Of a stretch of 64,000 bases of DNA, positions 1 through 64,000 are shown one piece after another. The notes below the pieces were generated by a model, which did no database searches, was not told the origin of the DNA, and saw only the letters and a program-made list of their open reading frames with translations. The DNA is from Aestuariivivens insulae (GTDB lineage Bacteria; Bacteroidota; Bacteroidia; Flavobacteriales; Flavobacteriaceae). The stretch is from positions 248,001 to 312,000 of the forward strand of contig NZ_JAKMCS010000003.1 of NCBI RefSeq assembly GCF_022662195.1, read 5' to 3'. A program made the position numbers and the translations under genes. Numbering within the stretch: position 1 is the first letter of the stretch; the number at the start of each line of letters is the position of its first letter.

Positions 1-1175
1 CTAGGCAAGGCCAATGAACTTCCATTAAGGGTATGAGCAAGTTCATTCTTACCAATATTGTTTTTAAAACGCAACTTTAAACGATTGGCCTGAAAGGTTT
101 CAAAGTTAGACACCGATGAGATTTCCAACCATTTGTCCTGTGCTGTTGAGAAGACTTCGAAATCGTAAGTTAATGCCGATGTAAATCCTAAATCCCCTCC
201 ACAAAGCCTTAAAATGCGATATGGTAATTTTAATTCCTGCAAAATGGTTTTTACATGGTTCACCATACCATCTAATGCTTCATAGGATTTGGTAGGATGC
301 TCTACACGTAAAATTTCAACTTTATCAAATTGGTGCAATCGATTCAATCCCCTTACATGGGCGCCATAGCTTCCTGCTTCACGACGAAAGCAGGGCGTAT
401 AACCTGTAATACCAATAGGTAAGTCGCTTTCGTTTAGTAGTACATCCCTAAAGATATTGGTTCCCGGCACCTCTGCTGTAGGGATTAAGTATAAGTTATC
501 TGCCGTTACATGGTACATTTGTCCTTCTTTATCTGGCAACTGTCCTGTACCAAAACCAGAGGCTTCATTAACCAAATGTGGCAATTGGTATTCGGTATAA
601 CCGGCCTCGGTATTTTTATCTAAAAAATAGGCTATTAAAGCACGTTGAAGTCGTGCTCCTTTACCTTTATAAACCGGAAATCCGGCTCCGGTAATTTTAT
701 TTCCGAGTTCGAAATCTATAATATCGTACTTCTTGGCCAATTCCCAATGTGGTAATGCGCCATCAAATAATGTAGGTATGTCGCCTTCGCGATACACCTC
801 TTCGTTATCTTCTTCGGTATTTCCAGCTGGCACCAAACGGTTTGGTACATTGGGTATTTTATAAAGCAACTCATTTAATTCGGTTACTTTATTGTTTAAG
901 GTTTCATTAAGTATTTTAGACGACTCTTTTAACTCTCCTGTTTTCGCCTTTAAAGCATTGGCCTTTTCTACTTCTCCAGCTTTGTACAACAGTCCTATTT
1001 CCTTCGAAATACTATTAGATTCTGCTAAGGTATTATCCAATTCGGCCTGGATGCTTCTTCGCTCTTCATCTAGGGCAATAACCTGGTCTACTATATCGGC
1101 AGCGTCAATATTACGTTTTGCCAGTCCTTCAATAACCAAATCTTTGTTTTCTCTAATAAATGGGACCTGTAACAT
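1..1175 (-). CDS. serS: Seryl-tRNA synthetase, 3' end cut by the window edge
   Basis: Cytoplasmic class II aminoacyl-tRNA synthetase that charges tRNA-Ser with serine. Reading leftward from the ATG at 1173-1175 gives about 391 codons with no stop. The N-terminal part (about residues 25-110) is rich in Lys, Glu and Leu, as expected for the tRNA-binding coiled-coil arm. The catalytic part shows class II motif 2 (TPCFRREAGSYG followed by RGLNRLHQF) and the beginning of motif 3 (HTLNGSSLALP) right at the window edge, so only the last few dozen residues are missing. Its start lies 57 bp beyond the ribF stop, and both genes read leftward, so they may be co-transcribed. Identification is secure. Confidence 0.96.
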   Translation of the reverse strand, partial: MLQVPFIRENKDLVIEGLAKRNIDAADIVDQVIALDEERRSIQAELDNTLAESNSISKEIGLLYKAGEVEKANALKAKTGELKESSKILNETLNNKVTELNELLYKIPNVPNRLVPAGNTEEDNEEVYREGDIPTLFDGALPHWELAKKYDIIDFELGNKITGAGFPVYKGKGARLQRALIAYFLDKNTEAGYTEYQLPHLVNEASGFGTGQLPDKEGQMYHVTADNLYLIPTAEVPGTNIFRDVLLNESDLPIGITGYTPCFRREAGSYGAHVRGLNRLHQFDKVEILRVEHPTKSYEALDGMVNHVKTILQELKLPYRILRLCGGDLGFTSALTYDFEVFSTAQDKWLEISSVSNFETFQANRLKLRFKNNIGKNELAHTLNGSSLALP

Positions 1176-1232
1176 GTCTTGAAAATTTAAGCGACAAATT
1201 TAATGAATTCGTAAGCGTAAAGAAATTTTTCT

Positions 1233-2171
1233 TTAGTTATTATCTGTACTTAAAACATAACTTCTTACTGCCATTTCATCTTTTTTTAATTGGGCTTTTA
1301 GTAAATCGACAGATTCAAACTTTTGTTCATCCCGCAAACGTTCCAATAATTCTATCTTGATCTGCTTTCCGTATAAATCTTTATTGAAATTTATAAAATG
1401 TACTTCAATAGACAGGTTTTTACCATCAACAGTAGGGTTAACCCCTATATTCATCATACCATAAACCAAATCGTCATCAATTACCGAGCTCACAATATAG
1501 GCCCCCTGTCTTGGAATTAACTTATAATCTTCTTCTATATTAACATTAGCTGTGGGAAACCCTAATTGTTTACCCAAACCTTTACCTTTGGTTACTGTAC
1601 CAACAATCACAAAATGATATCCCAAATAAGCATTAGCCTTTGCGATATCACCTTCACTTAATGCTCTTCTAATTTTAGTGGAACTTACGGCTACCTCATC
1701 AATGTCTTGGGCAGAAATCTCTTCAACTTCAAAACCGTACTGATCTCCAAAACGCCTTAAATCGTCTATATTGGCATTCCTGTTTCTCCCAAACCTATGG
1801 TCGTAACCAATAATAACCTTTTTGGCATGCAATTTATCTACTAGCAGTTCCTTAACAAAATCTTCCGCTCCAATACGGGAAAATTCGGGGGTAAACTTTT
1901 TTATAAACAAATAGTCCAGCCCTAACGATTCCAAAATAGCATAACGCTCATCTATAGTATTGATTAACTTTATATTGGCATCCTTTTGCAATACCATTCT
2001 TGGGTGCGGAAAAAAAGTAAGTATAACCGACTTCAATCCTTCTTTTTTGGCGGTGTTTATTAAGCGTGAAATAATTTTTTGGTGGCCAATATGAACACCA
2101 TCGAATGTACCTATGGTTACAACGGTTGGTTCTTCCGACTTATAGGCCTTAATATCTTTTACCTCTCTCAT
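1233..2171 (-). CDS. ribF: Bifunctional riboflavin kinase / FAD synthetase
   Basis: Converts riboflavin to FMN and FMN to FAD in the cytoplasm. The 312-residue length is normal for the family. The N-terminal FAD synthetase domain has the nucleotidyltransferase signature TIGTFDGVHIGH at residues 19-30 and the VSSTKIR motif near residue 162. The C-terminal flavokinase domain has GKGLGKQLGFPTANV near 196-210, then MNIGVNPTV and IEVHFINFNKDLYGKQI. No FMN riboswitch-like leader is visible in the 83 bp before the divergent protease gene. The serS gene follows on the same strand. Confidence 0.96.
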   Translation of the reverse strand: MREVKDIKAYKSEEPTVVTIGTFDGVHIGHQKIISRLINTAKKEGLKSVILTFFPHPRMVLQKDANIKLINTIDERYAILESLGLDYLFIKKFTPEFSRIGAEDFVKELLVDKLHAKKVIIGYDHRFGRNRNANIDDLRRFGDQYGFEVEEISAQDIDEVAVSSTKIRRALSEGDIAKANAYLGYHFVIVGTVTKGKGLGKQLGFPTANVNIEEDYKLIPRQGAYIVSSVIDDDLVYGMMNIGVNPTVDGKNLSIEVHFINFNKDLYGKQIKIELLERLRDEQKFESVDLLKAQLKKDEMAVRSYVLSTDNN

Positions 2172-2211
2172 CCAACGAGTTATATTGTCTAATTAATTAA
2201 AAAAAGTTAGC

Positions 2212-2239
2212 TTTGTTAATTCGGTATTTAATGAATTTG
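2212..2239 (+). promoter_or_regulatory. Possible promoter of the first metalloprotease gene
   Basis: A TTTG at 2212-2215 is followed 16 bp later by TGAATTTG (2232-2239), one base off the Bacteroidota -7 consensus TAnnTTTG, and lies 15 bp before the ATG. The spacer is shorter than the usual 17-21 bp, so this is a weak call. Confidence 0.3.
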
Positions 2240-2254
2240 CCCTAAATTTTTTTT

Positions 2255-5047
2255 ATGAAAACAAAACTACATTATGTTTTGTCAATGACAATGTTTTTGT
2301 TTGTCTTTTCAGTATCTGCCCAAGATTCTTTATGGAAACGTATTGAAAGCATTAAAAACCCTCAAAACTTATCTAAGTTTCATCTCGACAAAAACAACGT
2401 TCATTTCTTTGAACTTGATGCAAATTTACTCGCTAAAAATTTAGCCTCTGCTTCCTTAAAGAAAAGCAGCAATAATAAAAGCAACACTATTATTAGTCTT
2501 CCTGGGCCAAATGGCATACTGGAGTCATTTAAAATTCATGAAGCTTCCGTTTTTGCTCCTGAACTGGCAGCTAAATACCCTAATATTAAATCGTATGCAG
2601 GCACTGCGCTAAACGACCCCAATACGCAAATACGCATGAGTGTTTCACCCCAGGGAATTCAAACCATGATCTCTTATCCCGATAAACCTACTTTGTTTAT
2701 GCAACCTATTTCTAAAGGATCCGAGCAATATATGTTATATGACAGAGGTAGCAAATACCGTTCTACATCCCTATTTAAATGTAAAACCATTGACGCCATA
2801 AATGACGCCATAAATAATAAACCGAATAACAGTGCAAAGGGAACTAATGAAGGGGGTGCTAACGACCAAACGCTTCGCAAATTTAGAATTGCCACTTCTG
2901 TTACTGGTGAATATACGGCATACCACGGAGGCACAGTTGCAGATGCCTTAGCAGCCATCAATGCGACATTAACAAGGGTCAATCAAATATTTGAGACCGA
3001 CATGGCCGTAACTTTTGAGCTTATTGCCAATAACGATGGCTTAATTTATACCGATGCCGCTACCGATCCATATTCCGATGCCGATATTGGAGCTAATGAT
3101 GATAACTCTAATAATTTAAATGGATGGAGCCTACAATTGCAAAATGAACTGTCCACGACAAGTGCTTTGGGCAATTCACTGGCCGAACGTAATGCAGCTT
3201 ATGATATTGGTCATTTGTTTGGAGCCAGTGGCGGCGGGGGAAATGCAGGCTGTATTGGCTGTGTTTGTACTAACGACACTTCGTCTACTACCGACAAGAA
3301 TAAAGGTAGCGCCTTTACTTCTCCTGCTAATGATGTCCCGGAAGGGGATACTTTCGACCTTAATTTTGTAGCACATGAAATAGGGCATCAAATGGGAGCC
3401 AACCATACATGGTCCTATGAAAGTGAAGGTACTGGAGTGAACGCTGAACCTGGTAGCGGAAGCACCATTATGGCCTATGCTGGTATTACCGAGAATGATG
3501 ATGTCCAATTAAATAGTGATGCTTATTTTCATTTTTACAGCATTAAACAAATTTTGGAAAACCTAAGTACTAAGAATTGTCAAACAAACCAAGCCATTAG
3601 CAATAATCCACCTCTTGCCAATGCAGGACCCGATTACATTATCCCTAGCGGAACGGCCTATGTATTAAAAGGTAGTGCTACAGACGCCGATGGCAACGAC
3701 AACCATACCTATTGTTGGGAACAGATAGACGATGGTGTGGTTACCAGCGCCAATTTCAATGCTACATTGGCCAATGGTTCCTTAAACCGATCCTTAGCTC
3801 CAACCACATCTCCATTCAGATACATCCCCAATATAAAAAGTGTACTAAACGGTAAACTTACCGAATCGAATCCTGGCATAGGAAGCTCTTGGGAATCGGT
3901 TTCTACAGTTAACCGAACCCTTAATTGGGCATTTACCGTTCGTGACAAAAGTCCTGCCACAGTTATGTCCAATGGACAATCGAGCTTTGACACAATGACC
4001 ATTACCGTTAATAATTCTGCTGGGCCTTTTACTGTATCTTCCCAAACTATTGACGGCATAGAATGGACACCAAATACATTGGAAACCATCACCTGGGACA
4101 AGGCCAACACCGATAGTAGCCCTATAAACACCTCGCATGTAAACATTTTATTGTCTACAGATGGCGGATTAACCTACCCTATAACCCTCGCTGGCAACAC
4201 CCCTAATGATGGCACAGAGGAGATTGTAGTCCCCAAAGTATCGGCTCCTTTTTGCAGGATTAAAGTGGAAGCCGTAGACAATATTTTTTATGCCATTAAC
4301 AATGAAGCCTTCGCCATTAATTACAGCATAGACACAACCTGTCCAGAAGCTTATAGTTCCCCTGCTAACTTAAATTTGGACATTAACGAAACCACCGTGA
4401 CAAACCATACCATTAATGTGCCAGATGATGGCATTATTAGCCATGTTAAAGTTAGCACAGATATTACCCATTCCTATGTTGACGACCTTGTTATTACAAT
4501 TACCCATCCCAACGGAACAACTTTGTCGAAAATATGGAACAGAAATTGTTATTCCGAGGATAATATTATTATAAATTTTGAAGATTGGGCAGATAACATC
4601 AATTGCAATAATACCTCCGCTAATAACACTTATGCTCCAGCAAGCTTATTAGAAGTCTTTAATGGATTAAACGCAAAGGGAAATTGGCGTATTTCTGTTG
4701 CCGACCAGGCCTCTGTAGACGATGGTAAATTAAATTCCTGGGGGATGGAAATATGCACCCAAACCACTAGCATAACAAATCCCAATCTTGGTGATGAAGT
4801 TGAAGGCATTAAAGTATTCCCAAACCCCAATGAAGGCGAATTTACCGTTGCTTTCACTTCTAAATCCAAGCAAGACATTGTTATTATAGCTAGTGACACA
4901 AGAGGCCGTATTGTTTTGCATAAAACCTACCCAAAAACAGTAAACTTTAGGGAAGCTATTGATTTAAAAAATGTAAAGTCTGGAATGTATGTTCTCTCTA
5001 TAAGTGATGGCAATATAAAGACCAAGAAAAAGGTTAATATTTGGTAG
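2255..5047 (+). CDS. Secreted reprolysin-like zinc metalloprotease with P-domain and T9SS sorting domain
   Basis: Predicted secreted protease of 930 residues, exported by Sec and then by the type IX secretion system. Order of parts: signal peptide (1-22, ending VSAQ), pro-region to about 200, metzincin catalytic domain with HEIGHQMGANH at 374-384 (three His zinc ligands and catalytic Glu375) and a Met-turn in STIMAYAG, an Ig/PKD-like region about 455-690, a proprotein-convertase P-like domain about 710-830 ending in GKLNSWGMEIC, and a type A sorting domain from IKVFPNP at about 852. The substrate is unknown. A paralogue with the same architecture lies at 5707-8448. M12B-like family membership is well supported; the physiological role (nutrient, adhesin processing or virulence-like) is not. 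Confidence 0.9.
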   Translation: MKTKLHYVLSMTMFLFVFSVSAQDSLWKRIESIKNPQNLSKFHLDKNNVHFFELDANLLAKNLASASLKKSSNNKSNTIISLPGPNGILESFKIHEASVFAPELAAKYPNIKSYAGTALNDPNTQIRMSVSPQGIQTMISYPDKPTLFMQPISKGSEQYMLYDRGSKYRSTSLFKCKTIDAINDAINNKPNNSAKGTNEGGANDQTLRKFRIATSVTGEYTAYHGGTVADALAAINATLTRVNQIFETDMAVTFELIANNDGLIYTDAATDPYSDADIGANDDNSNNLNGWSLQLQNELSTTSALGNSLAERNAAYDIGHLFGASGGGGNAGCIGCVCTNDTSSTTDKNKGSAFTSPANDVPEGDTFDLNFVAHEIGHQMGANHTWSYESEGTGVNAEPGSGSTIMAYAGITENDDVQLNSDAYFHFYSIKQILENLSTKNCQTNQAISNNPPLANAGPDYIIPSGTAYVLKGSATDADGNDNHTYCWEQIDDGVVTSANFNATLANGSLNRSLAPTTSPFRYIPNIKSVLNGKLTESNPGIGSSWESVSTVNRTLNWAFTVRDKSPATVMSNGQSSFDTMTITVNNSAGPFTVSSQTIDGIEWTPNTLETITWDKANTDSSPINTSHVNILLSTDGGLTYPITLAGNTPNDGTEEIVVPKVSAPFCRIKVEAVDNIFYAINNEAFAINYSIDTTCPEAYSSPANLNLDINETTVTNHTINVPDDGIISHVKVSTDITHSYVDDLVITITHPNGTTLSKIWNRNCYSEDNIIINFEDWADNINCNNTSANNTYAPASLLEVFNGLNAKGNWRISVADQASVDDGKLNSWGMEICTQTTSITNPNLGDEVEGIKVFPNPNEGEFTVAFTSKSKQDIVIIASDTRGRIVLHKTYPKTVNFREAIDLKNVKSGMYVLSISDGNIKTKKKVNIW

Positions 5048-5093
5048 CTTGAAAATAATTGTTGACATGGTTTAAAACAAATTACCACTAGTA

Positions 5094-5618
5094 TTAAGGC
5101 AAATTAAAAACTTGAACAATATGTGAAATTGATTGTGGAATTTCTTTCATTTTGAAATCTAAATTTAACTCATATCTTTCATTGTTAACTTTTTTAAAGT
5201 AAACCTCTTTGTTACTTGGTCTAAAATATCCCGCCTGTCCTTTACAATAACACCACCTAGCATATATTATCTTAATGCTTTTCGAATCTTTTGCCTCCTC
5301 TTTAATTGTCTTTGGATTTACTTCTAAAAAAACTTGCTCCCTTAACCCTCCATCTACTGTATTAGGCATTTCATTTCTTACATATTCAATCTTTAGAACA
5401 ATATTTTTGCCATCAACAATACTTGAATAAAGTTCATTGAACTCGTCGTACTTAATTAATAATTCTTTGTTTGAAAAAACTTCAAAAGAACACCTTCCAT
5501 TATCTGGACACCAATTAACAGTAACTTCATTAGTCTTTTTTTTATTAATATGCTCTTTCGTTTTACATGACAAAAGAGCAACAATCAAGACAACCACACT
5601 TAAATATCTCATATTCAA
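5094..5618 (-). CDS. Hypothetical lipoprotein
   Basis: 174 residues with an N-terminal hydrophobic stretch ending in a lipobox (LLSC, Cys18), followed by a Lys-rich tether, so probably a membrane-anchored lipoprotein. The mature part has several Cys residues (CPDNGRC and RWCYCKGQ) that could form disulfides. I recognise no family. It lies between two paralogous T9SS proteases, on the strand opposite to both. A second in-frame ATG two codons downstream (MRYLSVV) is an equally good start. A role tied to the proteases, for example as an inhibitor, would be pure guesswork from position. Confidence 0.65.
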   Translation of the reverse strand: MNMRYLSVVVLIVALLSCKTKEHINKKKTNEVTVNWCPDNGRCSFEVFSNKELLIKYDEFNELYSSIVDGKNIVLKIEYVRNEMPNTVDGGLREQVFLEVNPKTIKEEAKDSKSIKIIYARWCYCKGQAGYFRPSNKEVYFKKVNNERYELNLDFKMKEIPQSISHIVQVFNLP

Positions 5619-5706
5619 AAATATATTAATTTAGATAATGTTATATATTAATTTTTGCCATTAACAAATTTAGACGTTATTTTTATGTCCCTTAAACTTT
5701 TGTCTC

Positions 5707-8448
5707 ATGAAAAAGGCTTTCTCTAACTTTACTATAGTTTTTCTTTTAATACTGTTATTTTTTTCAAGCACCCTTTATACTCAAAACGGAAAAACAATAT
5801 GGACTAAAACCTCTCAAGAAAAAGCTTTTAATGGAAAACTTCCTAATAAAGATGTAAAACAGAATAGAGCTTCTTACTATCAATTAGACATTGAAAGCTT
5901 GAAAACCCTTTTGAAAGACGCCCCTCTAAGAAACAATAACACAACATCTGATATCATAATAAGTTTTCCTAACAGTGAAGGTACCTTAGAAGCATTTAGA
6001 ATTAATGAAGCACCATTATTTAAACCTGATTTTCAAAAAAAACATCCAGAATTAAGAACTTATGTTGGCACCAGCGTAACTAATAATGGGAATAAAATAA
6101 GATTCAGCATTACCCCTTTTGGATTACACGCTATGACATTGTCATCAGAAAAAGGCCTTCAACTAATAGATCCCGCTGGCCTCGACAACAAATATTATAT
6201 ATCTTATAATAAAAGTGACTTAGTTAATTTACCCCCCCCTTTTTACTGCAAGTATATTGATGATTTAGGACATTTTAAAAATACTTCATCCTCAAAATCA
6301 AACTCGACAAGAAATGCAAATGATGGTATTTTACGAACATATGACTTGGCACTAGCTTCAACAGTTGAGTATTCTACATATCATATTGATGCAGCCGGTG
6401 TATCGGGAGGAACAGATACCGAAAAGAAAAATGCGGTAAAAGCAGCTATGATGGTTACCATGAATCGGGTAAATGGGATATTTGAACGCGAAATATCCCT
6501 CACCATGCAAATGGTAGACAATACCAATATCATCTTTATAGCAGAACCCGACGGGTATACCAATGATAATGGGCAAACTATGCTAAGCGAAAACCAAACC
6601 ATTATAGATAACGCAATAGGCTCTGTGAATTATGACATAGGCCATGTGTTTAGTACAGGAGGCGGAGGTATAGCCAGCCTCAATTCACCATGTGTGTCAG
6701 GAAGCAAAGCTAAAGGTGTTACTGGGTTATCTGCTCCTGTTGGCGATGTGTTTGATGTCGAATTTGTTGCCCATGAAATGGGGCATCAATTTGGAGCTCC
6801 GCATACCTGGTCAAGCAATAGTGGCGGATGTTCCGCAACAGAATGGTCCTCTACAAATGCCTATGAACCCGGAAGTGGCAGTACTATTATGTCTTATGCT
6901 GGTTTATGTGCTCCAGATAACGTACAGCTTAATGGCGACGATTATTTCCACCAAAAAAGTCTTCAAATGATTTGGGCTAACATAAGCAGTGGCAATAGCA
7001 GTAATTGTGACACAGAAGCCTCATCGGGGAATACAGCTCCAACAGCTAACGCAGGAATAGATTATACTATACCAGTATCAACACCTTATAAACTTACAGG
7101 ATCTTCAACAGATATTGACGGTACAGGCACACATACCTATACATGGGAACAATTTGACTTAGCAACATCTCAAGGTAGTATTTCAGAAAATAATACTACA
7201 GGCCCTCTCGTAAGGTCTTTTGAACCAACTTCAGATCCAGTAAGATATATTCCTAATCTTAAAGACCTTAGATTTTCTAATGGTTCTACAACTTGGGAAA
7301 AATTAGCGTCTGTACCCAGAAGTTTAAATTTCCAATTAACGGTAAGGGATAATGGAAAAGACAACAACTACGGACAGACCGACAATGACGAAATGACCAT
7401 AACAGTTATTGATGCCAATGGCCCTTTCAAAGTCACTTCACAAAATGCTTACATCAGCTATCCTGTGGGCAGCACCCAAACCATAACTTGGAATGTAGCC
7501 GACACTAATTTAAGCCCTATCAATACATCTATGGTTAACATAAGACTATCTATTGATGGCGGATTAACATATCCTACAATATTAACTACAACTAATAATG
7601 ATGGTAATGCTGACATCACTTTTCCTTCAGGCGTTGCAGCTCCATATTGCAGAATTATGATTGAAGCAGATCCTTCCCAGAACATATTTTTTTCTATTAA
7701 CGAAGAAAATTTTTCTATTGGATACACCATAACTGAAACTTGTAATCAATACAGCGGCGGAACAAATCTACCTATTTCTATTCCCGACAATGGCAACAGT
7801 TTTGAGACCAGTACCATTAGTGTAAGCGAATCTTCAACTATAACCGATTTGAATGTAGGAGTCAATATTACACATACCTATAAAGGAGACTTACAAATAG
7901 CTTTAGTAAGCCCCGAATCGACCCAAATAAACTTAACCACTCAATCATTTTGTTCTACAGGAAGCCTAATGGTTAAATTTGACGATTCCTCAACCCAAAT
8001 TGATTGTGCCTACACAGAAAACAATGAAGTTTATAAACCAACAGGCGATGCCTTAAATAACTTTAATGGAGAAAACCCTTCTGGAAATTGGACCTTGGGC
8101 ATTATTGATTTAGCAGATGGAGACACAGGAACATTAAATTCTTGGTACATAGAGCTTTGCACTACAAGCTTAACATTAGATAATCCAGCATTTAACAACA
8201 TATCCAGTCTAAAAATATTTCCTAACCCAAACAAAGGCGAGTTTACTATCACTCTTAAAGGTTCCCTATCTAATCTAATTAAGGTGGAAGTTTTTGATAT
8301 TAGAGGTCGACAAATTTACAATAATAGCTACAAGGGTTCAGGTGATTTTAACGAAACCATAAGCCTTAAAAATGCGCAAACGGGGATATATATTTTAAAT
8401 GTGAATGATGGCAATCGGCAATCTACCAAAAAAATTGTTATAGATTAA
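5707..8448 (+). CDS. Secreted reprolysin-like zinc metalloprotease, paralogue of the 2255-5047 gene
   Basis: 913 residues. Same layout as the gene at 2255: signal peptide (about 1-25), pro-region with matching blocks (GTLEAFRINEAP, TYVGTSV), catalytic domain with HEMGHQFGAPH at 356-366 and Met-turn STIMSYAG, PKD/Ig-like region, P-like domain ending LNSWYIELC, and a T9SS type A sorting domain beginning LKIFPNPNKGEF near residue 836. The two proteins align along their whole length, so they come from a gene duplication, though they are clearly diverged. The stop lies 10 bp from the convergent pth stop. Function is inferred from motifs; substrate unknown. Confidence 0.9.
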   Translation: MKKAFSNFTIVFLLILLFFSSTLYTQNGKTIWTKTSQEKAFNGKLPNKDVKQNRASYYQLDIESLKTLLKDAPLRNNNTTSDIIISFPNSEGTLEAFRINEAPLFKPDFQKKHPELRTYVGTSVTNNGNKIRFSITPFGLHAMTLSSEKGLQLIDPAGLDNKYYISYNKSDLVNLPPPFYCKYIDDLGHFKNTSSSKSNSTRNANDGILRTYDLALASTVEYSTYHIDAAGVSGGTDTEKKNAVKAAMMVTMNRVNGIFEREISLTMQMVDNTNIIFIAEPDGYTNDNGQTMLSENQTIIDNAIGSVNYDIGHVFSTGGGGIASLNSPCVSGSKAKGVTGLSAPVGDVFDVEFVAHEMGHQFGAPHTWSSNSGGCSATEWSSTNAYEPGSGSTIMSYAGLCAPDNVQLNGDDYFHQKSLQMIWANISSGNSSNCDTEASSGNTAPTANAGIDYTIPVSTPYKLTGSSTDIDGTGTHTYTWEQFDLATSQGSISENNTTGPLVRSFEPTSDPVRYIPNLKDLRFSNGSTTWEKLASVPRSLNFQLTVRDNGKDNNYGQTDNDEMTITVIDANGPFKVTSQNAYISYPVGSTQTITWNVADTNLSPINTSMVNIRLSIDGGLTYPTILTTTNNDGNADITFPSGVAAPYCRIMIEADPSQNIFFSINEENFSIGYTITETCNQYSGGTNLPISIPDNGNSFETSTISVSESSTITDLNVGVNITHTYKGDLQIALVSPESTQINLTTQSFCSTGSLMVKFDDSSTQIDCAYTENNEVYKPTGDALNNFNGENPSGNWTLGIIDLADGDTGTLNSWYIELCTTSLTLDNPAFNNISSLKIFPNPNKGEFTITLKGSLSNLIKVEVFDIRGRQIYNNSYKGSGDFNETISLKNAQTGIYILNVNDGNRQSTKKIVID

Positions 8449-8458
8449 GAGGGCTTAT

Positions 8459-9106
8459 TTACTTCCCATTAAACACATTCATCGTATTATTAACTCCAGA
8501 TAATGCAAATGATTTTATAAGTGCAATAGATTTATCTAGACGTTCGGGTAGTTTTTCGGTTTCTTCGACACTCCATTCACCCAATACATAATCAACCTGC
8601 CTGCCCTTGCTAAAAGTATCGCTTATACCAAATCTAAAGCGATTGTATTTGGTGGTATTAAGTTTATCCTGAAGATCTTTCAACCCATTATGACCACCAT
8701 CGCTCCCCTTGGTTTTGAGTCGTATACTCCCAAAAGGCAAGTTTAGGTCGTCTGTAATAACCAGCAGGTTTTCCAATGGAATTTTTTCTTTTGTTAACCA
8801 ATATAGTACCGACTTTCCGCTTAAGTTCATGTAAGTACTTGGCTTTAGAAATATAAAGGTCCTCCCTTTTAGCTTATAAGTGGTTATATCGCCCAGCTTT
8901 TGAGCCTCAAAGGTTAATTGCTCTTCCTTTGCAAAATGGTCCAGGATTTTAAACCCAATATTATGGCGTGTATTTGCATATTTCTCACCTATATTTCCTA
9001 AACCAACAATTAAAAATTTCTTCATAGGGTTTCCTTCTTCAACTATAAAAGATTTGGTTTTCTTTTCAAACAAATTCTTAATCAACCTAAACATTGTTTG
9101 TCTCAA
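8459..9106 (-). CDS. pth: Peptidyl-tRNA hydrolase
   Basis: Releases peptides from prematurely dissociated peptidyl-tRNA. From Met28 the sequence follows the family closely: FLIVGLGNIGEKYANTRHNIGF holds the conserved Asn and catalytic His, and TDDLNLPFGSIRLKTKGSDGGHNGLKD holds the conserved Asp and Asn. The reading frame allows a start at 9106 (215 residues) or at Met28 (9025, 188 residues, the usual bacterial length). The extra 27 residues are basic with no recognised domain; flavobacterial Pth proteins are often modelled with such an extension, so I kept the longer form with doubt. It is the third gene of prs-rplY-pth, separated from rplY by a hairpin terminator. Confidence 0.93.
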   Translation of the reverse strand: MRQTMFRLIKNLFEKKTKSFIVEEGNPMKKFLIVGLGNIGEKYANTRHNIGFKILDHFAKEEQLTFEAQKLGDITTYKLKGRTFIFLKPSTYMNLSGKSVLYWLTKEKIPLENLLVITDDLNLPFGSIRLKTKGSDGGHNGLKDLQDKLNTTKYNRFRFGISDTFSKGRQVDYVLGEWSVEETEKLPERLDKSIALIKSFALSGVNNTMNVFNGK

Positions 9107-9109
9107 TTT

Positions 9110-9151
9110 GTGTAAAAATAAAAAAGCATCCCGAATAAATTAGGATGCTTT
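9110..9151 (-). terminator. Rho-independent terminator after rplY
   Basis: A 9-bp perfect stem (AAAGCATCC at 9123-9131 with GGATGCTTT at 9143-9151) is followed, reading leftward, by a T-rich tract. It sits between rplY and pth, so pth is probably expressed by read-through or from its own promoter. Confidence 0.8.
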
Positions 9152-9174
9152 CTATTATTTACTAAAACAGCTTT

Positions 9175-9813
9175 CTATTCTTGTGCTGCTTCTGCTGCTG
9201 GAGCTTCAGCTGCAGTTGCTTCTGTTGTTTCTTCTTCTTCATCATCTTCGTCTTCAACATCCATAGAAGCTCTAGAACGTCTTACTAGACAAACTACTGT
9301 ATTATCTGGATGCATAAACCTATAGGCATCGTTTTCTAAAGTAGTGATGTATAATTTACTACCTATTCTAAGCGGCGTAATATCTGCCTCGATAAAATCT
9401 GGCAAGTTAGCAGGTAAGGCTTTTACTCTTAAGCTACGCTTATTTTTACGTAAAACACCACCATTTTTAACACCTCTTGAGTTTCCAACAAATTGTACTG
9501 GAATATCCATGGTTATTTCTTTGTCTTCGAACAACTGATAGAAATCTATATGTAAGATTCTATCGGTTACAGGGTGAAACTGAATGTCCTGTAAAATGGC
9601 ATTAAAAGTTTCTCCGCTTTCTAAAGCAATCACAACTGTATGCGCATTAGGCGTGTATACAAGTTTAGAGAAAGCTAATTCTGGTGCAGAGAAATGCACT
9701 GGCTTATCTCCTCCGTATAATACGCAAGGAACCTGACCAGCATTACGTAAGGCTTTTGTTGATTTTTTGCCCACGCTTTCTCTTTGAGATCCGTTGATTG
9801 TAATTGATTTCAT
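9175..9813 (-). CDS. rplY: 50S ribosomal protein L25 / general stress protein Ctc
   Basis: Binds 5S rRNA in the large ribosomal subunit. 212 residues: an N-terminal L25 domain (about 1-90, including VPCVLYGG and HIDFYQL) and a C-terminal Ctc-type beta domain (about 95-185), followed by a very acidic Ala/Glu-rich tail from about residue 185. The two-domain form with an acidic tail is usual in Bacteroidota. It follows prs by 55 bp, and the order prs-rplY-pth is a common bacterial arrangement. A 6-bp inverted repeat (9850-9872, GTAGCT with AGCTAC) lies at the end of prs. Confidence 0.95.
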
Positions 9814-9868
9814 TTTTGTTTATATATTAATTTAAATTATACTATTTTGGTAGCTGAGCACGTCGAAG

Positions 9869-10810
9869 CTACATTATAAATTTAGAGCTAATGGAACTGT
9901 TCTCATGTACACGATGCATGACATCGGCAAACAGATCGGCACAGCTTAACACCTTAATTTTATCACTTTCTTGTGATAAAGGAATAGAGTCTGTTACGAT
10001 AAGCTCTTCCAGTTTAGAATTTTCTAAATTTTCATAAGCCTTACCAGATAATATAGGATGTGTACAAATAGCCCTAACACTTAAAGCACCGCGCTCCATC
10101 ATTAAATCTGCCGCTTTGGTCAAGGTCCCTGCTGTATCTACCATATCGTCTACCAAGACTACATTCTTTCCTGTTACATCTCCAATCAATTCCATATGGG
10201 ATATCACATTGGCTTTAGCCCGTTGCTTATAACAAATTACAACATCACTTTCAAGTGCCTTTGAGTATGCATAAGCTCTTTTAGACCCTCCCATATCTGG
10301 AGAAGCTATAGTTAAATTATCTAGGTTTAAACTCTTTAAATAAGGTAAGAAAATAGTAGAGGCAAACAGGTGATCTACAGGTTTTTCAAAGAATCCTTGT
10401 ATTTGATCGGCATGTAAATCCATTGTAATGATGCGAGTTGCCCCTGCAGACTCTAGCATTTTAGCCACCAATTTAGCCGCAATTGGCACTCTTGGTTTAT
10501 CTTTTCTATCTTGTCTTGCCCAACCAAAATAAGGTAATACTGCTGTAATATGTCTCGCTGAAGCTCGTTTGGCAGCATCGATCATTAACAACATTTCCAT
10601 TAAATTTTCTGGCCCTGGGTTGGTTGAACCGATAATAAAAATACGTGTCCCCCTTATAGACTCTTCGTAAGATGGCTGAAACTCACCATCACTATACTTA
10701 GAAGTAATAACATTGCCCAGTTCTGTTCCAAAAGCTTTAGCTATTTTCTCTCCTAGAACTTTACTTTGTGTACATGCAAAAATTTTTGCTTCCGTAATTA
10801 CAATTGGCAT
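9869..10810 (-). CDS. prs: Ribose-phosphate pyrophosphokinase
   Basis: Makes PRPP from ribose 5-phosphate and ATP for nucleotide, His and Trp synthesis. Shows the ATP loop RQDRKDKPR, the MDLHADQIQGFF block, and the PRPP-binding loop VVLVDDMVDTAGT. I place the start at 10810 (MPIVITEAKIF, 313 residues), which is the usual family N-terminus; an upstream ATG at 10846 would add 12 basic residues with no family match. A -7-like box TAAATTTG on this strand (10870-10863) would put the transcript start near 10856. First gene of prs-rplY-pth. Confidence 0.96.
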   Translation of the reverse strand: MPIVITEAKIFACTQSKVLGEKIAKAFGTELGNVITSKYSDGEFQPSYEESIRGTRIFIIGSTNPGPENLMEMLLMIDAAKRASARHITAVLPYFGWARQDRKDKPRVPIAAKLVAKMLESAGATRIITMDLHADQIQGFFEKPVDHLFASTIFLPYLKSLNLDNLTIASPDMGGSKRAYAYSKALESDVVICYKQRAKANVISHMELIGDVTGKNVVLVDDMVDTAGTLTKAADLMMERGALSVRAICTHPILSGKAYENLENSKLEELIVTDSIPLSQESDKIKVLSCADLFADVMHRVHENSSISSKFIM

Positions 10811-10862
10811 AGTTAACTTCTTGTTTTTAAGCGCACAAAGACGCATTATTTTTAACGAGGTG

Positions 10863-10870
10863 CAAATTTA
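10863..10870 (-). promoter_or_regulatory. Probable -7 box for prs
   Basis: CAAATTTA on the + strand reads TAAATTTG leftward, an exact TAnnTTTG match, 52 bp before the chosen prs start. No clear -33 TTTG is seen. Confidence 0.4.
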
Positions 10871-10935
10871 TACATTTATTTTAACCTAAAAAGTATATTG
10901 AATGCTATTTTTATGATTATTTCCAGAAAAATATA

Positions 10936-10943
10936 TATTTTTG
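10936..10943 (+). promoter_or_regulatory. -7 box in front of the tRNA-Leu fragment / GIY-YIG gene
   Basis: TATTTTTG matches TAnnTTTG exactly and ends 11 bp before the first base of the tRNA-Leu fragment. The intact tRNA-Leu further on has the same element at the same distance, so this looks like a true tRNA promoter now reading into the nuclease gene. Confidence 0.55.
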
Positions 10944-10954
10944 CTGTCCGAAAT

Positions 10955-11003
10955 GCTCAAGTGGCGGAATTGGTAGACCTGTCTGCCGACAGGCAGGCGC
11001 GCT
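10955..11003 (+). pseudogene. Broken 5' part of tRNA-Leu, interrupted by a 20-bp palindrome
   Basis: Positions 10955-10977 equal the first 23 nt of the intact tRNA-Leu at 11287, and 10998-11003 (CGCGCT) equal its next 6 nt. Between them sits the 20-bp palindromic repeat 10978-10997. With the repeat removed, 29 nt match without a gap, covering the acceptor 5' strand, the D arm and the start of the anticodon stem. After 11003 the match ends and 18 bp later the GIY-YIG gene begins. No anticodon, T arm or 3' acceptor strand follows, so it cannot make a tRNA. Confidence 0.85.
10978..10997. repeat. 20-bp palindromic repeat, copy 1
   Basis: CCTGTCTGCCGACAGGCAGG can fold either as CCTGTC/GACAGG or as CTGCC/GGCAG. 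It interrupts the tRNA-Leu fragment cleanly. Related sequences with 15 of 19 identical bases occur at 39728 and 57718. Confidence 0.75.
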
Positions 11004-11021
11004 TCTTGAAAAGTTCTGATT

Positions 11022-11270
11022 ATGTTTTATATTTATGCTATCTCAAGTTTAAAACGAAATTATATTTATGTTGGAATGACCACAAATCTTGAGGCTAGAG
11101 TTGAAAGACATAATCAAGGTAGAGAAAAAACTACCAAGGCTAACAGACCTTTAGAATTAATGTATTCTGAAGCCCTAGACGTTGAAAGACACGAAGCCAG
11201 AAAAAGAGAAATATATTGGAAATCTGGAATAGGCAAAGAAAAGCTTCGTTTAATTCGAGATAAAAGTTAA
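11022..11270 (+). CDS. Small GIY-YIG nuclease-domain protein
   Basis: 82 residues, the size of stand-alone GIY-YIG (UvrC N-terminal-like, YhbQ-like) proteins. It begins FYIYAISS, has the second strand NYIYVGMTTNLEARVERHNQG, and carries a later conserved Glu in a basic helix (ARKREIYWKSG). The fold is that of endonucleases found in UvrC and in homing enzymes, but small members are poorly characterised. The gene lies between a broken 5' tRNA-Leu copy and an intact tRNA-Leu; its stop codon (11268-11270) forms the first three bases of the -7 box of the intact tRNA. This suggests insertion into, or capture of, the tRNA promoter region. Nuclease activity is inferred only. Confidence 0.85.
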   Translation: MFYIYAISSLKRNYIYVGMTTNLEARVERHNQGREKTTKANRPLELMYSEALDVERHEARKREIYWKSGIGKEKLRLIRDKS

Positions 11271-11275
11271 ATTTG
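11268..11275 (+). promoter_or_regulatory. -7 box of the intact tRNA-Leu
   Basis: TAAATTTG, an exact TAnnTTTG match, overlaps the stop codon of the GIY-YIG gene and ends 11 bp before the tRNA, the same spacing as at the broken copy. Confidence 0.6.
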
Positions 11276-11286
11276 CACCTTACTAA

Positions 11287-11368
11287 GCTCAAGTGGCGGA
11301 ATTGGTAGACGCGCTGGATTCAAAATCCAGTTTCTTCGGAAGTGTGGGTTCGATTCCCACCTTGAGTA
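11287..11368 (+). tRNA. tRNA-Leu (anticodon CAA)
   Basis: 82 nt. The acceptor stem GCTCAAG (11287-11293) pairs with CTTGAGT (11361-11367) and A11368 is the discriminator base. The anticodon stem CTGGA/TCCAG encloses TTCAAAA, giving anticodon CAA at 11321-11323, which reads UUG. A class II variable arm follows, then the T arm GTGGGTTCGATTCCCAC. The terminal CCA is not encoded. A terminator follows directly. Confidence 0.97.
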
Positions 11369-11374
11369 CAGACT

Positions 11375-11412
11375 AAAACCTCAACTAATTATTATTAGAT
11401 TGAGGTTTTTTT
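11375..11412 (+). terminator. Terminator after tRNA-Leu
   Basis: A 10-bp perfect stem AAAACCTCAA (11375-11384) with TTGAGGTTTT (11400-11409), continuing into a run of T. It touches the stop codon of the convergent esterase gene and may stop transcription from both sides. Confidence 0.85.
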
Positions 11413-13528
11413 ATTTGATTAATTCGTCGTACCTCTCTCTAATAAATTGCCCCCAAACGCTATAGCCACCAGATTTTAAATGGATACCATCGCCACTATA
11501 GCATTGTTCTTTCAAGTTTCCATTATCATCAGAAAAAAACTGCTCCAAATTATAATAATATACCGATGGTTCATCTCCTAAATATTGAATGGATTCATGA
11601 ATGTCATTATATTTTTTTCGTCTATCTGAATTTTTGTCCAATCCTGTGGGAAGTGGTCCCAATAATAATAATTTAGACTTGGGAAATGTTGCTTTGGTCA
11701 ATGCGACAACCTTTATTATGCCTGCACTAATTTCCTGGGCTGTATTAAAAGGAAAATTATTGACACCAATGGTTAACACCACCAGTTTTGGAGATGCATA
11801 ATTGTAATGGCCGTTTTTAATCCGCCAAAGCACATGTTCTGTTCTATCGCCAGATATCCCGGCCGAAATCCATTTCAAATCTTTAAAATAATTATCGGCT
11901 GCAGCCTGGCCCGGTTTATGGGTTGTAAAAGTACGGTTACCTCCCCAGCCCTGGGTTATGGAATTTCCTATCAGTAACAGATCAATATCCTTTGTAGCTT
12001 GGCATAAAGAATCGATATCCTTCATTTGGGACCACCAACCCTTACTTTTTTTCCAACCAGCTCCCGAACGGTATTCAGATCCTGGTGCCGGCAATACCGC
12101 AAAATTTATTTTTCTATTGGTAGCTCTTAATATAAAATCAACTATAGGCGTTGGGTTTTTTAAACTGTGTGGATGGTGCCCATTATTCTCTTTATATATG
12201 GCTTCTACCTGTCCGCCATAGTGTTGTATTGCTCTTACAAATGGCTCGGTATTTTCATCGGCTGGCACAATACTATCGGTTAACCCACAAACATGAAGCA
12301 TGGGTATTCCTGCCGAAGCTATTGATTTTGTTTTATGAATGGGATCGCCCTGAAATGTCGCAACCAAACTATCCGACACTAAACCATAAACCTGTTTTAA
12401 TTGCTCCCAATCTTCTGGGCTTCCTTTATAAATACCATCTCCCTTAGGCCAGCTTTTGACCTCTAGAACTGGCGCATCTGCATATATGCAGGCTACCTTT
12501 TCTGGGTTCTTTTCAGCCCAGTTATAGACCATTAGTCCGCCACGGCTCATGCCTTCCAAAATGACCTTCTTTGAAAATCCGTTGGTTGTCATAAATTCAT
12601 AAAACGCATCCCATCGCGACACCGCTTCTGGCGCACCATATAAATTGGCTACGTCGCAATACGCAATATGGAAACCTCTTTCTAAAAGGGCTATATCGGT
12701 TTGGGGTTCATGTCCCCAAAACCTGGCTCTCATTACCCAAGGACGTTCCTCGGTCACGAATTTAGGTTCAACTATTTTACAATCAATTCCATTCCATTTA
12801 AAGTTGGTTTGTCTGTATCCATGGAAATTCTGTACCTGTTTATCTACGAACCGATCTAAAGTGATATTAAAATGATCTGAAATATCTTGTGTTACTGCTT
12901 CATAAATACGTCTCGCTATACGTGTTGCCCCCAATGAAGAAGGGTGTATTGTATCTGGCAAAAGATTAGGACTATCAATAAACAACTGATATAAATCTAT
13001 AAGCTCGCTATTGGTTTCATAGGCCACCTTTTGTGTTAACGGAATAATTTTGTTTTTTATAACAGGATCCCAAATGCTTGTAGAATCCTTTAAAAAAGAA
13101 GGTATTGGAAGCAATAATACCACACGTACGTTACTATTCCTTTCCTTAAACGATTGTATGAGTGCTTTATAATCGGTTTCAAAATCGGTTTCTAAATACA
13201 CCCTATTTTGTTGCTTGGAATCGTTTGTTCCCAATTTAATAAAAACAACATCAGGATTAAACGCTAAAGCTTCTTGATAAGCATCTGAATTCCAGTAAGG
13301 ACGATCTCCTTTCTTTAAAAGTGTATTGCCACTAACCCCAAAATTTTTAACCTGATAATGTTCTCCAAGCAGGGCCTGCAATTGCTTAGGGTAGGCATTC
13401 ATTTCACGATTTGCAATGCCCGAACCAAAAGTAATACTATCACCCACACAGGCAATCTTTATTAGCTCGTTGTCTTTACAACTGAAAAGAGCTAAAAAAA
13501 GCGCCAATAAAATAAAATGTTTACTCAT
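11411..13528 (-). CDS. Triple-domain esterase lipoprotein: SGNH - alpha/beta hydrolase - SGNH
   Basis: 705 residues, probably an outer membrane lipoprotein that removes acyl groups from the PUL glycan. A lipobox (LALFSC) is followed by a first SGNH domain (about 20-225) with GDSITFG (Ser31), GTND, and the catalytic DTIHPSS (Asp192/His195). A central alpha/beta-hydrolase domain (about 235-475) has the nucleophile elbow GMSRGG (Ser328) and a possible catalytic His in NNGHHPHS. A second SGNH domain (about 500-705) has GNSITQGWG (Ser523), GVNNFPF and GDGIHLKSGG (His683). Start 13528 is preferred over 13561 because it gives a clean lipoprotein signal and avoids overlap with the upstream gene. Three hydrolase domains in one chain is unusual. 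Last gene of the leftward PUL operon. Confidence 0.88.
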   Translation of the reverse strand: MSKHFILLALFLALFSCKDNELIKIACVGDSITFGSGIANREMNAYPKQLQALLGEHYQVKNFGVSGNTLLKKGDRPYWNSDAYQEALAFNPDVVFIKLGTNDSKQQNRVYLETDFETDYKALIQSFKERNSNVRVVLLLPIPSFLKDSTSIWDPVIKNKIIPLTQKVAYETNSELIDLYQLFIDSPNLLPDTIHPSSLGATRIARRIYEAVTQDISDHFNITLDRFVDKQVQNFHGYRQTNFKWNGIDCKIVEPKFVTEERPWVMRARFWGHEPQTDIALLERGFHIAYCDVANLYGAPEAVSRWDAFYEFMTTNGFSKKVILEGMSRGGLMVYNWAEKNPEKVACIYADAPVLEVKSWPKGDGIYKGSPEDWEQLKQVYGLVSDSLVATFQGDPIHKTKSIASAGIPMLHVCGLTDSIVPADENTEPFVRAIQHYGGQVEAIYKENNGHHPHSLKNPTPIVDFILRATNRKINFAVLPAPGSEYRSGAGWKKSKGWWSQMKDIDSLCQATKDIDLLLIGNSITQGWGGNRTFTTHKPGQAAADNYFKDLKWISAGISGDRTEHVLWRIKNGHYNYASPKLVVLTIGVNNFPFNTAQEISAGIIKVVALTKATFPKSKLLLLGPLPTGLDKNSDRRKKYNDIHESIQYLGDEPSVYYYNLEQFFSDDNGNLKEQCYSGDGIHLKSGGYSVWGQFIRERYDELIK

Positions 13529-13548
13529 AATTTTATCTAGATTAAATC

Positions 13549-14943
13549 TTATTCTATCCAAGTGTCGGTTTTAAATGCTGAAGCTGGCAATCCCGAAGCA
13601 TTGAATAAATTTGGCAATGCATCGTCTGAAAACGCAAACCGAACAGCCACTGGATACTTAACCTTCTTTGCATACACCTCTACAACGTTCCCTATAATTT
13701 TTGCTTTCGCTGGATGAAATTCCTTATCTGCCCCTGCAATATAAAAAGCCTTTAGTTCTTCTCCTTTTGAGTTCAATCCGCCTTCGGCATGGTCAAAATA
13801 AATAATCGCTTTATTTCTCTTGATTTCCATTTGCTTGTATATAGGGCCACTATATACTACATGTTTAACCCCATAGGTTTTGGCCAAGGCCCAAAGTGCC
13901 AACCGTTTACCCACTTCCTGTTTATTTGTTGGATGGATATTTTTTAGATTTCCAATATCATTTGTTACGACCATTCCCGTATTTTTTACGGTTATCATGG
14001 TCTGTAACTGTGCATCTCTTACCAATGGCACATCGTCTTTAAAATCATTATATGCAAATGGTGCTATTTGCACAAAATAGAACGGAAGTCCCTTACCCCA
14101 TGCATTTCTCCAGGTTTCTATCATAAGTGGCAGCGATTTATAATAGGATTTAGCATTTTGCCTGTTAGATTCCCCTTGATACCATAAGCATCCTGCTATA
14201 TCAAAATTGGTAAACGGATGCACCATGCTATTATAGGTTACTCCAGGATCTCGAGGCCACCAAACATAGTCTTTAATTTTTTGAGACGCCGCTTTCAAGT
14301 CTGGATGTGCTTCAATTTGTGCTTTATCTATCCAGGTTTCAATAGGTGTTCCTCCCCAACTGGAATTAACCAAACCTATTGGAACATCTAATTCATTATG
14401 CAATTTTCGCCCAAAAAAATAAGCAACAGAACTAAAGTTCTTCATGGTTTCTGGCCTGCAGAACTCCCAAACCCCTTCTGCGTCATCTTGTTTATATTCC
14501 GACTTTTTTTTGTTTACGGAAAACAACCTTATTTTAGGATAATTTGCTGCTTTTATTTCCTGCTCGGCATTAACCAATCCCTTTAAAGGCGACCATTCCA
14601 TATTGGACTGCCCAGAACAAAACCAAACTTCTCCTATCAGCACATTTTTTAGCTCCAATACTTCATGTCCTGTAATGGTAATGGTGTATGGTCCACCAGC
14701 TTTAGGTGTTGGTAACTTTAAAGACCATACGCCCTGATAAGCTTTTGTTGTAAAAGGTTCACTATGCCACGAAGCTGTTACTGTAATTGTTTCGGCCGCA
14801 TTGGTTGTCCAACCCCATATAGTAGCTTCACTTTGTTGTTGCAATACCATATTGTTTGATAAAATGGAAGGCAACCATATTTTAGCATAAGTAAAGCTTG
14901 TAATTGACAGGGAACAAACCAACCCCAGAATTATTTTTTTCAT
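13549..14943 (-). CDS. Sialate O-acetylesterase-like carbohydrate acetylesterase
   Basis: 464 residues with a signal peptide (1-20, ending TYA) and an N-terminal beta domain, then the SASA/DUF303-type SGNH esterase. GEVWFCSGQSNMEW places the nucleophile at Ser113, CLWYQGESN is the oxyanion/block motif, and IHPTNKQEVGKRLA holds the likely catalytic His. Family members remove O-acetyl groups from sialic acids or, more often in such loci, from plant or algal glycans; no sialic acid genes are present here, so a general glycan acetylesterase is more likely. A 165-bp gap separates it from the GH31 gene upstream, where a separate promoter could lie. Confidence 0.88.
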   Translation of the reverse strand: MKKIILGLVCSLSITSFTYAKIWLPSILSNNMVLQQQSEATIWGWTTNAAETITVTASWHSEPFTTKAYQGVWSLKLPTPKAGGPYTITITGHEVLELKNVLIGEVWFCSGQSNMEWSPLKGLVNAEQEIKAANYPKIRLFSVNKKKSEYKQDDAEGVWEFCRPETMKNFSSVAYFFGRKLHNELDVPIGLVNSSWGGTPIETWIDKAQIEAHPDLKAASQKIKDYVWWPRDPGVTYNSMVHPFTNFDIAGCLWYQGESNRQNAKSYYKSLPLMIETWRNAWGKGLPFYFVQIAPFAYNDFKDDVPLVRDAQLQTMITVKNTGMVVTNDIGNLKNIHPTNKQEVGKRLALWALAKTYGVKHVVYSGPIYKQMEIKRNKAIIYFDHAEGGLNSKGEELKAFYIAGADKEFHPAKAKIIGNVVEVYAKKVKYPVAVRFAFSDDALPNLFNASGLPASAFKTDTWIE

Positions 14944-15108
14944 ATGTATATTAATATTGGTACTTGATTATGAAATAGTCTTTTGTTTAAGCCTTATAAG
15001 ATTACTTATCATGTTCATCTAACAAAATATAATCCATCTCTTCATTATATAGTATATAGGACTCCCTATTCATACCTAACAATCTAGTTCATGCATTATT
15101 GGATGTTG

Positions 15109-17259
15109 TCATTTTTGAGTCATAAACTCCCACGCGACTTTTCTATTATAACCATAGGGCTTACCTCTTTCCGGTTTGGAGATACTTCCTATAAAGTGTC
15201 CAGATCTGTCTCTAACCACTTTAATCTCAACTTGAGAAAATTGTCCGTTCTCAAAATCAAAGCTCAGGCCATCGTCATCATACAAAGTAAACTGTCCTTC
15301 TTTATCGCCATAATGCCGAATAGTCAAATCCAGTTTTTCATCTGTCTTCGGCGCCCTATTTCTAGCTTCTGTCATAGGAATAATACTCCCATTTTTTACA
15401 AAAAGAGGAATCTTGTCCAATCCCGGTTCAATGGTGATTATTTCTTCTTCCCCTACAAATGCTCCAGTATAAAAATCATACCATTTGTCTTTGGGGAGCA
15501 CTACTTCTCGGGACGTTTCACCTACAAACATAGGCGCTACCAAAATAGCATCTCCCATCATGTATTGGTAACGTACCTCTTTGGTTTTATGTCCTGCATA
15601 GGGATTATCGGTTCCATCCAGTTTCCCCTCTATCTTTTCGGTCTTAAACACAAATCCTTCCAACAATTGCATGGCCCGAAATGGTGGTATTCCTTCAAAA
15701 CGATATCGGGCGAAAGAGGTATACATGTAAGGTAATAAACGCATGCGTAATTGTGCCACATCACGTACTTGCGCTTCTACTTCGGGGAATGACCAGGGTT
15801 TAGTCCCATCTGCCCAAGCATTTAACATGGCCATTGGCGAAAAGCAAACTGTTTGCATACGCCTTAACCATTCTTCGGCACTCTTTGAGGCACGCACCTC
15901 GGGAGTCCATAGCACCCCAATAAAGCTACTATTTATTAAGGCTGTTATAAAATCTTTATGGCTGTAATAATCGTCATAGATCACATATGGGAAGCTGCTG
16001 GCCCCTGCATTGGAAGCCCTAACCAAACTATAGGTACGCCGGTTCATCTCCTTAAACCATTTGGCTGTCATATTCTGCACTAAAAGCCCATATACTTGCC
16101 GCATTTCTTCTGCTGTTGTTCCTGAAGGAAATGTGGCTACATCTGGCCATAACCATTGATCGAAACCATCTACCTCATCAATTTTATAGCCACTAACCCC
16201 AATATCCAAATGGTTTTTATAAAAGTGTTCTTTAAATAAATGTCTTGTTTTATCTAGAGTTAAATCTGGTACAACTCCATTCCATACGGTATGCGATCCC
16301 GATAAAGGCTTAACCTTTGGATATAGACTGCCTACGGGAGACACGTAAGGATTTAACCATAAGTTAGCTCGTATCCCTTTATCTAGCAATGTACTGATGA
16401 ATTTTTCAGGGTCTGGAAAACGTGTTTTCTCCCATTCAAAAGTACAGGGATAAGCCATAGATTGCCATCCGGGCTCCACTCCAATAAAGTCCAAAGGAAA
16501 ATTATGATGCTCAAAATCGGCCACTTCGTTTAAAATATCCTTTGCCGAAAATAAGGTTGGAACACGCTGTGTAAAACCCAGTCCCCATTTTGGCGGTAAA
16601 TAGCCTCCTCCTGAAAACAGATTATAGCGCTGCACGACTTCTAGCATGGAGTTGCCTCCAAAAACATACACTTCCGTTCCATTAGCCGGCACTAATATTT
16701 CAACTGCATCAGAATATGGCTGAGCCTCCCATTTGGGGTCTGAATTTCGATTTCTTAATACTGGCCTTTCATCGGCTTCGACACGCACACCTGTACCGGC
16801 ATATACCGTTAAATAATTAGCAGCATCAATTAATACACCATAACCCTTTGTTGACACATAAAAAGGAACCGGGGCATGTGTACGACCTGAGTCACCATTA
16901 CCATAATGGTCAACATGGAGATTTAAAATCCTTCCCCGCTGATTGTGTGTCTTAAAATTTAATCCTAATCCATAAAGTTCTTCTTCCTTTTCCAGAGGAA
17001 ATCGTAAATAAGTTTTACCGCTAATGACTTCGGCACTTATTTTGGCTTTATCTAAAGGAAATGTTACATCCGAAAGGTTATCCAATGCCTTTACATCTGG
17101 CTTAACCTCTGCTGCCTTTAATAAACTAATATGTTGCTCGGCTCCTATTTTAGCTCGCCAAACACCATTGTGTATTTCATTCCATTCTAAGTTTTGAGCT
17201 ATCATAGAATATGAGAACCATGTTGTCGTAAAAAGAAAAAATATCTTTAAGTTTTTCAT
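15109..17259 (-). CDS. Glycoside hydrolase family 31, possibly alpha-galactosidase-like
   Basis: 716 residues with a signal peptide (1-21). An N-terminal beta-sandwich (about 25-230) leads to a (beta/alpha)8 barrel with SGYKIDEVDGF, placing the likely nucleophile at Asp361, and a later block RASNAGASSFPYVIYDDYYSHKD, then a C-terminal beta domain. GH31 holds alpha-glucosidases, alpha-xylosidases and alpha-galactosidases. The KIDEVDG and SFPYVIYDDYYS blocks recall the Bacteroidota alpha-galactosidase branch rather than classic alpha-glucosidases, but that is a judgement from memory. Probably periplasmic, releasing terminal alpha-linked sugars from oligosaccharides. It starts 16 bp after the GH16 gene. 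Confidence 0.88.
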   Translation of the reverse strand: MKNLKIFFLFTTTWFSYSMIAQNLEWNEIHNGVWRAKIGAEQHISLLKAAEVKPDVKALDNLSDVTFPLDKAKISAEVISGKTYLRFPLEKEEELYGLGLNFKTHNQRGRILNLHVDHYGNGDSGRTHAPVPFYVSTKGYGVLIDAANYLTVYAGTGVRVEADERPVLRNRNSDPKWEAQPYSDAVEILVPANGTEVYVFGGNSMLEVVQRYNLFSGGGYLPPKWGLGFTQRVPTLFSAKDILNEVADFEHHNFPLDFIGVEPGWQSMAYPCTFEWEKTRFPDPEKFISTLLDKGIRANLWLNPYVSPVGSLYPKVKPLSGSHTVWNGVVPDLTLDKTRHLFKEHFYKNHLDIGVSGYKIDEVDGFDQWLWPDVATFPSGTTAEEMRQVYGLLVQNMTAKWFKEMNRRTYSLVRASNAGASSFPYVIYDDYYSHKDFITALINSSFIGVLWTPEVRASKSAEEWLRRMQTVCFSPMAMLNAWADGTKPWSFPEVEAQVRDVAQLRMRLLPYMYTSFARYRFEGIPPFRAMQLLEGFVFKTEKIEGKLDGTDNPYAGHKTKEVRYQYMMGDAILVAPMFVGETSREVVLPKDKWYDFYTGAFVGEEEIITIEPGLDKIPLFVKNGSIIPMTEARNRAPKTDEKLDLTIRHYGDKEGQFTLYDDDGLSFDFENGQFSQVEIKVVRDRSGHFIGSISKPERGKPYGYNRKVAWEFMTQK

Positions 17260-17275
17260 CTGTTTTATAATAACT

Positions 17276-18097
17276 TCATTGATACACTTTCACCCAATCT
17301 ATGATCATATTTACTGGAAGGTCATTAGGCTCAACATCACCTACCCAGGAACCTCCCAATTGCTGGTCGATTAATATGTAGAAAGGCTGATCGAACGGCC
17401 ATTGGGTAGGATCGGCACCTTCTAATTTAGGGTAAGTATGTGCTATTTTACCGTTAACCGTAAACACCAATTGATCTGGATACCATTCCAATCCATAGGT
17501 ATTAAAGTCGTCTGGATTTATATTTGCTGTTTTATAGTAAAGTGGATGTTCTTTCTGTTTGAGCTCCAAGGTATAATAGGAATGTACGGTTTGATAGACT
17601 ATATTATCGAAATTGAGATGTTCCATAATATCAATCTCTCCATTTCTTGGGTACTTCCCGTACTTCTTTTGCTCTGCCAATAACCAGATGGCCGGCCAGG
17701 CTCCTTTTGCACTTTCCAATTTGGCTCGTATTTCAATTTTTCCATATTGAAAAGCAAACTTACCCTTGGAATAAATGCCTCCTGTTAAAAATGGCCGAGA
17801 ATCGGCGATAGTATCTGGATTAACAATCCCCTTTAAGTGTAGTTTACCATTTGAAATGCTATAGCAATCAGGGCTATCGGACATGTAATTTCCCCAATCG
17901 GCTTTATTCGGAGGAATTTTTGCCCACTTTGTTGTATCAATATGTGATTGGTCAAAATGATCTTCCCACACCACTTGCCACTTCGATGTCTGCAAGGTAT
18001 CCTTTTGAACGAAAATATACTCATCTGTAATAACTGATCGAGACGTATTACAGTTAACCAATACTAAGGCAAATAAAACAATTATAAATTTGGTCAT
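17276..18097 (-). CDS. Glycoside hydrolase family 16 lipoprotein (endo-acting glucanase/galactanase type)
   Basis: 273 residues with a lipobox (LVNC, Cys16), so probably anchored in the outer membrane. The GH16 active-site motif NGEIDIMEH gives nucleophile Glu154, Asp156 and acid/base Glu159, and the fold ends with a typical MIIDWVKVYQ strand. GH16 enzymes cut beta-1,3/1,4-glucans, agar, porphyran or carrageenan. The motif fits laminarinase-type and several galactanase-type members, so the substrate is left open. The start at 18097 is chosen over 18121 because it gives a normal lipoprotein signal and avoids overlapping the sulfatase stop. It is the only obvious endo-acting enzyme of the PUL. 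Confidence 0.9.
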   Translation of the reverse strand: MTKFIIVLFALVLVNCNTSRSVITDEYIFVQKDTLQTSKWQVVWEDHFDQSHIDTTKWAKIPPNKADWGNYMSDSPDCYSISNGKLHLKGIVNPDTIADSRPFLTGGIYSKGKFAFQYGKIEIRAKLESAKGAWPAIWLLAEQKKYGKYPRNGEIDIMEHLNFDNIVYQTVHSYYTLELKQKEHPLYYKTANINPDDFNTYGLEWYPDQLVFTVNGKIAHTYPKLEGADPTQWPFDQPFYILIDQQLGGSWVGDVEPNDLPVNMIIDWVKVYQ

Positions 18098-18113
18098 GGG
18101 GCTACTCTTTTTT

Positions 18114-19700
18114 TTAATCACTATGAACTTTGGTTATCCAATCAATCTGTTTCCAGTGGTCTACCTCATCATTTTTCTGTGGTTTACCCGGTGTACTTCT
18201 TCCTTCCAGGATTTGCTTTTCCAATAAAGTCTTTAACTCGGTTACTTTTTCAGGGTGCTCTTTATAAATGTTTTGTGTTTCTCCTGGGTCTGTTACCAAA
18301 TTATACAATTGAATCTCTGGTAATGTCTTTTCTTCCTTTGAGTTGGGCCTTGGAAAACTCCAACCACCAGAACCCGGAGCCATCACCAATTTGTAATCAC
18401 CCTGCCGAATGGCAAAACTTCCATTTATAGAGCTATGAATGGTTGCCTTTCGCTTAAACTCCTGTTCATTATTCATTAATAACGGAAATAGCGAAAAACT
18501 ATCTTCTGCTTCATTATCATTCAGCTTTGCATTTACAATATCGGCACAGGTTGCAAACAGATCTGTAGTACATATTGTTTTGTTCGAAACAGACCCTGCT
18601 TTTACTTTACTCGGCCATTTTACAATAAACGGCACACGATGGCCTCCTTCAAAAATATCGGCTTTGTGCCCTCTATAAATACTACTTGGATCGTGATCAA
18701 ATGTTGCCAAAACCTCATAATCTGCTTGTGGCGAACAACCATTATCACTTGTAAAAATGACGATGGTATTATCCTCAATTCCCGCTTCCTGTATGGCTGC
18801 CTGCAATTGTCCCATATAGTCATCGACTTCCATCACAAAATCGGCATAAGGGTTTAACCCACTTTTACCCTGCCACTCCTCGGTTGGCAAAATAGGTGTA
18901 TGGGGTGATGGCAGTGCCAGATATAAAAAGAATGGCTTTTCTTCTTGAGCCTGTTTCTTAATAAAATTAAACGACCTTCTAAAAAAGTTGGGCGTTACAT
19001 CTTCATGAACAAAATCGGGACTTGTAGGCCCTTCCCGCCACCATGAGTATTTTGCCTTATTGACCGTTATGGTATCGGGTATAGCAGTTGGCATACCATT
19101 TTCAACATATACATAAGGGGCCATATCCAAGGATCCGGAATGTCCATAGGCATAATCGAAGCCTACATCGTTTGGCCCATTTGTTATAGGCTTTGAAAAA
19201 TCGATATTTTTAAAGTCTCCTGGATCCCATCCATTTCCTAATAAGCTATCACTTTGTGTCTTTGCCCAATCCCATCCCAAATGCCACTTCCCTATAAAAC
19301 CAGTGTAATAGCCATTTTCTTTAAGAAATGATGCTACTGTAGCCCTGCCATTCGGAATTAAAGCTTTGGAGGTTCCCGTTAGAACACCATTTTTGAGTTC
19401 ACTTCGCCAATTATATCGCCCTGTAAGGATTCCATAACGCGTAGGTGTACAAACCGATGAAGAGGTATGGGCATCGGTGAATATTATACCATCAGCGCTC
19501 AATTTGTCCAAATTAGGTGTTTCTATTTTACCATTGGCATTAAAGGCCTTAACATCGCCAATCCCTAAATCGTCTGCCAGTACATAAACAATATTAGGAG
19601 GGTTTACAGTTTCCTGTTCTATCTCTTTTTTCTGTTTTTTATCACAAGAAACCTGTAATATACAAATGCAAAGTGCGACAATTATCAACTTTATTTTCAT
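18114..19700 (-). CDS. S1-family sulfatase lipoprotein, Cys type
   Basis: 528 residues with a lipobox (LQVSC, Cys19). The alkaline-phosphatase-like fold begins NIVYVLADDLGIGD (metal-binding Asp pair), followed by SSVCTPTRYGILTGRY, where Cys84 in the CxPxR core must be oxidised to formylglycine, and GKWHLG. It removes sulfate esters from the PUL glycan. The needed activator may be the FGE-like lipoprotein at 28051-29166 in the same locus. The S1 subfamily, and hence the sulfate position, cannot be assigned by eye. It sits between the small SGNH gene (4-bp gap) and GH16. Confidence 0.95.
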   Translation of the reverse strand: MKIKLIIVALCICILQVSCDKKQKKEIEQETVNPPNIVYVLADDLGIGDVKAFNANGKIETPNLDKLSADGIIFTDAHTSSSVCTPTRYGILTGRYNWRSELKNGVLTGTSKALIPNGRATVASFLKENGYYTGFIGKWHLGWDWAKTQSDSLLGNGWDPGDFKNIDFSKPITNGPNDVGFDYAYGHSGSLDMAPYVYVENGMPTAIPDTITVNKAKYSWWREGPTSPDFVHEDVTPNFFRRSFNFIKKQAQEEKPFFLYLALPSPHTPILPTEEWQGKSGLNPYADFVMEVDDYMGQLQAAIQEAGIEDNTIVIFTSDNGCSPQADYEVLATFDHDPSSIYRGHKADIFEGGHRVPFIVKWPSKVKAGSVSNKTICTTDLFATCADIVNAKLNDNEAEDSFSLFPLLMNNEQEFKRKATIHSSINGSFAIRQGDYKLVMAPGSGGWSFPRPNSKEEKTLPEIQLYNLVTDPGETQNIYKEHPEKVTELKTLLEKQILEGRSTPGKPQKNDEVDHWKQIDWITKVHSD

Positions 19701-19704
19701 TCGC

Positions 19705-20385
19705 TTAAATTTTAGTCATTATTTGAGTTAATAAAAATTCTGATATTTTTTCGCCCAACTTCATATACCCCTCTTTGGTGTAATGGACATCATGGTCTCC
19801 TATGCCATATTCCTTATGAATAACTTTTGATGCCTTATATATATCGTTAACAACCACATCATATTTTCGCATAACTTTCTTAGCGGCCTTATTATATTTT
19901 TTAGCATCATTTGTATATCTTCCAGCCTCTTGATTAGGCACATAACTGGTTGTTACAAAAATGAGCTTTGCATTCGATTTTTTTTTAATCATCTGTACTA
20001 TAGCCTCCAAATTATCGGCATACTCTTTCACTGTATAGGTAATGGTTCCGTTTATTTTGTCCCTGTTACCATACACTTTTGAATCGGGGTGCCTGTAACA
20101 CAAATCCCAAAGCCCCCAATTAAACTGGATAATATCCCAATTGGTATCACCTATCCAAGCTTCAATGTTTTTTAACCCCGTACCTGTATGTTGTGCATTG
20201 CCAAGGTTATGCTCCACAACGGCTACACCTGATAAACTTTCCTTTACAAAAGGCATATAACCAATAGAAATAGAATCTCCTATGATTAGTATTTTGGGTT
20301 TGTCATCATAAAAACTACTTGTAACAAATACGGTTAACAGTAGTATTACGTAGATTAGTTTATATGGCTGCTTTTTTTGTCCCAC
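19705..20385 (-). CDS. Secreted SGNH/GDSL-type esterase
   Basis: 226 residues with an N-terminal hydrophobic segment (about 10-26) that may be a signal peptide or anchor. SGNH blocks: GDSISIGY (nucleophile Ser near 38), LGNAQHTGTG (Gly), FNWGLWDL (Asn) and GDHDVHYTKEGY (Asp/His). A deacetylase or deacylase role on the PUL glycan is likely from context. It lies within a tight operon, 4 and 5 bp from its neighbours. Confidence 0.87.
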   Translation of the reverse strand: MGQKKQPYKLIYVILLLTVFVTSSFYDDKPKILIIGDSISIGYMPFVKESLSGVAVVEHNLGNAQHTGTGLKNIEAWIGDTNWDIIQFNWGLWDLCYRHPDSKVYGNRDKINGTITYTVKEYADNLEAIVQMIKKKSNAKLIFVTTSYVPNQEAGRYTNDAKKYNKAAKKVMRKYDVVVNDIYKASKVIHKEYGIGDHDVHYTKEGYMKLGEKISEFLLTQIMTKI

Positions 20386-20390
20386 TTTAC

Positions 20391-22775
20391 CTAATTTACA
20401 TTGAAAATACTAAAATTCTTTATCCGAGGTTCTCTATCACTCTTTAAAATTCTAAGTCTTAACCGACTAGCTTTCACCGTTTCAAACTGTATTATTCGTT
20501 TGTGCCCAATACTTTCTCCGCTATACAACAATTTCCACTTACCATCAACGAAAGCTTCCACAACATAGGCCCTTACACGTTCGCCATGAGTAATATCTTC
20601 CTGGATAATAATATGGTTGATTTCTGTGGCTTGCTTTAACTTAATGGTTAATTTGTTTCCTGTGCCAGATGTTGTTTTTAACGGGTTAGAAAATCGCCTT
20701 TTAATCTCATTGCCCCATTCTTTTAATCGTTTAACATCGGGCTCTGGTAACAGACCATCGGTATTAGGTGTTAAGCCCATAATAAGGGTTGAATTTCTGC
20801 CTACAGATTTGTAATACATATCCATTAAATTTTCCAAAGGGAAAATATGTGCTTCATCACCGGGTTCCCAAAACCACTCATGACGTCCATTATAGCCTCT
20901 TAAGGGTGCATCGGCCATGGCGGGCATCCAAAATTTGCCGTTAGGGTCGCCTTCTTTCAGTAATTGAAAACTATTAGTTGCTATATTCTTTCTAGCACTT
21001 TCTCCTGCACCTGTTGCTATATAAGGGAATGTTGCCCAACACGGATCGCCAACTGTTCCAGATTCGGATCCACCCCAACGTGCTTCTGCCAGTTGCCCGT
21101 TATGATAAAACAGGCAATTTGGCTGATACTGCCTTACTATAGGCAATACATCTGGGGCGCCATTATCGGGATGATCGGCACCACCATCAAACCAAATTTC
21201 AAAAAGTTCTCCATAATTGGTACACAGCTCCTTTACCATACCTTCTATCATCTGGTTATACCACTTCTGACGATTTTCCCGGAACGCACCTTCGCCATTG
21301 ACCTTAAAGTCATGAACCCCTAAAAAGGAATTCCATCGGATACCTAAATAAATACCGGGCTTAACCCCATACTTTCTACAGGATGCTACAAAATCGGCTA
21401 CAATATCCCCTTTACCGTCACGCCAGTTTACTGCCTTTAAGCAATAGGGATTAACATTGGATTGGTACAAGGCAAATCCGGTCTCGTGCGTTGCTGTTAA
21501 TATGGCAAATTTAGCACCGGCATCCTTGGCCGCCTTAACCCATTGGTCGGTGTCCAAGTGTTTGGGATTAAAGATCTGATAATCGGGAACAGGATCTATC
21601 CTATTATTTCCTTGTCCGTATTTTACACCATCAAACACATGCAGATCATAGTGAAAAACCACGCCCATTTCTGCTTCTTGCCAAGCCAGTTGCCTACTGT
21701 TTGGTTTGGGATATGCTGTTTCTTCAATGGGGATAAAAACACTATAGGATTCGTTTCCTTTTTTGGCCGCAAGGCTTAATATTTTTGGTTTTCCGTTTTC
21801 ATGATAAATAAAGGGTCGTTCCAAACGATCGGGAACAAGCATAGTACCATCTGCCATTTTTAACTTTTTGGGCATTAACACATATTCATTGGCCTTTTTC
21901 CAATGCACCCCATCTGGCGAGGTGACCATACCTATAAAGCCATGTGCATGAAAAACACCATAAAAACGGTCTCTACTTTCATCGTACCATACAGACATAT
22001 CCTCGGTATCGATATAATCGATTACGGGCTCATCCATCATTTTAAAAGGTCCTGTAGGTGATTTTGAAACAGCAACTGCTTGATTTCTTATAAAACGTTT
22101 TTCATTGGGCTTATCACCTTTAACGATTAAATAATAGTTGCCATCTTTCCCTTTATCGATAGCTGGGTTTACGGTAAGTGTTGCTATAGGTCCCGAAGGC
22201 TCTATTAACGGGGCCTCCATACGCTTCCAAGGACCATTAATAGAACTGGAAACCGCCACACCGGCACGTTGGTTTGGGCGTAAAATTTTCCAGTTTGGAT
22301 GGTTATAGCCTGTATGGGCTGTTTCTATGAGTTCTTCTTCTGTAAATTTTTTATCTCCCAAATTGGTCGCTATATAATACAGATAATAGTTCCCATCGAA
22401 ATATTTTATTTTAGGGTTATGTGCTGTTATTGCATCCCATCGGTTATTACGAGCCCCTTCTAAAACCACCTCCTTAAATTGCCATGGGCCGGCGGGATTT
22501 TTAGAAATGGCATGTGCAATCTCAGAATGGGTAAGCCAACCTGTAAACCCATAGTCTTTTTTCCATCGGGCATAAAACATATGGTAAAGACCGTCCTTTC
22601 CTTTTAGTATTGAAGTTCCCCAATTGTAATAGCCCTCTGTTTTAAAAACATTATCGGCAGTTATGGGTTTGAAATTATCATATAAGCGCAATTCATCTGT
22701 ATTCTTTTGAGCCCAACCTAGGCTAACTAAAAAGAATAAAACGACTATCACATTATATTTTACGATTTGCTCCAT
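20391..22775 (-). CDS. Fusion of a five-bladed beta-propeller glycosidase-like domain with a GH29 alpha-L-fucosidase
   Basis: 794 residues with a signal peptide (1-22). Residues about 30-365 form a GH43/GH117-like propeller: repeats such as GKDGLYHMFYARW, FDGNYYLYYIAT and DGNYYLIVKGD, plus VPDRLERPFIYHENGKPK. Residues about 370-690 form a GH29 barrel with FEIWFDGGADH, placing the likely nucleophile at Asp530. Residues about 700-794 form a discoidin-like beta domain. The propeller resembles the stand-alone lipoprotein at 44691-45908 (shared order, YHM-Y, YYLYYI, DRLERP). The fusion suggests that one chain attacks two adjacent linkages, or that the propeller guides substrate. It is the third GH29 of the operon. 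The catalytic residues of the propeller part are not established. Confidence 0.85.
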   Translation of the reverse strand: MEQIVKYNVIVVLFFLVSLGWAQKNTDELRLYDNFKPITADNVFKTEGYYNWGTSILKGKDGLYHMFYARWKKDYGFTGWLTHSEIAHAISKNPAGPWQFKEVVLEGARNNRWDAITAHNPKIKYFDGNYYLYYIATNLGDKKFTEEELIETAHTGYNHPNWKILRPNQRAGVAVSSSINGPWKRMEAPLIEPSGPIATLTVNPAIDKGKDGNYYLIVKGDKPNEKRFIRNQAVAVSKSPTGPFKMMDEPVIDYIDTEDMSVWYDESRDRFYGVFHAHGFIGMVTSPDGVHWKKANEYVLMPKKLKMADGTMLVPDRLERPFIYHENGKPKILSLAAKKGNESYSVFIPIEETAYPKPNSRQLAWQEAEMGVVFHYDLHVFDGVKYGQGNNRIDPVPDYQIFNPKHLDTDQWVKAAKDAGAKFAILTATHETGFALYQSNVNPYCLKAVNWRDGKGDIVADFVASCRKYGVKPGIYLGIRWNSFLGVHDFKVNGEGAFRENRQKWYNQMIEGMVKELCTNYGELFEIWFDGGADHPDNGAPDVLPIVRQYQPNCLFYHNGQLAEARWGGSESGTVGDPCWATFPYIATGAGESARKNIATNSFQLLKEGDPNGKFWMPAMADAPLRGYNGRHEWFWEPGDEAHIFPLENLMDMYYKSVGRNSTLIMGLTPNTDGLLPEPDVKRLKEWGNEIKRRFSNPLKTTSGTGNKLTIKLKQATEINHIIIQEDITHGERVRAYVVEAFVDGKWKLLYSGESIGHKRIIQFETVKASRLRLRILKSDREPRIKNFSIFNVN

Positions 22776-22791
22776 TCAAGCGTACATGTGT

Positions 22792-25020
22792 TCATTCAAA
22801 TATATCCAACTCAGCAATAGCTGCTGTTTGCTTTCCTCCCGCAATAGCTTTAGACTCTATTCTAATAAATCTACCCACAGCTGTATTCTTAAAGTAATGA
22901 CTTCTTTTTACAGGGTCATTGATTAGATTTCCAAACTCAAAGGCTTCAACTGTTTGCCATTGTTTACCATCCTCACTTACTTTAAAGGTTCCTTGCTCGA
23001 TCATGCCCTCCGCATGTTTTGTTTGAGGGGTGTACGCAAAGCCTTTTAGGTTATAAGAACGTCCCAAATCGACAGTAAGATAATGTGCATCCCCTTTTGC
23101 TTCAGACTGCCAATAGGTATCTGGGTTTTCATCAAAAGCATCGGTTCCCGGATGTTTGTTGGCATCGCTATCGGTTCCAACAAGCTTCCAGTCAGTTTTC
23201 AAAATACCAAACACATAGGATGCTACGCTGCCCAATTCTTCCTTATCAATGGCAAGGGCTTTAACCTGGGTTGATGCTACAATTTCAGAATCATTAAATA
23301 ATTTGGACAATTTTGTTGGTGTCGTTCCATCGGTTGTATAGCGGATCTCATATCCTGTGTTCAAATTATTAATGGCGTCTTCCCCATGCGGTTTCCAACC
23401 AAAATCATGCTTTTTGGGCGCGATATTAAGCTTACCGTCTAAGGTTCTTGAAATGGCCAATTGTGGGGGCCGCGTTTTATAATAATGCGCAGAAATATTT
23501 GAAACTGCAGGCACAAAACGTGATGCCGTAACTCGAATTCTAAATTTATTGGAAGTCACCTCCTTAAACCGCAGGATACTTTTATACCCCACATTGGTGG
23601 CTTTTGCAATTTCTTTCCAGGTATTATCGACCCAAGCATCAAGGGCATGTGCTTCAATACGTTCTCCATGCGTTGCTATGGCTTCCTGAAGCACTAGGCG
23701 GTTAATGGTCACAGGTTCTTGGGTGGTAATGATTATTTCATTTGAAGGATCCAACAATTCATAACTTTCCATGTCTGCATCCAACACTTTATTTGGTCCA
23801 GAGGCTCCTTCAAACAAGTTGGTTCCATAGGTCGCCTCTATACGCTGCCCCACTTCTTTTAGTACCTTAACATCTTCATCTGAAAAACGGCCATCTCTAT
23901 TAGGTGGTATGTTCAATAAAAAAGTGGAATTCCCTCCTACCGAACGCTCGTAAATATCGAACACATCATCTGCACTACGTACATTTTGTTTATCATCGTC
24001 CCTATAAAACCATCCTTCGCGAATGGAGGTATTGGTCTCGGCTTGTTGGTAATGTAAAAACTTGGCATCATACAACTTCTCCCGGCTTCCTATATCTTCA
24101 CCCGTAATATCGGCAAAGCTATTCATCTCATGCGGATTGGTTTTATACGGTATAACATTCCACTCGGTATCTCGTGTTCTACCCTCTTCGTTACCACACC
24201 AACGTATATCCTGTTTACCAAAAACAACAGCCTTTGGAGCTAAAGCGCTTATTAATTCCTTCCAGTCCAAATAATTGTATTTTTGCCCGCCTTTCCGTTT
24301 TGGGTGGGCGCCATCGAACCACACTTCATGTATGGGACCATACTCGGTAAGCAGTTCGAATAACTGATTTAGGAAATACTCATTATAATCGTCTACATTA
24401 AACGTAAAAGTTGTCTTATTGGCAAACGGACGTCCTTCAACAGGTCTAGGTATGGTTCGATCTGTATATTTACTTAAATTACCATAAAGGCCTTCTTTAT
24501 TCTCTATTTGATATAAATCGGCTGGCGATAGGTACACACCTAACTTCAATCCATATTTTTGACAGGATTGTGACAGTTCTTTTAAAATATCACCTTTTCC
24601 ATCTTTAAACCCTGTAGACATAATGCCGTGCTTGGTATAGCGACTTTGCCAAAGCACAAAGCCATCATGGTGCTTTACGGTAATGATCACCATCTTCATT
24701 CCGGCACTTTTCATGGATTCGCACCACTGGTCGGTATCTAAGGTTTTTAAATCGAAAATCTTAGGATCTTCCATACCATTGCCCCATTCCATACGAGTAA
24801 ACGTATTAGGGCCGAAGTGTATAAACGCTATAAATTCATTTTTAAGTGCTTCATACTGATTGGGCGTAGGCACCACATGAGCCGCTTTTAATACAATGGA
24901 ATCTTTAGATTCGCCTTCTTTAATTTCAATAGTATTATTGGTATTTAATACCAATCCTCTTTTTTGATTGCAAGAAACGGAAATCAATAAAACAATTAGT
25001 AAACTGGATAGTCTGTACAT
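22792..25020 (-). CDS. GH29 alpha-L-fucosidase lipoprotein with C-terminal discoidin/CBM32-like domains
   Basis: 742 residues with a lipobox (ISVSC). The GH29 barrel (about 50-400) begins with FIHFGPNTFTRMEWG, has KHHDGFVLWQS and EVWFDGAHPKR, placing the nucleophile at Asp236. A discoidin-like domain (about 410-510), a chitobiase-like/FN3-like segment (RYTTDGTTPT, about 565-600) and a second F5/8-type C domain (about 615-742, DENPDTYWQS, YLTVDLG, RFIRIES) follow. The FGPNTF start is typical of the 1,3/1,4-fucosidase branch (GH29-B), as far as can be judged by eye. Probably hydrolyses terminal alpha-L-fucose outside the cytoplasm. Confidence 0.9.
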   Translation of the reverse strand: MYRLSSLLIVLLISVSCNQKRGLVLNTNNTIEIKEGESKDSIVLKAAHVVPTPNQYEALKNEFIAFIHFGPNTFTRMEWGNGMEDPKIFDLKTLDTDQWCESMKSAGMKMVIITVKHHDGFVLWQSRYTKHGIMSTGFKDGKGDILKELSQSCQKYGLKLGVYLSPADLYQIENKEGLYGNLSKYTDRTIPRPVEGRPFANKTTFTFNVDDYNEYFLNQLFELLTEYGPIHEVWFDGAHPKRKGGQKYNYLDWKELISALAPKAVVFGKQDIRWCGNEEGRTRDTEWNVIPYKTNPHEMNSFADITGEDIGSREKLYDAKFLHYQQAETNTSIREGWFYRDDDKQNVRSADDVFDIYERSVGGNSTFLLNIPPNRDGRFSDEDVKVLKEVGQRIEATYGTNLFEGASGPNKVLDADMESYELLDPSNEIIITTQEPVTINRLVLQEAIATHGERIEAHALDAWVDNTWKEIAKATNVGYKSILRFKEVTSNKFRIRVTASRFVPAVSNISAHYYKTRPPQLAISRTLDGKLNIAPKKHDFGWKPHGEDAINNLNTGYEIRYTTDGTTPTKLSKLFNDSEIVASTQVKALAIDKEELGSVASYVFGILKTDWKLVGTDSDANKHPGTDAFDENPDTYWQSEAKGDAHYLTVDLGRSYNLKGFAYTPQTKHAEGMIEQGTFKVSEDGKQWQTVEAFEFGNLINDPVKRSHYFKNTAVGRFIRIESKAIAGGKQTAAIAELDIFE

Positions 25021-25031
25021 GGGTTAATACT

Positions 25032-26513
25032 TTATTTTTTTGTTATTTTAATAGCATAGGCATAAACATCCGTTGCTTTCATTTTATTAGGTTGGTAACT
25101 CGGCATTTCGATTATAAAATCATCTCCGACCTGTTTCCCTTTTAATACATCACCAGTAGCGAGCAATGTAATTTTTGCTTGCTCCGATCCCTTAAAATTT
25201 CTTATCGTTACTTCTTCAGACCATTTAGGCGATATGGCGAAGTAAGCCTCATCATTTTGTGTAAAAAACAACTCTTTAACAGCATATCCCGGTTCTGGGT
25301 CGACGGTCTGTTTTAAAATAACATCGCCCCCTAAATAATGTTGCTTGGGCATATAATTCTTTTCTCCGTTTAAAGACCACTGAAACGAGTGGTTCCAGGG
25401 ACGCGTACCATAAATTGCTTCGCCATTGGTTTCCAACCAACCGCCTATTTGCAATAAACGCTCCTGCATAATAACGGGTATTCTACCTCTATCATCAGGA
25501 CCTATATCTAACAATAGATTACCGCCTGTGCTTACAATATTTATTAATGTTAACACCAAAGCTTTAGGGCTATTATAATCCTGTGCATCTTCGTTTCGGT
25601 TATATCCAAATGAAAAGCCCATTCCGCGACATTCTTCCCAAGGCTTATTAAATTCTGGTGTTGCGGCTTCATACTCGGTAGTAAAATACCCCCCATGATG
25701 TTTTCTCACACCTTTACCCCACCTGTCATTAATAGCAATCGTTTCCTTTACATTAGATTCATTGAACAGCCATGCCAAGAATTCTTTAGTCTTCCACTTA
25801 TCGGCTTCCATACTCCATTCACCATCGGGCCACAAAATATCTGGTTCATACTTTACTACCAAATCTTTTATTTGCGGTATAAAATGATCGTTTACAAAAC
25901 GTTCTCTATCATTTTGCCACCAAGGGTGGTACCATTCATAAAGGGAATAATACAAACCCATTTTAACATCGGTTTTTTTTACTGCAGTAGATAGTTCACC
26001 TACCAAATCCCGTTTAGCGCCAACTTCCATACTATTCCAAGCAAAGCCCCTGTCGTTAGCCTGTTCATTGGGCCATAGCGTAAATCCGTCGTGATGCTTA
26101 GAAGTTAATACAATGTATTTAGCCCCGGCTTTCTCAAAGAGTTCTGCCCAATCGTCTGGATTGAACAAATCGGCCTTGAACATTTCACCAAAATCATAAT
26201 AGCTAAAATTTTCACCATAGGTTTTATTATGAAAATTAACGACTTCATCCCCTTTAAACTTTCCATTTCCAAATAGGGATTTGCTTTGCAACCAATATTG
26301 ATACCATTCGGAATACGTTCCTTTAGGAGACCATGCAGGCACCGAATAAGGTCCCCAATGAATAAATATCCCAAATTTAGCATTCTGAAACCAATTTGGA
26401 ACTGGTCTTGTGTCTAAAGACTCCCAAGTAGGTTCATAAACTTTATCTTGTGCTTTACACACTAAAACGCTTAAGGTAAAAACTAAAATTAAAATAGATT
26501 GAGAATATTTCAT
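25032..26513 (-). CDS. GH29 alpha-L-fucosidase
   Basis: 493 residues with a signal peptide (1-21, ending CKAQ; Cys19 could also act as a lipidation site). GH29 barrel: WFQNAKFGIFIHWGPYSVPAW, SKHHDGFTLWPN, and YEPDILWPDGEWS, placing the nucleophile at Asp230; a C-terminal beta domain follows from about residue 375. FIHWGPYSVPA is typical of broad-specificity GH29-A enzymes. First gene of the main leftward enzyme operon; the next gene lies 11 bp on. A -7-like box is seen about 160 bp upstream. Confidence 0.93.
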   Translation of the reverse strand: MKYSQSILILVFTLSVLVCKAQDKVYEPTWESLDTRPVPNWFQNAKFGIFIHWGPYSVPAWSPKGTYSEWYQYWLQSKSLFGNGKFKGDEVVNFHNKTYGENFSYYDFGEMFKADLFNPDDWAELFEKAGAKYIVLTSKHHDGFTLWPNEQANDRGFAWNSMEVGAKRDLVGELSTAVKKTDVKMGLYYSLYEWYHPWWQNDRERFVNDHFIPQIKDLVVKYEPDILWPDGEWSMEADKWKTKEFLAWLFNESNVKETIAINDRWGKGVRKHHGGYFTTEYEAATPEFNKPWEECRGMGFSFGYNRNEDAQDYNSPKALVLTLINIVSTGGNLLLDIGPDDRGRIPVIMQERLLQIGGWLETNGEAIYGTRPWNHSFQWSLNGEKNYMPKQHYLGGDVILKQTVDPEPGYAVKELFFTQNDEAYFAISPKWSEEVTIRNFKGSEQAKITLLATGDVLKGKQVGDDFIIEMPSYQPNKMKATDVYAYAIKITKK

Positions 26514-26670
26514 AAGCTTTATCTATTGATTATTAATGGCCACCCTCCAATTTATGAAAGCATTGAAAAGTGTCCTTAGGCACAAAACCTTTGATAGTTA
26601 AAAGTTTTATTTTCTTATTGAACTTTCTTTATACTATAAACCCCACTCTTAATTTATAAGGGAAATTACA

Positions 26671-26678
26671 CAAACTTA
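26671..26678 (-). promoter_or_regulatory. Possible -7 box for the leftward PUL operon
   Basis: CAAACTTA on the + strand reads TAAGTTTG leftward, an exact TAnnTTTG match, in the 576-bp gap upstream of the first GH29 gene. No -33 partner at the right distance was found. Confidence 0.35.
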
Positions 26679-26938
26679 AGCTCACAAAACCTAATTCACT
26701 ACTATAAATAAAACCAAAGTATGTATTATTTTTGCCCAAATAACTCTTTAAACTCCTCTTATTGCAACTTTAAAGAAATCTCATATCTAGACAATGGAGC
26801 CCTCAACTTCATTTATATTCCAAAACCCCAAGTTCGTTTAAACAATTTTATGATGAAAAATGCTACAAGCCTCTTATAAGTGCAAAAAAAGTATTAGTTC
26901 TAGTCTTATTATTAGTAGATTTCAATGATGTCTACTTG

Positions 26939-27052
26939 TAAATTTGTACCATAGTTTAAGATTATTTGAGTTAGTAAATAGTTTAGTTTAAATCAAAAAT
27001 GGTTTTTGTAGTTTTTTAGGAGTAAGGCCAAGGCTTTGCTCCTAATTTTTTT
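26939..27052 (+). ncRNA. Candidate small RNA in the PUL gap
   Basis: The gap 26514-27089 has no credible ORF. On the + strand TAAATTTG (26939-26946, exact -7 consensus) is followed about 70 bp later by a GC-rich hairpin (27019-27029 with 27032-27042, allowing two G-T pairs) and a run of seven T (27046-27052), a typical intrinsic terminator. No + strand gene lies upstream that it could serve, and the T run is on the + side only. Together these fit a transcript of about 100 nt. A second -7-like box TATTTTTG at 26727-26734 could give a longer form. No -33 element is seen. Confidence 0.4.
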
Positions 27053-27089
27053 ACACACTTTTCACTCAACTACCATTATTTAAAAACCT

Positions 27090-28004
27090 TTATTTACTGA
27101 ATTCTGCTACTACTGGATAGTGATCTGACAGATAAAAAGTATCTTCCTTATTTGCCACTGTTGCATTAATACATTTTTTAGCCAGTATAGGTGAAACTAA
27201 AATATAATCTATACGGATGGAGTTTTCGCTTCTACCCTTGCCCTTTTCTACTTCAAAAACCTGTGTAGGGAAACTTATGCGGTCATCCCATCCTTGGGTA
27301 TACTTTTGAGTAACATCCATTAAGGGAAAACTTAAAAATGTACTTAACACCCCATATTCTAACTGGTCATTAAAAAGGTTTCGAACGTGTTCATGTTGTT
27401 TTTCCGATTCTTGCATGGAAGCGACCACAGTTGGTTTATCCTTATATAAATCGGCATCTAAAGGTGAAACCGCATTAAAATCTCCTAAAATCATGTATCT
27501 ACTTTCTTCACTTGATAGTTTTGACAGTCTATTCAGAATAATTTTTGCCTCTTCCAGTCTCTTCTTGTAACTAAATGGCGAGAAATGCACAACAAAAAAA
27601 TCAATTCCAGCCGTTTTACAATGCAATGCACCATGATGCATATTCTCTAGAATTTTTTCTTTTATTTCTATTGGCTTGCTCGAAGTAATTCCAACGGGGT
27701 AACCATCTGTCTTTAAAATTTCTGCATAACCATGCCCCCAAGCTTTAGCTTCTTCCAATAATTTCTCATGAGTGTATCCGCAAAGTTCTTGAAGCGCTAA
27801 CACATCTGGCTTTTGTTTATTTACCCAACTTATAAATGCTTTTTTTCTATTGACATCCTTACCCCAGTCAAAGCCATTCCAAATGTTATAACTAATTACT
27901 TTTATAGTGGTTCTTTCTAAACCATTACCAGTTTCATACTTAAAAGCCGATAATACCACCACCATCAAACAAAAGAATAGAATGTTAACTTTTTTTAAAA
28001 TCAT
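27090..28004 (-). CDS. Secreted endonuclease/exonuclease/phosphatase-fold protein
   Basis: 304 residues with a hydrophobic N-terminal export signal (about 5-21). EEP-family motifs in order: ISYNIWNG, LQELCG (metal-binding Glu), HFSP, LGDFNAVSP (catalytic Asp/Asn), RIDYILVS and SDHYPVVAEF (catalytic His). The family includes nucleases, sphingomyelinases and inositol phosphatases, so the substrate is open. In a PUL it is most likely a phosphodiesterase or phosphomonoesterase acting on substituents of the glycan, or a phosphate scavenger. It follows the FGE gene by 46 bp on the same strand. Confidence 0.87.
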   Translation of the reverse strand: MILKKVNILFFCLMVVVLSAFKYETGNGLERTTIKVISYNIWNGFDWGKDVNRKKAFISWVNKQKPDVLALQELCGYTHEKLLEEAKAWGHGYAEILKTDGYPVGITSSKPIEIKEKILENMHHGALHCKTAGIDFFVVHFSPFSYKKRLEEAKIILNRLSKLSSEESRYMILGDFNAVSPLDADLYKDKPTVVASMQESEKQHEHVRNLFNDQLEYGVLSTFLSFPLMDVTQKYTQGWDDRISFPTQVFEVEKGKGRSENSIRIDYILVSPILAKKCINATVANKEDTFYLSDHYPVVAEFSK

Positions 28005-28050
28005 TTTTATTGTTTAATAAAATTTACTTTACTGCTTTTGGACAAACGAT

Positions 28051-29166
28051 TTAATCCCTACTCAACATTTCCATAGTCACTACTGTTCTAAACCCAATAT
28101 GCTCTGCAGAAGAATCCATGCTTGTTCCCATTTTAGCAGAAGCCCTATAACTTGCGCAATAGGAATCACTACATAAAAAAGAACCTCCTTTAATTATTTT
28201 TTCTTGTAAATATGGATTGTTCGGATTATAAGCTTTATCGGCTCCTTTAGGGTTTTTTGTTAGTCCATTGGTATTGGCAAGCTCTTGATAATAGTTCACG
28301 TTATACCAATCTGAAGTGAACTCCCAAACATTTCCGGCCATATCGTAGAGGCCAAAACTATTTGGCGGATAGGATTTTGCTGGCGCTGTCCTTTCAAAAC
28401 CATCTTCTAAAGTATTATACACTGGAAACTCACCTTCCCAACTGTTTGCCATTTGAGACAATTTAGAACGATCATCCCCCCAAAAGTAAGTAACATCTTT
28501 ATTTTTACCCCTAGCGGCATATTCCCACTCGGCTTCTGTGGGCAAGCGATGGCCAGCCCATTCGCAATAGGCCAAGGCATCTTGATAGGCAATGTGGACT
28601 ACTGGATGGTTATCCTTGCCATCCAAAGTACTTTCTGGTCCGCTGGGGTGCTTCCAATTTACACCTATAGCCCATTGCCACCATTGCGAAAAATCGTAAA
28701 GATTGGGAACAGAAGATTTTGTTTTCTTGAACAATAATGATCCTGGCTGTAATATGCTATCATGTGGTTTTGGTGTACCCTCTGGCAATTGCTTTTTCAT
28801 CTCTTCCCAATTAATATCACGTTCGGCAATGGTAATGTATCCTGTTTCGTCTACAAACTTTTTAAATTGGGCATTGGTAACCTCAGTAATATTCATAAAA
28901 AACCCATCTACATAAACTTCGTGTTGGGGTTTTTCATGTTTCATCGCCATTTTATCTTGTGGTACAGCACCCTGCAAAAAAGTCCCTGAGGGAATCCATA
29001 CCATCCCTTTAGGCGGATTTGCAATAAGACTATCACGCTCGGTCTTTGAAATAATAGCTCCTCTTTCATCATCATTAGACTTTATGGATTCCGATTTTGT
29101 GTTTTTACAAGATACTATCATAAAAACACCACAAATTATTGCAACAAGAAACTTTGAATTCTTCAT
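28051..29166 (-). CDS. Formylglycine-generating enzyme-type lipoprotein (sulfatase activator)
   Basis: 371 residues with a lipobox (IVSC, Cys20). The SUMF1 domain spans about 50-365: GMVWIPSGTFLQG, HPVVHIAYQDALAYCEWAG, RLPTEAEWEYAARG, NSFGLYDMAGNVWEF and GGSFLCSDSYCASYR. Cys332 and Cys337 match the two active-site cysteines of true FGEs, which separates it from FGE-fold proteins without the Cys pair, such as the gliding lipoproteins GldJ/GldK. FGE oxidises the sulfatase Cys to formylglycine using oxygen and copper. Being lipid-anchored, it would act outside the cytoplasm, where the Cys-type sulfatase at 18114 is also sent. Enzymatic function is inferred from motif and context. Confidence 0.85.
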   Translation of the reverse strand: MKNSKFLVAIICGVFMIVSCKNTKSESIKSNDDERGAIISKTERDSLIANPPKGMVWIPSGTFLQGAVPQDKMAMKHEKPQHEVYVDGFFMNITEVTNAQFKKFVDETGYITIAERDINWEEMKKQLPEGTPKPHDSILQPGSLLFKKTKSSVPNLYDFSQWWQWAIGVNWKHPSGPESTLDGKDNHPVVHIAYQDALAYCEWAGHRLPTEAEWEYAARGKNKDVTYFWGDDRSKLSQMANSWEGEFPVYNTLEDGFERTAPAKSYPPNSFGLYDMAGNVWEFTSDWYNVNYYQELANTNGLTKNPKGADKAYNPNNPYLQEKIIKGGSFLCSDSYCASYRASAKMGTSMDSSAEHIGFRTVVTMEMLSRD

Positions 29167-29189
29167 TAGGCTTTTTTAATCTTTAAAGA

Positions 29190-29197
29190 CAAATGTA
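29190..29197 (-). promoter_or_regulatory. -7 box of the FGE-EEP genes
   Basis: CAAATGTA reads TACATTTG leftward, an exact TAnnTTTG match, 23 bp before the FGE start codon. No -33 TTG is seen at the normal distance. Confidence 0.45.
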
Positions 29198-29419
29198 GTT
29201 ATCAATAAATTAAATCACATCTATAGGTTGAAAATATTTAATATTGAAGCTTTAAAGACATTGATTAGAAAATAACAAAAATTCATCTAGAATTATACAC
29301 ACTTATGTATTTGTTAAAAATCCAACTTTAAACCTCCTTCCAAGCAAAGTTTAACACAATACAAAGCACTGAACAACAACATATTAAACCCTTTCAAAAT
29401 AAATATTTATAAAAATTAA

Positions 29420-29451
29420 TTGATTTCTTCAATAATTTTACATTAAATTTG
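29420..29451 (+). promoter_or_regulatory. Promoter of the ECF sigma factor gene
   Basis: TTG at 29420-29422, a 21-bp spacer, then TAAATTTG at 29444-29451, an exact -7 box, 46 bp before the sigma start. The rest of the 331-bp divergent gap (29167-29497) is AT-rich with no ORF. Confidence 0.65.
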
Positions 29452-29497
29452 GTCAAACCATCATAATATTTCACCAACCTAAATTAAAAGCTTCTTT

Positions 29498-30067
29498 TTG
29501 AGCAATATAGCTAGCATAAATAATGAAGATTTCATCAATTCAATTAATGAAGGTGACGTCGCTGCTTTTGAAATATTATTTAACCTATACCAATCAAAAC
29601 TTTTGTTCTTAGCCTCTAATTATATAGCCAATAGAGAGGATGCCGAAGAAATAATACAGAATGTATTTATTAAAATCTGGTCTAAGAAAAATATTAAATC
29701 CAATTTAAACGGATATATATACACGCTCACTAAAAATGCATGCTTAGACTATTTAAGAACCAAAAAGCAACAATTGAATATTGAAAACAATTTACTTCAG
29801 TTAGAAGCTTCCATAAATTATAATGCACTTTCCGATGATGCCGCTTCTTTGGTTCTTGAGAGGGAGTTAAATGAAGCTGTGTTAAAGTCCATCAACCTCC
29901 TTCCTGAAAAATGCAAAGACGTTTTTATTAAGAGTAGAATTGAAGGACTTAAACATAAAGAGATATCAAAAAAAATGAATATTTCTCCAAAAACAGTAGA
30001 AAACCATTTAACAAAAGCCCTTAAACATTTAAGGGTATCGCTTCGAGATTTTTTTCATTTTCTATAA
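29498..30067 (+). CDS. ECF-type RNA polymerase sigma factor of the PUL
   Basis: 189 residues. Region 2 (about 15-80) includes YIANREDAEEIIQNVFIKIW, and region 4 (about 125-180) includes LPEKCKDVFIKSRIEGLKHKEISKKMNISPKTVENHLTKALKHL, an HTH. Translation appears to start at a TTG, because no in-frame ATG exists before the conserved region and a stop lies just upstream. With the FecR and STN-bearing SusC that follow, it forms a typical trans-envelope signalling set: glycan binding at SusC frees the sigma factor to switch on the PUL. Confidence 0.92.
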   Translation: MSNIASINNEDFINSINEGDVAAFEILFNLYQSKLLFLASNYIANREDAEEIIQNVFIKIWSKKNIKSNLNGYIYTLTKNACLDYLRTKKQQLNIENNLLQLEASINYNALSDDAASLVLERELNEAVLKSINLLPEKCKDVFIKSRIEGLKHKEISKKMNISPKTVENHLTKALKHLRVSLRDFFHFL

Positions 30068-30154
30068 CATAAAACTTGTCTCTTCGTAAAAAAACACATT
30101 TCGACTAGGGGATACCCATGGTTAATTTCGTCATATTAATAGCAGACCTTTAAA

Positions 30155-31156
30155 ATGAACAAAAAACAACTTATAAAGTACTTAAATAATGAATTAGATG
30201 CTATCGAAAGAAGAAAAACGATAGAATGGATTAGAAAGCATCCAGACAACCATAAGAAATTCAATATGGTAAAGGCTGAGCATGTTGTATCCACATTTAA
30301 AAACATTCCTAATAACCCAGTAAATAATAGCGTCTTTTTTGAAAGGTTTAAAAACAGTATAAAAAAGAGAAAGCCTAAGAAACTATTATTATATGGATGT
30401 GCTTCTGCAATAGTTATAATAGCTCTTTTATGGAATTCTAGTGTTCTTGTTAACAATTCGGAAACCATTATTCAAAATCCCCAAAAAGCAACTATTGCTA
30501 AATCTGATGGTAGCGTGCGCTTTACTACAAAAAGAGGCGATAGAAAAGAAGTTTATCTACCAGATGGTTCCAAAATAATACTCAATGCAGACAGTCAGTT
30601 GATATACCCCAAAGAATTTAATGACAGCCTAAGGGAAGTTACCCTTGTTGGGGAAGCTTTTTTTGATATTAAAAGAAACATCTACAAACCTTTTATTGTT
30701 AACTCCAACAATCTTAAAATAAGAGTCCTTGGCACTTCTTTTAATGTAAAATCCTATAGCAAGGACAAAAAAATAGAAACCACGCTTGTGACAGGAAAAG
30801 TAGAGCTTATAAAAGACGAAGAGACCCCTATTATATTAGCTCCTTCCCAAAAAGCCGTTTTCTATAAAAAAGAAAACAAGATGGAAATTGAAGAGGTTAA
30901 ATCACACGATGTTGTGGCCTGGAAAGATGGCAGCCTAATTTTTAACAAAACGCCCTTGCATGAAGTTGCAATTGACTTAGAAAGAAAATATAACGTTAAA
31001 ATTAATATTAATTCACAAAAACTATTAAACTATGAGTATACAGGTACATTCGACAATTTAAGTATTTATGAAGTACTTAAGGTGTTAACCATTTCCTCAC
31101 CTATTAAGTACTCTGTTAAAAACAAGGAAATAAAACTCTGGGATGATATAAAATAA
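30155..31156 (+). CDS. FecR-type anti-sigma factor
   Basis: 333 residues. Short cytoplasmic N-terminal domain (1-75) for binding the sigma factor, one transmembrane helix (about 77-95), then a periplasmic FecR domain (TKRGDRKEVYLPDGSKIILNADS, about 118-240) and a C-terminal DUF4974-type domain (about 255-330, FNKTPLHEVAIDLERKYNVKI). The periplasmic end should contact the STN domain of the SusC encoded next. It lies 87 bp after the sigma gene. Confidence 0.94.
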   Translation: MNKKQLIKYLNNELDAIERRKTIEWIRKHPDNHKKFNMVKAEHVVSTFKNIPNNPVNNSVFFERFKNSIKKRKPKKLLLYGCASAIVIIALLWNSSVLVNNSETIIQNPQKATIAKSDGSVRFTTKRGDRKEVYLPDGSKIILNADSQLIYPKEFNDSLREVTLVGEAFFDIKRNIYKPFIVNSNNLKIRVLGTSFNVKSYSKDKKIETTLVTGKVELIKDEETPIILAPSQKAVFYKKENKMEIEEVKSHDVVAWKDGSLIFNKTPLHEVAIDLERKYNVKININSQKLLNYEYTGTFDNLSIYEVLKVLTISSPIKYSVKNKEIKLWDDIK

Positions 31157-31157
31157 A

Positions 31158-31185
31158 GAAAGAGAATGCCTCCACATTCTCTTTC
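31158..31185 (+). promoter_or_regulatory. Strong hairpin between fecR and susC
   Basis: A perfect 11-bp stem GAAAGAGAATG (31158-31168) with CATTCTCTTTC (31175-31185) around a 6-nt loop, beginning just after the fecR stop. No T run follows, so it is not a normal terminator; an mRNA stability or processing element that uncouples susC from sigma-fecR is possible. Confidence 0.5.
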
Positions 31186-31237
31186 CAGTTCAAATTATCA
31201 CTCCGGAAAGTAATAACCCTCTAAACCAAACAAAATT

Positions 31238-34200
31238 ATGAAAAAAAATCTTTTACGGATTATGAAAATTTACATGCTCTTACTTTTTGTTACCATGACA
31301 AGGCTTTTTGCTGTTGAGGCCAATGGACAAAATGTTACAATTGATGTGAAGAACATTGAACTTGAAAAAGTTTTCGCTGAAATAGAAACGAAAACCGAAC
31401 TCAATTTCTTTTACAACAACAGCTTAATTGACGTAACAAAAAAAGTGTCTTTGGAAGCAAAAGACCAAGAGCTTACTCAAGTTCTTAACAACTTGTTTGA
31501 AACCACCAATATAGACTACAGGCTATTAAAGGACCAAATTATATTATTCCCTAGAGATAATACGTCTATTATTGAAGTTATTGACGACCTTGTAAACAAC
31601 GAGAAGTCTCATGAAGAAATTAAAACATTCTTTGAAAGTGTACTTCAAAATGAAATCAAAGGAACTGTAACCGATACTAATGGAGCCCCTGTTCCTGGGG
31701 TAAACATAATAATTAAGGATACAACAGTTGGAACACAAACAGATTTTGATGGGAATTATACCATTCAAGCATCAAAAGGCGATATTTTGGAATTTTCGTT
31801 TGTAGGTTTGAAATCTGTTTCGGTTACCGTAGGGGACACAAACTCCATTGATGTGGTTATGGTTGAAGATGCCGAAAGTTTAGACGAAGTTGTAGTAACT
31901 GCGCTTGGTGTTAAACGGCAAAAAAAATCATTAACCTATGCTACTCAAAATGTAGATGTAGATGGTATAGATGAGGCAAGACCAAATCAAAACTTAGTAA
32001 ACAGCCTATCGGGTAAAGTAGCTGGTTTATCAATTCAGCGTTCAGGAAATGGTGTTAGCGGTGCTTCCAAAGTTGTACTAAGAGGTAATAGATCAATTGC
32101 AGGCAGTAGTCAACCGCTATACATTGTTGATGGTGTTCCACTAGGAGGTGATATTTCTGATTTAAGTCCAGATGATATAGCATCGATAAACGTACTTAAA
32201 GGAGCTAATGCAGCTGCTCTTTATGGTGCCCGAGCAAATAACGGAGCTATAATCGTAACAACAAAGTCTGGCAGTAAAGATAGAGTAAGTGTTGATTTAA
32301 GCTCTACAATTACCACCGAAACAGCCAATATCCTCTTCGATTATCAAAATCAATATGGCCAAGGAAGTGGCGGTGTTTACAATCCTGCTTCTTTAGGCTC
32401 CTGGGGACCTTCTTTAGACGGCAGCTCTGTTGCACACTGGTCACCGAGTCCCGAATTAAGTACTAACCCTTATGCTTATTCTGCTCAGAGAAACAATGTT
32501 AAAGATTTTTTTAATACTGGAGTTAGTATTGCCAATAACATCTCTGTACGTTCTGGAAGTGAAAAGAACCAAACCTTTTTTGGTTATACAAACGACATAA
32601 AAAAAGGAATTGTTCCTGGAAATGAATTAGAAAGACATAACGTAAGCCTAAAAATTGATAACAAACTAATTAACGATAAATTAAACCTAAGCGCAAAAGT
32701 TAACTACATAAGAACAAGTATTGATAATCAATTAGACACTGGAGAAAGCTTTGCAAATCCATTACGCCATGCCTACAGACTACCTAGAAACATTAGAACA
32801 TCTGATATTCGTACCTTCGAATATATTGAAGCAGCCACCGGAAATATAAGACAGAATTATTGGGACCCCGGAAATAATGGTGGCGCTAACCCTTACTGGA
32901 CCATTAACAGGAACTTAAATGAAATTACAATCAATAGAGTTATAGGCTATCTTTCTCTCACTTATAATTTTAATGACAATTTAAGTTTGCTTGCAAGGAC
33001 ATCTGTCGATCAACAAACAAATTCCCGAGAGGATAAAGATTACAATGATTCTTATATTATTGCTGATAATGGAGAATACCTTACTGAAAATGGGAATTCT
33101 TTGGAATGGAACTCTGATTTTTTATTAACCTATACCAAAGAAATAAATGATAAACTTTCCTTTGACCTTAGCGTAGGTGGAAACCATAGGATTTCTAATT
33201 TTAAAACCGTGTCTACAAGCAATGGCGGATTAAACGCTGCTAATATTTTTGCCATTAGTAATGCGTCCAACTTAACAGCAAGCCAAACTTTAGGCCGTAA
33301 AGAGGTTAACTCTTTATATAGTTTTGGTCGGTTAGGCTATAATGATGCTCTTTTCTTGGATTTGACCTACAGAAGCGATTGGAGTTCTACTTTACCCAAA
33401 GCAAATAATAGGTTTGACTATTTTTCTGCTGGTGTAAGTGCTGTTGTCTCAGACTTAGTATCATTGCCTGATTTTCTTTCTTATTTAAAACTAAGAACTT
33501 CTTATGCAGAAGTAGGAAATGATACAAAAGCCTTCAGCTTGGTAAGGACCGCTAACTTAGTTCCTGGTGGTTTCATACAACTATCAACAACACTTCCTAA
33601 TGCCAACTTAAAACCAGAACGTACAAAATCTTTTGAATTCGGTTTTGATGCACGCTTTTTAGAAAACCGCTTAGGCCTTGATTTTACGTATTATAAAACC
33701 AATAGTATTGACCAATTATTTGGCCAACAAGTTACCACTACATCTGGTATCTCTACCAAATTTATAAATGGTGCAGATATTCAAAATAACGGTATTGAAT
33801 TAATCTTAACGGGTACACCAGTAAAAACAGAAAACTTTTCTTGGGATGTAGCAGTAAACTTTACCAAAAACAATAGCAAGGTTACAAGATTAGCAGAAGG
33901 CATCAAAAGTTTAAGCTTTGGTGGTGAATTTGTTAGACAATTTAAGCTAATTGAAGGTGAAGCATGGGGAACTATATTTTCCAGAGGATTCCAAAGAGAT
34001 GATCAAGGAAGAGTTATTGTTGGCTCCAATGGAGTTCCATTAATCACCTCCGGTCAAGATGTTAACATTGGAAACTACAACCCCGATTGGTTGGGTGGTA
34101 TAAGCAATACTTTTAGGTATAAAAATTTCAACTTAAGTTTCTTAATTGATATCCGCCAAGGTGGACAGGTAGTGTCATTCACCAATGCTATTTTACTTTC

Positions 34201-34630
34201 TGACGGCGCACTTAACAGAACCCTAGCTGGCAGAGATGGCTCATTGGTATTTGGCCAGAACATATTTTCTAATAATACTGCCGTGACAGAAGATGGATCC
34301 CCTAATAATATTCAAGTTGACTCTGAAACTTTATGGGCAAACTTAGGCGGTAGAAATTCCCCTGTGGGAGAAGCTTTCGTTGAAGATGCATCAAATATTA
34401 GAATGCGTGAAATTACATTAGGATATAGTTTTAAACAATCGTTGCTAGACAAGACCCCCTTTAAAAAGGCTAAAATATCTTTGGTTGGCAGAAATTTATT
34501 CTTCTTTTCTAACAGCGCTACTGTCGATCCAGAAGTTGTTACAGGCACTGATACAAGTGCAGATGGATTTGAATCATTTGCGCCTCCATCCACAAGAAGT
34601 ATCGGATTAAATTTAAAATTAGGATTCTAA
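31238..34630 (+). CDS. SusC-like TonB-dependent outer membrane glycan transporter with STN signalling domain
   Basis: 1130 residues. Signal peptide (1-31), STN domain (about 33-105) for signalling to FecR, carboxypeptidase-regulatory-like domain (about 137-212, GTVTDTNGAPVPGVNI), plug domain (about 215-345, including LDEVVVTALGVKRQ, QPLYIVDGVPLGG and GAIIVTTKSG), and a 22-strand barrel to the C-terminal SIGLNLKLGF. It imports oligosaccharides across the outer membrane using TonB energy, paired with the SusD encoded 7 bp downstream. The STN domain marks it as a signal-transducing receptor, matching the ECF sigma/FecR pair before it. Confidence 0.97.
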   Translation: MKKNLLRIMKIYMLLLFVTMTRLFAVEANGQNVTIDVKNIELEKVFAEIETKTELNFFYNNSLIDVTKKVSLEAKDQELTQVLNNLFETTNIDYRLLKDQIILFPRDNTSIIEVIDDLVNNEKSHEEIKTFFESVLQNEIKGTVTDTNGAPVPGVNIIIKDTTVGTQTDFDGNYTIQASKGDILEFSFVGLKSVSVTVGDTNSIDVVMVEDAESLDEVVVTALGVKRQKKSLTYATQNVDVDGIDEARPNQNLVNSLSGKVAGLSIQRSGNGVSGASKVVLRGNRSIAGSSQPLYIVDGVPLGGDISDLSPDDIASINVLKGANAAALYGARANNGAIIVTTKSGSKDRVSVDLSSTITTETANILFDYQNQYGQGSGGVYNPASLGSWGPSLDGSSVAHWSPSPELSTNPYAYSAQRNNVKDFFNTGVSIANNISVRSGSEKNQTFFGYTNDIKKGIVPGNELERHNVSLKIDNKLINDKLNLSAKVNYIRTSIDNQLDTGESFANPLRHAYRLPRNIRTSDIRTFEYIEAATGNIRQNYWDPGNNGGANPYWTINRNLNEITINRVIGYLSLTYNFNDNLSLLARTSVDQQTNSREDKDYNDSYIIADNGEYLTENGNSLEWNSDFLLTYTKEINDKLSFDLSVGGNHRISNFKTVSTSNGGLNAANIFAISNASNLTASQTLGRKEVNSLYSFGRLGYNDALFLDLTYRSDWSSTLPKANNRFDYFSAGVSAVVSDLVSLPDFLSYLKLRTSYAEVGNDTKAFSLVRTANLVPGGFIQLSTTLPNANLKPERTKSFEFGFDARFLENRLGLDFTYYKTNSIDQLFGQQVTTTSGISTKFINGADIQNNGIELILTGTPVKTENFSWDVAVNFTKNNSKVTRLAEGIKSLSFGGEFVRQFKLIEGEAWGTIFSRGFQRDDQGRVIVGSNGVPLITSGQDVNIGNYNPDWLGGISNTFRYKNFNLSFLIDIRQGGQVVSFTNAILLSDGALNRTLAGRDGSLVFGQNIFSNNTAVTEDGSPNNIQVDSETLWANLGGRNSPVGEAFVEDASNIRMREITLGYSFKQSLLDKTPFKKAKISLVGRNLFFFSNSATVDPEVVTGTDTSADGFESFAPPSTRSIGLNLKLGF

Positions 34631-34637
34631 AAAAGAC

Positions 34638-36212
34638 ATGACAATGAAAAACACAATAATAAAATCAATTATAGTATTCTTTACGCCTATTATAATATTC
34701 AATTGTACTGGCGATTTCGAAGAACTGAACACCAATCCGCTAACTTTAAGTACCGATAAATTAGAAAGTAGCCAAGCATTACAAGCTCAGGTATTTGCCC
34801 AAGCCCAATACACATCGGTAAATGGTTTACACTGGCGCTTCCAAATATCTCAAAATTTGTTCTCAGACATTTGGTGCCAGTACTTTGCAACCACCGCATC
34901 TGGATTTGACTCCGATCGCTATGTACAAGTAGGTAGATGGGCAGATTTAGCGTGGAGCTCCTTTTATGGAGAAGCTGCTCCTCAAGTAAAATTAATAGAA
35001 GACCTATCCGCTGCCAATAGTAATGATGTAGGTAATGCCATGGCAAAAATATGGCGAGTACATGCTTACCATAGAATTACAGATTATTGGGGACCAGTCC
35101 CTTATAGCCAATTTGGAAATGAAGAGTTATCCGTTCCATACGATTCTCAAGAAAGCATCTACACTGATTTCTTTACAACTTTGGATGATGCGGTTAGTAA
35201 ATTAAAAGCAAATTCTGGAGCTACTTCATTCGCTGCAGGCGATCGCATCTACGGCGGAAATGCAGACAAGTGGCTAAAGTTTGCAAATAGCCTTCGTCTA
35301 CGTTTGGCTTTGAGAATTAAATATGTTGATGCAGCAAAAGCCAAAAGCGAGGCTGAAAAAGCGGTGGCTGATGGTGTATTTTTAACAAATGACGATAATG
35401 CCAGTGTGGTTGTCGATGACACCAATAGAAATCCTTTAGAGACCATTACCGATTGGGGAGAATTTAGAATGAGCGCTACCATGGAAAGTATCTTAAAAGG
35501 TTATGACGACCCTCGTATTAGTGCCTATTTTGCGCCTGCTATAGATGGTGATTCCGATGGTGATGGGAATCCCTATGAAGGCTTATTGAATGGCCAAACT
35601 AAGGTCACTTTACAGACCAGTCAAAATGCTAGCCATTCAGATTTGGCAACAAAATACATCGATGTGGCCAAAGGAGGTGAAAACCCTCCAATAGAAATAA
35701 TGAATGCAGCTGAAGTATTCTTCTTAAGAGCTGAAGGAGCATTGGAAGGATGGAACATGGGTGGAACCGCCAGCGACTTATATGCCGATGGTATTAGAAT
35801 GTCTATGGCTCAACAAACAGGAGCTAGCGCCTCTGATATTGAAGCCTACATAACAAGTAACAATGTACCCGTCCCTTATGCTTCTGGAGCTATGCCTGTA
35901 ACAGATATCCCTGTAGCATTTTATAGCGACCCAGAAAAACAACTTGAACAAATTATAACACAGAAATGGTTAGCATTATATCCAAATGGATGGGAAGCCT
36001 GGGCTGAATTACGAAGAACAGGATATCCAAAGCAATATGCAAGAGTTCAATCTGAAAACCCTGATGTTGCCGCAAATGAAATTATGAGAAGAATGATCTA
36101 TACAACTAGTGAATTCAACACAAACTCAGAAGCAGTAAATGCCGCAATAGCAAGTCCTGAATTAGGAGGGAATGATAAAAACAACACCAAATTATGGTGG
36201 GATAAAAAGTAG
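34638..36212 (+). CDS. SusD/RagB-like outer membrane glycan-binding lipoprotein
   Basis: 524 residues with a lipobox (IFNC) and the typical early segment FEELNTNP. The family is alpha-helical with TPR-like parts: HAYHRITDYWGPVPYSQ, ADKWLKFANSLRLRLALRIK, PIEIMNAAEVFFLRAEGAL and QKWLALYPNGWEAWAELRRTGYP. It forms the lid on the SusC barrel and captures the glycan at the cell surface. It looks closest to the SusD-like_2 branch. ATG at 34638 or two codons later are both possible. A strong terminator follows. Confidence 0.96.
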   Translation: MTMKNTIIKSIIVFFTPIIIFNCTGDFEELNTNPLTLSTDKLESSQALQAQVFAQAQYTSVNGLHWRFQISQNLFSDIWCQYFATTASGFDSDRYVQVGRWADLAWSSFYGEAAPQVKLIEDLSAANSNDVGNAMAKIWRVHAYHRITDYWGPVPYSQFGNEELSVPYDSQESIYTDFFTTLDDAVSKLKANSGATSFAAGDRIYGGNADKWLKFANSLRLRLALRIKYVDAAKAKSEAEKAVADGVFLTNDDNASVVVDDTNRNPLETITDWGEFRMSATMESILKGYDDPRISAYFAPAIDGDSDGDGNPYEGLLNGQTKVTLQTSQNASHSDLATKYIDVAKGGENPPIEIMNAAEVFFLRAEGALEGWNMGGTASDLYADGIRMSMAQQTGASASDIEAYITSNNVPVPYASGAMPVTDIPVAFYSDPEKQLEQIITQKWLALYPNGWEAWAELRRTGYPKQYARVQSENPDVAANEIMRRMIYTTSEFNTNSEAVNAAIASPELGGNDKNNTKLWWDKK

Positions 36213-36230
36213 TTTAGTTAATTTAATGAT

Positions 36231-36271
36231 AAAACGCCTATAGAATAGTCTCATTTTACAGGCGTTTTTTT
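36231..36271 (+). terminator. Terminator after susCD
   Basis: A 9-bp stem AAAACGCCT (36231-36239) with AGGCGTTTT (36260-36268), running into seven T. Confidence 0.88.
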
Positions 36272-36324
36272 CATTAAAATGATACTGCAACAATTTCCTA
36301 ATTAATTTTAAAAATCAAAATAGA

Positions 36325-39300
36325 ATGATACATATTAGAACAATCATGGTTCACTTAGCAATACTCTTAATTATTTCTGGGTGCCAAAATAAAACAAAGG
36401 AAAAAATAAAAAGTGATTCACTATTTACTATAATTTCTCAAGATCATTCTAATTTAATTTTTAGCAATACCGTCAAACAAACTAGGGAAAACAACCATAT
36501 GATAAATTCAGAATTCATATCTGGAGGTGGTGTGGCTGTTGGAGACATCAATAATGATGGGCTTCAAGATATCTTTTTTACAGGAAATCAGGTAAGGGAT
36601 CGGTTGTTTTTAAATAAAGGAGATTTTAAATTTGAAGACATCTCAATTAAAGCTGGCATTAGCCAAGACAACAAATGGTCTATGGGAGTCACCTTTGTAG
36701 ATATAGACAATGATGGTGACCAAGACATCTACGTTTGCAGAAGCATCTATCTTGAAAACCACAAAAGCGCCAATCAACTTTATATTAACAATGGCGACCT
36801 AACATTTACCGAAAAAGCAGCCGAGTTTGGATTAAATGACAAAGGATTTTCTGTACAAGCAATATTTTTTGATTATGACAATGATGGATTATTAGATGTT
36901 TATGTGGTAAACCAACCTCCAAGTATTCCAAATATTGGTGATAAAATGAATGTAACACGCTTCTCCGATATACTTTTTAGTGACAGGCTTTACAAAAATA
37001 ACGGCAATGGGACATTTGAAGACCAAACTATATCCAGCAATATCAGAAATTTTGGCTTTGGGCTATCAGCTTCAGTTGGAGATTTTAATAATGATGGTTG
37101 GCAAGATATATACGTTTCCAACGATTTCGATGTGGCCGACCATTTGTACATCAATCAAAAAGATGGCACATTTAAAGATAACATTCGTGAAGCTACGAAA
37201 CATATATCCTTCTTTAGTATGGGAAGCGATATTGCAGATTATGATAATGATGGCAATCTAGATATCGTTGTTGTAGATATGGTAGCAGAAGATCACAAAA
37301 GAATAAAGACCCACATGGGAGGCATGCAACCGGAAAAATTTTGGAATATTGTCAATAAAGGAGGCCATTACCAGTACATGTTTAATACGCTACAAAGGAA
37401 CAATGGGAATGGGACATTTAGTGAACTGGGGCAATTAGCAGGTGTAACGAACACCGATTGGAGTTGGGCACCCCTTTTTGCCGATTTTGATAATGACGGT
37501 TTTAAAGATCTTTTTGTTACCAATGGTATAAAAAGTAATATTCGTAATAGTGACCTACTTAACAAATACCAACAAAAACTGGATAGCATAAAAAAAGTTG
37601 CTCAACAACAAAATATGGACCCAACAAAAATGATAGACGTCATGGAATTTGTTGAAATGGCTCCTACAGATAAGCTCCCAAATTACATATATAAAAACAA
37701 TGGCGATTTAACCTTTAGCAACAAAGTTAAGGATTGGGGCATGGAACTCCCAACATTATCAAATGGTGCAGCCTATGCAGACTTTGATAATGATGGCGAT
37801 TTGGATCTTGTGATTAATAACATCGATGATAATGCTTTACTCTATAGAAATAATGCTGTAGAAAATAAGACAGGGAATTATTTGAGATTTAAAATGTCTA
37901 CAGATGAAAATGGAATTATTTATGGCACAAAAATAATCCTATATAAAGCAGATAAGATATGGCAGGTTAACCAAATAGTGAACTCTCGAGGCTACATGTC
38001 GAAATGCGAAGATATCGCTCACTTCGGTATTGGAGATCAGAATACAATAGAAAAAGCAGTTATCCAGTGGCCTGATGGGAGTGAAAAAACAATAAATAAT
38101 CTGGAAGCCAATAAAGTATATCAAATTTCAAAAGACCTTTCCGAAAACGAAACGGATAAACAGAGTGCACCAAAAACAACCATGTTTAAGGAAGTTACCG
38201 CAGCTTTAAATCTTTCTCAAATAAGGCATATCGAAAATAATAACGATGATTTCAAGTATGAAGTTTTATTACCCCATAAAATGTCTCAATTTGGCCCGGC
38301 TATAGCTGTGGGCGACGTCAACGGCGACAACAAAGATGATTTCTTTTTAGGTGGTGCTGCAGGGGCTTCAGGAAAACTTTTCATTCAAAATAACAATGGA
38401 ACTTTTAACGAAATTCAACAAGGCGCATGGACACAGGATCAGGCAAGTGAAGATATGGGGGCTACCTTTGTTGATGTAGACAACGATAACGATCTGGACC
38501 TGTATGTTGTTAGTGGAGGTAATGAATTTAATGTAGATGCCCCAGAGCTACAAGACCGATTATATATAAATAATGGTAGAGGTAAATTCTCTAAAAGCCA
38601 AAATAAACTTCCAAAAGACTATACCAGCGGATCGTGTGTCATCCCCAATGATTTTGACAAGGATGGTGATATAGACCTCTTTATTGGTGGTAGGCTAACA
38701 CCCCGTAAATACCCGTTGCCCGCTACCAGTTGTATTCTGGAAAACAAAGGAGGACATTACGTTAATGTAGCCAAAGAAAAAGCTCCAGACCTTAAAAATC
38801 TGGGACTGGTTACCTCAGCCGATTGGGGAGATTTCAATAAAGATGGATTAAATGACCTTGTGGTTGTGGGAGAATGGATGCCCATAACCTTCTTTTACCA
38901 GACTAAAGAAGGTAAATTTAATAAACAATCAATACCTAATAGTGAAGGTTGGTATTACAGTGTTAAAGTGACCGATATGGACAATGACCAAGACAGCGAT
39001 TTAATTGTAGGCAATCTAGGCCTAAATTATAAATACAAAGCTTCTGTTGAAGAACCTTTCGAAGTATATAGCTACGACTTTGATAACAATGGCAGTCTTG
39101 ATATCGTGCTAAGCTATTACGAACATGGTATAGCATTTCCTGTTAGGGGAAAAAGTTGCTCTACACAACAAATCCCCTCTTTAAAAGAAAAATTCCCTAC
39201 CTATGAAGCGTTTGGCAATTCAGATTTGGCCGATATTTACGGAACATCACTAAGTGATGCTTTAAACCTAAAATCCAAAACCTTTGCTTCAGCATATATT

Positions 39301-39651
39301 GAAAACCTAGGCGAGGGGCATTTTAACATTAAACCGCTGCCCTCTCTGGCACAGGTTTCATCAATCAACAGCATACTAATTAACGATTATGATTCCGATG
39401 GTAATAAAGACCTACTTATAACAGGAAACCTATTTACCTCAGAAATTGAAACACCCAGGAATGATGCAGGCACAGGGTTGCTGCTAAAAGGTAATGGAGC
39501 AGGTGATTTCCACCCTACATCAATTAAAGAAAGTGGTTTCTTTACGCCTGGGGATGCCAAACAAATGAAAACTATTAAGGTTGGTGACAAACAAATTATT
39601 TTGGTTGCCAACAACAACGATTATCTTCAGGCTATTGAATACACTCCTTAA
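36325..39651 (+). CDS. FG-GAP/VCBS-repeat lipoprotein with ASPIC/UnbV domain
   Basis: 1108 residues with a lipobox (IISGC). Many calcium-binding-like repeats of the DxDxDG type spread over about 65-500 and 640-1060 (DINNDG, DIDNDGD, DYDNDG, DFDNDGD), which predict integrin-alpha-like beta-propellers. An ASPIC/UnbV segment lies between them (about 510-600, GTKIILY, NSRGYMS, HFGIGD, IQWPDGSEKTI). Such proteins often accompany SusCD pairs in marine Bacteroidota and are thought to bind glycan at the surface; an enzymatic role is unproven. It has its own transcription unit after the susCD terminator. Confidence 0.88.
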   Translation: MIHIRTIMVHLAILLIISGCQNKTKEKIKSDSLFTIISQDHSNLIFSNTVKQTRENNHMINSEFISGGGVAVGDINNDGLQDIFFTGNQVRDRLFLNKGDFKFEDISIKAGISQDNKWSMGVTFVDIDNDGDQDIYVCRSIYLENHKSANQLYINNGDLTFTEKAAEFGLNDKGFSVQAIFFDYDNDGLLDVYVVNQPPSIPNIGDKMNVTRFSDILFSDRLYKNNGNGTFEDQTISSNIRNFGFGLSASVGDFNNDGWQDIYVSNDFDVADHLYINQKDGTFKDNIREATKHISFFSMGSDIADYDNDGNLDIVVVDMVAEDHKRIKTHMGGMQPEKFWNIVNKGGHYQYMFNTLQRNNGNGTFSELGQLAGVTNTDWSWAPLFADFDNDGFKDLFVTNGIKSNIRNSDLLNKYQQKLDSIKKVAQQQNMDPTKMIDVMEFVEMAPTDKLPNYIYKNNGDLTFSNKVKDWGMELPTLSNGAAYADFDNDGDLDLVINNIDDNALLYRNNAVENKTGNYLRFKMSTDENGIIYGTKIILYKADKIWQVNQIVNSRGYMSKCEDIAHFGIGDQNTIEKAVIQWPDGSEKTINNLEANKVYQISKDLSENETDKQSAPKTTMFKEVTAALNLSQIRHIENNNDDFKYEVLLPHKMSQFGPAIAVGDVNGDNKDDFFLGGAAGASGKLFIQNNNGTFNEIQQGAWTQDQASEDMGATFVDVDNDNDLDLYVVSGGNEFNVDAPELQDRLYINNGRGKFSKSQNKLPKDYTSGSCVIPNDFDKDGDIDLFIGGRLTPRKYPLPATSCILENKGGHYVNVAKEKAPDLKNLGLVTSADWGDFNKDGLNDLVVVGEWMPITFFYQTKEGKFNKQSIPNSEGWYYSVKVTDMDNDQDSDLIVGNLGLNYKYKASVEEPFEVYSYDFDNNGSLDIVLSYYEHGIAFPVRGKSCSTQQIPSLKEKFPTYEAFGNSDLADIYGTSLSDALNLKSKTFASAYIENLGEGHFNIKPLPSLAQVSSINSILINDYDSDGNKDLLITGNLFTSEIETPRNDAGTGLLLKGNGAGDFHPTSIKESGFFTPGDAKQMKTIKVGDKQIILVANNNDYLQAIEYTP

Positions 39652-39727
39652 ATTAATGTCCCTAACTTCAAAAGAACTAATCATCGCCGCTAAAAAACAT
39701 AAAATTTAAGAAAAATATAACCACTAT

Positions 39728-39749
39728 CTTTCTGCCAATAGGCAGAAAG
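39728..39749. repeat. Palindromic repeat, copy 2
   Basis: CTTTCTGCC (39728-39736), AATA, GGCAGAAAG (39741-39749): a perfect 9-bp hairpin. 39728-39746 shares 15 of 19 bases with the repeat inside the tRNA-Leu fragment. No T run follows, so it is not an obvious terminator. Confidence 0.6.
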
Positions 39750-39829
39750 ATTTACATAAACTTGTTTTAATCCTATGGCTAAGGTATGCTCAAAAAAGGC
39801 CATACACATTTCTAATGAAAAAATTCATG

Positions 39830-39837
39830 TACTTTTG
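39830..39837 (+). promoter_or_regulatory. -7 box of the yicC operon
   Basis: TACTTTTG, an exact TAnnTTTG match, 21 bp before the chosen yicC ATG. It lies downstream of the alternative ATG at 39775, which argues against that longer start. Confidence 0.55.
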
Positions 39838-39858
39838 CATAACTTAAAACATCCGTTT

Positions 39859-40716
39859 ATGATACATTCAATGACAGGTTATGGAAAATCTGTATTGCAA
39901 TTACCAACAAAAAAATTAACCATAGAGCTTAAATCGCTCAACAGCAAAAACCTTGATCTCAATGCGAGAATGCCTTCTTTATATAGGGAAAAAGAATTGG
40001 CGATTAGAAAATTGCTGGCCAATGCATTGGAACGCGGTAAAGTTGATTTTTCCATTTATGTTGAAACAACTGCAGAAGATACTTCAACTCAAATAAATAC
40101 CCCTGTTGTAAAACAGTATATAGAACAATTAAGAAATGTTGTTAATGGGGATGAAATAGAGCTTCTTAAAATGGCCGTTCGTTTTCCCGATGCCCTAAAT
40201 ACAGTTCGTGAAGAAATTGATGAAAATGAATGGCAAATCATTGAAGCCGAAATTAAAAAAGCCATAGACGATTTAAACGATCACCGTTTGGATGAAGGTA
40301 AAGTTCTGGAAGCCGATTTTAGAAATAGAGTTAACACTATAAATGCTATCCTAGATGATGTTATTAAAATGGATCCCGAACGTATTGAAGGGGTGCGGGA
40401 ACGTTTAAACAAAGGTGTTGAAGACCTAAAAGATAAGTTCGACGAAAACCGCTTTGAACAGGAGCTTATTTTCTACATTGAAAAATTGGACATTACCGAA
40501 GAGAAAGTGCGCTTAAAAAACCACTTAAACTATTTTATTGAGTGTTTAAACTCTAAAGACTCCAATGGCAAAAAGCTCGGATTTATAAGTCAGGAAATGG
40601 GTCGGGAAATTAATACTATTGGTTCCAAGAGCAACTATGCCCCCATGCAACAGTTAGTGGTTCAAATGAAAGATGAACTCGAAAAAATAAAGGAACAATT
40701 ATTAAACGTACTTTAG
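39859..40716 (+). CDS. yicC: YicC family endoribonuclease
   Basis: 285 residues. N-terminal MIHSMTGYGKS and C-terminal GFISQEMGREINTIGSKSN are family signatures; YicC in E. coli is an endoribonuclease that can act with other RNases on small RNAs. The start at 39859 is chosen because the family begins MTGYG and a -7 box lies just before it. It leads the yicC-gmk-nadD group, 38 bp before gmk, an arrangement common in Bacteroidota. Confidence 0.93.
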   Translation: MIHSMTGYGKSVLQLPTKKLTIELKSLNSKNLDLNARMPSLYREKELAIRKLLANALERGKVDFSIYVETTAEDTSTQINTPVVKQYIEQLRNVVNGDEIELLKMAVRFPDALNTVREEIDENEWQIIEAEIKKAIDDLNDHRLDEGKVLEADFRNRVNTINAILDDVIKMDPERIEGVRERLNKGVEDLKDKFDENRFEQELIFYIEKLDITEEKVRLKNHLNYFIECLNSKDSNGKKLGFISQEMGREINTIGSKSNYAPMQQLVVQMKDELEKIKEQLLNVL

Positions 40717-40754
40717 GAAGTACCTTCTTCAGTATAAAAAATTTAAAAACTTTC

Positions 40755-41342
40755 GTGGAAAACAACAACTCTAAACAAGGTAAACTTATTGTATTTTCGG
40801 CACCTTCAGGTTCTGGAAAAACCACTATTGTTAGACACTTATTAGGCATAGACCGTTTAAATTTAGAATTTTCAATCTCGGCAACATCCAGAGCAAAACG
40901 GGGTACCGAGGTCGACGGCAAAGACTATTACTTTTTATCGGCTCAGGAATTTAAAAACAAAATAAAGAATGAAGCGTTTTTGGAATGGGAAGAAGTATAT
41001 CGCGATAATTTTTACGGCACCTTAAAAAGTGAAGTGGAACGTATTTGGGCGAAAGGCAAACATGTTATTTTCGATATTGACGTGTCTGGTGGTTTACGCA
41101 TAAAACGTAAATATCCAGAGCAAACCATTGCTGTTTTTGTAAAACCACCCAGTATAGACGAACTAAAAATACGCCTTAAGAAGCGCAAGACCGAAAGCGA
41201 GGATAAAATTAATATGCGTGTTGCCAAAGCATCAGCAGAATTAGCAACAGCACCTTTATTTGATGTGATTATAGAAAATGACCATTTGGAAAAAGCGCTC
41301 AAAGATGCCGAAACCATTATAGGTGATTTTGTTAACTCTTAA
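40755..41342 (+). CDS. gmk: Guanylate kinase
   Basis: Phosphorylates GMP to GDP. 195 residues, usual length. P-loop FSAPSGSGKTT at about 14-24; SATSRAKRGTEVDGKDYYFLS is the GMP-binding segment; the EEVYRDNFYGT and FDIDVSGGLRIKRKYP blocks follow. Translation begins at a GTG. The neighbours are yicC upstream and nadD 14 bp downstream. Confidence 0.96.
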   Translation: MENNNSKQGKLIVFSAPSGSGKTTIVRHLLGIDRLNLEFSISATSRAKRGTEVDGKDYYFLSAQEFKNKIKNEAFLEWEEVYRDNFYGTLKSEVERIWAKGKHVIFDIDVSGGLRIKRKYPEQTIAVFVKPPSIDELKIRLKKRKTESEDKINMRVAKASAELATAPLFDVIIENDHLEKALKDAETIIGDFVNS

Positions 41343-41356
41343 CTAATTCTTTAATA

Positions 41357-41941
41357 ATGAAAGTTGGTTTGTTCTTTGGTTCCTTTAACCCTATACATGT
41401 AGGCCATTTAATAATTGCCAACCATATAGTGGAATACAGCGATCTCGATCAAGTTTGGTTTGTAGTGACCCCGCACAGTCCCTTTAAAAAGAAAAACAGC
41501 TTATTGGACAATTACCAACGTTTGGAAATGGTATATCGCGCTACAAAAGAGTATACCAACCTAAAACCTAGCGACATTGAATTTAATCTGCCCCAACCCA
41601 ACTATACCATAAATACGCTGGTACATTTACAAGAAAAATACCCAAAAAATGAATTTGCCTTGATTATGGGCGAAGACAATTTAAAGAGTTTCCACAAATG
41701 GAAAAACTACGAACTCATCCTCGAAAACCATCATTTGTATGTCTATCCTAGGGTTTCACAGGGAACTATAGATACCCAATTTCACAAGCACAATAAAGTA
41801 CATTTTATTGATGCTCCCATTATGGAAATATCATCAACTTTTATCCGTCAATCTATTAAGGACGGTAAAGACGTAAAGCCCATGTTACCTGAATTGGTTT
41901 GGGAGTACTTGGATGAAATGAATTTTTACAAGTCAACTTAA
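41357..41941 (+). CDS. nadD: Nicotinate-nucleotide adenylyltransferase
   Basis: Makes deamido-NAD from nicotinate mononucleotide and ATP in NAD synthesis. 194 residues. GSFNPIHVGH at 8-17 is the nucleotidyltransferase HxGH motif, TPHSPFKKK is the phosphate/NaMN loop, and MEISSTFIRQSI is the C-terminal ISSTxIR motif. It is the last gene of yicC-gmk-nadD. Confidence 0.96.
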   Translation: MKVGLFFGSFNPIHVGHLIIANHIVEYSDLDQVWFVVTPHSPFKKKNSLLDNYQRLEMVYRATKEYTNLKPSDIEFNLPQPNYTINTLVHLQEKYPKNEFALIMGEDNLKSFHKWKNYELILENHHLYVYPRVSQGTIDTQFHKHNKVHFIDAPIMEISSTFIRQSIKDGKDVKPMLPELVWEYLDEMNFYKST

Positions 41942-42035
41942 CGATTACATTTTTTGGTGTTGTAAAAATTTCCAACTATTTTCGTTGTCGCCTCACTTAT
42001 TCATGACCAACCACCTGCTAAAAAGTAATTGTTAA

Positions 42036-42362
42036 ATGCTTTTTATGTTGAAGTTATGGTTAATTTATAAAAACCAAATATTGAAAAGGCAACTATTATT
42101 TTCATTTATAATCTCGGTCCTATTTGTAGCTATAAATGCAAGCCATTTGTGGAAAGACAATGAAGGGGCTTTTATTTTTTTTGGGGAGGCTTTTTTAATG
42201 ATTGCTTTACTAATCGCTGGAATCATTCAACTGATTAATATTGGGGTAATGGTTTTTAAGAAAACGTTTGAATTTGAAAGACTCTTTTTAACTGCTTTTA
42301 ACGTTGGGTTATTATCAATCTTGTTTTTTACCCAAATAGAATTATTATGCTTTCTGAAATAA
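42036..42362 (+). CDS. Small hypothetical membrane protein
   Basis: 108 residues with three likely transmembrane helices (about 19-37, 47-72, 83-105) and few charged residues apart from a basic N-terminal end. No family recognised. It lies alone between nadD and a convergent lipoprotein gene. Codon use looks normal for the window. Moderate confidence that it is a real gene. Confidence 0.55.
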   Translation: MLFMLKLWLIYKNQILKRQLLFSFIISVLFVAINASHLWKDNEGAFIFFGEAFLMIALLIAGIIQLINIGVMVFKKTFEFERLFLTAFNVGLLSILFFTQIELLCFLK

Positions 42363-42457
42363 AAATATTTTTATTCTATAGATTTTAAACTATCTAATAT
42401 GGCAAATGTAAATCAGCGTAAAAGAACCTTTTAACCTGTAATCACATAAATCCCTAA

Positions 42458-42496
42458 TAAAAAAACCGCCTAAAACAAGTTGCTTTAAACGGCTTT
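42458..42496 (-). terminator. Terminator of the 42617-43552 lipoprotein gene
   Basis: Reading leftward, an imperfect hairpin between 42496 and 42464 (outer pairs CCG/CGG, inner AAAAC/GCTTT) ends in a run of seven T. The rest of the 254-bp gap 42363-42616 has no ORF. Confidence 0.65.
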
Positions 42497-42616
42497 TCAA
42501 CTAAATAACCAACCAAAATAATGTGAAATTCTAATTTGAGTTGTGAAAACAACATTCAAATTAGCTAGTTGAACGTATCCTGCTGCAGAACAGGATCTCA
42601 TCCATTTATTTTTTAT

Positions 42617-43552
42617 TTAAACCCTAGTGTTATCCCTCGGGTTGGGCACTTTGTCTTTTCTAGGTTTACGCATTTTATCTGTTGTTCCTGTAGCGGTTTC
42701 TCCTTTCGTTTTTGCAGTCTTTAAATACTGTATATAACCACGTCCTTCAAACTCGTATACCGTTTCGGAAGCAGGGTGAAATAACTCTATCTTTCCATCA
42801 TTAATAACGCTCAATTCGAAATATTCATTATTGAAATAATCATAATCTAATGTTAAAGTTTTTAGGTACATATTTCCTGTGACGTCACCAACACCATAAA
42901 CGCCTGTGTAATCCCATACCAAGTTTGCAGGGTCCATCCCTACTTCGTCTTGTGAACTCTGAAATGTCGAATCGTTTCCTCCAGCTAAAAATTGCAGATA
43001 ATTTTCATTATCAAACTCATTAATAGCACCATATTCGCTAGTATAGGTCTTTTCCCAAGCCTCATATTCCTGTAAGAAATAATGAATGTTATCATAAAAC
43101 ACAAAATCATAATCGAAATTGCTGCGTTGGTACCCCTCTAAAAAATAAGAGGTATCATTATTAAGGTTGTAAAGTTCTATGGTATTACTATCTACCTGAT
43201 AGACATCAAAGGTCTCAAACCCATCAATATCATGATATACATCTAAAATCATATCGTAAGCTTCATATTCACCTATATCAATACCAAAACCATTCCCCGT
43301 GTCTCCAATACCAACAATATTATTGTTCGCATACACTACCCCATTTCTAAATGAAATGGTAAATGCTTTTTGCAAAAAGGGCGTTTCTCCATAGCCTACC
43401 GTTTTATTAATATCTACGTACCATAATTCATGGGACGCTAGCAATTGATGAATTGAAATTCCGGGTTCGTCCTCAACGATAACTTCAGTATAACAGGAAG
43501 TAAATAATGTTGCAAACAACGAGATACTTAAGAGTAATTTTACAGTCTTCAT
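42617..43552 (-). CDS. Hypothetical lipoprotein of flavobacterial type
   Basis: 311 residues with a lipobox (LFTSC, Cys19), so probably exported and lipid-anchored. The mature part is acidic and rich in Tyr, Asp and Asn, with repeated short segments suggesting a beta-rich fold (FTISFRNGVVYANNN, TIELYNLNNDTSYFLEGY, ELSVINDGKIELFHP); the C-terminal 30 residues are basic. I recall similar proteins labelled as nicotinic acid mononucleotide adenylyltransferase in databases, but no HxGH nucleotidyltransferase motif is present, so that label should not be used. Start 43552 gives a proper lipoprotein signal; 43603 would add 17 unlikely residues. Confidence 0.75.
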   Translation of the reverse strand: MKTVKLLLSISLFATLFTSCYTEVIVEDEPGISIHQLLASHELWYVDINKTVGYGETPFLQKAFTISFRNGVVYANNNIVGIGDTGNGFGIDIGEYEAYDMILDVYHDIDGFETFDVYQVDSNTIELYNLNNDTSYFLEGYQRSNFDYDFVFYDNIHYFLQEYEAWEKTYTSEYGAINEFDNENYLQFLAGGNDSTFQSSQDEVGMDPANLVWDYTGVYGVGDVTGNMYLKTLTLDYDYFNNEYFELSVINDGKIELFHPASETVYEFEGRGYIQYLKTAKTKGETATGTTDKMRKPRKDKVPNPRDNTRV

Positions 43553-43653
43553 AATCAAACATGTTTTGGGTTTCTTCTGAAGTAATTCCAAAACACGTGC
43601 CAAAAATCAAAAACATTATAAAATGCTACCTTAGCCAAGAGCAATATTTTGTT

Positions 43654-43661
43654 TATTTTTG
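43654..43661 (+). promoter_or_regulatory. -7 box of gpsA
   Basis: TATTTTTG, an exact TAnnTTTG match, 24 bp before the gpsA ATG at 43686; it also rules against the upstream ATG at 43659. Confidence 0.5.
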
Positions 43662-43685
43662 ATCCCTATAATCATTTCTCTTCTT

Positions 43686-44687
43686 ATGGACAACCCTTTA
43701 AAATATGCTGTTTTTGGTGCTGGTAGCTGGGCCACGGCCATAGTAAAAATGCTATGTGAAAATTTAGATGAAGTAGGGTGGTATATGCGAAGTATATACA
43801 CCAAAGAACATTTATTAAAAGAACAGCACAACCCCAATTACTTAAGCTCGGTTGAATTTCATTTAGAACAATTAAAACTAAGCAACGACATTAATGAAAT
43901 GGCATCTTATGCCGATGTGTTAATTTTTGTAATTCCTTCGGCCTTTATTTATAGCGAACTGGAAAAGCTTAATGTAGATATTTCCAATAAAATAGTGGTT
44001 TCTGCGGTTAAAGGTATTGTCCCAGAAACAGGACTATTGGTTGGCGAGCATTTTAATGAAACCTATAACATCCCTTTCGAGAATATTGCCGTTATTGCAG
44101 GCCCATGCCATGCCGAAGAAGTCGCCTTAGAACGTTTGTCTTACCTAACCATCTCCTGTGCTGATCCCAACAAAGCAAGGGCTATAGCCAAAAACCTTTC
44201 CAGTGATTATATAAAAACCAAAATTAGCGATGATATTGTAGGCGTAGAATATGCCGTTATGCTAAAAAATATCTATGCCATTGCTGCTGGTATTGCCCAT
44301 GGCTTAGGTTATGGCGATAATTTCCAGAGTGTTTTAATGAGCAACTCCATTAGGGAAATGAAACGATTCATTAAAAAGATGCATAAAATAAAACGCAACA
44401 TAAATAACTCCGCCTATTTGGGGGACTTGTTGGTAACGGGGTATTCTACATTTTCCAGAAACCGCATGTTTGGCAATATGATAGGCAAGGGTTACACGGT
44501 AAAAAGTGCCATGATGGAAATGAATATGGTTGCAGAAGGTTACTACGCCACCAAAAGCGCACATGAATTAAACCTAAAAAATTTAAAAAAGACTCGACTT
44601 CCTATTATAAATGCAGTATACGGTGTGCTTTACGAAAACAAAAACCCTAAAAAGGTATTTAAAAAACTAACCGAGAAATTGGATTAA
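43686..44687 (+). CDS. gpsA: NAD(P)-dependent glycerol-3-phosphate dehydrogenase
   Basis: Reduces dihydroxyacetone phosphate to sn-glycerol 3-phosphate for phospholipid synthesis. 333 residues. Rossmann motif FGAGSWATA near 10-18, IPSAF block, VSAVKGI, IAGPCHAEEVA, VGVEYAVMLKNIYAIAAGIAHGLGYGDN with the catalytic Lys, and GDLLVTGYSTFSRNRMFG. The start at 43686 fits both the family N-terminus and the -7 box. The next gene begins 3 bp after its stop. Confidence 0.93.
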   Translation: MDNPLKYAVFGAGSWATAIVKMLCENLDEVGWYMRSIYTKEHLLKEQHNPNYLSSVEFHLEQLKLSNDINEMASYADVLIFVIPSAFIYSELEKLNVDISNKIVVSAVKGIVPETGLLVGEHFNETYNIPFENIAVIAGPCHAEEVALERLSYLTISCADPNKARAIAKNLSSDYIKTKISDDIVGVEYAVMLKNIYAIAAGIAHGLGYGDNFQSVLMSNSIREMKRFIKKMHKIKRNINNSAYLGDLLVTGYSTFSRNRMFGNMIGKGYTVKSAMMEMNMVAEGYYATKSAHELNLKNLKKTRLPIINAVYGVLYENKNPKKVFKKLTEKLD

Positions 44688-44690
44688 CCC

Positions 44691-45908
44691 ATGATATTGC
44701 GCCTATTTAGTATCACTTTAATCGTATTATTATTAAGTTGTAACTCTAAAAAACCTAACGAATTAAAGGTTTTCGCTCAGCCTATAGACGCTAAAATTAA
44801 TGGTGATATTTTAGAAGGAACTTCTGTTTTAAACGATTCCACACATTTTGTTTGGGGCGGAAGCGTGGTTAAAGGGGAGGATGGTAAATACCATATGTTG
44901 TATAGCACCTGGGAATGTGGCGATTCCATTCCTAGTTTTAGTCAATCGTGGGTATTACATTCTAAAATAGCCTATGCTGTATCGGAATATCCGAATAGAG
45001 GCTTTAAATTTCAAAAGGTAGTGTTGGAAGGGCGTGCTTTAACTGGAGATTCCCTAGCTTGGGACGCACAAATGGTCCATAATCCGCATCTTAAAAAGTT
45101 CAATAATAAATATTACCTGTACTACATAGGTTCTAAGGATCCAGGAATACAACCCAAAGGTTCGCCAGGCGAGAAATTAAGTAAAAGGGATCGCATACAG
45201 CAAAACCAAAAAATAGGCGTTATTGCATTCGATAACTTCCAACAATTAGTTTCTGGTAATTTCAAACGTCCAAACGCACCGTTATTATCGCCCAGAACCC
45301 GTGTTAAGCCTAACAATATTGTCAATCCTTCTCCCGAAGGCACAATTACTAAACCAGATAATATTATTGTGGTTAACCCATCGGTTGTACAACGGCCTTC
45401 AGACGGTAAATACCTGCTTTACTTTAAAGGCAATGTATATCTTCCTTCATGGCGTGGTGTACATGGCGTTGCCATAGGAGATACCCCAACAGGCCCATTC
45501 ACCCCCTTAGACCCTTATGTTTTTGATATAAAAATGGACGATGGCTCTATTGCTTCGGCTGAAGATCCTTATGTCTGGTATCACAATCAACATGAAAAAT
45601 TCTATGTGGTATTTAAAGACTTTACGGGGAAAATCACGAATGCTGTACCTGGATTAGCTGTTTTAGAATCGAATGATGGTATCATATGGACAAAAACCCA
45701 AAATCCATTGTTTATGAAAAAACAACTGATACTTAACAATGGTGATACCATTAAGGTCGATCGTTTGGAACGCCCACAGTTGTTAATTGATGACAACGGT
45801 TTTCCAACGACGCTTTACTGCGCCTCTGCTTTAGTAAATGTTAACAATCGTAAAGATGGTAGTTCGTTTAATGTGCAGATTCCTTTAGAGGTAAGGGATA
45901 CTAAATAA
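44691..45908 (+). CDS. Beta-propeller glycosidase-like lipoprotein
   Basis: 405 residues with a lipobox (LLLSC). Five-bladed propeller features shared with the N-terminal half of the GH29 fusion at 20391: GGSVVKGEDGKYHMLYSTW, HSKIAYAVSEYPNRGF, WDAQMVHNPHLKKFNNKYYLYYIG, NPSVVQRPSDGKYLLYFKG, YVWYHNQHEKFYVVFKDF and DRLERPQLLIDDNG. It belongs to the GH43/GH117-type propeller group, but the family and substrate are not assignable by eye. It sits 3 bp behind gpsA, far from the PUL, so it may be co-transcribed with a core lipid gene. Confidence 0.8.
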   Translation: MILRLFSITLIVLLLSCNSKKPNELKVFAQPIDAKINGDILEGTSVLNDSTHFVWGGSVVKGEDGKYHMLYSTWECGDSIPSFSQSWVLHSKIAYAVSEYPNRGFKFQKVVLEGRALTGDSLAWDAQMVHNPHLKKFNNKYYLYYIGSKDPGIQPKGSPGEKLSKRDRIQQNQKIGVIAFDNFQQLVSGNFKRPNAPLLSPRTRVKPNNIVNPSPEGTITKPDNIIVVNPSVVQRPSDGKYLLYFKGNVYLPSWRGVHGVAIGDTPTGPFTPLDPYVFDIKMDDGSIASAEDPYVWYHNQHEKFYVVFKDFTGKITNAVPGLAVLESNDGIIWTKTQNPLFMKKQLILNNGDTIKVDRLERPQLLIDDNGFPTTLYCASALVNVNNRKDGSSFNVQIPLEVRDTK

Positions 45909-45919
45909 ACTTTAGTAAA

Positions 45920-46315
45920 TTACTTCACCAAAACCCCTTTAACCTGCATTAAAGGTACGGGTCGTAATGCTTTTTCGTTTATCGTATTTTTTCTAAATAC
46001 ATAGGTATTATCAAACATTTGATTGCCTTCAAAAAAGGAAACCTTAAAGGTATTGTTAAGTGCAAATAGCTCCTCTTGCATCAACTCAATCTTAGCGTAA
46101 CTCTTTTTGGGCAGCACATCAATACGTTTTCTAAACACCGATGTCGTTTTATCTTGTGAATATCCACTGGTTACAATAATAACCATCTCTATGTCTACCT
46201 CTTTATCGTTAATAATATAAGCACTCCAGTCTTGCGTATTATATACCTCATTAAATTCGTTTACTACCGCAATATAAACACCTTCTACTTGTGGAATTTG
46301 GATATCCTTTTTCAT
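45920..46315 (-). CDS. Conserved hypothetical protein
   Basis: 131 residues, no export signal or membrane segment, probably cytoplasmic. The pattern of alternating hydrophobic residues (EGVYIAVVNEF, VDIEMVIIVTSGYS, FKVSFFEGNQMFDNTYVFRKN) predicts a compact beta-sheet protein. I recognise no family. It is convergent with the propeller gene and divergent from the dehydratase gene. Confidence 0.7.
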   Translation of the reverse strand: MKKDIQIPQVEGVYIAVVNEFNEVYNTQDWSAYIINDKEVDIEMVIIVTSGYSQDKTTSVFRKRIDVLPKKSYAKIELMQEELFALNNTFKVSFFEGNQMFDNTYVFRKNTINEKALRPVPLMQVKGVLVK

Positions 46316-46375
46316 TAGAAACTAAATTAAGGCTTCAAAAATAATGGATTTCGACCATTATTATAGTAATATTGA

Positions 46376-46383
46376 TATATTTG
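46376..46383 (+). promoter_or_regulatory. -7 box of the dehydratase gene
   Basis: TATATTTG, an exact TAnnTTTG match, 26 bp before the ATG at 46410, downstream of the alternative ATG at 46344. Confidence 0.5.
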
Positions 46384-46409
46384 ATTTGAAGACACCTTTC
46401 TTTAAAATT

Positions 46410-47405
46410 ATGAACACCCAACTAGCACTAAAAGATATCGTTAAAGCCAAGTCGCGAATCGATGGCGTTATCAATGAAACTCCGGTTATTACTTCTTCAT
46501 TATTGAATGCATGGTTGGGACACACCATTTATTTTAAAGCTGAAGGGTTTCAAAAAATTGGGGCGTTTAAAGCACGGGGCGCCAGCAATACTATAGCTTG
46601 GTTAATTGAAAACGACCTTACCCCAAAACATATCGTAGCCAACAGTTCTGGAAATCATGCACAAGCTGTGGCATGGGCTGCTAAACGGTTTAATATTCCA
46701 GCGACCATTTACATGCCTGCTTATGCTTCAAAAGTTAAAATCCAGGCCACTAAAGCCTATGGAGCCGAAGTTATTTTATGCCAAACCAGGCAAGAGGCAG
46801 ATGCATTAGTGAAACAAACCTCAGAAGAAAAAAGCATCTATTGGATTCCGCCCTACAATCACGAACAGGTAATTTGCGGTCAAGGCACAGCCGCTTTTGA
46901 GGCCATAAAGGCCATAGGATCTGTTGAAGCGGTATTTGCCCCTTGTGGTGGTGGCGGTTTGTTATCTGGCTCTTTAATCGCCGCAAAAGGCTTATCGAAA
47001 ACAACGCAGGTTATTGGTGCCGAACCCCTAATGGGAAATGATGCTGCCGAATCACTTCGCAAAAATACCATTCAACATTTAACCGAAGCGCCTAAAACTT
47101 TAGCCGACGGCGCGATGACCTTGGCCGTAGGCGATATTACTTTTGAATACTTAAAACAGCTAGATGGCTTTTATGAAATTACTGAAGAAGCCATCATTTA
47201 TTGGACACAATGGCTTACCCATTTACTTAAATTACGTATTGAACCCACTAGTGCCCTTTCTATGGAAGCTGCTTTTCAATGGCTACAAAAACAACAGCAA
47301 AAACAAACGGTAGTCATTATTTTATCTGGAGCCAATATAGACCAAGAAACCACCAAAAAAATATGGGAAAACGATTGTTTGACAACCGAACCGTATAAAC
47401 GCTAA
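46410..47405 (+). CDS. PLP-dependent threonine/serine dehydratase
   Basis: 331 residues, fold type II. KAEGFQKIGAFKARGASN carries the PLP-binding Lys (Lys54), NSSGNHAQAVAWAA is the substrate/phosphate loop, and PCGGGGLLSG binds the PLP phosphate. It lacks the C-terminal ACT-like regulatory domain of biosynthetic IlvA, so it is of the short catabolic threonine dehydratase or serine racemase type; these cannot be separated by eye. The start at 46410 rather than 46344 agrees with the family and the -7 box. Convergent with pheS, 3 bp apart. Confidence 0.88.
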   Translation: MNTQLALKDIVKAKSRIDGVINETPVITSSLLNAWLGHTIYFKAEGFQKIGAFKARGASNTIAWLIENDLTPKHIVANSSGNHAQAVAWAAKRFNIPATIYMPAYASKVKIQATKAYGAEVILCQTRQEADALVKQTSEEKSIYWIPPYNHEQVICGQGTAAFEAIKAIGSVEAVFAPCGGGGLLSGSLIAAKGLSKTTQVIGAEPLMGNDAAESLRKNTIQHLTEAPKTLADGAMTLAVGDITFEYLKQLDGFYEITEEAIIYWTQWLTHLLKLRIEPTSALSMEAAFQWLQKQQQKQTVVIILSGANIDQETTKKIWENDCLTTEPYKR

Positions 47406-47408
47406 ATA

Positions 47409-48428
47409 TTATAAGGCACTTTTAAACTGCTCTAAAAAGCGCACATCATTTTCACTTAACAGGCGAATATCACTAATTTGATGAAGCAATAAAGCAATAC
47501 GATCGATTCCCATACCAAAAGCGAAACCAGAGTATTCCTTAGAGTCTATACCACAGTTTTCCAAAACATTGGGATCTACCATACCACAGCCCATAATTTC
47601 CAACCAACCGGTGCCTTTGGTCATTTTATAATCTGTTTCGGTTTCCAGGCCCCAATACACATCCACTTCGGCACTAGGCTCTGTAAACGGAAAGTAAGAT
47701 GGGCGTAAACGTATTTTACTCTTGCCAAACATTTCGGTAGTGAAATGCTGCAAGGTTTGCTTAAGGTCGGCAAAACTAACATCCTTATCAATATAGAGGC
47801 CTTCTACCTGGTGAAAAAAGCAATGCGAGCGTGCCGAAATGGCTTCGTTTCTATACACCCTTCCTGGTGAAATGGTACGTATAGGCGGTTTATTGTTTTC
47901 CATATAACGCACCTGCACAGAACTGGTATGGGTACGCAATAGAATATCTGGATTGGTCTGGATAAAAAAGGTATCCTGCATATCGCGTGCAGGGTGGTAT
48001 TCCGGAAGGTTCAAGGCCGTAAAATTATGCCAATCGTCTTCTATTTCCGGTCCCTCACTTACATTAAAACCAATACGGGAAAAGATATCGATAATTTGAT
48101 TCTTCACAATAGAAATAGGGTGACGTGCCCCTAGCTGAATAGGTTCTCCTGGACGCGACAAATCTCCATAAATACCCTTAACCTCCTCTTTACTATCTAA
48201 CTCCAATTTTAAGGTATTGACTTTTTCTTCAGCAGTGTTTTTAAGCTGATTAATAATTTGCCCAAACTCTCTTTTCTGTTCGTTAGCGACATTTTTTAAC
48301 TCGCCATAAAATTCTTTTAGCAATCCTTTGGATCCTAAATATTTTATTCTGAAAGTCTCAACTTCTTCTTTTGTTTGCGCTTTAAAAGCTTCTGCTTCTT
48401 CAATAAGCTCTTTTATCTTATCTATCAT
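47409..48428 (-). CDS. pheS: Phenylalanyl-tRNA synthetase alpha subunit
   Basis: Charges tRNA-Phe as an alpha2beta2 enzyme; pheT is not in this window. 339 residues, usual length. N-terminal coiled-coil (about 1-85), then the class II core: GARHPISIVKNQIIDIF, GFNVSEGPEIEDDWHNFTALNLPEYHPARDMQDTFF, RTHTSSVQVR, GRVYRNEAISARSHCFFHQVEG (motif 2) and FAFGMGIDRIALLLH (motif 3). Confidence 0.97.
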   Translation of the reverse strand: MIDKIKELIEEAEAFKAQTKEEVETFRIKYLGSKGLLKEFYGELKNVANEQKREFGQIINQLKNTAEEKVNTLKLELDSKEEVKGIYGDLSRPGEPIQLGARHPISIVKNQIIDIFSRIGFNVSEGPEIEDDWHNFTALNLPEYHPARDMQDTFFIQTNPDILLRTHTSSVQVRYMENNKPPIRTISPGRVYRNEAISARSHCFFHQVEGLYIDKDVSFADLKQTLQHFTTEMFGKSKIRLRPSYFPFTEPSAEVDVYWGLETETDYKMTKGTGWLEIMGCGMVDPNVLENCGIDSKEYSGFAFGMGIDRIALLLHQISDIRLLSENDVRFLEQFKSAL

Positions 48429-48733
48429 GATATCTTACTTGTAATGAATCTATTTCAGTATTCAAAAACTGAGGGCAAATTTAATGAAAATATTGGCATT
48501 ACGAGGATGCGCCCGTGTAAAAGTGATTCCTGAAATAACGTTTAATATCGTTTTTCAAACACCATCATCGGAGAAAATGATTTCTCTAAAGTGATTATAA
48601 CATATGGTTAGTATAAGAGGAGTAGCGGAAGATACGCACTATCCTTCGGATTGAAAAACACTAAATTAAATCAAAATAGCGGCTCGAGTTATCGCCCAAA
48701 CCGCTATTGCTTTTATACATTGCTAGCAACTGT
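48429..48733. other. 305-bp gap with a hairpin, no gene
   Basis: No ORF of note. A hairpin AATAGCGG (48675-48682) with CCGCTATT (48701-48708) lies beyond the stop of the NTF2-like gene and may end that leftward operon, though the T run is weak. The part 48600-48660 has a somewhat higher GC content and no visible function. Confidence 0.45.
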
Positions 48734-49102
48734 TTATTCTACATGAGTGAAAATCTTATTAACAATTTTCCAATCATTGTTGATTTTGGTTAGAGACAAA
48801 TAGTCGTAATAGTTGTAGCCGAGCATAGGGACATGTAATTTAACCATGGCAATTTCGCTCATAATATCTATTCCAATTATTTTCATTTTTAAATCCTCAT
48901 CTAATTCTTTAGGACTTTTTCTGCTCTTGACCCCGGCTATGTATTCTGGTGCAGTTTTGAAATAAGGAACTCCATTGATATCTCCGAAGAGTAGCGCTTC
49001 TGTATGAAAGACATCTTCCAGCAGAGTTGCATCACCATTATATATTCCATTGAAATAATCGGAAATAACAGCTTTAATTTCGGTTGAATTTTTATCGTAC
49101 AT
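48734..49102 (-). CDS. NTF2/SnoaL-like protein
   Basis: 122 residues, cytoplasmic. A cone-shaped alpha+beta fold of the nuclear transport factor 2 superfamily is suggested by AVISDYFNGIYNGDATLLEDVFHTEALLFG at the start and LSLTKINNDWKIVNKIFTHVE at the end, typical of small lumazine-binding/SnoaL-like proteins. The start at 49102 is chosen since it lies directly after the DJ-1 gene stop; the longer frame to 49210 would overlap that gene by over 100 bp. Last gene of the four-gene operon. Ligand and reaction unknown. Confidence 0.8.
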   Translation of the reverse strand: MYDKNSTEIKAVISDYFNGIYNGDATLLEDVFHTEALLFGDINGVPYFKTAPEYIAGVKSRKSPKELDEDLKMKIIGIDIMSEIAMVKLHVPMLGYNYYDYLSLTKINNDWKIVNKIFTHVE

Positions 49103-49104
49103 AA

Positions 49105-49869
49105 TTAATGTTTTTTTAATTTTTCGATTAACATTTTTGCAACTAAATTTGCTGATTGAGGATTTTGTCCTGAGATCAATAAACCGTCCTCGACTGCAAA
49201 GGCTGACCAATCATCCCCCTTTACATAAATTCCCCCATTTTCTTTTAACATGTCCTCAATTAAAAATGGAACTACATCGGTAAGTCCGACAGCTTTTTCT
49301 TCTCCATTAGTAAAACCAGTTACTTTTTTTCCTTTTACCAAAGGGTCTCCATTTAAATCATTTACTTTTTGAAGTGCAGCTGGAGCATGACAAACAAAGG
49401 CTATCGGTTTGTTGTTATTATAAAAGGATTCTATCAATTCGATAGATTTTTTGTCCTTAGATAAATCCCAAAGCGGACCATGCCCTCCAGGATAAAAAAC
49501 AGCATCAAAATCCTCATGCTTCACCTTCGCTAATTTTAGAGTTTTACTAAAAATCAATTGTGCTTTGGAATCAGCATAATATCTTTTAGTTGATTTTGTT
49601 TGATAATCAACAAGGGTACTTTTCGGATCTATCGGTGGCTGACCACCTTTAGGTGATGTAATAACTACTTCTATACCTTGATCGATTAGATAGTAATATG
49701 GTGTTGCAAACTCTTCTATCCAAAGTCCCGTTTTTTTATCTGTATCACCTAATTGGTCGTGTGAGGTTACAACAAATAAAATTTTTATTTTATTTGATTC
49801 TTGAGAATAACTAACGCTTGATATTATGGTCAATATTCCAATCAAAGCGATTTTATATAAATTGTTCAT
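49105..49869 (-). CDS. Exported DJ-1/PfpI family protein
   Basis: 254 residues with a signal peptide (1-22). The flavodoxin-like DJ-1/PfpI core has FYPGGHGPLWDL and the nucleophile elbow FVCHAPAAL (Cys160), with a Glu in LWIEEFATP that could support it. Closest in layout to Hsp31-type glyoxalase III/deglycase or chaperone proteins, which handle reactive carbonyls. An N-terminal export signal is less common for that group. Sits between the SDR and NTF2-like genes in an operon with a tautomerase. Confidence 0.87.
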   Translation of the reverse strand: MNNLYKIALIGILTIISSVSYSQESNKIKILFVVTSHDQLGDTDKKTGLWIEEFATPYYYLIDQGIEVVITSPKGGQPPIDPKSTLVDYQTKSTKRYYADSKAQLIFSKTLKLAKVKHEDFDAVFYPGGHGPLWDLSKDKKSIELIESFYNNNKPIAFVCHAPAALQKVNDLNGDPLVKGKKVTGFTNGEEKAVGLTDVVPFLIEDMLKENGGIYVKGDDWSAFAVEDGLLISGQNPQSANLVAKMLIEKLKKH

Positions 49870-49880
49870 CTTCTTAAAAT

Positions 49881-50624
49881 TTAAATTGAGTGTCCGACAG
49901 TATGCCCGCCAGCTATGTTTATGGTTTCTCCAGTTACAAAATCAGCTGAAGCTAAATAGTATGCTGCTTCTGCAATTTCGTTTACTTCACCTATTCTGTT
50001 TAATAAGTGTAAACCTGCTAAGCTGTCGGCATCTTCAACTCCTATTTTTCCTTGCAATGGGCTTCTTATTATTCCTGGAGCAATGGTATTAACTTTAATA
50101 TTATCTTTTCCAAATTCTGCAGCCAATTGTCGTGTTAAAGAATGGATTGCGCCTTTACTTGATACGGGTGCTGTTGCTGGGAATCCCCCAATAGCGTGTT
50201 CAACTAATACTGTTCCTATATTTATGATGGAACCTTTTTGCTGTTTTATCATTTGGGGAATAACTGCCTGAGAGGTGAAATATGTTCCCTTTAAGTTTAC
50301 ATTCCAATAAAGCTCTAAGTCCTTTTCATCTACATCTAAAAATGGTTTTGGGGCAAATACCCCTGCGTTATTAATTAGAACATCTACAGAATTGAATTTT
50401 TTGATTGCCAATTCTACTAATCTTTTCCCTGTTTCTTGCTTACTAATATCTCCTGCGAAATAAGTTGCATTTAAGGGAGATCCTAATTCCATATAACTGG
50501 TTTTTAAATTTTCATCATTAGAAGAGTTCATGATAACGTTACTTCCTTTTTCGATAAAATACCTCGCCATTTCTTTCCCAATTCCAGATGAGGCCCCTGT
50601 GATAATTACTGTTTTGTTTTTCAT
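49881..50624 (-). CDS. Short-chain dehydrogenase/reductase with an altered active site
   Basis: 247 residues. Classical SDR cofactor motif TGASSGIGKEMA (10-20), NNAG (86-89) and a C-terminal INIAGG. The active-site segment reads TAPVSSKGAIHS: Lys157 is kept, but the Tyr expected four residues before it is Pro153, and the Ser expected about 13 residues further upstream is missing (IINIGTVLVEH). The fold and NAD(P) binding are secure; normal oxidoreductase chemistry is doubtful unless other residues replace the triad. It starts 5 bp after the tautomerase gene. Confidence 0.88.
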   Translation of the reverse strand: MKNKTVIITGASSGIGKEMARYFIEKGSNVIMNSSNDENLKTSYMELGSPLNATYFAGDISKQETGKRLVELAIKKFNSVDVLINNAGVFAPKPFLDVDEKDLELYWNVNLKGTYFTSQAVIPQMIKQQKGSIINIGTVLVEHAIGGFPATAPVSSKGAIHSLTRQLAAEFGKDNIKVNTIAPGIIRSPLQGKIGVEDADSLAGLHLLNRIGEVNEIAEAAYYLASADFVTGETINIAGGHTVGHSI

Positions 50625-50629
50625 GGTTT

Positions 50630-50824
50630 CTATTTCTTAGCCCCTAAATATTGTTTCCCGTTTACTCCCCAATTTTCAATTGGTACTTCATCTATTACAA
50701 CATGTGTTGTTTGGGGATTTTTTTTAAGCACATCTACAACCAATTGAGTTGCTCCTGCTATTAATTGTCCCTTTTGTTCTGCTGTCACTTCTTCATCTGT
50801 GACTCTAATGTTAATGTACGGCAT
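50630..50824 (-). CDS. 4-oxalocrotonate tautomerase family protein
   Basis: 64 residues, the standard size. After Met removal it begins with Pro (PYINIRVTDEEVTAEQK), the catalytic base of this family, and VVIDEVPIENWGVNGKQ matches the conserved C-terminal half. It could isomerise enol/keto intermediates of aromatic breakdown; no such pathway is nearby, so the substrate is unknown. First gene of the operon behind the CRP-type site. Confidence 0.92.
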   Translation of the reverse strand: MPYINIRVTDEEVTAEQKGQLIAGATQLVVDVLKKNPQTTHVVIDEVPIENWGVNGKQYLGAKK

Positions 50825-50902
50825 AGTCGTATGTTTTTATGATTAATAATTACAATACAAAGTTGCTGTGAAGTCGAATAAAAGAGAAGGAGGTATATCA
50901 CT

Positions 50903-50925
50903 ATTTACATGTGATGTAAATCACA
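50903..50925. promoter_or_regulatory. CRP-type operator between the crp-like gene and the tautomerase operon
   Basis: TGTGATGTAAATCACA at 50910-50925 is a perfect TGTGA-N6-TCACA palindrome. It overlaps a second perfect palindrome, ATTTACAT-GTG-ATGTAAAT (50903-50921). A weak -7-like box, CAACTTTG read leftward, lies about 50 bp nearer the tautomerase start, so the operator would sit near -68, a usual activator position. Confidence 0.7.
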
Positions 50926-50966
50926 CGGCACGGTTTTGCAATAAATAGGTGTTGAGCTAGTAAATA

Positions 50967-51530
50967 CTAGGAGCTGAGCCTGCTTAATGTTTCTCTTGAA
51001 ACACCTAAATAAGCGGCTATTAATTTTTTAGGAACTCTCTGAAAAAGCTGAGGGTATTGTTCAAGAAGCAGGTCGTACCGCTCTTTGGCAGAATTTTTTA
51101 ATAACGAAAGTATCCTGTTTTGAAGTGCTATTCGACCTGTTTTACTTTTTTTAGCCCAAAATCGTTCCATTTTGTGCATTTCGGCCGTAAGCTTTTCACG
51201 GTTTTCATAGGTAATATATAGCAATTCGCTATCTTCAAGACAATCTATCGAGGTTTTAGATTGAGCCTTGTTTATGAATGATTCATAGTCGGTGCTCCAC
51301 CAATTTTCCATAGCAAATTGAAGAATATGCTCTTTACCTGAATCATCATTAAAGTAGGTCTTTAGACAGCCTTTAATTACCCAATATTCTTTGTTGACGT
51401 AATCTCCCTCTTGAATAAGATATTGATGCTTGCGTTTTTTTATTGATACGAAATGACTCAAAACAAAATCAAATTCCTCATCAGTAAGGGGAATTATTTC
51501 TTCAATATGTTGTCTAAGAGGATGAATCAT
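50967..51530 (-). CDS. Crp/Fnr family transcriptional regulator
   Basis: 187 residues. N-terminal cyclic-nucleotide-binding-like beta-barrel (about 20-115, YLIQEGDYVNKEYWVIKGCLKTYF), a dimer helix, and a C-terminal HTH ending VPKKLIAAYLGVSRETLSRL. SRETLSR matches the CRP recognition helix, in which Arg, Glu and Arg contact the GTGA half site; a perfect site of that kind lies 42 bp beyond its stop, before the next operon. The protein ends two residues after that helix, short for the family. Effector unknown; many Bacteroidota members lack clear cAMP contacts. Confidence 0.92.
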   Translation of the reverse strand: MIHPLRQHIEEIIPLTDEEFDFVLSHFVSIKKRKHQYLIQEGDYVNKEYWVIKGCLKTYFNDDSGKEHILQFAMENWWSTDYESFINKAQSKTSIDCLEDSELLYITYENREKLTAEMHKMERFWAKKSKTGRIALQNRILSLLKNSAKERYDLLLEQYPQLFQRVPKKLIAAYLGVSRETLSRLSS

Positions 51531-51544
51531 TTATTTGTTGCTAA

Positions 51545-51901
51545 TTAGTCTATAAACTCTGTTTCCAAAAAATAGTTTACTATAGCTTCTTTCATTAACA
51601 CACTTTGTTCACCAGCCTTTAAAAAGGGCAGTTCGGCTTTAGCTTTGTAATGTGGCCAGCCATCGTTATCAACAAAATCGAGCTCGTAATAACCATAAGG
51701 GGTTAAAAGCTTACAAATGGCAATATGCATCAAGTCTAGCTTTTGGTCTTTTTTAAAATCTCTATGCAATTGCCCCAATTCCTGTACGCCAATTAAATAA
51801 ATAATAGCATCAAGATCCATTACTTCGCCATCGGCAAATTGACTGGACAGCTTTTTAACTACCAATTCCCAGCGTTCTTTTAATTGTTGGTCCCTAGACA
51901 T
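51545..51901 (-). CDS. Conserved hypothetical protein
   Basis: 118 residues, no signal peptide, mostly helical and acidic, probably cytoplasmic. Segments such as DAIIYLIGVQELGQLHRDFKKDQKLDLMHIAICKLL and YYELDFVDNDGWPHYKAKAELP have the look of a conserved Flavobacteriaceae family of unknown function. It lies 14 bp before the Crp/Fnr gene on the same strand and may be co-transcribed. Confidence 0.75.
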   Translation of the reverse strand: MSRDQQLKERWELVVKKLSSQFADGEVMDLDAIIYLIGVQELGQLHRDFKKDQKLDLMHIAICKLLTPYGYYELDFVDNDGWPHYKAKAELPFLKAGEQSVLMKEAIVNYFLETEFID

Positions 51902-52030
51902 AGCTCAAAGTAAATAATTAAACGTACGATGTTTGAAGTTTTGGGTTCAAAGTTACAAAAGCTATTGGTCTATTTATAACATCTAACGGTAAAAAAGAAT
52001 TTATCTCTATATTTACAAAAAGTAGCAACT

Positions 52031-52564
52031 ATGAGTGTTATAGATATAGTTTTGGGGGCGCTAATTTTGTTTGGCCTGGTACGCGGATTTATAAAAGGGC
52101 TTTTTGTGGAGGTAGCTTCATTGGTTGCCCTAATTGCTGGGGTTTATGGCGCCATTCATTTTAGCAATTTTGCTGCCGAATTCTTGATGGAAAAAGTGGA
52201 CTGGGAAGAAAAAACCATTAACATTACTGCCTTTGCCATTACCTTCGTTATTATTGTATTGGCCATTGCGCTTGCCGGTAAGGCTTTAACAAAACTAGCT
52301 AATTTTGTTGCATTAGGCCTTTTAAACCGAATGCTCGGTTCTGTGTTTGGCGGACTAAAATACGCCCTAATTTTAAGTGTCGTATTAATAATTTTTGAAA
52401 AAGTAAATACCCCAATATCCTTTATGGATGAAGAAGCAATAAATAAATCGATGCTCTACAAACCCGTTAAGTCTCTTATTCCTTTAATTTTACCTTCCAT
52501 AATTAACGCTGAAGAAGAAGAAGAAGAAAATGGAGAAACCCCTTCAAACGGTGGAATTATCTAA
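52031..52564 (+). CDS. CvpA family membrane protein
   Basis: 177 residues with four predicted transmembrane helices (about 4-20, 25-47, 63-86, 103-124). VIDIVLGALILFGLVRGFIKGLF is a typical CvpA start and LGLLNRMLGSVFGGLKYALI a typical later block. A very acidic C-terminal tail (EEEEEE) follows. The family is needed for colicin V production in E. coli and affects envelope integrity; the molecular role is unclear. Confidence 0.9.
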   Translation: MSVIDIVLGALILFGLVRGFIKGLFVEVASLVALIAGVYGAIHFSNFAAEFLMEKVDWEEKTINITAFAITFVIIVLAIALAGKALTKLANFVALGLLNRMLGSVFGGLKYALILSVVLIIFEKVNTPISFMDEEAINKSMLYKPVKSLIPLILPSIINAEEEEEENGETPSNGGII

Positions 52565-52670
52565 CAAACTCTTTTCTGTTAACTTGATATTAAGACATAG
52601 AGCGACCGCCATGACTTTAAATTTTTTAAAAGAATCCATTCTTCCTTAAAAAATAGGAGAGCTATTTAAA

Positions 52671-53420
52671 TTAAAGGGCTTTAATATCTTCATTAGTTAC
52701 CCAGCCTGTTTTACCGTCGGAAAGTTTAATTTTTTTCCAATCACTAATGGTATCCATAATTTGTACTTTGGTACCTTCGTGCAACCTGAATAATTCTTCA
52801 CTTCTGGTGTTGGGCTCACTCTTTACTTTACTTTCTGAAGCAAAGACAATAGCTGGCCTATCTTTTTGGTCTAAATTATATTTATGAAATGCTAAAGCCA
52901 ATGTGATACAAAACAGAAATAAAGAAGCCATACTAGCCAAAAAAGCAATACGCTTTCTTAAGGTACTATAGGCAAAATAGTATGTTAAAAACAAAATAAC
53001 AAAGCAAAACACAAACACCACAACAGTCTTTGCCCAACCATCAAAACTTAAATAATGGGTAAGGCTGTTTATTATTTTGGCCATGCCTGTTTCTGGAATA
53101 ATATCAATATCGTCTATGGTCATATTTCTGGCAAACGACAAATTGTTTTTTATATCCTCGTCATTAGGTGATAGCTGCAATGCCTTTTCATAAAAGTAAA
53201 TACTTGGCGCTATATTATTAAGTTTATAATGGGCATTTCCTAAATTAAAATATAATTCGGCAGAATGCTTACCCGTATCTAAAATTTGGTTGTAAGCATC
53301 TATAGCTTCGGCATATTTACCATCATTATAAAACGTATTGGCTTTATCGAATAACACACTGTTTTGGGCCATTAAACCAAAGCTCCATAAAACTGATACT
53401 ATAAATAAAAAACGCTTCAT
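52671..53420 (-). CDS. batE: BatE-like protein with TPR and SH3 domains
   Basis: 249 residues. Signal peptide (1-18), TPR repeats (about 20-100, YNDGKYAEAIDAYNQILD and AELYFNLGNAHYKLNNIAPSIYFYEKALQL), two transmembrane helices (about 131-153 and 160-180), and a C-terminal bacterial SH3-like domain (KVKSEPNTRSEELFRLHEGTKVQIMD, WKKIKLSDGKTGWV). This is the usual BatE form in flavobacteria. The start lies 1 bp after the batD stop, so translation is probably coupled. Last gene of the bat operon. The Bat proteins are linked to aerotolerance and stress; the mechanism is unknown. Confidence 0.9.
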   Translation of the reverse strand: MKRFLFIVSVLWSFGLMAQNSVLFDKANTFYNDGKYAEAIDAYNQILDTGKHSAELYFNLGNAHYKLNNIAPSIYFYEKALQLSPNDEDIKNNLSFARNMTIDDIDIIPETGMAKIINSLTHYLSFDGWAKTVVVFVFCFVILFLTYYFAYSTLRKRIAFLASMASLFLFCITLALAFHKYNLDQKDRPAIVFASESKVKSEPNTRSEELFRLHEGTKVQIMDTISDWKKIKLSDGKTGWVTNEDIKAL

Positions 53421-53421
53421 G

Positions 53422-55194
53422 TTATCGTGCCTGTTTATCTATTAATGCTATTGTTTTTGCTGCTTTATTGTAATCATCTTGCATGGTAACCGTTGTGATT
53501 GGTGTATATCTTGCCAACTCACAATTTTCTAATATGCTATTGAAATCATTAATAACTTCAGCGTCTACACCTTTATCGTTTAATAAATCTTTAATTCTAT
53601 CTTTACTAAACTCACTTGTTTCTATATGTAATTTTGCCTTAAGATAATTATGCAAGGCTTTTTCCAAGGCAATGTAAAAGGCCTCCTTTTTTCCAAGCTC
53701 TTTCTTGGCTTTACTTAAATATTTTCTGGCTAACCTATCTGCTTTTCTTATTTTATTACCATACACATCGGCAGCTCTTTTAGCTTTCTCTTTTCTAACT
53801 AACATTGCCAGCGGTATTAACAAAAATGGCAGTGTTACCAAAGACCAAAATAAATTGGTCTTAAAGAAATGAGATGACTTAATTGCAGTAAAATTCGTTT
53901 TGGTTTTAATGAACTTAAACTGATCGTTATTTAGAACCACACGTTGTTTAACACTTCCTGAAACTGTATCATTGTTAGCATCACCCGAATTTACCGGACC
54001 ATCTTGGACATCGATAACAATTTCGTTGGACGATACGCGTTTGTAACTTTTGGTTTTTAAATCGAAATAAGAGAACGAAATGCTTGGTATAGGATATTTC
54101 CCTTTGTATTGAGGCACAACAGTATAATTATCTGAAATACTGCCTTGCATGCCATCCAAATTGGTCCTTACATTTTCTGTATGCTCTGGTTCGTAAACTT
54201 CTAAAGAGCTGGGCAGTGAAATCTTTGGCAAATTAAAAAGCTTTAGGTTTCCTTTACCACTAACATTAACTTTAACTTGTAAAGACTCGGTAGCATCCAA
54301 TTGGGTTTTAGATGCCGTTACTTTAAATGAAAAATCACCAACTGCACCCGTAAAATCGACTGGTTTTCCTGCTTCTGGCAATGGTTTAACGTTAATAGCC
54401 CTATTGCTACTCGTCGCAGTTGTACTTAAACGCTGCATGATGCGACTACCAAATATATCGCGCCTATTGGTTGGCACAGCTGCAACAATATTTAAACTTA
54501 ATGGTTCTATATTTAGTTTCCCTGTTTTTTGAGGGTACAACACCACTTTCTTATAAACAACATAATTGTAGTCTTCACCATTGTAGGCGCCATTTTCTAG
54601 CTTTAACTCCTTTAACTTAATTTCTTGATTCCAGAAGTCGTTAAACTTAGGAATATCCAGCACATCTATATCGTATAGATTGATACTTGGTGACACGTAA
54701 AGCTTATAAACTACTGTTATAGCCTCATTTAAATATGGATTGGTATTAGATACTTCGGTAACCAAATGGATATTTTCTGAGGCAATATAACTAGGGTCAT
54801 TAGGGTCTTTTGGTTTTTCTACTGCAGCAGTAACCGTAATTTTTATGGGAATGGTTTTATAGGTTTCTCCATCAATAGTTATTGATGCCTGGCCTATTTT
54901 AAAATCACCTCGTTTTTTTGGCGCCAAGACATAACTGTATGTCTTTTTAAAGGTTTTTTTGCCATTAATCCAAGAATTGCTAACCGATTGACCTGGGCCA
55001 CCAACAACATTAAACCCAGAAAAACTAGGTGGATTGAAATTGTCGCCATCTTGGTTCATCTCAAAATCTACCCGTAACCGCTCATTTACTCCAAGTGTTT
55101 TTTTACTAACCTTAGCTTCAAATTTCACTTGTGAAAAAGCAAAAGGTGTTACTAATAGAAATATTAAAATTGATATGTTTTTGAAACTATACAT
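53422..55194 (-). CDS. batD: BatD-like membrane protein (oxygen tolerance family)
   Basis: 590 residues. Signal peptide (1-21), a large extracytoplasmic region of repeated Ig-like beta domains (about 22-430; FEAKVSKKTLGVNERLRVDFEMN, NTNPYLNEAITVVYKLYVS, KTQLDATESLQVKVNVSG), one transmembrane helix (about 447-465), and a cytoplasmic helical tail. Matches the BatD family in length and order. Its start codon touches the left end of the heptad-repeat element that carries the four-helix-bundle gene, so its normal leader has been replaced. Confidence 0.92.
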   Translation of the reverse strand: MYSFKNISILIFLLVTPFAFSQVKFEAKVSKKTLGVNERLRVDFEMNQDGDNFNPPSFSGFNVVGGPGQSVSNSWINGKKTFKKTYSYVLAPKKRGDFKIGQASITIDGETYKTIPIKITVTAAVEKPKDPNDPSYIASENIHLVTEVSNTNPYLNEAITVVYKLYVSPSINLYDIDVLDIPKFNDFWNQEIKLKELKLENGAYNGEDYNYVVYKKVVLYPQKTGKLNIEPLSLNIVAAVPTNRRDIFGSRIMQRLSTTATSSNRAINVKPLPEAGKPVDFTGAVGDFSFKVTASKTQLDATESLQVKVNVSGKGNLKLFNLPKISLPSSLEVYEPEHTENVRTNLDGMQGSISDNYTVVPQYKGKYPIPSISFSYFDLKTKSYKRVSSNEIVIDVQDGPVNSGDANNDTVSGSVKQRVVLNNDQFKFIKTKTNFTAIKSSHFFKTNLFWSLVTLPFLLIPLAMLVRKEKAKRAADVYGNKIRKADRLARKYLSKAKKELGKKEAFYIALEKALHNYLKAKLHIETSEFSKDRIKDLLNDKGVDAEVINDFNSILENCELARYTPITTVTMQDDYNKAAKTIALIDKQAR

Positions 55195-55222
55195 AATAAT
55201 TAACGAACAACGATTAACGATT
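55195..55222. repeat. Left heptad tract, unit AACGATT
   Basis: Units AATAATT, AACGAAC, AACGATT, AACGATT follow each other without a break, starting at the base next to the batD ATG and running over the stop codon of the four-helix-bundle gene. Confidence 0.65.
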
Positions 55223-55591
55223 TTTGAGGTTTGAATTATTGTTCTTGGATGTTTTTATACTGGCTACAAAAATTGAAATTAATTGATTGTTTTCGTCTAT
55301 AACCTTATTTATTTGCTCTTCATTTCCAAAATAAAGATTGGCTTTTTTAATTATTCTCAAGCAATTATATGATTCCCTTAACTCTTTTAAACAAATTCCC
55401 ATTTTATGAACAAAATCTTTATGGGATTCAGCACTTCTAGCCTCTCCATAGTTTAATGCCGGAGACCCTGAAGATCGTATAATTTGGTTTCCATAATAGC
55501 TACCTGCATAACTGTTTTTTATATACTCAGTAATATCTATTATATCAACTGCAAAATCAATTATTCTATCTTCTAGATCGCTAGTTTTCAT
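55214..55591 (-). CDS. Four-helix-bundle protein of the 23S rRNA IVS (S23/IVP) family
   Basis: 125 residues, all-helical. DRIIDFAVDIIDITEYIKNSYAGSYYGNQIIRSSGSPALNYGEARSAESHKDFVHKMGICLKELRESYNCLRIIKKANL matches in order the family first seen in intervening sequences of 23S rRNA and related to Avd of diversity-generating retroelements: QIIRSSGS-NY-EA and the KE-RE-WL-like helix. No DGR reverse transcriptase or variable repeat is nearby. Function unknown; homologues are thought to bind nucleic acid as pentamers. The gene is an interloper between batC and batD and is flanked by inverted heptad tracts. Confidence 0.88.
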   Translation of the reverse strand: MKTSDLEDRIIDFAVDIIDITEYIKNSYAGSYYGNQIIRSSGSPALNYGEARSAESHKDFVHKMGICLKELRESYNCLRIIKKANLYFGNEEQINKVIDENNQLISIFVASIKTSKNNNSNLKNR

Positions 55592-55623
55592 TCGTTCATT
55601 ATAAATTAGGACATAAATTCTTA

Positions 55624-55651
55624 AATCGTCAATTGTTAATCCGAAATCAAA
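55624..55651. repeat. Right heptad tract, unit close to AATCGTT
   Basis: Units AATCGTC, AATTGTT, AATCCGA, AATCAAA run up to the batC stop codon, inverted relative to the left tract. Confidence 0.55.
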
Positions 55652-55654
55652 AAT

Positions 55655-56521
55655 TTACCAATCCTTTTCAGTCTTTACTTTTACGCCTTTTTGCTTTTCG
55701 GCATTAATTTTATCCTGCACTTTTTGCTCTTGGTTGTTCATGGCTTCCAACAAACTTTTTACTTGCTGTGGTGATAACTGACCTGGTTGTGGCTTAGGTT
55801 GCTGTGGTTTCTTTTGGTCTTTTTCCCCTTCCTTGCCTTTATCTTCTTTTTCATCTTTAGGCTCACCATCTTTATCTTTTTGGTCTTCGCCTTCTTTTTT
55901 ATCGTCTTCGCCTTGATCTTGGTTTTTTTGATCTTCCTGATTATCGCCTTCCTGATCTTTTTTATCTTGTTGGTCTTGCTTGTCTTTTTGATCCTGCTGA
56001 TCTTTATTCTCGTCGTTTTTATCCTTGTTCTCGTCGTCCTTGTTTTGATCCTGCTGATCTTTTTGTTGTTCGGCACAGGCTTTTGCCAAACCAAGGTTGT
56101 AACGGGTTTCGTCGTCTGAAGGATCGTTCCTTAATGCATTTTTAAAAGCCTCTACAGCTTCCTTACATTTTTTGTTTTGCATTAAAATATTACCTATGTT
56201 GTGATAGGCCATGTGTTTTTCCAACTTGGAAGTAGCATGTTTAATGGCTTGTTGATGACGGAATAAGGCTTCTTCGTAATTTCCCTTTTCATAATACGAG
56301 TTGCCTAGATTGTAATTTCCACCAACAGTTGAAGGTTGCTCCGAAATAGCCTTCCTATATGCCATTTCGGCTTCAACAAAATCTTCCTTGCTAGCAAGCT
56401 CGTTACCTTCAAAAATATAATTATTAGCCTTTTTAAAGGTCAACTCTTGGGTTTTGCTCTCCTCTTGGGCATTGCAAACCCCAACAATAAACATAAACGC
56501 AACAAAAACTATCCTCTTCAT
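55655..56521 (-). CDS. batC: BatC-like TPR protein with a charged linker
   Basis: 288 residues. Signal peptide (1-18), TPR repeats (about 25-150; GGNYNLGNSYYEKGNYEEALFRHQQAI, AYHNIGNILMQNKKCKEAVEAFKNAL, TRYNLGLAKACAEQQ), then a long low-complexity segment (about 155-240) made almost only of Asp, Gln, Lys, Glu and Asn, and a helical end. Such charged linkers are common in BatC proteins. Start 56521 gives a proper signal peptide; 56557 would add 12 residues. It probably scaffolds the periplasmic parts of BatA, BatB and BatD. Confidence 0.9.
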   Translation of the reverse strand: MKRIVFVAFMFIVGVCNAQEESKTQELTFKKANNYIFEGNELASKEDFVEAEMAYRKAISEQPSTVGGNYNLGNSYYEKGNYEEALFRHQQAIKHATSKLEKHMAYHNIGNILMQNKKCKEAVEAFKNALRNDPSDDETRYNLGLAKACAEQQKDQQDQNKDDENKDKNDENKDQQDQKDKQDQQDKKDQEGDNQEDQKNQDQGEDDKKEGEDQKDKDGEPKDEKEDKGKEGEKDQKKPQQPKPQPGQLSPQQVKSLLEAMNNQEQKVQDKINAEKQKGVKVKTEKDW

Positions 56522-56632
56522 TTTTAATCTATTCTTTATAGCAATATATAAAATCACTCTTGTGCTGTTCGTTAAAAATTTTATAAATTATTTTTTTGAA
56601 TCTCCTTTACAAGATTTTCACATTCACTGAAA

Positions 56633-57667
56633 CTAAAGGTTTTCATTAAACAAGTTCAACTTCTTTAGCCACGCTGTTTTTCTTTCTAAAAGAAAAATAT
56701 CGAGCACCAAAAAGAAAATGGCAAACCCTAAAAACCATTGAAACTGCGCTTTAAAATCGGAAAATTGTTTGGCTTCAAACTCGGTTTTATCCATATTATT
56801 TAATATCTCCCTAATGGTTTCTACAACATCGGTGGTATTCTTCCCGTTAATATATGCGCCATTAGCCTCTTGGGCAATGCTTTTTAAAGTGTCCTCATTT
56901 AGCTTAGTAATGACCGTTTCACCTTCATTATTCTTTTTATAGCTCACTACAATACCATTCTTTTTCTCAGGTATAGGCCCTCCTTTAACATCGCCTACTC
57001 CTATAGTGAAAATTCTAATACCTTCGTTATGGGCTTCTTCTGCTACGGCAGCAGCTTCTTCACTATGATCTTCACCATCTGAAATGATAATTAGCACCCT
57101 ATTGGTTTGTTCTTCGTCGTCATAATAGGACTTAGCCAAATTAATGGCCTCATTAATTGCTGTTCCTTGCGACGACAACATATCGGTATTCATGTTTTGC
57201 AAAAACATTTTGGCCGCCGCATAATCGGTTGTAATGGGCAACTGTGGAAAAGCTTTACCTGCATATGCTATAATACCAATACGGTCACTGGCCAAATTGT
57301 TTATAATCTGGGTAACTAATTGTTTCGCTTTTTCCAAACGATTAGGCGCAATATCCTCGGCCAACATACTTTTAGACACGTCTACTGCAAAAACAATATC
57401 GACCCCTTCGCGCTTAACGGTTTCTAATTTTGTTCCTACCTTAGGATTTACCATAGCTATGGCAATACACGCAAAGGCTAAACAAAGCATAGCCACTTTT
57501 AATGCCGATTTAAACAATGATTTATTGGGGCTCAATCTTTTTAAAAGAGCCTTATCTGCAAATTTCTTTTGTGTTTTATGTTTCCATAGTTGCAAAACCA
57601 AAAAGAATAACACGATAACGGGGATAATCCCTAAAATCCAAAACCATATTTTTTCTTCTAATTGCAT
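56633..57667 (-). CDS. batB: BatB-like VWA-domain membrane protein
   Basis: 344 residues. Transmembrane helices near 8-27 and 54-74 and at the C-terminal end (about 311-330) bracket a von Willebrand A domain with a complete MIDAS start DVSKS (96-100). Matches the BatA/BatB family; its paralogue batA lies upstream. A 248-bp gap holding two short repeats separates them, unusual within this otherwise tight operon. Confidence 0.92.
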   Translation of the reverse strand: MQLEEKIWFWILGIIPVIVLFFLVLQLWKHKTQKKFADKALLKRLSPNKSLFKSALKVAMLCLAFACIAIAMVNPKVGTKLETVKREGVDIVFAVDVSKSMLAEDIAPNRLEKAKQLVTQIINNLASDRIGIIAYAGKAFPQLPITTDYAAAKMFLQNMNTDMLSSQGTAINEAINLAKSYYDDEEQTNRVLIIISDGEDHSEEAAAVAEEAHNEGIRIFTIGVGDVKGGPIPEKKNGIVVSYKKNNEGETVITKLNEDTLKSIAQEANGAYINGKNTTDVVETIREILNNMDKTEFEAKQFSDFKAQFQWFLGFAIFFLVLDIFLLERKTAWLKKLNLFNENL

Positions 57668-57715
57668 TAATTATTTTATTTGTTTTTTGTGGATTTGTTT
57701 AGTTGTTTGGCCACA

Positions 57716-57739
57716 AACCTATCTACCGATAGACAGGTT
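57716..57739. repeat. Palindromic repeat, copy 3
   Basis: AACCTATCTA (57716-57725), CCGA, TAGACAGGTT (57730-57739): nine of ten pairs. 57718-57736 shares 15 of 19 bases with the repeat at 10979-10997, and all four differences are transitions. Confidence 0.6.
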
Positions 57740-57827
57740 CACTAATAATTTACATCACTTTAATCGCTTTATTTCTCCTTAAGAATCCATTGGGTTACTT
57801 TCAGCTATAAATTAAAAATCCTTTTTT

Positions 57828-57855
57828 GTGATTTCTCACTATGTTCGAAATGACA
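57828..57855. repeat. Repeat-like intergenic sequence in the batA-batB gap
   Basis: GTGATTTCTCAC followed by TATGTTCGAAATGACA. I recall close relatives of the pattern ATTTCTCnCTnnGTTCGAAATGACA scattered in other flavobacterial genomes. Only one copy is in this window, so it cannot be confirmed here. Confidence 0.35.
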
Positions 57856-57915
57856 ATGGCCTTATAATTAACCTTTATGTTTATAGTATTGCCCATTGTT
57901 TTTCAATATGTATTA

Positions 57916-58923
57916 TTAAACAAAACTTCTAAATATGCTAAAGCGTAACAAAAACTCAAAAAGCAACAAAGCTCCGGCCAATAACACTAATGGCCTGTAC
58001 TTTTCTTCGTAATTATAAAACTTGAATTCTTCTATATCTGTTTTTTCAAGTTTATTGATTTCTTTATAAATATCTTCTAGTTTTTTGTTATTGGTCGCCC
58101 TAAAATATTTACCGCCTGTAACGTCGGCTATTTCTTTTAAAAGGGCTTCATCTATTTCCACTTGAATACGACGATACTGAAAATCACCTGTTCTTGGGTC
58201 TATTGCCACTGGCGACAGGGCCATTCCATTGGTCCCTATTCCAATAGTATACGTTTTTATACCATATTCTACAGCTAGCTCACTGGCTATCTTGGGGTCT
58301 ATAAACCCAGAATTGTTAACACCATCTGTCAATAAAATGATAACCTTGCTTTTAGCCTTGCTATCCTTTAAGCGATTTACTGCCGTAGCCAAGCCCATAC
58401 CTATAGCGGTACCATCTTCAATAACATTATTGTATTTTATACTTCTTAAGGAACGAAGCACAATGGCTTTGTCACTAGTAATTGGTGTTTTGGTATAACT
58501 CTCTCCAGCATATTCCACCAACCCAATTCTATCGTTTGGTCTACCTTTAATAAAATTGGCCGCCACGTCTTTTAAGGCTTCCAATCTATTAGGGGACAAG
58601 TCTTTGGCCAGCATGCTTCCAGACACGTCAATGGCCATAACAATATCTATCCCCCGTGTTGTTTTTGTTTTGGTTGACACATCAACGGTTTGTGGTCTTG
58701 CCAAAGCCGTTATTAACAAGGCTATTGCCAAGAGCCTCAAAATAAAGAGTCCATGCCTTAATTTAGGCAACCATGATGTGGTTGTCTTAAACCCTTGCAA
58801 GCTGGATATCTTAAGTTCGGAGGTTTGTTTATTGCGCTTTGCCACATACCATAATATGGCCAAGGGCAGTACTAATAATACCCAAAAAAACTCTTTATTT
58901 ACAAACTCAATACCTTCTAACAT
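57916..58923 (-). CDS. batA: BatA-like VWA-domain membrane protein
   Basis: 335 residues. Transmembrane helices near 10-28, 56-76 and at the C-terminal end (about 308-328) around a von Willebrand A domain with MIDAS DVSGS (99-103), TPITSDKAI and LLTDGVNN. Aerotolerance-type operon member. Its ATG overlaps the stop of the preceding orf by 1 base (TAATG), so translation is coupled. Confidence 0.93.
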   Translation of the reverse strand: MLEGIEFVNKEFFWVLLVLPLAILWYVAKRNKQTSELKISSLQGFKTTTSWLPKLRHGLFILRLLAIALLITALARPQTVDVSTKTKTTRGIDIVMAIDVSGSMLAKDLSPNRLEALKDVAANFIKGRPNDRIGLVEYAGESYTKTPITSDKAIVLRSLRSIKYNNVIEDGTAIGMGLATAVNRLKDSKAKSKVIILLTDGVNNSGFIDPKIASELAVEYGIKTYTIGIGTNGMALSPVAIDPRTGDFQYRRIQVEIDEALLKEIADVTGGKYFRATNNKKLEDIYKEINKLEKTDIEEFKFYNYEEKYRPLVLLAGALLLFEFLLRFSIFRSFV

Positions 58924-60560
58924 TATTCTTCGTCTGGTTTTAATTCTATTGAATTTAAAATACGTTCTATCATTTGGTCGGCATACACGTCGTTTACGGG
59001 ATAGGTTATTACAATTTGTTGAAGCACATTTTCTGATGTGAAATGCAACATAACATAATTGGCTTCAACAAAATTACCTGTTTTAAGCACATCAAATTTT
59101 AAAGAACCATACGTTTTAATGCCTTCTGCACCATTAGGTGTTGTAAACTTATCGTTTAGTTTTACAATATCCTTGGCACCTTGTGACTCCATCCCTTTCA
59201 AACTACCTTCAATAGCCTTTTCTATATCGATACCGCCTTCTGGCGCTTGCCCCAATGTAGTTGTATTGACAGCTATACTAAATTCGTCCAATAAAGTACC
59301 ATACACAAACGACGACATACTCACTGAGGCCTTGTAATTGTCTGGAATAGGCAATTCTATCCGTTTTAAGACCTTTGGTGTTGTAATAGTTACCGGAGGC
59401 ACGCCATATTGACTGGTTACCCATTCGCCTTCTAACAACTCTTTACTGTCGTGGCCAATAATGGTATCTTTTACATAGTTAAATCCATACTTAAGTGAGA
59501 ATCCAACCAACGTCATGATAAGCAATAACACCCCAACGACTACAGTTATAATTATTTTGCGGCGTTTTTTCTTGCTGGCTAATTCCTCTCTATATTTTTC
59601 ATCTAGGAGTTTTTCTTCTTCTGTTGGCTCGGGCAATACTTCTTTTACGTGGTCTATTTCTGCATCGACTGTTTTTCTATCCAATTCGGCCAAGGCAATA
59701 TCTGGAGCCGATTTTGCAAATTTCACCAAATCGGCACGTTTTAATATGTTTTCAATATTCTTTATGGTCTCTTTGCTTAAATCGATTTGATTGCCTTCCT
59801 TCAACAATTGCAACCTACTTATCAATTCGTCTGTAGTACTCTCCAAAGAATGGTCATAAACCTTTTCATCCAAATATTTTCTAATGATAAGGGTTAATTC
59901 TGAATAATATTCCTTGAGTTCGGATTGCTCTAAATAATGACTCTCATCCAATTTTTTTAAAGCTAACTTTGCCCTATCATAAGGTGGCAATAAGGCTATT
60001 TTTTCAGCTTCGGTTAATGGCTTTTGGCGCCAAATAAACCAATACATTAAAAAAGCGATTGCTCCAATTATTAATAAGGTTAGCAGTACATATTTCCACC
60101 AATTGCTTCCTTTTTTCTTAACGGCTATAATGGGTTTAATATCATAAAGCCCTTGTTTGGTCGTGTCTATAACCACATTATTGACCTCAACCTTCAACGA
60201 ATCGGTAAAAAAAGTTTTATCGCCTACAAGTATTTTTTGTATTGGAATGGTATAAGCTCCAGAATCGAATTGGGTTAGGCCATACTTTTTTATAAGGTTG
60301 TATTTATCGTTGGTTTTGACGGTATCAATTTTGTAGGACTCAATCATTTCTAATGGCGAAAATGTTTGTCCTTCCGGAAAAACCACCAGACTTGTAGTAT
60401 CGGTTTCTACTTCAATCTTATAGGTGATTTGCTCTCCTATTTTTATTGAGGTGGAGTCTATAGTTGATTTGACTTGAGCGTTTGAGAACAAAGAACAAAG
60501 AACAAAGACTAAAAAAAAGACCGAACACGGAAGGCCGAAGACAGAAGATTTTGCTTTCAT
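58923..60560 (-). CDS. Bat-operon membrane protein of unknown function, signal peptide built from heptad repeats
   Basis: 545 residues from the ATG at 60560 (552 from 60581). Signal peptide (1-28, ending SNA), an extracytoplasmic beta domain (about 30-140) like a BatD module (SIKIGEQITYKIEVETDT), a transmembrane helix (about 156-177), a cytoplasmic helical region (LPPYDRAKLALKKLDESHY, YYSELTLIIRKYLDEKVYDHSLESTTDELISRL), a second transmembrane helix (about 338-358) and a C-terminal domain. Proteins of this type are regular members of flavobacterial bat operons, between the DUF58 gene and batA. The coding bases for the signal peptide are 7-bp repeats (60486-60548), and both possible start codons lie inside another heptad tract. 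Confidence 0.87.
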   Translation of the reverse strand: MKAKSSVFGLPCSVFFLVFVLCSLFSNAQVKSTIDSTSIKIGEQITYKIEVETDTTSLVVFPEGQTFSPLEMIESYKIDTVKTNDKYNLIKKYGLTQFDSGAYTIPIQKILVGDKTFFTDSLKVEVNNVVIDTTKQGLYDIKPIIAVKKKGSNWWKYVLLTLLIIGAIAFLMYWFIWRQKPLTEAEKIALLPPYDRAKLALKKLDESHYLEQSELKEYYSELTLIIRKYLDEKVYDHSLESTTDELISRLQLLKEGNQIDLSKETIKNIENILKRADLVKFAKSAPDIALAELDRKTVDAEIDHVKEVLPEPTEEEKLLDEKYREELASKKKRRKIIITVVVGVLLLIMTLVGFSLKYGFNYVKDTIIGHDSKELLEGEWVTSQYGVPPVTITTPKVLKRIELPIPDNYKASVSMSSFVYGTLLDEFSIAVNTTTLGQAPEGGIDIEKAIEGSLKGMESQGAKDIVKLNDKFTTPNGAEGIKTYGSLKFDVLKTGNFVEANYVMLHFTSENVLQQIVITYPVNDVYADQMIERILNSIELKPDEE

Positions 60561-60589
60561 AACTCGTAATTCGTAATTCATAAATCGTT
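60486..60589. repeat. Three adjoining heptad-repeat tracts
   Basis: On the + strand: GAACAAA three times and GACTAAA (60486-60513); then CCGAACA, CGGAAGG, CCGAAGA, CAGAAGA (60521-60548), in the same 7-bp register; then TTTCATA, ACTCGTA, ATTCGTA, ATTCATA, AATCGTT (60555-60589), shifted by one base. They cover the start and signal-peptide codons of the orf before batA and the gap to the DUF58 gene. Confidence 0.75.
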
Positions 60590-60597
60590 AACTCAGT

Positions 60598-61464
60598 TTA
60601 TCCTCTTTGTTTAAAATAGCCCAATAGTTTTTTCACGTAGCTTTCATCCACCCTACAGTCTATAGTCCCTGCGCCAGAACGAGAAAAGCTTTCCTTAAAA
60701 TAATTAACCTTATCCCTATGATACTTTTCGTAATGGCGTCTCACTCGTTTTGAAGCCGTATTGACCAACATAAGCTCTCCCGTTTCCTCATCTTCCATTT
60801 GTACCACTCCTAAATTCGGGATCGCTTCTTCATGTTTATCATACACCCGTATACCCGTTACGTCATGTTTTCCCGAAACGATTTTCATGGTATGCTCATA
60901 GTCATCTACCATGAAATCGGACATCACAAAAACAATGGCTTTTTTCTTCATCACATTGGTAAGGAACTTTAAGGCTTCGGTTAAGTTGGTTTTTTTACTT
61001 CCGGGCTCAAACTCTATAAGCTCCCGTATAATACGTAACACATGGGAGCGTCCTTTCTTTGGTGGAATGTATAATTCGATTTGGTCTGAAAATAGAATCA
61101 GCCCTATTTTATCATTATTCTGCGTTGCCGAAAAAGCCAAAGTTGCCGCTATTTCGGTAACTACTTCGTTTTTAAACTGCTCGACCGTACCAAATAGTTC
61201 GGAACCCGACACATCTACCATGAGCATCATGGTAAGTTCGCGTTCTTCCTCAAAAACTTTTACGAAGGGCTCATTATAACGTGCTGTAACATTCCAATCG
61301 ATATTCCTTACATCATCGCCAAATTGGTATTGCCTAACTTCACTAAAAGTCATACCACGCCCTTTGAAGGTAGAATGGTATTCGCCTCCAAAAATATGAT
61401 CGGACAAACGACGTGTCTTGATCTCTATTTTACGTACTTTCTTTAGTAATTCTTTAGTATCCAT
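60598..61464 (-). CDS. DUF58 domain protein of the MoxR/Bat operon
   Basis: 288 residues, no export signal, cytoplasmic. The DUF58 signature GMTFSEVRQYQFGDDVRNIDWNVTARYNEPFVK lies near 38-70, followed by a VWA-like core beginning MLMVDVSGSELFG. Always found with MoxR ATPases in such operons; thought to be a partner in MoxR-assisted assembly or metal insertion. Heptad tracts lie on both sides of the gene. Confidence 0.93.
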   Translation of the reverse strand: MDTKELLKKVRKIEIKTRRLSDHIFGGEYHSTFKGRGMTFSEVRQYQFGDDVRNIDWNVTARYNEPFVKVFEEERELTMMLMVDVSGSELFGTVEQFKNEVVTEIAATLAFSATQNNDKIGLILFSDQIELYIPPKKGRSHVLRIIRELIEFEPGSKKTNLTEALKFLTNVMKKKAIVFVMSDFMVDDYEHTMKIVSGKHDVTGIRVYDKHEEAIPNLGVVQMEDEETGELMLVNTASKRVRRHYEKYHRDKVNYFKESFSRSGAGTIDCRVDESYVKKLLGYFKQRG

Positions 61465-61469
61465 TTTTT

Positions 61470-61552
61470 CAGTATGCAGTGAGCAGTAAACAGTATTCAG
61501 TTGCAGAAATTATGATAACTGCCAACTGTAAACTGAATACCGAGTACTGATT
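61470..61552. repeat. Inverted pair of heptad tracts between the DUF58 gene and moxR
   Basis: CAGTATG, CAGTGAG, CAGTAAA, CAGTATT, CAGTTGC (61470-61504), 13 bp, then ACTGCCA, ACTGTAA, ACTGAAT, ACCGAGT, ACTGATT (61518-61552). CAGT and ACTG are reverse complements, so the two arms can pair; the longest perfect part is GTATTCAGTT (61493-61502) with AACTGAATAC (61531-61540). The right arm reaches into the moxR stop codon. Confidence 0.75.
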
Positions 61553-62555
61553 AAGGCACTTCTATTTCGTTTACTATTTTATTGATAATGTCTTCTGAAG
61601 TAACATTTTCGGCTTCTGCCTCATAAGTAATACCAATTCTGTGTCGTAACACATCATGTACCACAGCACGAACATCTTCAGGAATAACATAACCACGGCG
61701 TCTAATAAAAGCATAGCATTTGGCAGCGGTAGCCAGGTTGATACTTCCTCGAGGCGATGCCCCAAATGAAATTAAAGGTTTTAAATCGGCAAGTTTATAT
61801 TTCTCTGGGTATCGTGTTGCAAAAATAATGTCGAGAATGTATTTTTCAATCTTTTCATCCATATACACATCCCTAACGGCCTTTTGCGCATTTAAAATTT
61901 GCTCTAGGGAAACCACTGGGTTTACCTTATCCCAAGCGCCTTTTAAATTGGCCCGTACAATGAGTTGTTCTTCATCCAGTTTTGGGTAATCGATAACTGT
62001 TTTTAACATAAACCTGTCTACCTGTGCTTCTGGTAACGGATAGGTTCCTTCTTGCTCAACAGGGTTTTGCGTTGCCATAACCAAAAATGGTTTGTCCAAT
62101 ACAAAAGTATCGTCACCTATAGTCACCTGCTTTTCCTGCATGGCTTCCAATAATGCCGATTGCACTTTGGCCGGAGCCCTGTTAATCTCGTCTGCCAACA
62201 CAAAGTTGGCAAAAATAGGTCCTTTTTTTATGGAAAAATCGTTGGCCTTTATATTATAAATTAAAGTTCCGGTAACATCGGCAGGTAATAAATCTGGCGT
62301 AAACTGTATTCGGCTAAAACTACCATCTACCGCTTGCGCCAAGGTATTGATGGCTAAGGTCTTTGCCAAACCCGGCACGCCTTCCAATAAGATATGCCCT
62401 TGCCCCAAGAGACCAATAAGTAGGCGCTCTACCATGTGTTTTTGGCCTACTATAACCTTATTCATCTCCAGCGTAAGTAAATCAACAAAAGCACTTTCCT
62501 TTTCAATTTTCTCGTTAATTGTCTTAATATCAATTGTACCTGTATCTTCCATCAT
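61551..62555 (-). CDS. moxR: MoxR-type AAA+ ATPase
   Basis: 334 residues, cytoplasmic. Walker A GVPGLAKT (59-66), Walker B FVLADEINRAPAKVQSALLEAMQEKQV, sensor 1 MATQNPVEQEGTYPLPEAQVDRF, and a C-terminal lid with FGASPRGS. MoxR ATPases act as chaperones for VWA-domain partners, here BatA, BatB and the DUF58 protein. First gene of the operon; two adjacent ATGs (62555 and 62552) are possible. Confidence 0.96.
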   Translation of the reverse strand: MMEDTGTIDIKTINEKIEKESAFVDLLTLEMNKVIVGQKHMVERLLIGLLGQGHILLEGVPGLAKTLAINTLAQAVDGSFSRIQFTPDLLPADVTGTLIYNIKANDFSIKKGPIFANFVLADEINRAPAKVQSALLEAMQEKQVTIGDDTFVLDKPFLVMATQNPVEQEGTYPLPEAQVDRFMLKTVIDYPKLDEEQLIVRANLKGAWDKVNPVVSLEQILNAQKAVRDVYMDEKIEKYILDIIFATRYPEKYKLADLKPLISFGASPRGSINLATAAKCYAFIRRRGYVIPEDVRAVVHDVLRHRIGITYEAEAENVTSEDIINKIVNEIEVP

Positions 62556-62574
62556 GTTTTAATTTTTAAAAGCC

Positions 62575-62606
62575 CGAATATAGCATGCTTATTTGAGCAT
62601 TGCAAA
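62575..62606 (-). promoter_or_regulatory. Promoter of the moxR-bat operon
   Basis: Reading leftward, TTTG (62606-62603), a 20-bp spacer, then TATATTCG (62582-62575), seven of eight bases of TAnnTTTG, 19 bp before the moxR start. Confidence 0.6.
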
Positions 62607-62706
62607 TTGTTAAAATAATTTCGCACATGATGTTAATGGTTGGTTAAAATAGTTGTTAATGATAGGTTAAATAATTTAAGGGTCTTTAACCCATTTTATT
62701 TCATAA

Positions 62707-62740
62707 AAAAAGAGCAATACTTTTAAGCATTGCTCTTTTT
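62707..62740. terminator. Strong terminator after the DUF4382 gene
   Basis: A 12-bp perfect stem AAAAAGAGCAAT (62707-62718) with ATTGCTCTTTTT (62729-62740), with T runs on both strands. It lies 23 bp beyond the DUF4382 stop and insulates it from moxR. Bidirectional in form. Confidence 0.85.
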
Positions 62741-62763
62741 AATCTATTTTGTAATATGATGTA

Positions 62764-63855
62764 CTACGATACTGCTGCTAAAGTAGCATCTACTACTTCA
62801 TCTTCATCTGGATCTATGGTTACATCAAACTCTTGAGTCACATAACCTTCTGCCGAAATAGTTACTTTATAATCTCCTGGAGCAACATTTTCAATAAGGT
62901 ATTTTCCTTCTGCATCTGCTTCAACTGTAGTAGTGTCTGCATCATCTATAGCTATAGATATGGTAACACCTTCTGCAACTCCTGATACGGTACCACTAAT
63001 AGTTCCCGGTTTCAACATTAAAACAATAGGCTCGGGAATGGTAGTAATTTCACCATTCACGACTACAACATCCATGGCACTACCTACTGCATAATCAGAA
63101 TTTGTTGATTCTGCCATCACTTCGTAAGTACCTGCTGGCACTCCCCACAGTGCAAAAGCACCGGTTTCATCGGTGTTAGCAGAAACTATAAAATCATCGT
63201 TTGGGTCTTCATTACCCATATCATCAACTAATACTGAAACCATTGCCGGCAATGCCTCTGAAGGCTCAACAGTTCCTTCAATAATTCCAGAAGAAACCTC
63301 GGCACTGGCGTAAAGTACAGGTTTCAATATAATATTACTTGAGTTTCCAGCATGCACAATAGACTTTTCAACATCAAAATCCAATACATAATCGTAGGTA
63401 AAACCTTCTTCAATAAGCACATCTATTTTAACTTTTAAACCAGATTGCTGTGCGCTGGGTGTTTTTAAATCGAAGGTTTCATCCTCGTCATTTTCGTCTT
63501 TAATAACAATGGTATTACCATCACCCAATACTAAACGCATTTGGCTTAATGTTCCAGCTGGAATAGGAAAACGGTCTACAAGCACTTTACTAATGCCTCC
63601 GGTAAAATCTAAAAGGTTAACCGTTTCGTTATTGGCTTCAAGGGAGATCCACCCTTCGTCACTATCGCTATCGTCATCCATTTTAATCATGACATCAACA
63701 ACTTCTACATTAACGGCTTCATAATCGCCAGGATTATCAACCAATCTTACAGAAATTGTAGGTGCACTCTTTGCTGCTCCATCGGAGTTGGAATCATTAC
63801 AAGAAACGAAAAGGGATAAAATAAATAATGGAATGATTAATTTTAAATTTTTCAT
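62764..63855 (-). CDS. DUF4382 lipoprotein with carboxypeptidase-regulatory-like domains
   Basis: 363 residues with a lipobox (LFVSC, Cys19). The DUF4382 domain (about 33-185) has SVRLVDNPGDYEAVNVEVVDVMI and LLDFTGG; two carboxypeptidase-regulatory-like beta domains follow (about 190-285, GTVEPSEALPAMVSVLV; 290-360, GTISGTVSGVAEGVTISI with DYKVTISAEGYVTQEF). The protein is very acidic. Surface-exposed or periplasmic; function unknown. Confidence 0.9.
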   Translation of the reverse strand: MKNLKLIIPLFILSLFVSCNDSNSDGAAKSAPTISVRLVDNPGDYEAVNVEVVDVMIKMDDDSDSDEGWISLEANNETVNLLDFTGGISKVLVDRFPIPAGTLSQMRLVLGDGNTIVIKDENDEDETFDLKTPSAQQSGLKVKIDVLIEEGFTYDYVLDFDVEKSIVHAGNSSNIILKPVLYASAEVSSGIIEGTVEPSEALPAMVSVLVDDMGNEDPNDDFIVSANTDETGAFALWGVPAGTYEVMAESTNSDYAVGSAMDVVVVNGEITTIPEPIVLMLKPGTISGTVSGVAEGVTISIAIDDADTTTVEADAEGKYLIENVAPGDYKVTISAEGYVTQEFDVTIDPDEDEVVDATLAAVS

Positions 63856-63958
63856 AGTATGAATATCATTTTTTAGTTTACAAGTATATTTACGAATAAA
63901 AATACATCTTGGACTATAAGTTCAATTTTTAATAACAATATTACGATATTAACAGCCC

Positions 63959-63989
63959 TTTTTACAGTTTATTACATGAACTGTAAAAA
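63959..63989. other. Hairpin at the right edge
   Basis: TTTTTACAGTT (63959-63969) and AACTGTAAAAA (63979-63989) form an 11-bp stem. The T run lies before the stem on both strands, so it is not a normal terminator; an operator is possible. The rest of 63856-64000 holds no gene. Confidence 0.35.
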
Positions 63990-64000
63990 AAATATACGAA

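Follow-up and report, generated by a model that had tools for sequence, protein, structure and literature searches.

What occupies the space between batC and batD in Aestuariivivens insulae, where a small gene with 7-bp-periodic, inverted ends stands between two operon genes, and do gene and ends belong together? The DNA analyzed, here called the window, is a stretch of 64,000 nucleotides, and the coordinates of its relevant features are collected in Table 1. The original prediction held that the insert is exactly the gap from the batC stop to the batD start, and the ORF limits agree: the batD ORF starts at 55194 and the batC ORF ends at 55655, so that the whole element of Table 1 is the exact batC-batD gap.

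Table 1. Coordinates of the heptad-bearing features, numbered from the first letter of the window
Feature	Position	Strand	Basis and description
Whole element	55195..55654	minus	ORF limits; orthologues at the same site in G136, G064, and G022; absent from 3/3 congeners
Four-helix-bundle (4HB) gene P0001, TIGR02436/PF05635, 125 aa	55214..55591	minus	Profiles, fold model
Upstream (batC-side) arm	55621..55648	minus	Degenerate heptads GATTAAC AATTGAC GATTTAA, gene sense; counterparts at same-site orthologues L261-L263
Downstream (batD-side) arm	55195..55226	minus	ATCGTTA-type heptads; overlaps the 4HB stop codon
ORF-less CAGTNNN heptad hairpin, same operon	61465..61550	minus	Fills the gap between ORFs 60598-61464 and 61551-62555
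Heptad tracts, three different words	60485..60591		5' end of ORF 58923-60581, before and inside the N-terminus

The insert between batC and batD

The 4HB protein encoded by the insert scores 77.0 bits with TIGR02436 (curated cut-off, 24) and 46.3 bits with PF05635 (curated cut-off, 33.8). Its AlphaFold2 model has a pLDDT of 95.5, and the top PDB matches of the model in Foldseek are 2rld (E = 1.1e-5) and 2gsc, of the S23 family; as modeled, the protein has a four-helix fold like that of 2rld and 2gsc. An Rfam search finds no rRNA in the window, with one tRNA as the sole match above threshold.

The ends were originally described as 7-bp periodic and inverted, and the letters read as described, with the batD-side flank carrying AACGAAC AACGATT AACGATT (TRF row 55199-55222, period 7). 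When the window copy alone is compared with first-order Markov randomizations, the lag-7 tract of the batD-side arm has p = 0.007 and that of the batC-side arm has p = 0.135; the two arms match each other in inverted orientation only marginally (p = 0.078), although the signal is strong over the family as a whole, as described below. The MFE fold of the element pairs the downstream arm with the upstream arm, and the RNA fold of the whole element is no better than those of shuffled sequences (z = -0.81). For the arm duplex at the batC-batD site, p is 0.001 in G064, 0.014 in G136, 0.063 in G022, and 0.093 for the window copy. Taken alone, the window copy has marginal arms that are near chance; the heptad-ended 4HB insert is real, yet beyond proof from a single copy.

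BatD is found in all 80 of the sampled Flavobacteriaceae genomes, and orthologues of the window 4HB gene, with 78 to 83% identity, are intact at batC-batD in three other genera (G136, G064, and G022). A P0001 search of 33 batC-batD loci, a set outside which G136 lies, gives matches in five: the window's own, G064, G022, G016, and G075, the last two of which retain only C-terminal parts of P0001. Some further relatives have arm-like or other heptad-like remnants at the site, as judged by eye, and none of the three congeners has a 4HB gene there. Comparison of batC-batD junctions among relatives had been proposed as a means of revealing insertion through empty sites, and the gene is indeed absent from the congeners, but because copies are present in three other genera and truncated in two genomes, this absence may reflect loss rather than an original empty site. 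Given these same intact and truncated orthologues, a recent insertion is not the simplest reading of the locus; the window copy reads as an old insertion under loss, not a fresh one. Of the small mobile unit with heptad ends that was first envisaged, the unit and its ends are supported, and transposition is no more than a possibility. At two further batC-batD loci, L243 (in G032) and L251 (in G048), the gap is ∼500 nt and an extra BatD-like fragment replaces the 4HB gene, with 40% identity to BatD residues 136 to 271 and 30% identity to residues 141 to 260, respectively.

ORF-less forms also exist, as in the CAGTNNN hairpin of the same operon, which has an RNA fold of -25.0 kcal/mol (z = -3.95) and is flanked by ORFs that we take to be DUF58-type (60598-61464) and MoxR-type (61551-62555). 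The N-terminus of the protein encoded by ORF 58923-60581 (MNYELRVMKAKSSVFGLPCSVFF...) may be repeat derived, since heptad tracts with three different words are located there.

Heptad arms and their gene across genomes

Among the matches listed, PF05635 is found in 45 of 60 Flavobacteriaceae genomes, with up to 16 matches per genome; the genome containing the window has 14 matches, representing 13 genes, one of them broken. The loci analyzed are 83 4HB loci from 34 genomes (84 ORFs merged to 83, with one broken gene accounting for two ORFs), with 60 regions hand-picked from the upper part of the PF05635 match list, and the controls are the flanks of 239 ORFs from the same loci, all flanks being 120 nt long. 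Autocorrelation peaks at lags of 7, 14, 21, and 28 on both sides of the 4HB genes and is flat in the controls, with upstream and downstream lag-7 values of 0.38/0.38 in 4HB flanks and 0.30/0.30 in control flanks. Lag-7 tracts, defined by a score of 9 or more, are present in 31/83 upstream and 39/83 downstream 4HB flanks versus 12/239 and 10/239 control flanks; a detectable tract is missing from 78 of the 166 4HB flanks. The upstream flank matches its own downstream flank better in inverted than in direct orientation (means of 15.7 and 13.2; p = 2e-6) and matches it far better than that of another locus (15.7 versus 9.7 for the inverted match; p = 2e-14), the words differing between loci and no terminal sequence being common to all copies. 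The inverted match exceeds the direct one at 67/83 loci, and direct arrays occur too, since the direct match is the greater at 13/83. Periodicity over the loci of this family is far beyond chance. A test of PF05635 flanks for 7-bp autocorrelation and inverted orientation had been suggested at the outset; the flanks are far more 7-periodic than controls, and inverted, with enrichment in several phyla.

The originally proposed period of 7 holds for most periodic arms, but a minority have a period of 8, including the arms at a site in Flavobacterium (the Flavobacterium site), which rules out a strict period of 7. Among period-7 arms, a contiguous 4-nt conserved core with a 3-nt variable spacer is seen in 18 of 40 informative arms, where 8 are expected (p = 3e-4); this structure is not supported for period 8 (3/22 arms).

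A scan of named genomes covers the best 80 of 587 4HB loci, from many phyla, split by hand into Bacteroidota and others from the record titles (L156, entitled 'bacterium', is placed with Bacteroidota). Flanks are too short in 2 of the 80 and a called neighbor is missing on one side in 8. Bacteroidota loci have lag-7 tracts in 14/38 upstream and 12/38 downstream flanks and the other loci in 23/40 and 23/40, these counts leaving out the N runs upstream of L181 and L185 (otherwise 24/40 non-Bacteroidota upstream flanks). The inverted match with the own arm versus that of another locus is 18.5 versus 9.5 in Bacteroidota and 18.6 versus 8.9 outside it, and a crude motif scan finds no rRNA-embedded copies among the 80 loci. 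Plasmids also carry these genes, with a 4HB match in 45 records, of which 13 loci were read, 11 of them cyanobacterial (L273 was left out, its element being identical to that of L272). The inverted match is 15 or more at 9/13 plasmid loci and 8/11 cyanobacterial ones, each above all swapped partners; at L336 both sides bear long direct arrays, and L275, an antisense copy on a cyanobacterial plasmid, has no arms. A recent transposition between two Calothrix plasmids was considered and is ruled out, as the loci are near identical from ∼2.0 to 5.4 kb, well beyond the limits of the element.

In Flavobacteriaceae, 82 of the 83 4HB copies are co-directional with both neighbors, compared with 467/822 control genes (57%), and the same is true of 33/35 named loci in Bacteroidota and 27/37 in other groups. 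Bacteroidota copies are almost confined to co-directional gene pairs, and antisense copies, which lie between two genes running oppositely, are found outside Bacteroidota at 3/37 named loci and in two cyanobacterial plasmid copies. With median neighbor distances of 55 and 53 nt, the arms are close to stop and start codons. Host gene pairs include bat, cas, and nrd genes, identified by annotation or family search, in contexts that include cas6-4HB-cas4, cas10-4HB-cmr3, and nrdB-4HB-nrdA; further host genes are presumably thi, sdh, and acyl-CoA genes. Cyanobacterial plasmid CRISPR operons contain armed 4HB genes at L336 and L342 (both with the cas6-cas4 context) and at L340 (cas10-cmr3).

The two arms of a locus also fit each other as a duplex. 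At the 83 loci, the arm-arm duplex is -36.6 kcal/mol for own arms and -25.7 kcal/mol for swapped arms, with 73/83 beating the swapped value (p = 9e-12), whereas the flank duplexes of control genes do not differ (-26.3 versus -25.9 kcal/mol). When arms are compared at orthologous positions (14 sites, 49 loci), own arms fit best on average (p = 0.0095 for the duplex and 1e-4 for the ungapped match); restricted to the two largest Flavobacteriaceae sites, arm covariation is not significant (p = 0.12 and 0.16).

The Flavobacterium site is represented by 33 distinct junctions, once L203, a duplicate of L322, and L329, whose junction could not be located, are dropped. A 4HB ORF is present in 24 of the 33, and by eye 5 have a short ORF-less hairpin of another word, the rest having other or residual sequence. 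L328 and L333 have a different hairpin at this site, with the palindromic core CTCTCCAAAGGAGAGGG.

At the 24 4HB loci of the Flavobacterium site, own arms beat permuted ones (p = 1e-4). The arm-word class, assigned as A or B by short-motif counts in the left arm, changes 8 times on the flanking-gene tree and once on the 4HB tree, both being quick trees in which 5/21 and 7/21 inner branches, respectively, are weak. In the sister pair L312 and L313, the upstream genes are 99.6% identical in nucleotide sequence and the downstream genes 95.9%, and the stop-to-start block differs, with another word in both arms and 4HB genes that have diverged to pS of 0.60 and pN of 0.22; with flanks near identical and the inner block another one, the unit has been replaced as a block. 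Such block replacement between stop and start codons is seen in four sister pairs and may occur through insertion or through allele exchange. Presence and absence at orthologous sites are seen at both batC-batD and the Flavobacterium site, and a truly empty site is not found in any close pair. The arms and the gene make up one inherited unit, and the data support the view that the heptad ends belong to the 4HB gene and travel with it.

Word and protein are also related. Among Flavobacteriaceae pairs that share no homologous neighbor, the more similar the proteins, the more similar the words (r = 0.17, p = 5e-4), and of the pairs with protein similarity above 0.5 (n = 54), 30% share a word by a cosine threshold, a few of these being A/T-rich stretches, versus 2 to 4% of distant pairs. 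In the named set, with same-site pairs still included, r is 0.16 (p = 5e-4), and loci outside Bacteroidota give no significant relation (r = 0.047, p = 0.15). Two explanations, which are compatible, would be that units take their arms along to new sites and that the protein reads the word.

Noncoding heptad tracts away from 4HB genes number 16 in 0.88 Mb of 4HB-bearing sequence and 3 in 1.20 Mb from seven 4HB-free genomes (p = 2.6e-4), a link that is suggestive but not conclusive because the tracts occur in clusters and roughly half of the 4HB-bearing sequence comes from the surroundings of 4HB genes. Some loci hold gene fragments: repeated truncated 4HB 5' ends with heptad tracts lie beside the full gene in L019 (4320-5380; G000:C6), and repeated truncated 3' ends with heptad tracts lie beside that in L020 (13092-13240; G000:C33). 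L019 also has a heptad tract at 7503-7559, ∼2.5 kb from the nearest 4HB gene, and its words, ATTAACG and GAGCCAA, resemble those at two 4HB loci of the same genome.

Explanations of the arms and their placement

The window insert is, on balance and with real room for doubt, probably an old copy, in part decayed, of a stem-arm element that is widespread and functions like the intervening sequences (IVSs) of rRNA. Two arms of matched inverted tandem 7-bp repeats, or 8-bp repeats in some lineages, would enclose the 4HB gene, and the element would have come to fill exactly the space from the stop codon of one operon gene to the start codon of the following one, to be transcribed within the host message. 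Pairing of the arms would give a stem that is cut by host RNase III or that insulates the neighbors, and through such cutting or insulation an insertion between two operon genes would be tolerated. The rise of word similarity with protein similarity suggests that the 4HB protein may recognize the repeat word of its own arms, and copying might proceed through an RNA or single-strand intermediate with a polymerase supplied in trans, the intermediate being a guess prompted by the weak resemblance of the fold to Avd. By analogy with IVSs, whose anatomy the elements share, they would be carried in the host message and isolated or excised by the stem, which would account for their co-directional, close-fitting placement. 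Selection for RNA pairing by way of G.U wobbles is not supported, as G.U is not enriched in arm mismatches: sense G.U mismatches in own-arm alignments are fewer than A.C mismatches (157 versus 232; p = 1.7e-4), and the wobble bias at the Flavobacterium site is alike in swapped (351 versus 676) and own (25 versus 47) arms. The antisense copies outside Bacteroidota are not predicted by a sense-RNA model.

An active transposable unit is a rather unlikely explanation, although several observations fit it. A trans-acting enzyme, such as a host polymerase, reverse transcriptase, or recombinase, would excise or copy the arms and gene and insert them, and the heptads would be generated or extended in the process, accounting for the same word at both ends and different words at different loci. 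The many copies per genome and their presence in most of the genomes among the matches listed are as expected of such a unit, as are the similar words and proteins at unrelated sites, the truncated tandem copies of gene end and arm next to the L010 and L006 genes, and the gene-less heptad tracts mainly in 4HB-bearing genomes. Replacement of the stop-to-start block between near-identical flanks also fits, but homologous recombination between alleles yields the same outcome. No near-identical pair at different sites is present among 69 armed loci, where the top normalized protein similarity is 0.73, and in the suspected Calothrix plasmid case the duplicated stretch extends for several kb around the gene. 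Movement looks slow, since 14 sites are common to 2 to 12 loci, and neither a target duplication nor a transposase or other enzyme came to notice in the course of these comparisons.

It is improbable that the 4HB protein is instead a domesticated regulator, which would bind its own flanking heptad arrays, as DNA or RNA, and regulate itself or its operon within a unit that is not itself mobile. Tracking of the protein subfamily by the word, at unrelated sites too, the excess of arms with a 4-nt core and 3-nt spacer, and the long conservation of some sites across genera are consistent with this role, but the window copy is missing or residual in relatives that have batC and batD, ORF-less hairpins of another word occupy the same Flavobacterium site, and the host genes are of unrelated function, so that no common regulon is suggested. 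Very improbable indeed is neutral slippage, by which 7-bp repeats would grow anywhere in intergenic DNA and be associated with 4HB genes incidentally: chance or generic slippage is ruled out by the rarely periodic control flanks and by the few tracts in 4HB-free genomes, and within a locus the arms have matching words in inverted orientation, in an association that holds across phyla.

Relation to known systems

The S23 proteins of TIGR02436/PF05635 (2rld, 2gsc) are common and have solved structures, and the window protein belongs with them clearly in sequence and fold, and no protein-level difference was seen; what is new is the arms. A similar four-helix fold occurs in Avd of diversity-generating retroelements (4dwl, 8ubb; TM of 0.66 to 0.68 by query length; Foldseek E of 0.17 to 0.25), but Avd is like the window protein by fold only, and pectin methylesterase inhibitors are slightly higher in the Foldseek list.

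IVSs are known in ORF-less forms, and the long form has an S23p-type ORF between its arms, as does the window element, the host site of which is batC-batD rather than the inside of an rRNA gene. The 23S rRNA IVS of Coxiella burnetii measures 428 nt, ends in a 28-bp stem, is excised by RNase III, and has tandem GACAGAT heptamers directly upstream of the S23p ORF (PMC4990558). It is like the 4HB elements in having the same protein family between complementary arms, upstream tandem heptamers, sporadic distribution, ORF decay, and a size of ∼430 nt; RNase III cutting is demonstrated for the Coxiella IVS (PMC4990558) and is only proposed for the 4HB elements. IVSs lie inside rRNA genes at few fixed helices, whereas 4HB elements lie between protein genes, several per genome, each with a locus-specific word.

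MITE and REP elements are short intergenic hairpins, some of them ORF-less, that depend on a trans factor, but their copies share terminal sequences, whereas the words of 4HB elements differ between loci. In its defining features, the element is neither an rRNA IVS, its location being wrong, nor a classical IS or MITE, as it has no fixed ends. Tandem heptamers are familiar from cyanobacteria as STRR. Others are the TAACTGA repeats of Beggiatoaceae, with heptamers also in cyanobacteria and Bacteroidetes (PMC4679880), and GGGAATC of Xanthomonas and GGGGA(C/T)T of Nostoc, with 70 inverted heptamer pairs in Xanthomonas campestris and few in the Nostoc genome studied (PMC4692102). As described there, these families are like 4HB arms in being tandem 7-mers that are mostly intergenic, but they have one main word per genome, whereas 4HB arms have many. 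The terms S23 and four helix are absent from the main text of PMC4679880 and from PMC4692102, and titles and abstract starts among the matches listed, in open-licence literature exclusive of bioRxiv preprints, contain no link of 4HB/S23 genes outside rRNA to heptad repeats.

We tentatively suggest, as a possibility that falls short of a probable one, that these elements form an unrecognized class spanning phyla, in which a locus-specific 7- or 8-nt word, in tandem and inverted at the ends, would be read by a matching 4HB protein. IVSs would be the rRNA form of this class, which would also be the source of at least some of the heptamer repeats (STRR, TAACTGA, and GGGAATC) of cyanobacteria, Beggiatoaceae, xanthomonads, and Bacteroidota. 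Two long-standing questions, where heptamer repeats come from and how mobile rRNA IVSs are, are here tied together with the S23 proteins; if the suggestion is true, it could account for many small intergenic genes and for unusual 7-bp repeats whose annotations do not connect them.
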